In this document: one piece after another, positions 1 through 36,971 of the stretch
Numbering within the stretch: the first letter of the stretch is position 1
Layout: each line of letters begins with the position of its first letter
Assembly (NCBI GenBank): GCA_012522475.1
Contig: JAAYKH010000039.1
Location: 1-36,971 of the forward strand
DNA length: 36,971 bases
DNA from: Chloroflexota bacterium
GTDB taxonomy: Bacteria > Chloroflexota > Anaerolineae > Anaerolineales > Anaerolineaceae
Reading direction: 5' to 3'
The notes under the pieces: generated by a model
Databases searched by the model: none
What the model was told of the DNA's origin: nothing
What the model saw: only the letters and a program-made list of their open reading frames with translations
Made by a program: the position numbers and the translations under genes

Positions 1-961
1 ACAGGCATGAATCAGTGAAAATCAATGCGGAAAACGTATTTAGACCAGCATTTTTATAGAGTGCGATCCTTGATTTAATTTCATCAACTGAACCGATAAG
101 GTTACGATCTAAATAATTAGTTGCATCACGACCTTTCATAGTGGATTTACCCAAAGTTAAACTATGAAGATACATTTGAGATCGCTTGTACCTTGCTACA
201 GCTTCTTCGTGAGTTTTGGCAATGGATATGCCAAGTTGAGGTGCAATATCTATTGTATTGATGTTCCTTCCATAATGTTCGCACAACTCGTTAATTCTAT
301 CATACCCTTCTCTTACCTCATCTGGGGTCAACAATGCGGGCAACCAACCTGTGCCATCGCGAACAACTCTTTCATAACTTTTATTTGAGTTTCCACCAAA
401 ATAAAAAGGGAATGGGTCCTGAAGAGGTTTTGGAAAGCTTTGGGCATTTTGTATGTCAAAATATTTGCCAGAGTAACTAACTATATCTTCTTTGAACAGT
501 CTTTTAATGATTATCAAACTTTCATCAAAGATTTCACCTCGGTGCATAGATGAAGATGTTTTCCCAAATTCAGCTTCGAACTCCTCACGATATGCTCCTA
601 ACCCAACACCTAGCAATAGTCTTCCGTTTGACAAGTGGTCTAGCGTTGCTATTTCTTTTGCGGCAATCAGGGGATGGCGGAAAGGCATTACTAAAAGTCC
701 TGTACAAACCTTAATTGTGGAAGTCTGTTCGGCGATAGCCGAAAGGACTAGTAACGGTGAATAAAATCTCGGGGGATTTTTGAATTTTTCGCGAACATAA
801 TTTTGAGTTGAGATATGGTCATTTCCCCAAACAGAATCAAAACCAAGGCTTTCAGCAAAAATCGAAAGATTCACTGTCTCTCTTACAGATGCGTAAGGCA
901 CAGGATACATGAGACCTTCTGTACCAGTTGCTATTCCAACTCCGAAACTAATTTTGCTCAT
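1..961 (-). CDS. LLM-class (luciferase-like) flavin/F420-dependent oxidoreductase, 3' end cut by window edge
   Basis: The minus strand is open from an ATG at 961 to base 1 (320 codons, no stop), so the C-terminus lies outside the window. GGAG sits about 6 bases before the ATG. The protein reads MSKISFGVGIATG at the start, then a luciferase-like TIM-barrel pattern: SLGFDSVWGNDH near residue 40, a GLLVMPFRHP strand near 95, and DHLSNGRLLLGVGLG near 115, which is the classic signature of the family. Members use FMNH2 or F420 to oxidise or reduce small organic molecules; the cofactor and substrate cannot be told from sequence. It lies 37 bases behind livF on the same strand, so it is probably the last gene of the transporter operon and may act on the imported compound. 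Composition is AT-rich like its neighbours. Confidence 0.85.
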   Translation of the reverse strand, partial: MSKISFGVGIATGTEGLMYPVPYASVRETVNLSIFAESLGFDSVWGNDHISTQNYVREKFKNPPRFYSPLLVLSAIAEQTSTIKVCTGLLVMPFRHPLIAAKEIATLDHLSNGRLLLGVGLGAYREEFEAEFGKTSSSMHRGEIFDESLIIIKRLFKEDIVSYSGKYFDIQNAQSFPKPLQDPFPFYFGGNSNKSYERVVRDGTGWLPALLTPDEVREGYDRINELCEHYGRNINTIDIAPQLGISIAKTHEEAVARYKRSQMYLHSLTLGKSTMKGRDATNYLDRNLIGSVDEIKSRIALYKNAGLNTFSALIFTDSCL

Positions 962-998
962 TTTTTCTCCACAACTCATTTTATGTTATTAAAATTGG

Positions 999-1712
999 CT
1001 ACAATCCTAAATATGCGGTTTTAACAATATTGGCATTTAAAACTTCAGAAGAAGCCCCTTCAAGAACTATTCTTCCGGTTTGCATAACATACGCATAATC
1101 AGCAATTGAGAGGGCGCTTGTGACATCCTGCTCCACAAGTAAAATAGTTAATCCCATCGAACGAATCTTAATCATTAAATCGAATAATTCCTCAACAATA
1201 ATTGGAGCTAAGCCCAAACTCATCTCATCGATTATTAATAATTGAGGTTTTGCCATTAATCCCCTGGCAATTGAAGCCATTTGCTGTTCTCCGCCACTTA
1301 ATGTTCCAGCAAGCTGTCGATGTCTTTCTTTAAGTCTGGGGAAAATTTGAAAAACAAACTCAATTTCATCTAAAACGCTTTGCTTATTTTTATTATAATA
1401 CGAGCCGATTATGAGATTTTGGGTAACAGTTAATCGGGGAAACAAATGCCTTCCTTCAGGGACTAGTGAAATCCCGCTTTTAACGATGTCTTCAGTTTTT
1501 TGCCGATCAATTTGGGTACTTTGAAAAAAAATGCTGCCGTGATGTATTCGGTTCAACCCAACAATTGACCGAAGCAGTGTGCTTTTTCCAGCACCATTCG
1601 AACCGATAACAGAGGTTATTGACCCGGATTTAACTTCCATGCTGACATCAAATAAGGCAGGCACATCTCCGTAAGCAACTGCAATATTAGTAAGTTTAAG
1701 AAGTGCTGTCAT
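999..1712 (-). CDS. livF: HAAT-family ABC transporter ATP-binding protein LivF
   Basis: This is a cytoplasmic ATPase of a branched-chain-amino-acid-type (HAAT) importer. The ATG at 1712 is chosen (MTALLKLTN) because it has GGAG about 9 bases upstream; an upstream TTG at 1739 would add nine residues with no better signal. Visible motifs are Walker A GSNGAGKST, the LivF-like GRHLFPRLTV segment, signature LSGGEQQM, Walker B LLIIDEMSLGLAP and the H-loop position occupied by EQD (VEQDVTSAL), which is normal for LivF. The length of about 237 residues is typical. The start overlaps the end of livG by 17 bases, so translation is probably coupled. It partners livG, livM, livH and livK upstream. Confidence 0.93.
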   Translation of the reverse strand: MTALLKLTNIAVAYGDVPALFDVSMEVKSGSITSVIGSNGAGKSTLLRSIVGLNRIHHGSIFFQSTQIDRQKTEDIVKSGISLVPEGRHLFPRLTVTQNLIIGSYYNKNKQSVLDEIEFVFQIFPRLKERHRQLAGTLSGGEQQMASIARGLMAKPQLLIIDEMSLGLAPIIVEELFDLMIKIRSMGLTILLVEQDVTSALSIADYAYVMQTGRIVLEGASSEVLNANIVKTAYLGL

Positions 1713-2451
1713 GTAATTTAACTCCACTTTTCGCGTCAAAACTACCTAGATAAGCACTGATAACTAATGGGTTAATACTTACCTCGTGGGGAGTTCCTTC
1801 TGCAATTTTTGCTCCATAATCAAGGACGACGATTTTCTTGGATAAAGGCATGATAACTTCCATTACATGCTCGACAATAATTAAGGTGATTTTGAGCTCA
1901 TCATTTATTCTTCTAATTAGTTTAACAGCATCATGAGATTCTGAGGGTGTTAACCCGGCCATAACTTCATCAAGTAAAATCAACTTTGGAGATGTTGCTA
2001 ACGCTCTCCCCACTTCTAACCTCTTTTTATCAGCCAAAGTTAGTGCACTTATGTTGTATTCACTTTTTTCGGACATTCCAATAAAATCAAGGGTTTCGTA
2101 AGCTATTTTATTAGCAAGTGATACCTTATTTGTATTAATAAAAGCACCGACCATGATGTTTTCTCTAACATTCATCTCTTTTATTGGACGGACAATTTGA
2201 AACGTTCGCACCATACCTAGCTTGGCAATTTGGTCAGTTCTTAGCCCTTGCAAGTTTATCCCATTAAAGATAACATTTCCGTTATCGCTTTTTAAATAAG
2301 CGGTAATAACCGCGAATAAGGTGCTTTTCCCTGCACCATTAGGGCCTATTAAGCCAACGATTTCTCCTTGATTAACTTCTAAATCAACGCAATCAAGGGC
2401 CTTTACCCCTCCAAATCTTTTGTTTAATTCACGTATTTGCAATAAACCCAT
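1696..2451 (-). CDS. livG: HAAT-family ABC transporter ATP-binding protein LivG
   Basis: This is the second ATPase of the importer, 251 residues. The sequence shows Walker A GPNGAGKST, the FQIVRPIKEMNVRENI segment typical of LivG, a signature region reduced to LTLADKKRLEVGRAL (LivG proteins usually have LSYGxQRRLEIARAL, so the LSGG-type signature is degenerate here), Walker B LILLDEVMAGLTP and VEHVMEVIM containing the switch His. The ATG at 2451 is preceded by AGGA at 7 bases. It follows livM after 37 bases and overlaps livF. The altered signature loop is worth noting, but the LivF/LivG pair would still supply one canonical site. Confidence 0.93.
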   Translation of the reverse strand: MGLLQIRELNKRFGGVKALDCVDLEVNQGEIVGLIGPNGAGKSTLFAVITAYLKSDNGNVIFNGINLQGLRTDQIAKLGMVRTFQIVRPIKEMNVRENIMVGAFINTNKVSLANKIAYETLDFIGMSEKSEYNISALTLADKKRLEVGRALATSPKLILLDEVMAGLTPSESHDAVKLIRRINDELKITLIIVEHVMEVIMPLSKKIVVLDYGAKIAEGTPHEVSINPLVISAYLGSFDAKSGVKLHDSTS

Positions 2452-2488
2452 ATTAAAATCCTAAGAACCACTCCTAAATAGTCATTGT

Positions 2489-3472
2489 TCATGTAATTAA
2501 TTCTTGGTCTATTTTTTGAGGTTTGGATAACCTATTAAACAACCCCATTATTCCTCTGGGTTGTGCTACAGCAATAATCATAATTAAAAAGCCGTAGATA
2601 AGAAGGTCTAAACCTCGCCCAGAACTCCCAAATAACACCCGAGAACTTTCAGTTAATGGAATGATAATTAATGCGCCCAATACCGGACCTAAAGCTGTTC
2701 CAGTTCCTCCAACAGCAGCCATCAGGAGGATTCTTACAGAAATTGTATTAATAAAAGCGCTTTCAGGGTCGATAAATGAAGCATAATTAACCCAAAAAAC
2801 ACCACAAATAGCAGTCATCATTGCACTCATGCTCAATGCTATCTGTTTGTTTGTTCTAAGATCTACTCCTAATGCCCGGGCACCTTCATCATCTCCCTTA
2901 ATCGCACGAAGATAGAAGCCCAACTTTGAATTTTCTAGCCAAATAGTCAGTACTGTACTTAAAAGAAAGAACGCAAAGATTAAATAGAAATAGGAAATTA
3001 TATTAGTAAAAGTCAAGGAGCGAAAAGAATAAAAGATTTTCTTAATATATATACCACCTCCACCACCAACAAAATCCCACCCCATCACAAGTGAATACAT
3101 AATTTCGCCAATTGCAAGCGTGCTAATAACAAAGTACCTTCCACTTAATCGCAATGTAGGCAATCCTACTGCAAGAGAAAATAGCAAAGCAACCAGAACA
3201 CCTGTGAGCAATCCAAACCAAGGATTGAGCTTGAACATTTCCTGAACGATTGCAGTAGAATATGCGCCTATACCAAAATAGACAGCATGCCCCACTGAAA
3301 CTTGCCCAGCATAACCACCGACCCAATTCCAGGCAATAGCCATTATTGCATACATGGTTAAAATTATAAAAAAATGAATACCAAAAGAACTCACAAAATG
3401 TGGGACAATGAATATTGTGACAATAATAATTATCAAAATAGCATACTCTGTAAATTTTCGAGGTAATTTCAC
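2489..3472 (-). CDS. livM: HAAT-family ABC transporter permease LivM
   Basis: This is an inner-membrane permease of 327 residues with about nine hydrophobic stretches. It contains family signatures YAIMAIAWNWVGGYAGQVSVGHAVYFGIGAY (roughly residues 40-70; the GQxSxGHA motif is characteristic of LivM) and RAIKGDDEGARALGVD (about 190-205), the cytoplasmic EAA-like loop contacting the ATPases. The start codon is GTG at 3472, directly after the TAG stop of livH, with GGAAGG about 10 bases upstream. It pairs with LivH to form the channel. No sign of truncation is seen. Confidence 0.93.
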   Translation of the reverse strand: MKLPRKFTEYAILIIIIVTIFIVPHFVSSFGIHFFIILTMYAIMAIAWNWVGGYAGQVSVGHAVYFGIGAYSTAIVQEMFKLNPWFGLLTGVLVALLFSLAVGLPTLRLSGRYFVISTLAIGEIMYSLVMGWDFVGGGGGIYIKKIFYSFRSLTFTNIISYFYLIFAFFLLSTVLTIWLENSKLGFYLRAIKGDDEGARALGVDLRTNKQIALSMSAMMTAICGVFWVNYASFIDPESAFINTISVRILLMAAVGGTGTALGPVLGALIIIPLTESSRVLFGSSGRGLDLLIYGFLIMIIAVAQPRGIMGLFNRLSKPQKIDQELIT

Positions 3473-4339
3473 CTAACTCACCCTTCCTAACAGTCCTTTT
3501 GGACGGACAGTAATAACTACAAGATAAAGGGAAAAGACAATTACAGGTTTCAACATTGATGGAAGGAAGAAACCAGAAAAAGACTCGACAACGCCAACGA
3601 TGAGCCCTGCCAAGAAAGCTCCCTCAATACTTCCAAAGCCCCCTAAAGCTATCGTAATTAAAGCGATGTTTGAGAAAACGGTCCCAACTGTTGGATAAAC
3701 GTAGTAAAATTCCATCATAAAACTACCTGCCAAACCAATAAGGGCAGCACCTAAAATCCAAGTTAGCGAATATATTTTTTCAACAGGTATACCCATTAAA
3801 GCAGCAGCTTCACTGTCCTGAGATACAGCTAGCATGGACCAGCCAGTTTTCGTTTTTGTAATAAAGATGTAGGTTAGTAAAGCTGCACTAATAGCAACAA
3901 TTGCAGTGATCACTTGAGACTTGCTTACACTTATACCCATTATTCTCCAAACGCCGCTTAGAACCGGTGTAGGAATGTTACGGTATATAGGAGACCAGAT
4001 AAATTGAGCTAACCCCTGTATGAAAACCCCTAGGCCAAAAGTGCAAAAAACTTGAGCAAACATGGGCGCCTCGATGACCCTGCGAATTAGAATTTTGTAG
4101 ATTATAAAACCAACAACTCCCAGAAGAATAATAACAACTGGAAAGGAATATATTGGATCTATGTTAAATTTTAAAAAAAAGGTAAATGCAAAGTACATTG
4201 CAAGCATTAACAAGTCGCCATGGGCAAAATTAATTATCGACATCATGCTATAAATTAATGTTAATCCTGACGCGATAAGTGCATAAACTGATCCCCAAAG
4301 TATGCCGCTTAAAACTAGTTGAATAATGACATCAGACAT
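3473..4339 (-). CDS. livH: HAAT-family ABC transporter permease LivH
   Basis: This is the second membrane permease, 288 residues from ATG 4339. An AGAAGGA stretch lies about 12 bases upstream of this ATG. A TTG at 4363 would extend the protein by eight residues but has no ribosome-binding site. The motifs LIYSMMSIINFAHGDLLML (about residues 20-40) and AVSQDSEAAALMGIPVEKIY (about 170-190, the ATPase-contact loop) are typical of LivH, as is the ALGGFGSIEGAFLAGLIVG segment. It abuts livM (stop and start adjacent). It is separated from livK by about 180 bases containing a strong palindrome, so it may be expressed at a lower level than livK. Confidence 0.92.
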   Translation of the reverse strand: MSDVIIQLVLSGILWGSVYALIASGLTLIYSMMSIINFAHGDLLMLAMYFAFTFFLKFNIDPIYSFPVVIILLGVVGFIIYKILIRRVIEAPMFAQVFCTFGLGVFIQGLAQFIWSPIYRNIPTPVLSGVWRIMGISVSKSQVITAIVAISAALLTYIFITKTKTGWSMLAVSQDSEAAALMGIPVEKIYSLTWILGAALIGLAGSFMMEFYYVYPTVGTVFSNIALITIALGGFGSIEGAFLAGLIVGVVESFSGFFLPSMLKPVIVFSLYLVVITVRPKGLLGRVS

Positions 4340-4461
4340 AGTTGATAAGATTCCTTCTTTCAATAGCGATTGATAAATTTGATTATATTATCATTAGATT
4401 CAACTTTTATCAACAATAATCTATTTAAAGATAATTCAAAAAGTATGATTTACAATCAATG

Positions 4462-4501
4462 AAATTTAGTAGGGCAAGTTATAACTTGCCCTACTAAATT
4501 T
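4462..4501. repeat. 40-bp perfect palindrome between livK and livH
   Basis: The left arm AAATTTAGTAGGGCAAGTT (4462-4480) and the right arm (4483-4501) are exact reverse complements around a central AT, giving a 19-bp perfect stem. It lies 20 bases after the livK stop and about 120 bases before the livH start. No long U-tract follows on the minus strand. A differential-expression hairpin that protects the livK mRNA or partly terminates is the likeliest role, as in other importer operons where the binding protein is made in excess. No target-site duplication flanks it, so a miniature transposon is less likely. Confidence 0.8.
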
Positions 4502-4521
4502 ACGAAATAGTGGATTGTTAA

Positions 4522-5862
4522 TTACCTATCTGACCAGGGAATAAATGGCAAGACTTCCATAGTCGCAATGCTTTCAGGAAAAACAGGGATGTATTTGCCA
4601 TCTTTTATTTGCGTTACGATCCCTTGGCTCAGGGTGTTCTTTCCAGTGGCGGGGTCAAATCTAATTCCATTCCAAGGCATAAACAAATCTTCTGCAGGTA
4701 TATCTGTTTCTCGAATTGCTGTCCGTACAGCTTCTGGAGAGTAAGATTTAGCCCGATTTAAAACATCTGCAATAAGAAACATCATCTGGAATGATCGAGC
4801 ATTGTTTCCACCTAGGTTGTAACCATATCTCTCATAAAACATATCGCTAATCTTCTGGACTGCTTCATTGTTAATACCCAATTCGGGTGTATACAAATCG
4901 CGAAGCAGAACATAATCCGAGTCAGTTCCTAGAAGCTCAGTAACCTCTCGTTCGTTATATCCACCTTGTCCATAGAACATCTTTGGCGTGTAATCCAAAT
5001 CCCTCATCGTTTTGATAAGCAACACACCATCTGTAATGTACGAAAAACCCATTACACAGTCAGCATCGACAATTTTTAATTTCTGAACTTCACTGGTAAG
5101 ATTGTTGGTTTTATTATCATAAGATAGTTCTACAACTACTTCATACCCCAGCTTCTCTGCACGCTCTTTGATGGCAGCTGCACCGTCAAATCCAAAAGCA
5201 GTATTCATGTAAATTAAAGCTATCGTGTTAATTTGTGTGCCTTGTTTCTTCATAAAATCAGCGAAATCGAAAAACATATCCGCAAAATCATTATCATCGG
5301 GGTGAATTGCAAAAAACCACTCGTATCCGCGAAGGTTTAAGGCTGGCGAGGAACCTAATTCGTTAATGTAGGGAATACCTTCGCGCTCAGCAACTTCACT
5401 TGCAGCCGCAACTAATCCCGATGAATTTGCGCTTCCAAGAAGAACGACATCTTCACTGATTAGCCGTTCTGCTTCTGTCATTGCATCTTGTGCACTTCCT
5501 TTATTGTCACCCCATATCACTGCCAGTTCTTGTCCATTTTTGTTTGGCAAGCCAGCTGTCTTAGCAAATGGGAAGTTAAGATCAGGATGCTCATTGTTAA
5601 TAATATCAAGAGCTAAATCAACCGCATCCTTGACACCTAAACCTTGGCCTGCTGTGGCACCAGTCAATGGCTGCTGTACACCAATTTTAACAGGTTTTAG
5701 TTCTTCAGTTTTGGAAACCTCAACTTCATCTTTGAGTGTTTCCTGTTCATCAATGGCCCCATCGCTTGAGACAGGAGTGTCTTTTTGTTGACATCCAACA
5801 AATCCGATAGCAACACTAATGACTATTACAATGGAAAACAATCTTACAAGATTTTTGTGCAT
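4522..5862 (-). CDS. livK: HAAT-family substrate-binding lipoprotein (LivK-like)
   Basis: This is an extracytoplasmic receptor of the importer, about 446 residues. The start is the ATG at 5862 (MHKNLVRLF) with AAAGGA 8 bases upstream. A hydrophobic signal ends in FVGC with Cys24 as the probable lipidated residue, followed by an acidic Ser/Glu linker to about residue 55. The rest is a type I periplasmic-binding fold (Peripla_BP_6): KPVKIGVQQPLTGATAGQG at the start of the domain, the LLGSANSSGLVAAASEVAE hinge/ligand segment, and IALIYMNTAFGFDGA. Despite the liv name the ligand is unknown, since this family binds amino acids, amides, urea and aromatic acids. It is first in a six-gene operon. Confidence 0.92.
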   Translation of the reverse strand: MHKNLVRLFSIVIVISVAIGFVGCQQKDTPVSSDGAIDEQETLKDEVEVSKTEELKPVKIGVQQPLTGATAGQGLGVKDAVDLALDIINNEHPDLNFPFAKTAGLPNKNGQELAVIWGDNKGSAQDAMTEAERLISEDVVLLGSANSSGLVAAASEVAEREGIPYINELGSSPALNLRGYEWFFAIHPDDNDFADMFFDFADFMKKQGTQINTIALIYMNTAFGFDGAAAIKERAEKLGYEVVVELSYDNKTNNLTSEVQKLKIVDADCVMGFSYITDGVLLIKTMRDLDYTPKMFYGQGGYNEREVTELLGTDSDYVLLRDLYTPELGINNEAVQKISDMFYERYGYNLGGNNARSFQMMFLIADVLNRAKSYSPEAVRTAIRETDIPAEDLFMPWNGIRFDPATGKNTLSQGIVTQIKDGKYIPVFPESIATMEVLPFIPWSDR

Positions 5863-5964
5863 AACTGAATCCTTTCTGATAATGAACAATGTATTTTAAC
5901 TGCCTATGGAAGAGCCAATTGAATAATTGCTTGCACATAATCATTGCCTTCACAAGACGAAGTA

Positions 5965-5993
5965 ATAATAAATTATTTACAGATTTTTGTCAA
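5965..5993 (-). promoter_or_regulatory. Sigma-70-type promoter of the livK operon
   Basis: On the minus strand a perfect -35 TTGACA (5988-5993) is followed by exactly 17 bases and TATTAT (5965-5970). Transcription would begin near 5958, leaving a leader of about 95 bases before the livK ATG. The site is divergent from the promoter at 6025-6053. Confidence 0.7.
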
Positions 5994-6024
5994 GGTACTT
6001 ATTGAAGAGTAATACTTTCGTAAC

Positions 6025-6053
6025 TTGACAATCATCGATTTTCGAATTATGTT
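6025..6053 (+). promoter_or_regulatory. Sigma-70-type promoter of the cysteine-synthase-like gene
   Basis: TTGACA (6025-6030), a 17-base spacer and TATGTT (6048-6053) precede the gene by about 100 bases. The -35 boxes of this promoter and of the divergent liv promoter lie 31 bases apart, close enough for one regulator to control both. Confidence 0.55.
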
Positions 6054-6150
6054 AAAGATCAATATAAATTTATTAAAAACAATAATATTCTTTTTAGTAC
6101 CAATGAATAACGATAAAAATTTATTATTTAGAGATATGAAGGGATAAAAA

Positions 6151-7224
6151 ATGAAATTCATAAACAGTATTATTGAAGCTATTGGAAATACTCCTCTCCT
6201 AAAATTGAATAGGGTTACACCAAAGGATAGTGCAAATGTATTTGTGAAATTAGAACATTTGAATCCTAGTGGAAGTTATAAAGATCGCATGGCAATTTCA
6301 ATGATTGATGCTGCTGAAAAAGGTTTAACTTGGAATAGAAAAAAATTACCAAAAGATGGTATTGTTGTTGAGGCCTCAGCTGGTAATACGGCGCCTGCGC
6401 TCGCAATGGTTTGCGCTGCAAAAGGGTACAAAGCTAGATTTGTTCTTTACAGCTACAGTGTTGAGGATGATAGAAATCCAAGAATGGCTTTAACAAGAGC
6501 ATTTGGACCAGATGTTAGCATATCAAACTTGCCTAATGTCTACATGTCTGAAGAAGAAGCACAGAATTTATTGGAAAGAGATCATGATATTACTCACGTA
6601 ATAACAGCAAAAAAAGATTGTTCAGTTATGGAAGAGACTGAACCAAAAAGTGTTTGGGTTGATCAGATAACAAACAAATACAATTTCATAGGTCAAAAAA
6701 TAATGGCTCAAGAAATCTATGAGCAGCTTGATGGCAAGATTGATGCAATTGGATGCTCAGTAGGTGCAGGTGGTACTTTGTTTGGTTTATGTTCTGGTTT
6801 AGCTGAACTTGGCGTAATACCAAAAATCACTTTTGGCGTTGTTCCAGAAGGCAGCGAAAATTATATCGAATTAGATCAGGACGAAGTTGACCGCTCAGGA
6901 TTTAGAGTTAAGGAAATCACTTTTGAAATAGCCAAAAAACTTGGTTTATCTAAATGGGCAACCGAGCCATTAATTGTTCAGGAAATGATTGATGCTGGCT
7001 ATCCAGATTTGTTTTTTAGGGTATATCATTCCGAAGCAAGACACATGGCCAATCGTTTATGTCAGGAAGAAGGTATTTATTGTGGCATGTCCTCTGGTGC
7101 TAATGTTTTAATTGCATTGAGAATTGCACAAAGGTTAGGAAAAGGCCATAATATTGTCACGACAATTGTTGACCGAAGAGATCGATATATAAATGAAACT
7201 CCCAATGAGAAATATGTTGTTTAA
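6151..7224 (+). CDS. PLP-dependent cysteine-synthase-family enzyme
   Basis: This is a fold-type II PLP enzyme of 357 residues, longer than ordinary CysK (about 310). The opening IGNTPLLKLNRV and the NPSGSYKDRMA segment place the Schiff-base Lys at K44. EASAGNTAPALA is the substrate loop (CysK has TSGNTG), SVGAGGTL is the phosphate-binding loop and CGMSSGANV the C-terminal Ser motif. The reaction expected for the family is beta-replacement on an activated serine, or a related beta-elimination. The changed loops (SAGNTA for TSGNTG, GAGGT for GTGGT) mean O-acetylserine sulfhydrylase should not be assumed. GGGA lies about 7 bases before the ATG. It is AT-rich like the divergent liv operon and may share its regulation. 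No terminator is evident downstream. Confidence 0.82.
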   Translation: MKFINSIIEAIGNTPLLKLNRVTPKDSANVFVKLEHLNPSGSYKDRMAISMIDAAEKGLTWNRKKLPKDGIVVEASAGNTAPALAMVCAAKGYKARFVLYSYSVEDDRNPRMALTRAFGPDVSISNLPNVYMSEEEAQNLLERDHDITHVITAKKDCSVMEETEPKSVWVDQITNKYNFIGQKIMAQEIYEQLDGKIDAIGCSVGAGGTLFGLCSGLAELGVIPKITFGVVPEGSENYIELDQDEVDRSGFRVKEITFEIAKKLGLSKWATEPLIVQEMIDAGYPDLFFRVYHSEARHMANRLCQEEGIYCGMSSGANVLIALRIAQRLGKGHNIVTTIVDRRDRYINETPNEKYVV

Positions 7225-7301
7225 TAACGACTCAAAATAGCCAAGCTTGCCTCATATAGGCATAATCAAAAATTGTCTACTTTACGTAATTTAGTGTGTC
7301 T

Positions 7302-8879
7302 TCAATTGGACAAATAATAATTTTCTTGCCAGATTTCTCGATAACGCTCGACTTCGGCAGCCCAGGTAGCGTCCGACCAACCCAGGTGTGATTGCACCCG
7401 CGTTCGAACCTGCTCAATCAGATCCAATCCGCCATTGGGGAACAGGATGCCCAGCCGGACACGTCTGAGCAGCAGGTCATCCAGGTGGAGGACCGCTTCA
7501 TTTTTTGCGGCCCAGGATAATTCAGCCCACAGCAGGTTGATCGGTTCGATTGGCGCAAGATCTTCAGGGTCTGACTGTTGAAAAAATGCGTTGACATCCA
7601 TACCCAAACGCCCGGCCATCAGCCCCCATTGCAGGTTTGCGTGATTCTGGCGATCCAATGGTTGGGGATGGATGAAACACGGCGCTCGATGGTGGAATTT
7701 GGGACGCCCTGGCAGTTGAGGGGCACAGAAATTAAGCACATCCGCAGCCATAACCCGGAAAATGGTTAGTTTTCCACCTGTCACAGTCACCAGGCCCTCT
7801 TCGCGCCAAATTTTATGGGCGCGCGATTCGAGGGAAGGATGTGCCGCATTCGTGTTGATCACCGGGCGTAAGCCTGAGAAGGTGGAAATGATATCCGCTT
7901 CAGAGACTGGATGCTCGGGAAAAGCGTGCCGAGCCGCCTCCAGTAGGTAAGCGATTTCGTCGACTGTGATGCGGGTTTCGTCTTCATACAAATCATGATC
8001 CAGGTCCGTGGTCCCGATCAGCGTTCGATTTTCCCAGGGGATAGCAAATAGAGCCCGGTTATCGCGCGGGTGGAGCATGGTGACTGCCGCGTTGAGCGGA
8101 ATCGCTTCTCGTGAGAAGATCAGATGGCTGCCGCGCAATCGGCGCAACCTGGCCGATCCGTGGATGTGCTCTCGAAGCTCATCTGACCAGGGGCCGGTAG
8201 CGTTGACCACCACCCTGGCGCGCACTTCAACTTGAGACGGGGTCATTTTTCCAGATTTATCTTCGACGATCACACCTTCAACCGTTCCACTTGCAGATTT
8301 AGATAATTGAACCACCCGGGCATAATTAATTGCCGAACCCCCAAAACGAATACCGTCCGTGATCACGCGCAAAACCAGTTGTGAATCGTCCACAATTGCG
8401 TCGTAATATTTAATCCCACCGATCAGACTTGTTCCGTTTAACCCCGGCAGGTTTTCCTGCGCTTGATGCTGATTAAGCGTGTTGTGCTGCCATTTTGGTA
8501 CCATCAGGTCGTAAATCGTCACGCCCATTTGCATCATTTTTACGTCGCGGGCGTTGTGTTCGTATGCAGGGAAAACAAAGGCCAGCGGATCGACCAGCCC
8601 GTCGGACTCTCGCAGCATGCGTTCGCGTTCTTTGACAGATTCCAAGACCACATCAAACTGTCGGTTTTTCAGGTAGCGAATGCCCCCATGGACAAGCTTT
8701 GAGGATCGGCTGGAGGTGCCAAAGGCAAAATCATTGGCTTCCAGCAGGAGTACTCTGAGCCCTTTTTGGGCAGCCTGGTTAAAGATGCCTGCTCCAGTGA
8801 TACCCCCTCCAATTACAATCAGGTCCCAGGGCTGATCAAGGTCCGACCAGGTTTGTTCGCGCCAAGTTTGGTTTAGCAT
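7302..8879 (-). CDS. glpD: FAD-dependent glycerol-3-phosphate dehydrogenase/oxidase (GlpD family)
   Basis: The enzyme oxidises sn-glycerol-3-phosphate to dihydroxyacetone phosphate at the membrane, passing electrons to quinone or oxygen. Its 525 residues begin with the FAD dinucleotide fold DLIVIGGGITGAG (about 19-31), then LEANDFAFGTSSRSSKLVHGGIRYL (about 47-71), the family signature. GTTDLDHD near 285 and a FSGLRPV / VTGGKLTIFR pair (about 335-375) complete the FAD/substrate domain; a C-terminal GlpD-type helical domain follows. The ATG at 8879 lies 18 bases after the stop of the AGPS-like gene, so the two are co-transcribed and both sit behind fadR. Its product DHAP is the backbone of the AGPS substrate, giving a plausible shared pathway. 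Base composition is clearly GC-richer than the genes before 7250. Confidence 0.9.
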   Translation of the reverse strand: MLNQTWREQTWSDLDQPWDLIVIGGGITGAGIFNQAAQKGLRVLLLEANDFAFGTSSRSSKLVHGGIRYLKNRQFDVVLESVKERERMLRESDGLVDPLAFVFPAYEHNARDVKMMQMGVTIYDLMVPKWQHNTLNQHQAQENLPGLNGTSLIGGIKYYDAIVDDSQLVLRVITDGIRFGGSAINYARVVQLSKSASGTVEGVIVEDKSGKMTPSQVEVRARVVVNATGPWSDELREHIHGSARLRRLRGSHLIFSREAIPLNAAVTMLHPRDNRALFAIPWENRTLIGTTDLDHDLYEDETRITVDEIAYLLEAARHAFPEHPVSEADIISTFSGLRPVINTNAAHPSLESRAHKIWREEGLVTVTGGKLTIFRVMAADVLNFCAPQLPGRPKFHHRAPCFIHPQPLDRQNHANLQWGLMAGRLGMDVNAFFQQSDPEDLAPIEPINLLWAELSWAAKNEAVLHLDDLLLRRVRLGILFPNGGLDLIEQVRTRVQSHLGWSDATWAAEVERYREIWQENYYLSN

Positions 8880-8897
8880 GGCTTATCACACCTTTCC

Positions 8898-10496
8898 TCA
8901 TTTGGTGTCGACCAATTTGCCAATATTCATCATCTGGTCTGGGTCGACGGTTTTGAACGTGTTTTTAAGAATCTCCATGCTCAGCGGGTCTTTTTCAATA
9001 CCCAGGAAGGGCTTATGGTCGATGCCGACACCGTGCTGGTGACTGATGGTTCCGCCCAAGGCTGTGATGACCTGGCTGGCAGCGCCTTTCATTTTCTGCC
9101 AGTGTGTCAGGGTTTGCTGTGGATCCGGGCTGCGACGGAACAGATAAGTGACATACATGGACCCTCCATTGGTATACACGTGGGATATATGGCTGAAGAC
9201 GAGCACGGGCTCGTTTTCATTTTCGATGGCCTGGCTGATGGCATCAAGAATTGCCTTGTGCCCTGTTTGAATCTTCTCCCAGGGGAGGGCGGTTTCCAGC
9301 GTGTCGAGCGCATAACCGAGGTCCCATAAGGTGTTGCGTAAATAAGGGGTGAGGAAACGTTTTTCCATCCAGGCTTCACCCAGGTAGAACTTGATCATCA
9401 TACCCTGGTGAGCCCTGACGATCTGTGAAAGCTGACGATCAGCCAATCGGTTTTTCGCTTTGGCACCGGTAAGGCCATAGATTAACATACAGCGTTCATC
9501 ACCAACGCCGAACAGGTTGAGTCCCATTTTTGCTAGATTGACCAGACGCTCTTCGCCGGAAAGCTGGAATGTAGTTTCCGTTTCTTGGGGATCGCTCAGG
9601 CGCACCATTGAAAGCCCCAGCTCACTCTGAGCGATTTTCCGAACGGCTTCTACGCCGATCTCAAAATTTGGGAAAAATGCGGCATAAAAATGCTCTTCTT
9701 CGGGCAGGGGCCTGATGCGCATGGTGGCCTGCGTGATGATCCCAAGGCGTGCTTCAGAGCCCAGGACGAGGTGGCGCAGGTCGGGCCCGGCAGCGCTTTT
9801 AGGGAAGTGGGGCAGATCCATGGGACCAGCGGGTGTTTCAAGGTGCCCTTTGACGAACAGTGGTTCAATACGGCCATAATGATAGGACTGCTGACCGACC
9901 GACCGGGTAGCAATCCACCCGCCCAGGGTTGAATATTCCCAGGATTGTGGAAAATGTCCCAAGGTGTAACCCTGTTGCTTTAATCGGGCTTCCAACTGTG
10001 GCCCGCTAACGCCAGCGCCAAAAGTGGCTTCTAAATTTTCTTCACTCAGATGGGTTAACTGGTGCATCTTTGTCAGATCAACGCTGAGGGTGGGCGGGCC
10101 TGCGAGTGGAGGCGTCAGGTGACCGACAACACTCGACCCGCCGCCATAGGGGATGAGATTGACTTTCTCTTTCAGAGCATACTCGACCAAAGCCCTTACA
10201 TCCGCATCGGATTCAGGATAAGCCACGCCATCAGGGAAGGTATTAATCAAACCGTCGTACATGTCGATCCAGTCGTTGAGCGATTGACCGCGAGCATGGC
10301 GCAATCGCTGTTCGGGGTCTGGATTGATTAGCGAGTGGGGTGACAAACGGGTAAGGGGCACTTTCTTAATGAGTTCATCGAGAGAGACATTTTTAACCTG
10401 ATGTGGTTTGCCGACAACTTTTTCAAGATAGTCCCGGGCTGACGCGGGAACAGGATAGTCGGTTTCGGTGTTTCCCCAACCTTGAATACGTTTCAT
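8898..10496 (-). CDS. Alkyl-dihydroxyacetonephosphate-synthase-like FAD-linked oxidoreductase
   Basis: This is a VAO/PCMH-type flavoprotein of 532 residues from ATG 10496, which has a near-perfect GGAGG 5 bases upstream and overlaps the fadR stop by 4 bases (ATGA). An upstream in-frame start at 10538 lies inside fadR and is rejected. The FAD loop is IPYGGGSSVVG (about 115-125). GYTLGHFPQSWEYSTLGGWIATRS (about 195-218) and GPDLRHLVLGSEARLGIITQATMRIRP follow eukaryotic AGPS closely, as recalled, and SHQHGVGID near the C-terminus matches the AGPS SHHHGVG active-site region with one His replaced by Gln. AGPS swaps the acyl chain of acyl-DHAP for a fatty alcohol in ether-lipid synthesis. Pairing with glpD and fadR fits lipid metabolism. 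A hydroxy-acid (GlcD-like) oxidase is the main alternative. Confidence 0.82.
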   Translation of the reverse strand: MKRIQGWGNTETDYPVPASARDYLEKVVGKPHQVKNVSLDELIKKVPLTRLSPHSLINPDPEQRLRHARGQSLNDWIDMYDGLINTFPDGVAYPESDADVRALVEYALKEKVNLIPYGGGSSVVGHLTPPLAGPPTLSVDLTKMHQLTHLSEENLEATFGAGVSGPQLEARLKQQGYTLGHFPQSWEYSTLGGWIATRSVGQQSYHYGRIEPLFVKGHLETPAGPMDLPHFPKSAAGPDLRHLVLGSEARLGIITQATMRIRPLPEEEHFYAAFFPNFEIGVEAVRKIAQSELGLSMVRLSDPQETETTFQLSGEERLVNLAKMGLNLFGVGDERCMLIYGLTGAKAKNRLADRQLSQIVRAHQGMMIKFYLGEAWMEKRFLTPYLRNTLWDLGYALDTLETALPWEKIQTGHKAILDAISQAIENENEPVLVFSHISHVYTNGGSMYVTYLFRRSPDPQQTLTHWQKMKGAASQVITALGGTISHQHGVGIDHKPFLGIEKDPLSMEILKNTFKTVDPDQMMNIGKLVDTK

Positions 10497-11239
10497 GGTT
10501 TCCTCCGTTGATATTTGTTGAAATTGACTTCTTGCCAATACTGTATACTTTCGCGCATGACGATTTCTGAAAGCGTTCTGGCCTGATCTGTGTTGCCCTT
10601 TGCTGCAGCTTGGGCCAGTTTGTTATAAAAATGCATTGAATGTTGGCACGCAGGGGCAATAGCAAAGTAAAGGGGCGCTAATTGAAGATAAAGCTCTTTA
10701 AACCCGTTGAGAATCATCATAAAAACAGGGTTTTTACTGAACAAGGTCAGTGTGTGATGGAGCTCCCAATCAAATTCAGCATAGGTGTTTGGGTCTTCAT
10801 CCAGGGTTTGGCGGCTGGTAAGAAAAGCATTAATCTCAGCTGGTGCATTTTTAATAGCCATCGCTGTATAGGTCGGTGCCATAGCCAAGCGGACGGTCAG
10901 CAAGTTCTCGATGAAGTCTTCGGGCATGTGTTCTGGGAAATGCGAAAGGGTATTTAGCACACCCAGATTGCCCTCCTGCCAATAATCGCAAACCCTGGTG
11001 GGCTTCCCCTGGTTGATTTCAACCCAGCCATCCCTTTCCAGGCGTCCGAGAGTTTCTCTGAGGGTGGGTCGGGTGACCCCGAGGCGTTCGGCCAGCTCGC
11101 GCTCACCAGGGAGGTTGCTGTTGATCTTGAAAGTACCATCGAGAATGGCCGAAATCAGGCGATGTTCTGCGATCTGTGCAGGTCTGCTGATGCGCTGCCA
11201 TTCCTGCTTTGGTTTTTCTTCTAACTGGTAAGTGGTCAT
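10493..11239 (-). CDS. fadR: FadR-type GntR regulator with acyl-CoA-binding domain
   Basis: This regulator has 248 residues: an N-terminal GntR winged helix (about 20-85) and a helical FadR_C domain. Similarity to E. coli FadR, from recall, is unusually direct. LPGERELAERLGVTRPTLRE, RDGWVEINQGKPTRV and ENLLTVRLAM align with AERELSELIGVTRTTLRE, RDGWLTIQHGKPTKV and DNLLSVRTNI with a constant 12-residue offset. DNA-contact residues R35, T44, R45 and R49 correspond to R47, T56, R57 and R61; H65 is Q77. The C-terminal FMMILNGFKELYLQLAPLYFA matches the acyl-CoA domain. It is the first gene of an operon with the AGPS-like gene and glpD (4-base overlap), so long-chain acyl-CoA is the likely effector. 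A FadR-like operator covers its start codon, pointing to autoregulation. Confidence 0.88.
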   Translation of the reverse strand: MTTYQLEEKPKQEWQRISRPAQIAEHRLISAILDGTFKINSNLPGERELAERLGVTRPTLRETLGRLERDGWVEINQGKPTRVCDYWQEGNLGVLNTLSHFPEHMPEDFIENLLTVRLAMAPTYTAMAIKNAPAEINAFLTSRQTLDEDPNTYAEFDWELHHTLTLFSKNPVFMMILNGFKELYLQLAPLYFAIAPACQHSMHFYNKLAQAAAKGNTDQARTLSEIVMRESIQYWQEVNFNKYQRRKP

Positions 11240-11246
11240 ACCAGTA
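11230..11246. promoter_or_regulatory. Candidate FadR operator overlapping the fadR start codon
   Basis: The plus-strand sequence AAGTGGTCATACCAGTA matches the palindromic FadR consensus AACTGGTCNGACCAGTT at 13 of the 16 specified bases, with the core TGGT-3-ACCA spacing intact. It covers the fadR ATG (11237-11239). A wider dyad ACTGGTA (11224-11230) / TACCAGT (11239-11245) overlaps it. Candidate minus-strand -10 boxes are TATTAT (11266-11271) and TATAAT (11376-11381), both upstream, so bound protein would block elongation or initiation. The consensus is quoted from memory of the E. coli system. Confidence 0.65.
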
Positions 11247-11405
11247 TGATAAATGAAAACAGAAAATAATACAAGTGTTAATTAAAATTTTGTAAATGAT
11301 ATAGGGCGCAATTTGAATTAATAATCAGGAGATTTGGAATCGGACGATCCGTGAAACGCAGTATCAATGAAAACGATTATAATGAAACTACTTGAAAAAT
11401 TTTAC

Positions 11406-12527
11406 TTACAAATATTTCTCGTACAGCCGGTGGGTCTTATGAAAATTGATGTCCATGTTTTCGGTTTCAAGCAGGATGTTGATGTTTTCTTCACGCAATT
11501 GTAATAATTCCGCATAATGATATTGATCATAGTTCATCACGTTTTTGAAAATTTCCTTGTAAAGAATTGCGGTGCCGCCCAAGCCCTGATAGTCTTTAAC
11601 AATGCCGATCCCGTTGAAATTGATCCAGTCAGATTTTTTACGCTCGCGCAGAATTGTTAACCAGCCCAGGGGGAACAGGTGTCCCCTAATGCGCTGTAAG
11701 GCGGCTCCAATGTCAGGGTATGCCAGGATCCAGCCAATCGGCCGAGTATCTTTGTAAATCAACCTTACCAACTTCGGATCCGCGATCCACAGCAGTTGTC
11801 TGACGATGTTGTCCATATCTTCATCGGAAATAGGCGGGTTGCCTGCAGGAACAGCCAGGGTGTCGTTATACATCTTTTTGAAATCATCCACCACGGCGCG
11901 CAGTTCTCTTTTTGTGTTGATGTTTGGTGCGGTAAAGCCCATCCGTTTTTCGACGATTTTGGCTGCTTTGAATACTTTTTCAGAAATCTGGCTGTTCCGA
12001 TCAATCCAACCGGTGTATACGTCTTTCAGCTTAGTAAAACCAACAGATTCGATGAATTTTGGATAGTGAGCCGGGTTATAGGCCTGTCCAAAAGCTGAGC
12101 GATGCTCGAAACCCTCAACCAGCAACCCAAAGCCGTCCAGGACGGTAAAACCTTTGGGCCCCAGAATATGGTTTAAACCCTGCTGTTGACACCATTCAAA
12201 CCCACGTGAGAACAACGCCCGGGCAACAGATAGGTCATCGATACATTCAAAATAATAGAAAAAGCCTGTTTTTGTCCGGTGAAATTTGTTGTAACGGTGA
12301 TTATTGGCCACAGCCAACCGTCCGAGGACTTCACCTGTACCTGTCACTGCCAGGAAGAAACTGGCCTGGCCATATTCGTAGAACGGATGGCTGGGCTTAA
12401 AGATATTGTGCATTTCCATTTTCAGCGGTGGCACCCATTGCGCGTTGTTGCGATAAAGCTGATATGGAAAATCGATAAACGCTTTTTCATAGCGACGGTT
12501 TCTGGGTGGAATTTGGATGATCTGCAT
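11406..12527 (-). CDS. GNAT-fold N-acyltransferase-like protein (YghO-like family)
   Basis: The protein is 373 residues from ATG 12527 (AAAGG 8 bases upstream); a GTG two codons earlier has too short a spacing. I recognise the general family of large GNAT-like proteins by the YQLYRNNAQWVPPLKMEMHNIF opening, FFLAVTGTGEVLGRLAVANNHRYN (about residues 57-80), the FFYYFECIDD segment, GPKGFTVLDGFGLLVEGFEHR (about 125-145) and AYNPAHYPKFIESVGFTKLKD. Members are usually annotated as N-acetyltransferases without a known substrate. It is cytoplasmic, with no signal or membrane segment. It is the only gene between the fadR operon and lipoprotein A, and it probably has its own promoter. Its nearness to a serine-palmitoyltransferase-like gene makes an acyl-amide role possible, but nothing in the protein proves it. 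Confidence 0.6.
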   Translation of the reverse strand: MQIIQIPPRNRRYEKAFIDFPYQLYRNNAQWVPPLKMEMHNIFKPSHPFYEYGQASFFLAVTGTGEVLGRLAVANNHRYNKFHRTKTGFFYYFECIDDLSVARALFSRGFEWCQQQGLNHILGPKGFTVLDGFGLLVEGFEHRSAFGQAYNPAHYPKFIESVGFTKLKDVYTGWIDRNSQISEKVFKAAKIVEKRMGFTAPNINTKRELRAVVDDFKKMYNDTLAVPAGNPPISDEDMDNIVRQLLWIADPKLVRLIYKDTRPIGWILAYPDIGAALQRIRGHLFPLGWLTILRERKKSDWINFNGIGIVKDYQGLGGTAILYKEIFKNVMNYDQYHYAELLQLREENINILLETENMDINFHKTHRLYEKYL

Positions 12528-12600
12528 TTGCACAGCCTTTTATTGGGCGAATTTTCATATCAAATCATAGACGAAAAATGATTTTTGAACAAGGGCAATT

Positions 12601-12626
12601 AAAAAAAGCCTGGCAAGACCAGGCTT
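12601..12626 (-). terminator. Rho-independent terminator of lipoprotein A gene
   Basis: AAGCCTGG (12606-12613), a 5-base loop and CCAGGCTT (12619-12626) form an 8-bp stem. Read on the minus strand the stem ends in a run of seven T (12601-12607). It lies 45 bases after the lipoprotein A stop. Confidence 0.88.
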
Positions 12627-12671
12627 GGGTGTTAACTGTAGCGAAAGTACAGATATTGTAAAGTTCGCTAA

Positions 12672-13529
12672 TCAGGGTACAGACCAGTATTTTAGCTGGT
12701 CAACTTTAACGGTAAACCCCGGTGTATTGGCAAAAGCGATCAGGAAACCAGTGTAGCCTGCATCCTTCAGGGTTGCATCTTTTGCCGACCCCACCTCGAC
12801 CCCGTTAATATAGACGGTAAAATTCTCATCTTTCATCCAGATACCAACCCGATGTGGCTCGGCTAAGCCCGGGGTTAACTGTTCATCTTCCTGGTAGTCG
12901 CTGATTGTATTAATAGTGACATTTTCTGCCATGCGAAACAATCCCCAACGTCCATCACAGGTGATCCCCAGGTAATAAAACTGCTGACCATCTGAGCTGC
13001 CGCGCACAATTAAGCCAAAACGATCCCGGCCAGAACAGGCTGACATTTGAATGGTCGCTTCCAGGTAGGCATCCTTTAACGTTGGTCCGGAAAGATACCA
13101 GCTATGCCAGTTGGGGTTTGCCTTTGCCGTCAGGTTGAGGAAGCCGTTGGCAGTTTTAAAGCTGGCTTGGTCGGAATCCAGTCTATCCCAGGGGCTGGTA
13201 TCGCCGTTGAAATCGTTGCTCCACGCTGGCTGACCCAGTAACTGAACGGGGTCTTTTTCATCAGGCGTGCTGGTAGGCGTTTCCGTTGGCGTTGCTGTGG
13301 GTACGGTTGTTGGTTCTTCCTCAGGCGCCGGAACAACCGGTGAAGGTTCCAACGTTGCTGTGCTGGTCGGTTCTGGTTGGGCTTCGACACGGATGGCTGT
13401 TTCTGTCAGGTTAATGCTTACCTGTGTCAGGACAAGTTCTTCAACGAGTTGTTCATCCTTAGCAGGGCTACACCCAACGATGATATTTGCTACGATCAGC
13501 AAAATTCCGATGAAGACAATCTTTTTCAT
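12672..13529 (-). CDS. Lipoprotein with Thr/Pro stalk and LamG-like C-terminal domain (paralogue A)
   Basis: This 285-residue secreted lipoprotein has an ATG at 13529 preceded by AGGAGG. A signal peptide ends in the lipobox IIVGC (Cys20). Residues of about 50-95 form a low-complexity Thr/Pro/Glu stalk. From about 100 to the end lies a compact beta-rich domain with WSNDFNGDTSPWDRLD, TLKDAYLEATIQMSACSGRDRFGLIVR and GITCDGRWGLFRM, resembling concanavalin/LamG or 3-keto-disaccharide-hydrolase folds that bind sugars. Two conserved Cys (in SACSG and ITCDG) could form a disulfide. A paralogue with the same layout lies at 16304-17221. Function is unknown; surface glycan binding is a guess from the fold. 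It has its own terminator. Confidence 0.75.
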   Translation of the reverse strand: MKKIVFIGILLIVANIIVGCSPAKDEQLVEELVLTQVSINLTETAIRVEAQPEPTSTATLEPSPVVPAPEEEPTTVPTATPTETPTSTPDEKDPVQLLGQPAWSNDFNGDTSPWDRLDSDQASFKTANGFLNLTAKANPNWHSWYLSGPTLKDAYLEATIQMSACSGRDRFGLIVRGSSDGQQFYYLGITCDGRWGLFRMAENVTINTISDYQEDEQLTPGLAEPHRVGIWMKDENFTVYINGVEVGSAKDATLKDAGYTGFLIAFANTPGFTVKVDQLKYWSVP

Positions 13530-13639
13530 GGCAACCTCCTTGTCCGGGTTGAGACTTCTAATAGAGGTATTATAGGGTTTTCCAAGTTCAAATGCAACTT
13601 ACCATACAGGATACGGTTAACATTAAAGAATACAAAAAA

Positions 13640-13655
13640 TTTTGCCCTGGCAAAA
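13640..13655. promoter_or_regulatory. Inverted repeat in divergent lipoprotein A / SPT-like intergenic region
   Basis: TTTTGCC (13640-13646) and GGCAAAA (13649-13655) are exact reverse complements separated by CT. The site lies about 70 bases before the SPT-like start and 110 bases before lipoprotein A, a usual place for an operator. No promoter boxes were clear enough to tie it to a specific gene. Confidence 0.35.
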
Positions 13656-13722
13656 CGAGCGGACTAAATATAGAAAAAGCTTTAAATTTTTTCAATGAGC
13701 AATTATTAATAAGGATGTTTTA

Positions 13723-14901
13723 ATGGATATTTTAGAAAAGTGTTATCGTTATTCAGATGTAAAAGACGCCAAAGAGGCTGGCATTTATCCTTACTTCATT
13801 CCATTGGATGAAAATGAGGGTACAGAAGTTACCTATCAGGGACAGCGTGTGATTATGTGCGGCTCGAATAATTATTTGGGCCTGACCACGCACCCCAAAG
13901 TTAAACAAGCTGCAATCGATGCGATTAACCGTTACGGTACAAGCTGTACTGGCTCACGATTTTTAAATGGTAATATGTCCCTGCACGAACGCCTGGAAGC
14001 CGAATTGGCGGAATGGGTTGGCAAGGAAAATGCCCTGGTGTTCTCCACGGGTATGCAGGTTAATCTGGGTACGATCAGTGCGCTGGTTGGGCGAGGAGAG
14101 ATTGTCATCCTGGACAAGGAAAACCATGCCAGTATTGTGGATGGCGCTTTTTTAAGTGGGGGGAAAATAGAACGTTACCGGCACAATGATATGGAGCATC
14201 TCAAACGGGTTTTGGAGAGTTTACCGACAGAGCAGGGAAAGCTGCTGGTGGTCGATGGGTTGTTCAGCATGGAAGGGGATATTGCACCCCTGCCCGAAAT
14301 TGTACCGCTGTGCCAGGCCTATGGTGTGCGCCTCATGGTAGATGATGCGCACGCAACGGGTGTTTTAGGCGGGGGCCGAGGGACGGCCGCACATTTTGGC
14401 ATGACAGACAAGGTTGATTTAATTATGTCTACCTTTAGTAAATCCTTTGCCTCTTTGGGCGGGTTTATCGCTGGCGATGCTGATGTGGTGGATTTCATCA
14501 AACATAAAGCGCGCAGTTTAATCTTCAGCGCCAGCATCCCGCCCTCTAATGCAGCGGCAGCGCTGGCAGCACTGGAAGTGATGCGTGATGAGCCTGAGCG
14601 GGTGGAACGGGTTAACCAAATTGCCGATAAGATGCGCAGAGAATATCAACGTTTGGGTTTTGACACGGGTGATTCTGTTACGCCGGTCATCCCAATTCTG
14701 ATTGGAGATGACGAACTGACCTTTGTTGCCTGGAGGTTGTTGTTTGAAAATGGCGTATTTGTTAACCCGGTTATTTCCCCTGCAGTCTCACCTGGGCGTC
14801 AATTGCTGCGCACCAGCTATATGGCCACCCACACTGACGAACAACTTGAGCGGGTTGTGCAAATATTTGCTCGGGTTGGAAAAGAACTGGGACTGATTTA
14901 A
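13723..14901 (+). CDS. Serine-palmitoyltransferase-like alpha-oxoamine synthase (PLP enzyme)
   Basis: This is a fold-type I PLP enzyme of 392 residues, in the family that joins an amino acid to an acyl thioester with loss of CO2. Motifs are MCGSNNYLGLTTHPKV (about 46-61), GTSCTGSRFLNGNMSLHERLE (about 72-92), FSTGMQVNLG, VDGLFSMEGDIAPLPEI, VDDAHATGVLG and TFSKSFASLGG with Schiff-base K240. The GSRFLNG and STGxQVNLG blocks and the C-terminal VNPVISPAV...MATHT resemble bacterial serine palmitoyltransferase more than BioF (biotin) or Kbl (threonine breakdown), as recalled. SPT makes 3-ketosphinganine, the first sphingolipid step. No biotin or tdh gene is nearby to support the alternatives, and no acyl-carrier or ceramide reductase gene is in the window. 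AAGGA lies 7 bases before the ATG. Confidence 0.75.
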   Translation: MDILEKCYRYSDVKDAKEAGIYPYFIPLDENEGTEVTYQGQRVIMCGSNNYLGLTTHPKVKQAAIDAINRYGTSCTGSRFLNGNMSLHERLEAELAEWVGKENALVFSTGMQVNLGTISALVGRGEIVILDKENHASIVDGAFLSGGKIERYRHNDMEHLKRVLESLPTEQGKLLVVDGLFSMEGDIAPLPEIVPLCQAYGVRLMVDDAHATGVLGGGRGTAAHFGMTDKVDLIMSTFSKSFASLGGFIAGDADVVDFIKHKARSLIFSASIPPSNAAAALAALEVMRDEPERVERVNQIADKMRREYQRLGFDTGDSVTPVIPILIGDDELTFVAWRLLFENGVFVNPVISPAVSPGRQLLRTSYMATHTDEQLERVVQIFARVGKELGLI

Positions 14902-14975
14902 ACCCAGGGTTTCGACTTAACCTGCCAGCCGTTTATTGTCTTCAAGGGCAGTAACGGTACCATCTCATTTAACCA

Positions 14976-15009
14976 GCAAAGAAGCGGTCCACAAGGACCG
15001 CTTCTTTGC
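14976..15009. terminator. Bidirectional hairpin terminator between convergent genes
   Basis: GCAAAGAAGCGGTCC (14976-14990) and its exact complement (14995-15009) form a 15-bp stem around ACAA. It stands between the SPT-like stop (14901) and the GTPase stop (15017), which converge. The T/A-rich outer part of the stem supplies weak U-tracts on both strands. Confidence 0.65.
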
Positions 15010-15016
15010 CTATCAA

Positions 15017-16261
15017 CTATTCTTTGGCGGCTTGATCAATGGCGTTTAAATCTGACAAGCCAGAATCCTCCAAGGTATCCTGCAGGGCTTGCTCAAAGCT
15101 CTTTTTACTTGGTTTGCGCTTAAACCGGGTTTTGAGATTGTCGACAAAGAATTTTGTCAGATTTTTCGTGAGGGTGTTAAACGTTTTTTGATTGAGGCGT
15201 TCACCCTTTTCGAACCAGACCGAGGCAGCATAGCCCATAGCCACCGTGGTTGCAGCAGCGATGGCTGAGGACAACAACCACCCTGGTACGCCCCCCAATT
15301 TGCTCAATTGCTGAAAAAGGGTACGTGCCAGCAGCCCAATTCCAAAAGTGGCAACCAATTCCCGTGCTCGTTTGAGTGTGATGCGATAATTGTGAATACG
15401 GGCAATACTGAGCACCATGGTGGCCTGATTGGTAATTAAAGGAATAAAATCAATCAGAGGCAAAGGCACCAGGGCGATCGTGCCTGAAATGATTGCTGCG
15501 GTAACAATCACCCGCCAGGTGAGTTTCCAGCGGTAATGCGGCAGGGCCTGCGCCATCGGGATCAACAATTGAGGGTCTGCAATTACAATACCCAGCAGGA
15601 CCTGCGGCACATTAAGACCACGTTTTGCTGAGATTGGGATGACCTTGGTAGCCTCAAGACCCAGGTTGCTGGCGGCTTTTCCAATCACTTCAGGCTCGTG
15701 CTTGCCGCTCACCAGGTCAATTTTGTTTAAAACCACCAGATGGGGTTTGTGCAAAGCGGTCAGCTGGCGATAAAGTTGCAGCTCTGAATCCTTGATGCCT
15801 TGAATAGCATCAAACATAATCACGAGGAAATCTGCTTCCTGGGCAGCGTTCAATGCCTCTTCTTTTTCTTTTTCGCCAACTGGCCCGACGGCATCTGCGC
15901 CCGGGGTGTCAATCACCGCAAAGACGCCTGCATCAGCGATCTGGTTGATGCGGGTTGTGCCCGGCACCGGGCTGACTTCAGCATGATCGGCCTTTTCACG
16001 CACGAGATGATTATAGAGGGTGGATTTTCCAACGTTGGCAGGGCCGACGATCACCACCTGGCTTTTGTGACCAACGATAACTTTGGCCTGAACCACCGCC
16101 AGATCGATCAACATGTTAACCAGGTTGAGGTTCAAGGGTAAACCCTCAAACTTCTCTTTGAGGGCTTGCCGATCATCTTCTGGCAGCGCTTCCCATAGAG
16201 GATTTAGTATCTCCAGTGTTTTTTCGGGGAATATTTTTAGGAAATCGTCAAAAATTGGCAT
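15017..16261 (-). CDS. Era/EngA-like GTPase with DUF697-like membrane tail
   Basis: This protein has 414 residues. A GTPase domain at about 65-235 shows G1 GPANVGKST, a PGTTR switch (G2), G3 DTPG, G4 NKID and G5 SAKRG. The C-terminal half (about 245-375) has paired hydrophobic segments, including VTAAIISGTIALVPLPLIDFIPL and a Gly/Ala-rich helix, as in the DUF697/YcjF-like region that attaches such GTPases to the membrane. The tail is basic (KTRFKRKPSKK). The ribosome-binding site is weak. The gene follows lipoprotein B by 42 bases on the same strand, so the two are probably co-transcribed. The role is unknown; related GTPases are linked to envelope stress or cell-surface assembly, but that is only family context. 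Confidence 0.82.
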   Translation of the reverse strand: MPIFDDFLKIFPEKTLEILNPLWEALPEDDRQALKEKFEGLPLNLNLVNMLIDLAVVQAKVIVGHKSQVVIVGPANVGKSTLYNHLVREKADHAEVSPVPGTTRINQIADAGVFAVIDTPGADAVGPVGEKEKEEALNAAQEADFLVIMFDAIQGIKDSELQLYRQLTALHKPHLVVLNKIDLVSGKHEPEVIGKAASNLGLEATKVIPISAKRGLNVPQVLLGIVIADPQLLIPMAQALPHYRWKLTWRVIVTAAIISGTIALVPLPLIDFIPLITNQATMVLSIARIHNYRITLKRARELVATFGIGLLARTLFQQLSKLGGVPGWLLSSAIAAATTVAMGYAASVWFEKGERLNQKTFNTLTKNLTKFFVDNLKTRFKRKPSKKSFEQALQDTLEDSGLSDLNAIDQAAKE

Positions 16262-16303
16262 GTTTTACTCGGTGGCACGATAGTGAATAATTAATCCGGG
16301 CGT

Positions 16304-17221
16304 TTACGGGTTGTTCCAATAGCGGATTTGATCGACCCATACCGTGAGGTCATCCACATTGATGCCGCCAACAAAAATGCCGAATTTCCCTGTCAGGTAA
16401 TTCGCATCGGAAATCTCATGAACCTTGTGACCATTGATGTAAAGGATCAAGTCAGCATCGCGAGCTATTACACCCAGTTTGTTGACCGTATCAACACCTT
16501 TGTTAAGGGCAGTATGCTCGGTTAAGCCAATCAATGAATACATCGCTATGCCGTCCCAGCGGCGCAAGCTATAGCGGCCGTCACAGGTAATTCCAAACAA
16601 ATATCCTTTGCCTGCTCGAGAATCGGCTGGCACCCTGAACAGCAGGCCAAAACTGTCGTTGCCTTCACAGCTAGGGGATTGCAGGGCGGCTTCTAAATAG
16701 AAATTGCCAAGGGTTGGCCAGGTCACTCGCCAGCCATCAACGCCCGTGCTGGCTGTTAGTTTCATGTAACCGTTCTCAAATTTGATGGCGGTATATTTAT
16801 CCAGGCCCGTTGGCCAGTTATCGCCATTGTCCATGTTGTCAACCCAGTCAGGGTCTCCCAGGTTTCGGGTTGGGTCGCTATCAGCCAGCGTGGCTGTTGG
16901 TGAAGGCATTGGCGTGCTCGTCGGGGCGGGCGTGGTCGCTGGCTCTTCGGGCTCAATTGGCTCAACAGGTTCTATGAGGTCTTCATCAGGTTCAATGGGT
17001 GTTTCGTCAGGAATTTTAGCCAGCTCAACAGTTTCTTCTGCCAGTGTTGCTGTTGGTTCAACCTGGACCGGCGTCCCGGTTAAAATCTTAGCGATCTCTG
17101 TGGCCATAGCGTCATCTGGATCTAAATCGGCACCACTTTGCAAACCCGGATAGTGACATCCTGTAAGCACAAAAGCTAAAATAACAGCTGAGATTATGAT
17201 CAGTTTTTTCATGGTTACCAT
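16304..17221 (-). CDS. Lipoprotein with Thr/Pro/Glu stalk and LamG-like domain (paralogue B)
   Basis: This 305-residue lipoprotein has its start at ATG 17221 (MVTMKK), which has AGGA 5 bases upstream; the second ATG (17212) is too far from that site. The lipobox is LTGC with Cys22. Residues of about 55-115 are a Pro/Glu/Thr stalk rich in PIEP and TPAPTSTP units. The C-terminal domain mirrors paralogue A: WVDNMDNGDNWPTGLD, TLGNFYLEAALQSPSCEGNDSFGLLFR, GITCDGRYSLRRW and a final WVDQIRYWNNP against VDQLKYWSVP. Both Cys positions are shared. It leads a probable two-gene unit with the GTPase. The function is unknown; ligand binding at the cell surface is inferred from the fold. Confidence 0.75.
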   Translation of the reverse strand: MVTMKKLIIISAVILAFVLTGCHYPGLQSGADLDPDDAMATEIAKILTGTPVQVEPTATLAEETVELAKIPDETPIEPDEDLIEPVEPIEPEEPATTPAPTSTPMPSPTATLADSDPTRNLGDPDWVDNMDNGDNWPTGLDKYTAIKFENGYMKLTASTGVDGWRVTWPTLGNFYLEAALQSPSCEGNDSFGLLFRVPADSRAGKGYLFGITCDGRYSLRRWDGIAMYSLIGLTEHTALNKGVDTVNKLGVIARDADLILYINGHKVHEISDANYLTGKFGIFVGGINVDDLTVWVDQIRYWNNP

Positions 17222-17385
17222 CCATTTCCTGGTTGCGAGGTAGAAAACCTCATTTGGACGAATGAAAATGTGCCATTAATAACGTGTATATACGGTTAAT
17301 TATTTTAGCATGGAATATTGCTTATGTCATTAAACACATGCTATCGGATCATTTAAAGACGGGTTGGACTCCCCCTTTTTTCAGA

Positions 17386-17394
17386 TGGTAGAAT
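17386..17394 (+). promoter_or_regulatory. Extended -10 promoter of the Mrr-like gene
   Basis: TGGTAGAAT gives TG-n-TAGAAT, an extended -10 element, about 60 bases before the gene. The -35 region is poor (TTGGAC with a 19-base spacer). The 16-base block beginning here recurs in front of the MreB-like gene (27744-27759, minus strand). Confidence 0.45.
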
Positions 17395-17453
17395 TGAAAA
17401 GTGTTCATGAACAGTTTATTTCCACCCATCTCGTATTAAAGTGAGACGTATTT

Positions 17454-18140
17454 TTGAAAGCGATCGCTGCCATTATTTCTTTTTTATACCCCTTTTGGCC
17501 CCTGACCACCTTATTGGGAATAAAAATTCTGGTCAATAATCAGCGTCCATTCGGACATCGCGTGCGCTCCGCAATGAATGCCGTCTTTTTGGGCTGGTTG
17601 GTGTGGGCTTCCTTTCGCCTCTTCTTAAATTGGTGCGGCCAGCAGCCAGCGTTGATCATGCCCAAAGCAGTTGACCAGGCCTGGTTTTTGACTATGGGCA
17701 GTGTCTTTGGCGGTATATCAATCCTGGGGCTGTTTTCGCGTTGGCACAAGGGATGGGTTCGACTGGCAAAGGTCAACCACCTTGAGGATTTGAAATCATT
17801 GGCACCTGAAGATTTTGAAGAAATTGTGGCAAAAATATTTCGATCGAATGGCTTCAAGGCAACCCTGAGCGGTGGACAAGCGGACCATGGGGTTGACCTG
17901 GTGGTGATGAATGACCAGGGCGAGCGGTGGATTGTGCAATGTAAGCGTTACAGCGGTTCTGTGGGTGAACCGGTGGTGCGCGACCTTTATGGTACTTTAC
18001 TGCATGAGGAAGCCCAGGGGGCGTATTTGATGACCACCGGCACCTTTACGAAAAATGCCCAGGAATGGGCAGCAGGGAAGCCCATCATTCTTTATGATGG
18101 AGACGCACTGATCGATTTGATTCGGAAAATTAAACTGTAG
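17454..18140 (+). CDS. Membrane-anchored Mrr-type restriction-endonuclease-like protein
   Basis: The protein has 228 residues with a TTG start (the next in-frame Met is 40 codons later and would delete the first membrane segment). N-terminal hydrophobic segments at about 4-24 and 40-62, and a further one near 75-95, anchor it in the membrane. From about 115 there is a PD-(D/E)XK nuclease domain of the Mrr_cat type: LAPEDFEEIVAKIFRSNGF, HGVDLVV with the metal-binding Asp, and WIVQCKRY with the QxK catalytic Gln/Lys. The C-terminal GAYLMTTGTFTKNAQEWA and IILYDGDALIDLI are typical of the family. No modification methylase is next to it, so it is not a classical restriction system. It may cut foreign or damaged DNA entering at the membrane; this is inference. 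Confidence 0.75.
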   Translation: MKAIAAIISFLYPFWPLTTLLGIKILVNNQRPFGHRVRSAMNAVFLGWLVWASFRLFLNWCGQQPALIMPKAVDQAWFLTMGSVFGGISILGLFSRWHKGWVRLAKVNHLEDLKSLAPEDFEEIVAKIFRSNGFKATLSGGQADHGVDLVVMNDQGERWIVQCKRYSGSVGEPVVRDLYGTLLHEEAQGAYLMTTGTFTKNAQEWAAGKPIILYDGDALIDLIRKIKL

Positions 18141-18172
18141 ACGAAATCGCTCACCATTTCAAAGGCATCGGG

Positions 18173-19255
18173 TCAGGCATCGTACGCATGCAGAAAGTGG
18201 TTGGCAATGGACTGGATGAGTTTTTGAACCTGGATGCCATGTTGCAAATCGGGGATGAAACTCTGCTCTGGATCGCCGCCAAAAAACAGGTAATGATTGT
18301 GGACCAGTGCACGCAACCAGCCTGAAGGTGTGTAATCAGAAGGGAATTTTGAAGATGGTTGGTAATCGCTCATTACTTCATGAAGCTGCCAACTCTGCTG
18401 GGGTGTAAAGGTCTTGTAAACGTCGGGCTGATCGGAGTTGTAAATTAATGCGCCCCGTGTCGCTCGTATTTCAACCTGCATATGGTCACCTGTCCCCTGG
18501 GAAACCCGACTGGCAAGCACGGTGCCAACAGCGCCGGACCAAACGTCCTTTAGCAAAACTGTGGTGCACAAATCGGTGTTGTCTGGCACATCTTCAAATA
18601 AACCGCTGGCTGCTGCTGCCTTGACGGTTAGGTTCTCACCCAAAAAGGCAACCAGGAGGCTGAGGGCGTGTGATCCAAGGTCGACAATGGCGCCATTGAG
18701 GGGGATGGGCGCCAAACGGTCAGCACGATTTTGACGATATTGAGGGTCTAAATAGCTACTGTGCAGGTATTCGAAACGAAAATGGATCGGCTCCCCAAGC
18801 ACACCGCTTTGCCAATGGGCAAGCGCTTTCCTCAGGGCAGATTTCTGGAGGAATTGAAAACCAATCATGATTGGCTTATTGATTTTCAATTGGCCCAAAG
18901 TTTCCAGTTCACGCAGATCCTGCTGAGAGGCTCCCAGTGGTTTTTCTACATAGATGCGTTGAATGGCGGAATGGTTGACTGCTTGTAGAAGTTGTGAGGT
19001 ATGCGTGTGATTTGGGCCAAGAATAAACAGGGTATCGATATCATTTCTATCCCACATCGCTTCCGGAGAGATGGCTTCATTGAATTTGAAGCGACGGGCA
19101 AAGGTCTCCCGGCTGGCGGGTGTGGGTGAGGCAACAACAATCTTTTCAATTTTCGGGATGTCAGCATAATAATAGTTAAGCACATCGAGTGCATAAGCAT
19201 GCGATTGGGCGATCCCGCCGGCGCCTAAAAAACCGACGCGAACTGAATTAACCAT
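18173..19255 (-). CDS. Gfo/Idh/MocA-family NAD(P)-dependent oxidoreductase
   Basis: The protein has 360 residues from ATG 19255, which has GGAGG 5 bases upstream; an earlier in-frame start at 19288 has no such site. The Rossmann motif VGFLGAGGIAQSHAYA (about residues 6-21) and VEKPLGAS (about 105, with the catalytic-site Lys) are characteristic. The C-terminal half begins with GFQFLQKSALRKALAHW and carries the conserved VDLGSHALSLLVAFLG His motif (about 195-210). The family oxidises or reduces sugars and inositols, and the substrate is not readable here. It is convergent with the Mrr-like gene (32-base gap) and lies behind tRNA-Pro but past the tRNA terminator, so it is probably expressed separately. 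Confidence 0.88.
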   Translation of the reverse strand: MVNSVRVGFLGAGGIAQSHAYALDVLNYYYADIPKIEKIVVASPTPASRETFARRFKFNEAISPEAMWDRNDIDTLFILGPNHTHTSQLLQAVNHSAIQRIYVEKPLGASQQDLRELETLGQLKINKPIMIGFQFLQKSALRKALAHWQSGVLGEPIHFRFEYLHSSYLDPQYRQNRADRLAPIPLNGAIVDLGSHALSLLVAFLGENLTVKAAAASGLFEDVPDNTDLCTTVLLKDVWSGAVGTVLASRVSQGTGDHMQVEIRATRGALIYNSDQPDVYKTFTPQQSWQLHEVMSDYQPSSKFPSDYTPSGWLRALVHNHYLFFGGDPEQSFIPDLQHGIQVQKLIQSIANHFLHAYDA

Positions 19256-19366
19256 GAACGACCTCCAAGTTGAGCGTATGTTTAACATACATTATAAAAG
19301 ATCTTGTGGTTTTTGCGAGAAACCTGCGAGACCGCAGGGAACGTCCTTCAAGCGTTATAAACCCAT

Positions 19367-19391
19367 AAAAAAAACCGTCACCGAGATGACG
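19367..19391 (-). terminator. Rho-independent terminator of tRNA-Pro
   Basis: On the minus strand the stem CGTCA (from 19387-19391) pairs with TGACG (19376-19380) around a 6-base loop, followed by a run of T complementary to the eight A at 19367-19374. It starts 11 bases after the tRNA 3' end. Confidence 0.75.
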
Positions 19392-19399
19392 ATTTTTCC

Positions 19400-19476
<77 letters not shown>

Positions 19477-19488
19477 AATATAGATCGT

Positions 19489-19517
19489 ATTATAGCCGTC
19501 TTTTTGTCATTTGACAA
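19489..19517 (-). promoter_or_regulatory. Sigma-70 promoter of tRNA-Pro
   Basis: Minus strand: -35 TTGTCA (19512-19517), exactly 17 bases, then consensus -10 TATAAT (19489-19494). The tRNA 5' end is 13 bases further, so transcription starts only a few bases before it. The -35 sits in a small dyad, TTGTCA-TT-TGACAA in sense. Confidence 0.85.
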
Positions 19518-19533
19518 GCACAAAAAAGTTTTG

Positions 19534-20301
19534 TCAGGGCACTTTTCCAAACGCGTAGAAGGTAGGGAGGAACAGCACGCGCTCTCCCTTCTTTTGCGCT
19601 TCCTGTTCATTCCACATCAATTCTGAAAGCTCAGTGTGGTTCAATCGATCTTCAAGGTCAGCTTTGAGCATGCCCCATTCGGTGGGGTCGTTTGTTAACA
19701 GCGCTGTATCGTGCCACTCGGCTCCCATGATGCCGGTTTTAACTTCTATCAAGCCTGTTTCCACAAAAAGCCTGCGCAGCTTCCGGCCGATGCGAATATC
19801 GACCCCCTGTGTTTGCAGAGCGTCGGTTTGAAGTGCGCCCAGAAAATCTAAGGGTGGCGGATAATCGATGCGTGCCTGGTAGTCTGGCTCAGCCAGGGCC
19901 AGCACCCAGCCGCCGGGGTGCGTTACCCGCTGCATTTCCGCTAAGACCTGCCCAGGATTCGCAGCCCACATCAGCAGGTAATGACAGAGCGAGACAGTAA
20001 ACTGATTTGCTGCAAAGGGCAGTTGATGCCCATCGCCTAAAACCTGATTAATTGTTGGGTGTTGGGTTTTGGCAAAGATTGCGCTGGGATAATCGAGGTC
20101 AACCCCAAAAACATGGCGATAACCTTCATCGATCAAGGCTTCCATGATAGCGCCTGTTCCCGAGCCGACCTCCAGGATAGGGACGTCTGGCCAGGGTGCA
20201 ATGTTCTTGAAGACATACTTCCGGAGGTGCGAGGTCCATCCGGCCTGGGCTAAATACCGATGATGCCACTCCAGGCGGTTGAGGTTTTGAAAATCTTGCA
20301 C
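19534..20301 (-). CDS. Class I SAM-dependent methyltransferase in the radical-SAM operon
   Basis: The protein has 255 residues with a GTG start at 20301, only 2 bases after the pseudo-radical-SAM stop, with AGGT close upstream. Motif I is ILEVGSGTG (about 42-50), the acidic strand-2 end is GVDLD (about 68-72), and the motif II/III region is GDGHQLPF...VSLCHYLLMWAANP, followed by HPGGWVLALAEPDY. This is the general Methyltransf_11 layout for small-molecule or protein substrates. Its place as the last gene of an operon with two radical-SAM-like proteins and a Cys-Ala-tailed membrane protein suggests it acts in the same pathway, perhaps methylating the modified tail. That role is inference; the enzyme class itself is clear. 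Confidence 0.82.
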   Translation of the reverse strand: MQDFQNLNRLEWHHRYLAQAGWTSHLRKYVFKNIAPWPDVPILEVGSGTGAIMEALIDEGYRHVFGVDLDYPSAIFAKTQHPTINQVLGDGHQLPFAANQFTVSLCHYLLMWAANPGQVLAEMQRVTHPGGWVLALAEPDYQARIDYPPPLDFLGALQTDALQTQGVDIRIGRKLRRLFVETGLIEVKTGIMGAEWHDTALLTNDPTEWGMLKADLEDRLNHTELSELMWNEQEAQKKGERVLFLPTFYAFGKVP

Positions 20302-20303
20302 AC

Positions 20304-21461
20304 TTACCTGTTGCCCCAGATTTTTTCCCAGGGATCTGTAAGGATATTACCCAGAATTTGAGTATATAAACCCTGGGATGGTAGGACATCGCCATCAGGC
20401 TCGATATACAACCAGGCCTGACCAGCACCTTCTGGCACCTCTTGCTCACCGGCTTGCTCCAACTCGATTGAGACCGGGTTGACCTCGGAATACGGCACAG
20501 GCATATCCCATACAAGGTCCAGTTGAAGCACAGCGGCGAAGTTACGCAAGTCTTCCAGTTCTGAAGCCAGGTTGAGCGATGTTCCGCTTAATGAAATTGC
20601 ATGAACGCCCATCTCTGCCATACGTTGCAGGTGAGAATGAAAATCATCACCTTCTCTGAGGGTCAGGTGCACGGTTGTGTGGATGTCGTCAGCCAGCACT
20701 TTTTGCAGTATCTCCCATGCCGTGGGGTTATCGGGATTGAAGGCGATCATCAGATGGTCCAGGCCATTCATCAAGAGCTTGCTTCTGAAGGCATTCTCTT
20801 CCAGTTTAAGACCATCTGTCAGCAGGCCGGTCACAAGGCCTAATTCCTCGGCAATTAAAATCAGATCCGGCAGGTCCTCCCGCAAGGTGGGCTCTCCACC
20901 AGTAAACAAGAGGTGGGGAATGCCTTGGTCAAAGGCTTTCTTGAAGATCATCTCCCATTCTGCGGTCGTCAACTCTCGATCGACCCGCTCGAGGGGTGCT
21001 GCTCTCTGATGGTTTTTGTCGGAAACCTGGTAGGTGAGGGCACAATCCAGCCGGTAGGGTGCCGAGATCGCTTCGCTATAGGGCTCTTGACGATCAATGT
21101 CAAGGTAAGTTACGGGGTCAAGGTCGGGGGTTTCTATCAGGGTGTTGAGCCGATCAATAAAGGCTTGATAATCATCTCGCACCTGTTCGTCATCAATTTT
21201 ATATCTTTGTGAAACTGCTTTGATCACTGCTTCGAGATCTGTATGGTTGATGAAATGATACGCGTATTCAACAGCAGTCTGATTCAGGTGTAAAACTGTG
21301 GCTGCATTAATCACCAATAGGCCAGTACCATCCTGCTCAATACGCAGGTGAAGACGGTATTGCTGTTCATCTTGTGGTAGCGTTCTATACGTGTACATAC
21401 CGGGGGGCAAGGGCTGTTTTCGTGAAAATAAATCCTTGATGGTGTCGATCAGATTGGGCAT
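20304..21461 (-). CDS. Pseudo-radical-SAM protein: paralogue without cluster cysteines, PqqD-like N-terminus
   Basis: This 385-residue protein is clearly homologous to the upstream neighbour but catalytically disabled. A PqqD-like (RRE) domain lies at about 33-105 (LLVINAATVLHLNQTAVEYAY). The barrel keeps FTGGEPTL (about 186-193). The CxxxCxxC of the neighbour, in ALTYRCNND, aligns here to Val146, Asn150 and Arg153, and the SPASM cysteines of MCVESNGDVIPCQ become Tyr and Ser in YIEPDGDVLPSQ. The protein ends soon after, lacking the last SPASM cysteines. Only one Cys (C140) remains in the whole protein. The frame is intact with a good GGAG site, so it is a maintained gene. Pseudo-radical-SAM partners are known in some peptide-maturation systems; a scaffold or substrate-presenting role is likely. 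Confidence 0.85.
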   Translation of the reverse strand: MPNLIDTIKDLFSRKQPLPPGMYTYRTLPQDEQQYRLHLRIEQDGTGLLVINAATVLHLNQTAVEYAYHFINHTDLEAVIKAVSQRYKIDDEQVRDDYQAFIDRLNTLIETPDLDPVTYLDIDRQEPYSEAISAPYRLDCALTYQVSDKNHQRAAPLERVDRELTTAEWEMIFKKAFDQGIPHLLFTGGEPTLREDLPDLILIAEELGLVTGLLTDGLKLEENAFRSKLLMNGLDHLMIAFNPDNPTAWEILQKVLADDIHTTVHLTLREGDDFHSHLQRMAEMGVHAISLSGTSLNLASELEDLRNFAAVLQLDLVWDMPVPYSEVNPVSIELEQAGEQEVPEGAGQAWLYIEPDGDVLPSQGLYTQILGNILTDPWEKIWGNR

Positions 21462-21479
21462 ATTAACTCCAATTTCACT

Positions 21480-22859
21480 CTAAAATACCGGATTTTTGAT
21501 CGGATGAATGGTTTGGTGTTGACGGGCCAGCGGACATCCCCCGCCGCATTCGGGTAAATAATCACAGGCACGGCATCCTTCAGGAATATCCTGTCGGTTC
21601 CGCAGCTGCAACGCCAGGGGGTGTTCCCAAATCTCATGCCAGGAATCTTCCAGCAGATTACCTAAAGATTGATAATAGGACTGGCATGGAATCACATCAC
21701 CATTAGATTCAACGCACATGTTATACAGGGCGGCTGTGCAGCCTTTGATTCCCAGGTCCAGTTGGATGGGGTTGAAGTGGCAGTATTGGGTCGGGGTGTA
21801 CCAGATGAGTCGCTGCTCGTTGCTTTGGGTGATCTCGCGTGCCTTTTCAAGTAAGGAGGGCAGTTCAGTTTCTTTCAGACCGGTATCCACGGTTTCGCCT
21901 TTGCCCGAATAGATCAGGGCGTTCAGGCCAATGGTAGGAACCCCCAACTGGGCCAGAAATTCAAGGGTCGCTTCGATGGTGGGTGCATTGTGCGTTAACA
22001 GGGTGGTGTTGGTCATGACGTATAAGGGGGTTAAGAGTACATTTTTTAACCCCGCTACAGTTTCCGCCCAGGCGTTTTTGGCAGCCACCATCTGATTGTG
22101 GATGGCTGCATCATGAGATTCGAAGGTGATTTGCACATGATCCAGGCCTGCTGTGACCAGTTTATCCAAATAAGCTTGATCAGCTAATTTACGCCCGTTA
22201 GTGTTCAGCCCGGTGATCAAACCCTTGCTTTCAGCATAAGCCACCAATTCTGGCAAACCCTGGTATAAAGTCGGCTCTCCGCCGGTGAACACAATATGCG
22301 GAATACTGAGGTCCCAAATCTTGTCGATAATTTGCATCCAAGACTCTACACCTATCTCAGGGTAATTACGAGAACGGGCATTGTAGCAATGATGACAGTC
22401 ATTATTACAACGATAGGTGAGCGCCAAGTCCATCCGGTAAGGTGCGCTGGGTGTGGCGCTAAAAGGTGCCATTGTTTCCAGGCTCAGTTCGCAAACCGGA
22501 CAGCCACCATTAGGGCTGATCAGATCTTCCAATTGGGATGTGAAAGCTAAAAAATCCTGGACAACGTCAGCGGTTGAGATGTCAAATTGTTGACGTAAAA
22601 CTCGCGCTGCACTTTCAGGCGTATGCCCTTCCAGGTACAGGTACGCCATCGAAACAGCTGAGGGGTTGAGATGTACAACCCGGTTGGCATTGGCGATTAA
22701 CAGCCCGCTTCCATCGGCGTCGATTCTGAGGTGAAGGCGCATTTTTTCATCTTCGCGCTCTCGTAGATAATGGTACAAACCGGTAGAAAGCGAAAACTCT
22801 TTTTTGAATCGCTGATTGAATTTATTAACCAGGCTGGCAAAAGCGCTCATCGTTGACAT
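21480..22859 (-). CDS. Radical SAM/SPASM protein with PqqD-like (RRE) N-terminal domain, peptide-maturase type
   Basis: The enzyme has about 459 residues from ATG 22859 (an ATG at 22850 is also possible; neither has a strong ribosome-binding site). An earlier reading frame back to 22973 runs through the Cys-Ala repeat of the upstream gene and is rejected. Residues of about 33-115 are PqqD-like (GSGLLIANANRVVHLNPSAV). A CPVC pair lies at 120/123. The cluster motif CNNDCHHC gives C151, C155 and C158, and FTGGEPTL follows near 192. The C-terminal SPASM domain has seven cysteines (C374, C382, C392, C429, C432, C438, C442) in GCTAAL, MCVESNGDVIPCQ and CRACDYLPECGGGC. SPASM enzymes commonly install thioether or C-C crosslinks in peptides, and the RRE binds the substrate leader. 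It starts 31 bases after the Cys-Ala-tailed gene. Confidence 0.9.
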   Translation of the reverse strand: MSTMSAFASLVNKFNQRFKKEFSLSTGLYHYLREREDEKMRLHLRIDADGSGLLIANANRVVHLNPSAVSMAYLYLEGHTPESAARVLRQQFDISTADVVQDFLAFTSQLEDLISPNGGCPVCELSLETMAPFSATPSAPYRMDLALTYRCNNDCHHCYNARSRNYPEIGVESWMQIIDKIWDLSIPHIVFTGGEPTLYQGLPELVAYAESKGLITGLNTNGRKLADQAYLDKLVTAGLDHVQITFESHDAAIHNQMVAAKNAWAETVAGLKNVLLTPLYVMTNTTLLTHNAPTIEATLEFLAQLGVPTIGLNALIYSGKGETVDTGLKETELPSLLEKAREITQSNEQRLIWYTPTQYCHFNPIQLDLGIKGCTAALYNMCVESNGDVIPCQSYYQSLGNLLEDSWHEIWEHPLALQLRNRQDIPEGCRACDYLPECGGGCPLARQHQTIHPIKNPVF

Positions 22860-22890
22860 TCTAGTTTCATATTTGGTTAGACCGGTGCGG

Positions 22891-24636
22891 TCAACGCCCA
22901 CCCCCTGCACAGGCACAGGCACAACCTGCACAGGCACAGGCACAGGCGCAAGATGAACCCCCACCCCCGCCACGGAAGCCGCGAGAGCCAGATGAACTGC
23001 TGACCGGGATTGGATTGGTGCGGGTGGTTATGCCATTGGTGAAAGAGGTCAGGTTGCCGATTACCCCGGCTGACATCGCAGCTGTGCTATTGATAACATT
23101 GGCAGCAAAATTTGAGCCCGGGATATTGGGAAGCGAGACCTTACTACCACCAGAGGACGTTGTTTGAGCAGGAACAGGGTTGGAAACCGTACCGCCAATG
23201 CTGCGTCGATAAGATGGTGAATAACGTGGCCACCAGATTGGCACAAAAACCGGATCGGACCTGAATGTGCGTTGTGTGCGTTCCTGGTATTGGTCATCGA
23301 GCATCGTCCATTCCATGGTCTGGTCGTAACGTTCGCTCTTAACCTCAGGAGTATCGGATTCCTCGACCATTTTCCAGGCCCTGCGCATGATGTCTTCGTA
23401 ATAGGCAATGGTTTCTTTGCGGCTGAAACCCTTCATTTTTTGAGATATGCTGTTGACCAGGGTGACCATCAAATTTTGCATCGCGGTACGACGTTTTGCC
23501 CCGGTGAGCGTGATAGCCTCTAAAAAGTCAATTTCATAGGGATGCAAACCCTCCGGGAGCGGCTTTGTAACTTCAACTTCGAGTGGTTCTTCCTCGATAA
23601 CGATTGCCGCCTCTTTTTTAAGGACACCGAACAAAATCATGGTAAATACTTTGTCCATGGGCTGTTCCATCAATATCGCTGCCTCAACAGCAGTCAGGCC
23701 GCGCTTGATGCCGTTGCCCTCAATCTTCATCTTAGGCGGTAGATAAGCCATCTTGCGCTTCTTGGCGCCTACAGTGGCCTGGTATATCACAAAGCTGATC
23801 AGGGCAATAAAAAAGGCAAAAACGCCAAAGCAGCAGCAATTTTCGCTTAAAAACGCCAACAGTGATGGGAAAAATCCTTTTGGTTGGCTGACAATGCCCG
23901 GCGTTGTTGTTTGGGGCGGTACGGTGATTAGCAAACCTTCGGGGATTAACCGGTCGGGGAAAGCAGCGCCAAACAGATATTTTGTATGTGCATCGGCGTT
24001 GTCGGTGTACCAAGAATAATACACGCGCTCCTCAGCCGCTGTTCGTCCAGTATCATCCGGTGTGTCGGGGCCTGGCCAGCCCTGCGGTGTATAATAAACA
24101 CCTTCATCATCGCCCACACCAGGCGGGAGGATAATGGTCATCCGGTATTCGGTGTTGGTACTGCGATCAAAACCGGGATCAAACCAGGTAGGGGTGAACT
24201 GAAAATTGACATAGTCTTCTCGGTCGCCGCTATCGTACTGGGAGAGTACATTGCTAATGCCAGATATCCAGGCGGTAACGACGCCCGTTTGTCCGGGCGG
24301 GATGGCATCGTTTTCAAGCGCCAGGGCAAATCCATTGGGCACATAGGGTGAACTTTCAATTTTACTGATCGTCTTGCCGTCTATTTCTGCCTGAATGGCG
24401 TTTAGATTGTACGCCGAAGAGGGCATACCAATGTCGATGAAGTCAATTGGGTCAGCGCTGTTGGAATTGGTAAATTGAAGGTAATACCACAGTGAAAGGG
24501 TCCCGTCATCCTCAATGTAAGCTTCGACCTCCATCACGTCGACATTAAAGCGATAGGTCTGGGCAGCCACCGATACGGGAAAAGCAAACATCCCGATCAG
24601 GGCCAGAAAAAACAACACGTTATAAAACTTTTTCAT
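22891..24636 (-). CDS. DUF2207-like membrane protein with cytoplasmic Cys-Ala repeat tail
   Basis: The protein has 581 residues. A signal peptide (1-25, ending in VSVAAQ), an extracytoplasmic beta-rich domain (about 28-240), one membrane span (about 257-286, preceded by C267-C269) and a long C-terminal region that should be cytoplasmic are seen. That region contains KIEGNGIKRGLTAVEAAILMEQPMDKVF (about 305-332), as in YciQ/DUF2207 proteins. The last 45 residues are low complexity: Ser/Gly-rich, GFRGGGGGSS, then seven Cys alternating with Ala at 563-577 and a final GGGR. DUF2207 proteins usually end in Gly/Ser repeats; the Cys-Ala tail is the oddity. It follows the zinc-ribbon gene by 3 bases and precedes the radical SAM gene, so it is the likely substrate of that enzyme. 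Confidence 0.82.
   Translation of the reverse strand: MKKFYNVLFFLALIGMFAFPVSVAAQTYRFNVDVMEVEAYIEDDGTLSLWYYLQFTNSNSADPIDFIDIGMPSSAYNLNAIQAEIDGKTISKIESSPYVPNGFALALENDAIPPGQTGVVTAWISGISNVLSQYDSGDREDYVNFQFTPTWFDPGFDRSTNTEYRMTIILPPGVGDDEGVYYTPQGWPGPDTPDDTGRTAAEERVYYSWYTDNADAHTKYLFGAAFPDRLIPEGLLITVPPQTTTPGIVSQPKGFFPSLLAFLSENCCCFGVFAFFIALISFVIYQATVGAKKRKMAYLPPKMKIEGNGIKRGLTAVEAAILMEQPMDKVFTMILFGVLKKEAAIVIEEEPLEVEVTKPLPEGLHPYEIDFLEAITLTGAKRRTAMQNLMVTLVNSISQKMKGFSRKETIAYYEDIMRRAWKMVEESDTPEVKSERYDQTMEWTMLDDQYQERTQRTFRSDPVFVPIWWPRYSPSYRRSIGGTVSNPVPAQTTSSGGSKVSLPNIPGSNFAANVINSTAAMSAGVIGNLTSFTNGITTRTNPIPVSSSSGSRGFRGGGGGSSCACACACAGCACACAGGGR
22906..22950 (-). repeat. Tandem repeat encoding the Cys-Ala tail
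   Basis: On the minus strand a 21-base unit (TGTGCCTGTGCCTGTGCAGG plus one base) occurs twice in tandem, preceded by one further Cys-Ala pair (TGCGCC). It encodes the CACACAG heptapeptide twice. The differing last base (T, then G) shows that the copies have begun to diverge. The repeat is in frame and lies at the extreme 3' end of the gene. Confidence 0.9.
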
Positions 24637-24639
24637 GGG

Positions 24640-25008
24640 TCACCACTTGGGTTCTTCGGTTAATTGGTAAGTCGTTGAACAATGCGGACATTCCACCACC
24701 GGGGCGCCAGCAATCATTTTCACATCTTTGGATGTTATCGGGCCACCACAAGATTGACATTTAATGGTATCCATCCCAACCTGGCCAGGAAGATCAATGT
24801 TCAAATTGACGACCTGATCGGCCGCTTTTTGTGGTGGGCTGAGCTTGACACCGATGATGATCAACACAAAACCGATGCCCAAACCTACCAGACCGATCAG
24901 GAGCCAGGAAGGTTGTCCATCAGGGCTGAACGCACCCAGGATGAATAGAAAAGAGAATATGATAAAAACCGCAGCAGTAATAAAGGCGATAATCTTTCCA
25001 GCGCGCAT
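24640..25008 (-). CDS. Small membrane protein with C-terminal zinc ribbon
   Basis: The protein has 122 residues from ATG 25008, which carries AGGAGGT about 5 bases upstream; an earlier in-frame start at 25032 is upstream of that site. Two hydrophobic segments (about 7-29 and 37-58) form a hairpin, followed by KLSPPQKAADQ. The C-terminal domain has CQSCGG and CPHC, two CxxC knuckles of a zinc ribbon (about residues 83-110). It is the first gene of the operon with the Cys-Ala-tailed protein, the radical SAM pair and the methyltransferase. No specific family was recognised. It may form a membrane complex with the next protein, or act as a metal or redox sensor, but this is only context. Confidence 0.75.
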   Translation of the reverse strand: MRAGKIIAFITAAVFIIFSFLFILGAFSPDGQPSWLLIGLVGLGIGFVLIIIGVKLSPPQKAADQVVNLNIDLPGQVGMDTIKCQSCGGPITSKDVKMIAGAPVVECPHCSTTYQLTEEPKW

Positions 25009-25048
25009 CGTACCTCCTAATTTATACAACAATCTCTAACCTATCTTA

Positions 25049-25073
25049 TTTTATCGCATTTTGCTTGATAAAA
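25049..25073. promoter_or_regulatory. Dyad 1 between rex and the radical-SAM operon
   Basis: TTTTATC (25049-25055) and GATAAAA (25067-25073) are exact complements with an 11-base spacer. It lies 41 bases upstream of the zinc-ribbon gene start and overlaps its probable promoter region. Confidence 0.35.
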
Positions 25074-25080
25074 CCTGAGA

Positions 25081-25108
25081 TTTTCACAGGTTGCTCACCT
25101 GCTGAAAA
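25081..25108. promoter_or_regulatory. Dyad 2 between rex and the radical-SAM operon
   Basis: TTTTCA-CAGGT (25081-25091) pairs with ACCTG-C-TGAAAA (25097-25108) around TGCTC, with a single bulged base. It stands in the middle of the divergent region. It does not match the Rex consensus TTGTGAAnnnnTTCACAA, although it includes a TTCACA. A TATAAT at 25135-25140 could be the rex -10 box. Confidence 0.4.
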
Positions 25109-25195
25109 ACACGCGATCAACTTCAATCTTAGCATATAATTAGCTTGGCTCGACCAAAAGCACCAACCAAGGTTTGATAACAGGATGATTGAAAA

Positions 25196-25822
25196 ATGAA
25201 GGAAAAATTTGTTCCCGATATTGTGGTTAAAAGATTACCCTGGTATTTGCAAACGCTGAACCAGATGGCCAGGGAAGGTTTGCATACAGTCTCCTCTATT
25301 GCCCTGGCAGACCGTGTGGGAACAAGCGGGGCGCAAATTCGAAAAGACCTATCTTATTTTGGTGAATTTGGAAAACAAGGTACGGGTTACTCTATTTATT
25401 TTCTGATTGAACAATTACAAAAGATACTCAAGGTGGACAGAATCTGGCGGGTTTCGGTTGTCGGTGCGGGTAACTTGGGGCGTGCGTTAACCCGTTATCA
25501 GGGATTTGCCAATCGAGGGATTGATATTTGTCTTTTATTCGATAATGACCCCGGCCTGGTTGGCATCCGGGTAAATTCTCTGATAGTCCGGCATGTGGAT
25601 TCAATGGCAGATGACATTCAAGATATGAAGGTAAAGATGGCGATATTAACGCTGCCCAGTGAGGCTGCACAGGCAACGGCTGATGTATTGGTCGGGGCTG
25701 GGATCCAGGCGATTCTCAACTATACACCGGCGGCATTGATGTTACCAAAACATATTCAAGTGGAACATATTGACCCGGTTTTACAACTTCAACGGATGAT
25801 GTATTATTTGGGTGAAGAATGA
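25196..25822 (+). CDS. rex: Redox-sensing transcriptional repressor Rex
   Basis: The protein has 208 residues, the usual Rex length. An N-terminal winged helix (about 1-75) has VVKRLPWYLQTLNQM and the strongly conserved SGAQIRKDLSYFGEFGKQGTGY. The NAD(H)-binding Rossmann domain has VVGAGNLGRALTRYQGF (about 87-103), FDNDP and the C-terminal domain-swapped helix. Rex senses the NADH/NAD+ ratio and represses fermentation and respiration genes. The ATG at 25196 follows AGGA at 11 bases. It is divergent from the radical-SAM operon and overlaps the convergent downstream gene by 19 bases. No clear Rex box was seen upstream, so autoregulation is not supported. Confidence 0.95.
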   Translation: MKEKFVPDIVVKRLPWYLQTLNQMAREGLHTVSSIALADRVGTSGAQIRKDLSYFGEFGKQGTGYSIYFLIEQLQKILKVDRIWRVSVVGAGNLGRALTRYQGFANRGIDICLLFDNDPGLVGIRVNSLIVRHVDSMADDIQDMKVKMAILTLPSEAAQATADVLVGAGIQAILNYTPAALMLPKHIQVEHIDPVLQLQRMMYYLGEE

Positions 25823-26634
25823 TCACATTCTTCAGGTGGGTTGTTCAGTAAATCAATCAGGACATCCAAATTTCTAACCTGACAACATTTCAATTTGAGA
25901 TATATTTCCTCGGGCTTGTCTTTGGCGTAAAGCGTAATCACCTGGTTTTTCTGCCTGTAAGCAATACTATTAATCGGTAAGGGCCGTCCATGGATGATAA
26001 TTTCATGTTGGTTAGCCTGCAGATGGCGGTGAAAAAACAGACGATTACCCATCAAAAGACTTTGACGACTTTTGATAATTAATTCTGGCAGAATCAGATC
26101 TCGCAGGCTCTCTGTTATTGCGAGGCTGTTTGCATTGTGATTATTGATCACCAAACGCCGTTTTGCCTTCTCTTCCAGGATGATTGCTACCCGCACGTTG
26201 ACAGGCGAACCACCAAAAGTAACTTTTGTGATATGGCTATCAAATCGGTTGATGGCTTTAAAAACCCAAAGATGTTCACGCCTCGCTTTACACAAAGCCA
26301 ACCCTGATTCGTAAAGCGCCAGGCCATCATCCCCAAAAATAAGCGCCAGACTTACCGCCAGAATACCTGCCATGAACATTCCCCCATAGAGTATCGCTGG
26401 GTAGGGGAATACACTTAAAATAATTGCACGGCCATGAAGGGTGATTCTTTCACAGGCATTGATCACAAGTGTAATTATTAACCCAGTAGAAGCCAGGAAG
26501 AGCAACCCGCCCAGGATTAATGGGAACCAGCGTTTTAAGCCCCGGTTTTGAAGGGGAAAACACCCTAATAACGCCCCCAATTGCTTTTGGTTTGAATCGA
26601 TATCTGAATTAGGAATTGAGCCTGGTGCTGTCAT
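25804..26634 (-). CDS. Membrane protein of unknown function (DUF6585-like possible)
   Basis: The protein has 276 residues. Two hydrophobic segments lie at about 36-60 and 73-100 (the ILAVSLALIFG stretch), with a short external loop between them. The rest is a soluble, probably cytoplasmic domain with alternating beta-strands (GLALYESGLALCKARREHLWVFKAINRF, VAIILEEKAKRRLVINN, QNQVITLYAKDKPEEIYLKL), a pattern seen in PH-like DUF6585 proteins; the match is from general appearance and not secure. It follows the MreB-like gene by 17 bases on the same strand and may work with it at the membrane. Its 3' end overlaps rex by 19 bases in convergent orientation. Its ribosome-binding site is weak, suggesting coupling to the gene before it. 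Confidence 0.65.
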   Translation of the reverse strand: MTAPGSIPNSDIDSNQKQLGALLGCFPLQNRGLKRWFPLILGGLLFLASTGLIITLVINACERITLHGRAIILSVFPYPAILYGGMFMAGILAVSLALIFGDDGLALYESGLALCKARREHLWVFKAINRFDSHITKVTFGGSPVNVRVAIILEEKAKRRLVINNHNANSLAITESLRDLILPELIIKSRQSLLMGNRLFFHRHLQANQHEIIIHGRPLPINSIAYRQKNQVITLYAKDKPEEIYLKLKCCQVRNLDVLIDLLNNPPEECDHSSPK

Positions 26635-26651
26635 ACCTGGTTTAAACAGTG

Positions 26652-27665
26652 TTATGTCTTTGGTGGCAGACTGCGGATAAGTACGTCAATCATCGAAAAG
26701 GCTTTGGCGGCACCTTCTGTAACACAGGTGGTTGGGTTATCAACCAGGTAAGCCGGAATGCCCAAAGAGACGGTGAGGTAACGGTCGATGCCGCGTAAAA
26801 GGGCTGTACCGCCGCATAAAGCCACACCACGATCGATAATGTCAGAAATTAATTCTGGAGGGGTCTTTTCTAAAACATGACGAATTGTGCTGGCAATGTT
26901 TTCGAGTGGCGGTTGCAGGGCTTCTACGATCTCATCTGTGGTCAGTGTGACGGGTTTCGGTAAACCTGAAATTTGGTCCTGTCCCTGGATTTGCATGGAT
27001 TTCTGATGGTCCTGAGGGAGGGCAGCCCCAATTCTAATTTTGAGTTGTTCAGCGGTGGGTTGCCCGATGATCAAACCATATTTACGACGCACATAGCTAA
27101 TGATGGCTTCATCTAACTCAAGGCCAGCCACCCGTGAGGTTTCAGCCGAAACCAGGCTGTGCATCGCCAAAACAGCCGCTTGCGAGGTCCCCCCGCCCAG
27201 GCAGATGATCATATTGCCGGTAGGGGTGCCAATAGGCAGGTCAACACCGATAGCGCCAGCCAATGGCTGCTGGATCAGACTGACATCCCGGCTGCCAGCG
27301 CCCAAGCCTGCTTCGTAAACCGCACGCCGTTCAACGCTGGTAGCGCCAAATGGCACCGTGATCATCAACTTGGGACGAAACAAAAGCATGCGTCCGGTTA
27401 CTGTGCGGACCAGCTCGCGTAAGAGGTTTTCTGTGATCTCATATTCAGCGATGACACCATAGCGCATCGGCCGTGTGATTTCGATATTCTCTGGAACCCG
27501 CCCCATCATGTCCAGCGCTGCTTTCCCAATTTCAACCAGTTTCAGTTCATCGAGTAGAATGGCGACAATCGTGGGTTCTTGAAGAAGAATGTCATTACCC
27601 TCTGCAATCCGGGTGTTTAGTGTGCCTAAATCGATGCCTAATTCATGTGAAAGTCCAGCCATCAT
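26652..27665 (-). CDS. mreB: MreB-like bacterial actin with altered ATPase residues
   Basis: The protein has 337 residues and aligns along its full length with MreB: GIDLGTLNTRI (phosphate 1), RPMRYGVIAEYEITENLLRELV, ITVPFGATSVERRAV and CGGTALLRGIDRYL (adenosine). Against E. coli MreB, from recall, the IEEPMAAAIG motif is IQQPLAGAIG (both Glu become Gln), VDIGGGTTE is ICLGGGTSQ (Asp to Cys, Glu to Gln) and GGDRFDEAI is AGLELDEAI. These are around the catalytic water and phosphate 2, so ATP hydrolysis may be lost while the fold is kept. No mreC or mreD follows; a membrane protein of unknown function does. It may be a regulatory paralogue of a normal MreB elsewhere. AGGAAG lies 4 bases before the first ATG. 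Confidence 0.85.
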   Translation of the reverse strand: MMAGLSHELGIDLGTLNTRIAEGNDILLQEPTIVAILLDELKLVEIGKAALDMMGRVPENIEITRPMRYGVIAEYEITENLLRELVRTVTGRMLLFRPKLMITVPFGATSVERRAVYEAGLGAGSRDVSLIQQPLAGAIGVDLPIGTPTGNMIICLGGGTSQAAVLAMHSLVSAETSRVAGLELDEAIISYVRRKYGLIIGQPTAEQLKIRIGAALPQDHQKSMQIQGQDQISGLPKPVTLTTDEIVEALQPPLENIASTIRHVLEKTPPELISDIIDRGVALCGGTALLRGIDRYLTVSLGIPAYLVDNPTTCVTEGAAKAFSMIDVLIRSLPPKT

Positions 27666-27743
27666 GTCTTCCTTGGTTTGAAGTGAGTCCTAATTGTCCT
27701 GATTTTATTAATCCACAGCTCTTTGTGAAGATTTTGGGTGTTT

Positions 27744-27759
27744 CTTTTCAATTCTACCA
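27744..27759 (-). promoter_or_regulatory. Extended -10 promoter of the MreB-like gene
   Basis: The minus strand reads TGGTAGAATTGAAAAG, giving TG-n-TAGAAT as an extended -10 (TAGAAT at 27751-27756). It is about 80 bases from the ATG. The same 16 bases occur before the Mrr-like gene at 17386. Confidence 0.45.
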
Positions 27760-27905
27760 GCCTTTGATGTGAGAATAAAGAAAGAGAATAACAAGCTTTT
27801 TCTTTTTTATAATTGCCCAACAAGAACTGATGCAATAATTGTACGACAAATCACGGCAAGGTATACTTATGAATGATAAAAGAACGAATACTTTGTGAGG
27901 AACAG

Positions 27906-29141
27906 ATGCCTGAAGATACACAACTAAATTTTGAGCAGGTTATAAATGCACCGGCCGATTTAATTTACCGGGCTTTTACCTCTCAGGTGGGTTTGCGGGA
28001 ATGGTTATGCGACATGAGTATAACCAATCCAACCAAAGAGGGCGGAATTTACCTGGTGTGGGATCAGGGCTATTTTGCCAGCGGAAAATATACTGCGGTA
28101 AACCCCAACAAAGTGGTTTCGTTTACCTGGATCGGTAAAGACGAACCCGGTTGGTCGCAGGTCGATGTTGTCATTGTTCCTTTGGATAACGGCGCTCATA
28201 AAATTGTTTTGCGGCATTCTGGATTAGGTGACTCTGAGGCGTGGAATGAAGCACGCCAAAACATCTCAAAAGGTTGGAAGCTTGGCTTGGACAACCTCAA
28301 ATCAATCCTGGAAGAGGGGTTAGATCTGCGGGTGGTGAATCGACCCATGATCGGCTTTTTCCCCTATGCTTATGATAATTATACAGAAGCAGAAAAAATA
28401 AAATTTGGCTTCCCGGTGGATTATGGCGTGATGGTTTCCAATGTTGTCCCCAATTATGGCGCGGATAAGGCCGGTCTGCGGTCGGATGATTTGATCGTTG
28501 GCATTGAAGATCAAAAGGTGGATACTGTCAAAACATTGCTTGGGATCATTAAAAATTTCTCTGCTGGTGAACAGATATCCATTCAGGCATATCGAGGTTC
28601 TGAGAAATTGACGTTTTTAGTGGATACCACACCTCAGCTTACTCAAACTCTTCCCGGCTCTCCAGAAGAGTTAGCGAAAGAGATTCAAGCTGACCGTGCG
28701 AGTTTACTGGATTCCCTTGAAAAAATCCTTACCGGGCTGAATGACGCCGAAGCATCTTATTCGCCTGACCCTGAAAAATGGTCGGTCAAGGAAACCCTAG
28801 TGCATTTCATCCTTCACGAACGCAATTTGCAAACCTGGGTCAATGATTTGGTTTCTGATGTAGCTTGTTTGTGTGATGTGAATCCTAACCATTCTTTGGT
28901 CAGGATTCGGGCTACATTGACGTCCTATCCAACCCTGGTTGATTTGATGGCAGAACTGCAGCGCACCTACAAGGAAACAGTCGCCCTGGTTGCTTTCCTG
29001 GAATCCTCGTTCACTCAGCGGAAGGCCAGTTACTGGCGGGTCAGGTTTGAATTGTTGGATAAATATTTGGGGTATCAGGAACATATCCGGCGGATGGCAG
29101 AGATGATCGTTTCAGTGCGTCGCGAGATATCAACGTCTTAA
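27906..29141 (+). CDS. Three-domain fusion: AHSA1/SRPBCC - PDZ - DinB-like
   Basis: The protein has 411 residues from ATG 27906, which has GAGGAA close upstream; an ATG at 27873 has no site. Domain 1 (about 1-140) is an SRPBCC/AHSA1 fold: INAPADLIYRAFTSQVGLREWLCD, GGIYLVWDQGYFASGKY and SWNEARQNISKGWKLGLDNL-like ending. Domain 2 (about 165-245) is PDZ: VSNVVPNYGADKAGLRSDDLIVGIEDQKV. Domain 3 (about 255-405) is a DinB/YfiT-like four-helix bundle with EKWSVKETLVHFILHERNLQTWV. SRPBCC domains bind hydrophobic ligands and DinB-like ones often hold metal or thiol cofactors; their joining by a PDZ module is unusual. It is cytoplasmic with no signal sequence. Its function is not known. Confidence 0.75.
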   Translation: MPEDTQLNFEQVINAPADLIYRAFTSQVGLREWLCDMSITNPTKEGGIYLVWDQGYFASGKYTAVNPNKVVSFTWIGKDEPGWSQVDVVIVPLDNGAHKIVLRHSGLGDSEAWNEARQNISKGWKLGLDNLKSILEEGLDLRVVNRPMIGFFPYAYDNYTEAEKIKFGFPVDYGVMVSNVVPNYGADKAGLRSDDLIVGIEDQKVDTVKTLLGIIKNFSAGEQISIQAYRGSEKLTFLVDTTPQLTQTLPGSPEELAKEIQADRASLLDSLEKILTGLNDAEASYSPDPEKWSVKETLVHFILHERNLQTWVNDLVSDVACLCDVNPNHSLVRIRATLTSYPTLVDLMAELQRTYKETVALVAFLESSFTQRKASYWRVRFELLDKYLGYQEHIRRMAEMIVSVRREISTS

Positions 29142-29259
29142 TTGTTTATAAATTGTTTTCCAACTTGGTGAATGTTTTGTTTTAATATGCTGGAAGCAGG
29201 TAAAGTAGTTGTTTGTTGGTTATTTTTAATGTTTGAAATGCTCAGTTGGGAGTGGTAAG

Positions 29260-30654
29260 ATGACGGATATGGACCCGAAATACCAGGAAGCGCTCGATTT
29301 TTTATACAGTTTTATTGACTATAGCTTAAAACGAAATTTTCGCTATTCCGCTGAAAAATTTAACCTTGATCGGATGCGAAAATTAATGGAATTGCTCGGA
29401 GATCCCCAAAGAAATTTTCCGATCATTCACATTGCAGGAACCAAGGGGAAAGGTTCGGTTTCGGCTATGTGCGCCAGTGTCCTTCGGGCACAGGGTTACA
29501 AGACGGGATTGTATACCTCACCCCACATGGTTGATTTCACAGAGCGCATTCAGGTCAATGAGCAGTATATTGAAGAAGCCGAAGTGGTTGAGATCGTAGA
29601 TACTTTGAAATTGATTACAAAAGAGGTTCCCGAAATCACCACCTTTGAGCTGACGACGGCGATGGCTTTTGTTTACTTTGCGAAAACCAAGGTCGACTAT
29701 GCCGTTGTTGAGGTTGGGTTAGGTGGTCGGCTGGACGCCACGAACGTTGTTTCACCGATGGTGTCTGTGATTACCTCAATTTCATATGACCATGTAAATA
29801 TATTGGGTAATACATTATCCGAAATTGCCGGCGAAAAAGGCGGTATTATCAAACCAAACACCCCGGTGGTGATTGCGCCTCAGAAAACGGAAGCGTTCCT
29901 CCGGTTAAAAGAAATTGCACAAAAGAATAACGCTCCGGTAATCCAGATCGGCCGAGATTATCTTTATGCTGCAGATGCACATAGTTTGGAGCGGCAGACC
30001 TTTTTAGTCTGGACGCGCGACGAGCAACCCCTGGTGGATACGTTTATCGAATCGGCTGGGAGAGATATTTGGAGTCCGACGCGCTTTAGAATCCCGTTAT
30101 TGGGATATCATCAGATCGAAAATGCTGCCACTGCTTATGCCACTCTGAAAGTCCTTGAAAAACATGGCATTGTAATTTCCCAAAAGTCTTACCAAACTGG
30201 TTTTGCTTCCGTTCAATGGCCAGGACGCATGGAAATTATTCATCAACACCCAACCGTGTTAATTGATTCAGCGCATAATCGATACTCAACGCTGGTTTTG
30301 AGGAAAGCTATCGATGATTACTTCCCCGGTTTACCCATTATCCTGGTTTTTGGGGCTTCAGAAGATAAGGACATCGATGGCATGTTCCAGGAACTGCTCC
30401 CGAGGGTGTGGAAAGTGATCGCCACCCGTTCTACGCATCCACGTTCGATTGATCCTGAAATAATCGTCAATTTAGCCCACCGGTTTGGCCGACCAGCACA
30501 GGCAATCACCCCGATTGAAGAAGCGATGAGGGCTGCGGTGGATGAAGCTGGCAGAGAATCTGTGGTACTGGTGACTGGCAGTATTTTTACTGCAGCAGCC
30601 GCACGAGATTCTTTTGCAAGCATCCGTTTCCCTAATGAAGACCATCGTTTTTAA
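29260..30654 (+). CDS. folC: Folylpolyglutamate synthase / dihydrofolate synthase
   Basis: The protein has 464 residues from ATG 29260 with GGAG 7 bases upstream; the TTG at 29233 is a poorer start. It adds glutamate to (dihydro)folate in the cytosol, using ATP. The Mur-ligase P-loop IAGTKGKGSVSAM (about 57-69), YTSPHMVDFTERIQVN (about 85-100), VEVGLGGRLDATNVV, the carbamylated-Lys region GEKGGIIKP, and DSAHNRYST in the C-terminal domain are all present. It is separated from lon by 41 bases on the same strand, so the two are probably co-transcribed. The length is slightly above the usual 420-430. Confidence 0.94.
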   Translation: MTDMDPKYQEALDFLYSFIDYSLKRNFRYSAEKFNLDRMRKLMELLGDPQRNFPIIHIAGTKGKGSVSAMCASVLRAQGYKTGLYTSPHMVDFTERIQVNEQYIEEAEVVEIVDTLKLITKEVPEITTFELTTAMAFVYFAKTKVDYAVVEVGLGGRLDATNVVSPMVSVITSISYDHVNILGNTLSEIAGEKGGIIKPNTPVVIAPQKTEAFLRLKEIAQKNNAPVIQIGRDYLYAADAHSLERQTFLVWTRDEQPLVDTFIESAGRDIWSPTRFRIPLLGYHQIENAATAYATLKVLEKHGIVISQKSYQTGFASVQWPGRMEIIHQHPTVLIDSAHNRYSTLVLRKAIDDYFPGLPIILVFGASEDKDIDGMFQELLPRVWKVIATRSTHPRSIDPEIIVNLAHRFGRPAQAITPIEEAMRAAVDEAGRESVVLVTGSIFTAAAARDSFASIRFPNEDHRF

Positions 30655-30695
30655 CGATCGTTAGTGAAAAGAATGTTCAAATCTGTGGAGTTTAT

Positions 30696-33155
30696 ATGAA
30701 CAGTGAAGCGTGGTATCTTGACGAGGATGATCAGGACAACCTGATTGGCAATATTCATCAAAGAACTGAAGAGCTGTATCGCATATCGAGCTGGGAAATG
30801 GAAGACGATGACAGCTTTACCAGCCCTGCTATTTTGGTGGAAGATGTGGTGGTGTTTCCACACATGATTTCACCAATTTTTCTCAACGATGAGGCCTCTG
30901 TACAGGCGGTGGAAGCAGCACAGGAAGAGAATAAGACGGTTGTTGCTCTGTATTGGTCCGATGATATCAGCGATGCGGATGCTGACCAATTCTTACCGAT
31001 TGGGTTAGAGATTGCCGTGGGGCGCATCCTGACTTTGCAAGGCGGTGAACGGTCGGCCCTGGTGCAGGGACGCAAGCGGGTTGAGATTGTTGATATTGTA
31101 CAAACTGAACCCTATTATGTCGTAAAAGCACGCCCGGTCAACGACAATTTCCGTATGACCCGTCATCTGAACGCGATGATGCGCACCTCACGAAATTTGT
31201 TCGAACGCTGCGTCTCCTTAAATGATAATCTACCGGAAGAAGCACACCTTTTTTCGATCAATATTAGCGATCCTGGCTGGTTGGCCGATATGATTGCTAC
31301 ATCGCTATCGTTATCCATTGAAACCCGAAAAAACTTGATGACGCTTGTTCACCCTGCTGATCGATTAAAAGCAATCAATCAGATTTTGGCTGAGGAACTG
31401 GATGTTTTAGAGCTGGAAGATGAGATACAGACTCAGGTGAAAACAGAGGTGGATCGATCGCATCGTGAATATTATCTGCGTGAACAGATGAGGGCGATCC
31501 AGTTGGAATTGGGAGAAGATGATTTCTGGGGCCAGGAAATTCGTGAACTGGCTGAGAAGCTGGAAACGTTAAGCCTTCCCGAAGTCGTGATGACACATGC
31601 AACCAGGGAATTGCAACGCTTACAGCAAATGCCGTCAATGGCACCCGAGGTGGGCATTATCCGCACCTATTTAGATTGGATTCTGGAGCTCCCTTGGACA
31701 GAAATGACTGAGGACAACCTGGACGTAAAGCATGTTACGCAGGTGCTGGAAACTGACCATTACGGTCTGCAGAAAGCAAAAGACCGAATTCTTGAATATA
31801 TTGCCGTTCGTAGTTTACAGCCCAAACGCTTACAGCAGCCGATTCTTTGCTTTGTTGGTCCACCCGGTACAGGAAAAACCTCTTTGGGTAAATCCATCGC
31901 CGCTGCGCTGGGCCGCACTTTTGTCAGGCTCTCTCTTGGCGGCGTGCGTGATGAAGCAGAGATCAGGGGGCACCGCCGAACCTATATTGGGGCTCTGCCG
32001 GGGAGGATCATTCAAACGATGCGTCGTTCTGGCTCTCGAAATCCGCTTTTTATGCTGGATGAAATTGACAAAATGGGAGCAGATTTTAGGGGCGATCCGT
32101 CCTCTGCGCTTTTAGAGGTGTTAGATCCTGAACAAAATTATGCATTTTCAGATCACTATCTGGAGGTGGACTATGACCTTTCGGAGGTGATTTTCATCAC
32201 GACTGCGAATACGTTGGGCAGCATCCCACCTGCCTTGTTGGACCGCCTGGAAGTAATTGAATTTTCAGGGTATATCGAAAATGAAAAGATTGAGATTGCT
32301 AAACGTTTTCTAATTCCCAGGCAGCTTGAAGAGACCGGGCTTGATGAGGAGGGCATTCAATTTCTGGAACAGGCGCTGACTAAGATTATTCGAGAATATA
32401 CTTTTGAAGCCGGTGTGCGCAATTTTGAACGTGAAATAGGCCGTGTTTTGCGCAAGATTGCCCGATTTAAGACCGAAGGAAAGCGATACCCCAAAAAGAT
32501 AACGCCGCAAGTCGTCCGTCGTTATTTGGGCCCGCAGGAATTTTTTGAAACTGAGGCTGAAGGAGAAGATGAGGTTGGCGTTGCAACGGCATTAGCATGG
32601 ACAGAAAACGGCGGAGAAATTATGCCGATTGAAGTGTTGATTTTAGCAGGTAAAGGGAATTTGCAGATAACCGGTCAAATTGGGGATGTGATGCAAGAAT
32701 CAGCACAGGCTGCGCTTTCGTATCTCAAATCCAGAGCGGAGAGTCTTAAAATAGATCCTGAAATCTTTGAAAACGTGGATGTTCACCTCCATGTTCCTGA
32801 GGGTGCGATCCCTAAGGCTGGGCCCAGCGCGGGTATTACGATCGCTGCTGCGATGATCTCTGCTTTCACTGAAAGACCCAGTTATCACCTGGTTGGCATG
32901 ACGGGCGAGATCACATTGCGAGGCCGTGTTCTCCCGGTGGGAGGGATTCGAGAAAAAGTGCTGGCGGCACACCGGTCTGGTTTAAAAAAGGTGATTATCC
33001 CCGAGAAAAATGCTAAGGACCTGGAGGATATTCCCAACCCTGTTTTGAGTGATATTGAAATTGTCGCGGTAAAACACATGGATGAAGTTCTACCGGTTGC
33101 TTTGCATATTGCGGCGTCTCATTCAAAGACAACAAAGCGAAAAATTGCAGTTTAA
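30696..33155 (+). CDS. lon: ATP-dependent protease Lon (LonA type)
   Basis: The protein has 819 residues, typical of LonA plus a short acidic N-terminal extension (about 1-45). The LON N-domain spans about 45-240, with a coiled linker (EYYLREQMRAIQLELGEDD) next. The AAA+ Walker A is GPPGTGKTS at about 388, Walker B is LFMLDEIDK, and the Lon-specific GGVRDEAEIRGHRRTYIGALPGRI is intact. The Ser-Lys protease domain has S711 in KAGPSAG and K754 in GGIREK, with a 43-residue spacing as in E. coli. The SD GGAG lies 5 bases before the ATG. It degrades damaged and regulatory proteins in the cytosol. No HrcA/CIRCE or heat-shock box was seen in the short gap after folC. Confidence 0.97.
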   Translation: MNSEAWYLDEDDQDNLIGNIHQRTEELYRISSWEMEDDDSFTSPAILVEDVVVFPHMISPIFLNDEASVQAVEAAQEENKTVVALYWSDDISDADADQFLPIGLEIAVGRILTLQGGERSALVQGRKRVEIVDIVQTEPYYVVKARPVNDNFRMTRHLNAMMRTSRNLFERCVSLNDNLPEEAHLFSINISDPGWLADMIATSLSLSIETRKNLMTLVHPADRLKAINQILAEELDVLELEDEIQTQVKTEVDRSHREYYLREQMRAIQLELGEDDFWGQEIRELAEKLETLSLPEVVMTHATRELQRLQQMPSMAPEVGIIRTYLDWILELPWTEMTEDNLDVKHVTQVLETDHYGLQKAKDRILEYIAVRSLQPKRLQQPILCFVGPPGTGKTSLGKSIAAALGRTFVRLSLGGVRDEAEIRGHRRTYIGALPGRIIQTMRRSGSRNPLFMLDEIDKMGADFRGDPSSALLEVLDPEQNYAFSDHYLEVDYDLSEVIFITTANTLGSIPPALLDRLEVIEFSGYIENEKIEIAKRFLIPRQLEETGLDEEGIQFLEQALTKIIREYTFEAGVRNFEREIGRVLRKIARFKTEGKRYPKKITPQVVRRYLGPQEFFETEAEGEDEVGVATALAWTENGGEIMPIEVLILAGKGNLQITGQIGDVMQESAQAALSYLKSRAESLKIDPEIFENVDVHLHVPEGAIPKAGPSAGITIAAAMISAFTERPSYHLVGMTGEITLRGRVLPVGGIREKVLAAHRSGLKKVIIPEKNAKDLEDIPNPVLSDIEIVAVKHMDEVLPVALHIAASHSKTTKRKIAV

Positions 33156-33193
33156 AAAACAATACCCCATCGACGGAGATTGTTTTTTTAAAC
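33151..33193. terminator. Bidirectional terminator after lon
   Basis: AAAAAACAAT (33154-33163) pairs with ATTGTTTTTT (33179-33188); the 15-base interior includes a weak CCCC/GGAG pairing. A seven-T run ends the plus-strand hairpin. It overlaps the lon stop codon and also faces the convergent coiled-coil gene. Confidence 0.55.
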
Positions 33194-33224
33194 AAGTGGA
33201 TGAACTGGTGGGTGTTTAAACGTC

Positions 33225-33689
33225 CTAATTTTGGTCGAGAGTGTAGATCTCATCCTGGAGAGTTTTAATGCCGTTTCGAACCTGCGTGATCATTCGGTCA
33301 AGATGTAATTCAAGGCCGGTCAGAGTTTCGAAGATGTACTTATCGGCCTCTCGCTGTGAAGACTCGGCATCTTGCTGCGATTGGTTGATAATTTCGTCGG
33401 CCCGCATTTTTGCTGCCTGGATGATCTCATTATCTTCCAGCGTCTTGTCAGCTTTTTCTCGAGCCAGCGCGATGGTACGATTGGCTTCTTCTTTGGCCTG
33501 GGCCAGGATGCGGTCACGTTGGGCGATAATCTGTTGGGCTTTTTTTATCTCCTCTGGAATGGCCACACGCATTTGATCAATTAGATCTAACATGCGGTCT
33601 TCATCAACGATGACGCTGTGTGTCAGCCAAATAGGTCGGCTTTCATTAAACAGTTCTTCTAAACGATCTACAAGATGCAAAATATCCAT
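33225..33689 (-). CDS. Coiled-coil protein resembling ATP synthase b-subunit / DivIVA type
   Basis: The protein has 154 residues starting at ATG 33689 (MDILHLVDRLE) with GGAGG 5 bases upstream; an ATG four codons earlier also has an AGGA. After about residue 50 it is a continuous heptad-rich helix (EEIKKAQQIIAQRDRILAQAKEEANRTIALAREKADKTLEDNEII), rich in Ala, Glu, Lys and Arg, similar in look to the stator b-subunit or DivIVA proteins. No membrane segment is present, so it is not a real b-subunit. It follows coaD by about 80 bases on the same strand and recG-coaD upstream. The role is unknown; a cytoskeletal or scaffold function is possible. Confidence 0.7.
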   Translation of the reverse strand: MDILHLVDRLEELFNESRPIWLTHSVIVDEDRMLDLIDQMRVAIPEEIKKAQQIIAQRDRILAQAKEEANRTIALAREKADKTLEDNEIIQAAKMRADEIINQSQQDAESSQREADKYIFETLTGLELHLDRMITQVRNGIKTLQDEIYTLDQN

Positions 33690-33742
33690 AACATCCTCCA
33701 TGTTGTCCTTGCATCAGGAAATGTTGCAAGCGTCATACCAAT

Positions 33743-33775
33743 ATTAACATATTTTTAGTTTTTAAATATATTAAT
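33743..33775. other. AT-rich stem-loop at the end of coaD
   Basis: ATTAACATATTT (33743-33754) and AAATATATTAAT (33764-33775) pair with one mismatch around a 9-base loop. The dyad includes the coaD stop codon. It could slow or end transcription, or protect the mRNA between coaD and the coiled-coil gene, but it lacks the GC stem of a true terminator. Confidence 0.35.
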
Positions 33776-34295
33776 CCCGCAACGAGGTCAACGGGACAAT
33801 ATCTTGTTCCTCGCCTAAAACTTTAAAGCGATTTTTTAAGGCGGTCTCCACGTGTGGTGGGACAAAGCCTGACACATCGCCGCCTAGAGCAGCGACCTCC
33901 CGTACGGTTGTCGATGAGAGGAAGGTATGTTCTTCGCTGGTGATGAGGGCGATCACGTCAATGCTGGGGTCAAGTCGGTTGTTGGCTAAAGCCATACGAA
34001 ATTCGTACTCAAAATCAGAAAAAACCCGTAACCCTCGAACAATTGCCTGGGCGCCCACTTTATTTGCGAACTTTACCGTTAATCCCGAATATGCGACAAC
34101 ATGAATGTTTTTAAAATCAAGAAAAGCTTCTTGAACAAGCGCCAACCGTTCTTGTGGAGAAAAAAGAATGTTGTGCTGTTCTCTGGCATAGACAGCAACG
34201 TACACCTCGTCAAAAAGATCCGCTGCCCGTTTGGCGATATTGACATGCCCATAATGAATGGGGTCAAATGTTCCTGGGAATAAAACAGTTGTCAT
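33771..34295 (-). CDS. coaD: Phosphopantetheine adenylyltransferase
   Basis: The protein has 174 residues, slightly longer than the usual 160. It converts 4'-phosphopantetheine and ATP to dephospho-CoA in the cytosol. The nucleotidyltransferase motif PGTFDPIHYGHVNI (about 7-20) carries the HxGH-type site (family usual TxGH, here HYGH). IVRGLRVFSDFEYEFRMALANNRL (about 85-108) and FLSSTTVREVAALGG near 127-141 are standard. The ATG lies 1 base after the recG stop, and AGGAGA within the recG end is 11 bases away, so translation is probably coupled to recG. Confidence 0.95.
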   Translation of the reverse strand: MTTVLFPGTFDPIHYGHVNIAKRAADLFDEVYVAVYAREQHNILFSPQERLALVQEAFLDFKNIHVVAYSGLTVKFANKVGAQAIVRGLRVFSDFEYEFRMALANNRLDPSIDVIALITSEEHTFLSSTTVREVAALGGDVSGFVPPHVETALKNRFKVLGEEQDIVPLTSLRD

Positions 34296-34296
34296 A

Positions 34297-36786
34297 TCAG
34301 CTCAGGTCTCCTTTCCTATTTGGCCAAAAATATTCCAGGGCCTCACGCATCAGTTTGTGCTCTAAAGCAGAAAGCGTGGGGTCATTTTCATAAACCTGTT
34401 GCGCATACTTGCGTGCTGTTTCAATGAGGCTCAAATCGGTCAGGCTTGCCAGCCGTAAACCGGCATATCCGGATTGACGGGTTCCTAAAAACTCTCCCGG
34501 GCCGCGCTGTTTCAAGTCATGCTCAGCCAGGATAAAACCATCGTGTGTATTAACCATGGCTACCAGACGTTCGTTTTCAGCTTTATCATCGGTTTGGGGG
34601 ATGAGAAAACAATAGGATTGTTCTCCGCCACGCCCAACACGCCCGCGCAGTTGATGTAATTGGGCTAAGCCAAAGCGGTTGGCTCCCTCAATGATCATGA
34701 TCGTTGCGTTGGGGATATCAACGCCGACTTCAATAACCGTCGTCGAGACCAGGATGTCAAATTGGCGGTCACGAAAATGGCGCATAACCGTTTCTTTTTC
34801 GTCTGGGCGAAGGCGGCCATGAATGAGGCCAACCCGTAAATCGGGAAAGACTTCCGATTGCAGCCGCTCATATTCCTGAACTGCGGCCAAAACCTCTTCA
34901 TCCTCTCCCTGCTCAACCAGAGGGTAAATGATGAAAGCTTGGTGACCATGATTAACCTGTGAGCGTACCAAATTGTAGATGCGTTCTCTTTCAACAGGAT
35001 AGTTGATAAAGGTTTTCACAGGCTGTCTGCCAGGGGGCATTTCATTTAGCACGCTCAGATCCAAATCGCCGTAGACAGTCAGGGCTAATGAACGGGGGAT
35101 GGGTGTGGCTGTCATAACCAGCAGGTGTGGATTGTGCCCTTTTTCCCTGAGCGCAGCCCGTTGTGAAACGCCAAAACGGTGCTGCTCATCCACAACTGCG
35201 ATCTGCAAATCATTAAAAACAATCGGGTCTTCAATCAGTGCATGAGTTCCGACAACCAGCTTGATTTCCCCTTGCGCTAATCCTTCCAGCAGCGCTTCTC
35301 TTTCTTTGGCGGGGGTATCGCCGGTTAGCAGGCGTATCTGATGTTCCTGGAGTACCGCTTTGTTTTCAGCTGGCGTTGCCAGTAAATTCTTAAGGTTGAC
35401 ATAATGCTGCTCAGCCAGGATGCTCGTTGGCGCCATATAAGCCGCCTGAGCGCCAGAACTGACGACCATCGCGATTCCTAAGCCGGCGATAATCGTTTTG
35501 CCTGACCCGACGTCGCCCTGTAGCAGTCGATTCATCGGTCTGCCAGAAACAAGATCCGCGCGAACATCTGATAAAGCACCGTGTTGTGCGTTTGTCAGCG
35601 AAAAAGCCAATCGGTTGACCTGGCTGTTCAACCAATCATCACTAATCGGGAACACTCGTCCTTCAACGTGCGCCCAGTCATGTTTCTGCCTGAGGACACC
35701 CAATTGGAGCAAAAAGATTTCATCAAACGCCAGACGGTGGCGGGCTTGCTGTAAATTATCAGGGTTTTCCGGAAAGTGGATCTCTTTCAAAGCAGTTGAT
35801 AAATCCATTAAACCGGCATCTTCAAGGATGTAGGCGGTCATAAATTCCGGTATTTTAGGTGCCCAATTGCTTAATACCGAAAACATCACCCGGCGCAGCC
35901 AGCGCTGATTCAGGCGTGCTGTTAGGGGATAAATAGGGACAATGCGTTGGGTGTGAAGTTGTTCCTGTGAGATTTTCTCATAATCCGGGTGGTACATCAC
36001 CAGCTTGCCCATGTACTGCTCAACTTTTCCGGAGATCGAGAGGAACATATTTTTACGCAGCTGGCGCAGATGGTAAATTTGGTTGAACCACATCAACTGG
36101 ATGGTGCCAGTATCATCCGAAACTAAAGCCTGAACAATCTTGCGATTCTTTTCGCGGGTCGTAAAGGTGTCAACCCGGTCAACACAGGCAATGATTGTTA
36201 CTTCTTCGTCGTAGGTGAGATCTTTGATGAGTTTTAATTTCGTGTAATCATCGTAGCGACGCGGAAAGTAATAAATTAAATCTTCGATGGTAAAAATACC
36301 GAGCTTGTTCAATAGCTGTGATTGTTTTTCACCGATTCCGTGAACTGTTTTGATGGGTGCGTTCAGGGAACCAGGGAGAACGTTTGCTGGAATGGTCGCC
36401 AGACCCTCGGAGGATTTTTGGGCTGAGAGGCGGCTTTTTGTGCGCATGGGCTTCTCGGACGAAATTGGTTTACTGTGTGGCGGTGTTTGCGATGCCCGGG
36501 GTTTTTCTGGCGCCTTTGGTGCCGACAGGTGTTTAATCCCGGGATTATCCAGGATTTTTCCGATGCTTTTTAACGCCTGTGCCCGCCCCTCCAGTGATAA
36601 ACCTGAGTAACTCCTGAGAATATTAATGACATTTTGAATTTGTTTTTCAGAAAGCCCGTCAGCGCGTGCGTCTCCCTGCCAAGAGTCGGTCAAGTTCTCT
36701 AAACCACCGACGACTGCTTTATCAGCATAATTTAATTCTGCTTCAAGTTTGAATATTTTGTATAGTTTCTCGATGGACCGTTGCAT
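34297..36786 (-). CDS. recG: ATP-dependent DNA helicase RecG
   Basis: The protein has 829 residues, with about 135 more at the N-terminus than E. coli RecG (693). The extension has a basic, Ser/Pro-rich linker (about 88-130) that likely tethers the helicase. The wedge domain follows: HGIGEKQSQLLNKLGIFTIEDLIYYFPRRYDDY (about 147-180). The helicase core has GDVGSGKT (Walker A), DEQHRFG (Walker B), VMTATPIPRSLALT and the RecG motif RGRVGRGGEQSYC with GANRFGLAQLHQL. It reverses stalled forks and processes recombination intermediates. The ribosome-binding site is weak (AAGG). It is the first gene of a unit with coaD. No promoter was clear in the 185 bases upstream. Confidence 0.96.
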   Translation of the reverse strand: MQRSIEKLYKIFKLEAELNYADKAVVGGLENLTDSWQGDARADGLSEKQIQNVINILRSYSGLSLEGRAQALKSIGKILDNPGIKHLSAPKAPEKPRASQTPPHSKPISSEKPMRTKSRLSAQKSSEGLATIPANVLPGSLNAPIKTVHGIGEKQSQLLNKLGIFTIEDLIYYFPRRYDDYTKLKLIKDLTYDEEVTIIACVDRVDTFTTREKNRKIVQALVSDDTGTIQLMWFNQIYHLRQLRKNMFLSISGKVEQYMGKLVMYHPDYEKISQEQLHTQRIVPIYPLTARLNQRWLRRVMFSVLSNWAPKIPEFMTAYILEDAGLMDLSTALKEIHFPENPDNLQQARHRLAFDEIFLLQLGVLRQKHDWAHVEGRVFPISDDWLNSQVNRLAFSLTNAQHGALSDVRADLVSGRPMNRLLQGDVGSGKTIIAGLGIAMVVSSGAQAAYMAPTSILAEQHYVNLKNLLATPAENKAVLQEHQIRLLTGDTPAKEREALLEGLAQGEIKLVVGTHALIEDPIVFNDLQIAVVDEQHRFGVSQRAALREKGHNPHLLVMTATPIPRSLALTVYGDLDLSVLNEMPPGRQPVKTFINYPVERERIYNLVRSQVNHGHQAFIIYPLVEQGEDEEVLAAVQEYERLQSEVFPDLRVGLIHGRLRPDEKETVMRHFRDRQFDILVSTTVIEVGVDIPNATIMIIEGANRFGLAQLHQLRGRVGRGGEQSYCFLIPQTDDKAENERLVAMVNTHDGFILAEHDLKQRGPGEFLGTRQSGYAGLRLASLTDLSLIETARKYAQQVYENDPTLSALEHKLMREALEYFWPNRKGDLS

Positions 36787-36971
36787 TATTGAATTTGGCC
36801 TTATGTCTGGTTGCTTGTTTTTATTTTATCGTGAATTACACATTAATCATAGCGTATTACCCAGGCAATTAGAAGGAACACGTCATTAAACAAGCAAAGA
36901 CAGCCTTAAATGACAAATGTGTATTTTGGTCAATATTCGATAATTAGAATGCCCCGATATACGAACCTGAC

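Follow-up and report, generated by a model that had tools for sequence, protein, structure and literature searches.

Most radical SAM peptide maturases known so far act on small peptides that are secreted, and a five-gene locus in a Chloroflexota genome raises the question of whether such an enzyme may act on the end of a membrane protein. The window, that is, the whole stretch of DNA analysed, comprises 36,971 nucleotides (contig JAAYKH010000039.1, assembly GCA_012522475.1, family Anaerolineaceae). A sequence-only reading of it had described five minus-strand genes with short gaps and had placed a Cys-tailed membrane protein directly upstream of a radical SAM protein; the open reading frames and the sequence bear out both points, with genes A, B, C, D and E lying in that order at 19534-25008 and separated by 3 (A/B), 31 (B/C), 18 (C/D) and 2 bases (D/E). 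The features are as follows.

24640..25008, minus strand: A, 122 aa, with two hydrophobic segments at the N-terminus, a zinc-ribbon-like domain (CxxC...CxxC) at the C-terminus and EEPKW as last residues
22891..24636, minus strand: B, 581-aa membrane protein, proposed substrate (open reading frame, structure model, hydrophobicity)
22999..23121, minus strand: conserved helix of B before linker and tail, residues 506-546 (helices 507-526 and 529-540 in the model)
22894..22950, minus strand: proposed site of modification, the Cys tail CACACACAGCACACAGGGR formed by residues 563-581 of B
21480..22859, minus strand: C, radical SAM/SPASM enzyme with an N-terminal PqqD/RRE-like domain, proposed tail-modifying enzyme
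22518..22781, minus strand: PqqD/RRE-like domain of C, residues 27-114 (model and sub-cut-off Pfam PqqD match)
22386..22409, minus strand: radical SAM [4Fe-4S] motif of C, CNNDCHHC, residues 151-158
21534..21782, minus strand: SPASM auxiliary-cluster region of C, with seven invariant Cys at 360, 374, 392, 429, 432, 438 and 442
20304..21461, minus strand: D, paralogue of C with PqqD and pseudo-radical-SAM domains, lacking the cluster Cys
19534..20301, minus strand: E, SAM-dependent methyltransferase, proposed tail co-modifier

Our overall reading, to which we assign a probability of roughly 0.7, is that B, as a type I membrane protein, carries an anchored Cys tail that the dedicated enzyme C modifies repeatedly, likely with thioethers; taken on its own, thioether chemistry is a tentative proposal that we place slightly short of an even chance.

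The cysteine tail of membrane protein B

The last 19 residues of B consist of seven Cys alternating with Ala, with one Gly inserted, and are preceded by a Gly/Ser-rich linker. In the structure model (pLDDT 79.8, pTM 0.47), a signal peptide and an extracytoplasmic beta domain (residues 30-230) are followed by one transmembrane segment (~258-292) and a cytoplasmic part made up of winged-helix and helical domains (310-480), a helix (507-540) and the Cys tail. Since a single transmembrane segment follows the signal peptide and positive charge lies behind it, the tail is predicted to face the cytoplasm, within reach of C, and the cytoplasmic placement proposed earlier is thus supported by prediction. 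The mean majority-residue fraction in B is 0.47 for residues 506-540 versus 0.29 for the preceding linker (set A1), and the helix at 506-546 is a candidate leader-like recognition segment for the RRE of C. Because A1 was picked through the tail pattern, tail conservation within it is biased; the counts relied on here come from whole-B or enzyme-only searches.

A whole-protein search with B across 400 Chloroflexota genomes recovered full homologues at identities down to 37%, and the CA tail ends 28/28 of them (window included). The tail core is identical between Bacteria and Asgard archaea, although two aligned Asgard B proteins are only 24-29% identical to that of the window. Many Asgard tails have no central Gly (CACACACACAGGGR), and for this reason a palindromic hairpin model, with each Cys opposite an Ala around that Gly, was dropped. 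The tail is a simple repeat, and some metagenome contigs end inside it (G463, G903 and G412), as might be expected of an artefact of assembly or low complexity, or of a repeat that expanded recently and has no function; we regard this as practically negligible because the same 17-residue end is coded by 59 different DNA strings in 67 locus entries (a few places being counted twice), a pattern indicating that it is the protein sequence that is conserved, and because the tail is present in single-contig genomes (G005, G112 and G337) and in a cultured isolate, Ornatilinea apprima P3M-1 (locus L111), which has all five genes A-E. As a control, 0/533 other open reading frames of at least 100 aa in the clustered loci (A, B, C/D and E clusters excluded) have at least six Cys in their last 40 residues. 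A DNA search for the tail pattern returned at least 120 stretches; among 80 loci examined, 37 held C-terminal tails and 43 held the pattern inside other or short frames.

Pairing of tail and enzyme across genomes

The operon was sought in other genomes, as had been suggested, and the B-C pair recurs in Chloroflexota, Planctomycetota, Bathyarchaeia and Asgard archaea. Enzyme-only searches, run with differing cut-offs (1e-30, 1e-60 and 1e-80), gave 123 genomes with C in these groups, and in 108/123 a Cys-tailed membrane protein lies within ~1.5 kb; in the remainder, the tail protein is elsewhere in the genome (7), broken or partial (3) or was not found (5). Such a neighbour stands at 31/31 C loci in 30 Chloroflexota genomes, in 29/30 Bathyarchaeia genomes with C and in 9/9 from Planctomycetota, while in Asgard archaea the tail protein is beside C in 40/54 genomes and elsewhere in 7, with no B or tail found in 5/54 (G450, G475, G469, G457 and G521). 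Two genomes from the 1e-30 search were left out before counting, G096 with a D-like protein only and G329 with two distant radical SAM proteins. The pattern named beforehand as telling against the proposal, C occurring mainly without a Cys-tailed neighbour, is therefore not what these genomes contain.

A second tail type, built of Ala-Cys-His-Ser repeats (HSAC), is paired with a separate enzyme clade, also in both domains. In a tree of 76 C proteins, the HSAC-associated enzymes (15 from Asgard archaea, 3 from bacteria, and that of L256, where the HSAC tail came to light only after the tree) are split at support 100/100 from the 57 others (52 labelled CA and 5 without an adjacent tail). Tail type tracks enzyme clade, not organism. 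Together, the 108/123 adjacency and the agreement between tail type and enzyme clade in two domains strongly support the earlier proposal of a substrate tail that belongs to a protein anchored in the membrane, here the Cys tail of B as substrate of C.

An alternative interpretation is that the tail is an unmodified, metallothionein-like metal or cluster binder, and that C either has a different product or acts on B outside the tail. The high Cys density of the tail, the His of the HSAC tails and the zinc-ribbon-like protein A in the same operon (found in 26/27 fetched Chloroflexota CA loci, its zinc-ribbon matches all below cut-off in Pfam and NCBIfam) are consistent with this, but we consider it improbable because the tail is paired near-strictly with a peptide-maturase-type enzyme whose clade it matches in type; a His-free alternating CA tail kept residue for residue would, in our judgement, also be unusual for a mere binder.

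If C does modify the tail, the fate of the product has to be considered, and B might be a giant RiPP precursor whose tail, once modified, is cleaved from it and leaves the cell as a small signal or antibiotic. The RRE, the SPASM enzyme and the Gly-rich stretches that flank the Cys region on both sides would fit such a role, as would a Peptidase_S26 (signal peptidase) gene in 6/65 CA loci, a count that, like all those from open-reading-frame clustering of loci, is a lower bound because longer spurious frames displace the genes they overlap (among the genes that clustering missed but direct inspection found are C of L055, C of L118 and B of L113). This explanation is nonetheless very improbable: Pfam finds no protease or exporter gene in the five-gene operon and no exporter among the 22 most recurrent neighbour gene clusters shown (ten representatives tested), the peptidase is the sole protease among those neighbours and far rarer than B and C, the constancy of the tail across phyla is unlike that of diversifying bioactive peptides, and B keeps large conserved folded domains. 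With no exporter and no protease at near B/C frequency among recurrent neighbours, the tail is probably retained. A near-strict enzyme-tail pair common to many bacterial lineages, Asgard archaea and Bathyarchaeia, with a tail conserved residue for residue across domains, points to a basic cellular function, not chemical warfare.

Candidate chemistry of C and proposed roles of D and E

C exceeds the cut-offs for radical SAM (PF04055, 77.2 bits versus 29.5) and SPASM (PF13186, 39.5 bits versus 21.5) domains, and its model has, in the RRE-like region, four strands (27-64) followed by three helices (66-114). Its CxxxCxxC motif is present in 76/76 C proteins of the tree set, and the seven Cys at 360-442 are invariant in two alignments. 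The attribution of RiPP maturase features to C thus holds for CxxxCxxC, the SPASM domain and the seven invariant Cys, but not in full for PqqD (PF05402), where 20.6 bits is just below the cut-off of 23.4, or for the textbook seven-Cys SPASM pattern, the last Cys of which is absent from the window's C. That last Cys is absent in 18/19 Chloroflexota CA enzymes of the tree set and present in 15/15 CA-type Asgard and 3/3 Bathyarchaeia enzymes; the invariant C360 may stand in for it.

Scored against named NCBIfam radical SAM maturases (NirJ2, PqqE, StsB, SkfB, GeoRSP and others), C attains at best 131 of 500 bits, with 0/25 listed families reaching the cut-off, and its reaction is therefore not readable from family membership. 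The solved structures nearest to the model of C are SkfB (6efn, Z 27.7, 350 aligned, rmsd 3.9), SuiB (5v1t, 27.5), which makes a carbon-carbon link, and 5why (25.7), which we take to be CteB, a sactipeptide thioether enzyme; its best sequence matches are SkfB and PqqE. SkfB, CteB and SuiB share with C the radical SAM and SPASM domains, preceded in C by an RRE-like region, but C is only 16-21% identical to them. No small precursor peptide of the sactipeptide kind is present, the candidate substrate being a 581-aa membrane protein.

C might modify the tail without forming thioether rings; candidate reactions include epimerisation, methylation of carbon in concert with E, decarboxylation or oxidation of Cys, and some other bond from Cys to carbon. 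SPASM enzymes with RREs perform several chemistries, no equivalog cut-off singles one out for C, and its nearest folds include, besides sactisynthases, SuiB and anSME, the latter converting Cys or Ser to formylglycine according to an excerpt of PMC8172795. We consider such non-thioether chemistry rather unlikely because tails as unlike as CA and HSAC both retain dense Cys repeats, though in varying number, which argues, if indirectly, that Cys sulfur is the common participant.

For thioether formation we infer the following course, from tail modification through the parts played by D and E to retention and purpose. The RRE of C would bind B, probably at the conserved helix just ahead of the tail. 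Its radical SAM and SPASM clusters would then work on the Cys/Ala repeats again and again; most likely they would bond the sulfur of a Cys to a carbon close by, in the backbone or a side chain, to give thioether rings. As in the earlier proposal, the links might be of the sactipeptide or ranthipeptide type with Ala as acceptor, and B might serve as a sensor or scaffold. D, found in 26/27 fetched Chloroflexota CA loci, exceeds the Pfam cut-offs for Radical_SAM (35.5 bits versus 29.5) and PqqD (28.6 bits versus 23.4) and has neither CxxxCxxC nor any Cys in the last 30% of the protein; that motif is absent in 39/39 D proteins (one partial), in agreement with its earlier description as a pseudo-radical-SAM paralogue. 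Its cluster ligands lost, D is probably a binding or scaffold subunit that would hold or position the substrate. E (Methyltransf_11 in Pfam, score 66.8), which occurs in 20/27 fetched Chloroflexota CA loci and, by clustering, in at least 42/65 CA loci versus 0/12 HSAC loci, and whose relatives adjoin C in Asgard loci, may add methyl groups to the tail or its end. Neither D nor E was found in HSAC loci, so they are not essential to a shared core reaction. The product would be a membrane-anchored, cytoplasm-facing modified tail, probably not released and perhaps metal- or redox-active or a structural element.

More broadly, and with confidence a shade below one half, we suggest an ancient cross-domain modification, in which dedicated radical SAM enzymes would turn the repeat tails of these bacterial, Bathyarchaeia and Asgard membrane proteins into a multiply crosslinked cofactor or metal/redox element that stays tethered to the membrane and faces the cytoplasm. 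There would be at least two chemotypes, (CA)n and (HSAC)n, and a separate enzyme clade for each. If true, these structural or cofactor proteins, matured by radical SAM enzymes, would stand as a class apart from secreted RiPPs. The pair of enzyme and tail offers a short, well-defined substrate for direct tests of radical chemistry, with two natural enzyme-substrate codes, CA and HSAC, that can be swapped.

Relation to described protein families

QhpC forms part of the quinoprotein enzyme quinohemoprotein amine dehydrogenase as one of its subunits, and no quinoprotein gene was seen in the five-gene operon. Its partner QhpD is described in an excerpt of PMC8172795 as a radical SAM enzyme that forms Cys thioethers in a ribosomally made protein, not a small peptide, and to the extent of that excerpt the proposal for C and B is alike in placing thioether formation by a radical SAM enzyme on a protein substrate. 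Unlike QhpC, the candidate substrate here is a tail of Cys repeats borne by a membrane protein.

Membrane proteins of TIGR04222 with Cys-rich C-terminal ends have been proposed as MNIO substrates; their tail is given, in excerpts of PMC12452194, as Ser/Gly with interspersed Cys and predicted periplasmic, and one third of genomes with TIGR04222 genes as lacking MNIO genes. On that partial account, TIGR04222 proteins and B are alike in being membrane proteins with a low-complexity Gly/Ser/Cys C-terminal tail and an adjacent modifying enzyme, whereas the B/C system has a radical SAM enzyme, a (CA)n or (HSAC)n tail predicted to be cytoplasmic, and nearly strict pairing. No match to an MNIO family was obtained for any protein of the five-gene operon (Pfam, NCBIfam). 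TIGR04222 membership of B was rejected, as neither the window's B nor its own genome gives a match (NCBIfam cut-off 43) and its relative L065 scores 22.8 bits, below that cut-off. The earlier labelling of B as a DUF2207 protein likewise fails for the window, in which B has no Pfam DUF2207 (PF09972) match up to E 5; a distant relation to DUF2207 membrane proteins is kept through relatives such as L065, which passes the gathering score (25.5 bits versus 24.4), with L061 (15.9 bits) and L243 (21.6 bits) below it. In the literature searched (preprints and most subscription journals lying outside its scope), no paper was found on DUF2207 together with radical SAM or on the letters of the tail sequence, the one paper that combines Asgard archaea with SPASM and radical SAM deals, going by its abstract, with lipids, and no study of the enzyme-tail system was found.

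Outside the tail, the rest of B also diverges with enzyme clade, so that C might recognise B without modifying its tail. A solved-structure search with the B profile returned nothing significant. That B is the ribophorin I reported from Asgard archaea is not supported, as PF04597 (Ribophorin I / Ost1) has no match in the window's B (E limit 5) or in a set of 10 B proteins (E limit 1); the likeness is one of fold only, with residues 26-229 of B resembling Ost1 (6ezn_A, Z 16.6, rmsd 2.8, 185 aligned, 10% identity).

Operon and proteins in the window

The five genes, proposed in the sequence-only reading as a modification system acting on a membrane-anchored Cys-Ala tail, were recovered at the positions it assigned; all are read from the minus strand and are separated by 2-31 bases.

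19401-19476, minus strand: tRNA-Pro with anticodon ggg, immediately downstream of the five genes
19534-20301, minus strand: E, methyltransferase
20304-21461, minus strand: D, paralogue of C
21480-22859, minus strand: C, radical SAM/SPASM enzyme
22891-24636, minus strand: B, 581-residue Cys-tailed membrane protein, proposed substrate
23950-24561, minus strand: extracytoplasmic beta domain of B (residues 26-229, about 30-230), predicted fold like the Ost1/ribophorin I luminal domain
24640-25008, minus strand: A, zinc-ribbon-like membrane protein
25196-25822, plus strand: divergent neighbour with Put_DNA-bind_N and CoA_binding domain matches

The assignments of C as a PqqD-like recognition domain (RRE), radical SAM and SPASM protein (motif CNNDCHHC), of D as its paralogue without the cluster cysteines and of E as a methyltransferase held, and A, which has two hydrophobic segments, ends in a zinc-ribbon-like part. 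The DUF2207 label given to B was dropped, as Pfam gave no DUF2207 match, and the claim of seven SPASM cysteines in C stood in part: the alignments show seven invariant cysteines spanning positions 360 to 442, but the last cysteine of the classical pattern is missing. None of the listed NCBIfam matches of C reached an equivalog cut-off; RRE-like strands and helices are present in the model of C (pLDDT 83.5, pTM 0.85), which aligned best to SkfB, SuiB, a sactipeptide thioether enzyme (5why) and anSME.

B ends in CACACACAGCACACAGGGR. Its signal peptide, single further transmembrane segment (no other hydrophobic segment was found), five positive charges in the 12 residues that follow and structural model (pLDDT 79.8, pTM 0.47), which runs from the beta domain (30-230) through the transmembrane segment, a winged-helix-like and helical part and a helix at 507-540 to a low-confidence tail, predict a cytoplasmic tail, on the same side of the membrane as C. 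In fold comparison the beta domain aligned with Ost1/ribophorin I (Z 16.6, rmsd 2.8, 185 aligned, 10% identity) ahead of M1 peptidase domains (Z about 12), and Pfam gave no match for ribophorin I; this fold is of interest beside the ribophorin I homologues reported in Asgard archaea (PMC10307638, PMC11417166).

Conservation of the tail and its pairing with the enzyme

Whole B as query matched 30 of 400 Chloroflexota genomes, and the tail closes 28 of 28 full homologues (27 read directly, window included; G232 through a second fragment). Relative to window B, the other 26 whole proteins are 37-69% identical and the two G232 pieces 44 and 55%; the linkers preceding the tail vary. In 67 locus entries, with a few places counted twice, the ending CACACAGCACACAGGGR plus stop is spelled in 59 different DNA versions, so selection acts on the amino acids and not on the DNA repeat, and this core is unchanged in two Asgard B proteins (L133 and L115) with overall identities to window B of 29 and 24%. 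As a control, 533 other ORFs of at least 100 residues were taken from the 77 clustered loci, excluding members of the four largest clusters (A, B, C/D and E); none had six or more Cys within the last 40 residues.

Scanning genome contigs at the DNA level for CACA-x-CACA yielded at least 120 stretches, and 80 loci resolved into 37 C-terminal tails and 43 others. By record title, tails came from at least Chloroflexota, Pirellulales (Planctomycetota), Armatimonadetes, Zipacnadia, Aminicenantes, Zixiibacteriota, Sabulitectum and Hyd24-12, and Coatesbacteria among bacteria, and at least Bathyarchaeota and Asgard (Hodarchaeota, Heimdallarchaeota, Sigynarchaeota) among archaea; sources are mostly metagenome assemblies, and they include a cultured isolate, Ornatilinea apprima P3M-1 (locus L111), with all five genes.

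Pairing was scored with C as sole query, so that absence of a tail could have shown up, and 'beside' means within about 1.5 kb, a paralogue or a small gene intervening in some loci. Among 400 Chloroflexota genomes (E 1e-30), 32 matched and 30 were counted as having C, the other two (G096, with a D-like protein only, and G329, with two distant radical SAM proteins) being without a B match; a Cys-tailed neighbour was present at 31/31 C loci, 28 with alternating Cys/Ala (CA) and three (G136, G382 and a second G011 locus) with a new type of tail. C was found in 54 of 148 genomes of the Asgard phylum (E 1e-60), with the tail protein beside it in 40 (23 CA, 17 with Ala-Cys-His-Ser repeats, HSAC), elsewhere or split onto another contig in seven (G465, G428, G463, G442, G520, G502, G488), as B fragments with no tail read in two (G526, G425) and with no B or tail found in five (G450, G475, G469, G457, G521). 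Bathyarchaeia had C in 30 of 151 genomes (E 1e-80) and an intact tail beside it in 29, the exception being G598, and Planctomycetota had C in 9 of 199 (E 1e-80) with a tail beside it in all nine, one at a contig edge. Pooled, the tail lies beside C in 108/123, elsewhere in the genome in 7, is partial or interrupted in 3 and was not found in 5; the pattern that the sequence-only reading named as counting against it, enzyme genes mainly without a Cys-tailed neighbour, thus did not appear. Conversely, C occurs somewhere in the genome for 17/17 genomes chosen from the 37 scan tails, including those with C out of view.

In G598 (locus L336), an in-frame TGA occupies one tail Cys codon position and the remaining tail is intact downstream, which may reflect sequencing error, decay or recoding. 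In G463, G903 and G412, metagenome contigs end within the Cys repeat itself; draft genomes may therefore yield too low a count of tails.

Tail types, enzyme clades and neighbouring genes

CA tails vary (CACACACACAGGGR in Asgard, CVCACASCACACACVSCACACAGGG in Bathyarchaeia), and HSAC tails, found in Chloroflexota, Asgard and Planctomycetota, end in ...ACVSSV in Chloroflexota and (ACHS)n GGSF in Planctomycetota. The enzyme tree (76 proteins) separated 19 on the HSAC side (15 Asgard, 3 bacterial and L256) from 57 others (52 labelled CA and 5 Asgard without an adjacent tail) with support 100/100. Locus L256 had no assigned tail type when the tree was built and its HSAC tail was later located at a contig edge; two of the five Asgard enzymes without an adjacent tail, which fall on the CA side, come from genomes (G442, G463) with a CACACACVSCACACAGGGR tail elsewhere. 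Since each side holds both bacteria and archaea, tail type tracks the enzyme rather than the organism. C may instead recognise another part of B, as the remainder of B diverges in step with tail type and enzyme clade. A third tail type, GGGGGCSGCGGCGGGCGGCGGGGGGGCGGCGG, lies beside another radical SAM gene in a Sigynarchaeota genome (L273:3354-5133, G402) and resembles TIGR04222 ends.

Among 27 fetched Chloroflexota CA loci, some stopping at contig edges, A and D were each present in 26 and E in 20. In ORF clustering, where counts are lower bounds because overlapped genes were dropped, at least 59, 56, 42, 37 and 34 of 65 CA loci had motif-bearing C, B, E, D and A, respectively, whereas the 12 HSAC loci had C in all, B in at least 10, a different TM/zinc-ribbon-like gene in eight and E, A and D in none; B and C therefore form the core, in most cases accompanied by a membrane zinc-ribbon gene. 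CxxxCxxC is absent from 39/39 D proteins. Planctomycetota, Armatimonadetes, Zipacnadia and some Chloroflexota have, next to the active enzyme or next to B, a second radical-SAM-like paralogue that also lacks it (five proteins and one partial read; L113, L137, L073, L251, L255, L127); judged by motif, dead-partner pairing appears to extend beyond D.

Further recurrent neighbours, for example methylmalonyl-CoA mutase (16/65 CA loci) and a signal peptidase (Peptidase_S26, 6/65), are far rarer than the core genes. The divergent neighbour has the architecture of the redox repressor Rex, and its family adjoins the operon in 6/65 clustered CA loci, a hint of redox control. An Ala_racemase_N/D-serine-dehydratase-like gene lies near the enzyme in 6/12 HSAC loci (L244:6129-7280 and five further).

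A putative membrane-anchored product

We put the probability that the tail is the substrate of C at roughly 0.85. The RRE of C would dock onto B, perhaps at helix 507-540, and C would act along the repeats, whose varying number within each tail type fits an iterative enzyme; D would likely bind and E methylate. Cys sulfur is common to both tail types, which makes Cys-to-carbon thioethers our leading, if tentative, guess, with Ala a possible acceptor in CA tails. The product should remain anchored, because no exporter was found among recurrent neighbours of clustered loci and a signal peptidase is only rarely nearby. The scheme as a whole we regard as probable, somewhat less so than the substrate assignment.

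QhpD is a known case of a radical SAM enzyme acting on a protein (PMC8172795), and PMC12452194 proposes Cys-rich TIGR04222 membrane-protein tails as substrates, there of MNIO enzymes. No description of the pairing of the B tail with C was found in the literature searched, and its reach is unusual.

Parts of B also have counterparts in other settings. In a same-genus relative that has the operon, an 878-residue protein (L063:5442-8078) combines Ser/Thr kinase and FGE-sulfatase domains with a region resembling the B beta domain, and L064:5794-6926 encodes a tail-less paralogue of the cytoplasmic part of B, adjoining an A paralogue, in a genome with the full operon.
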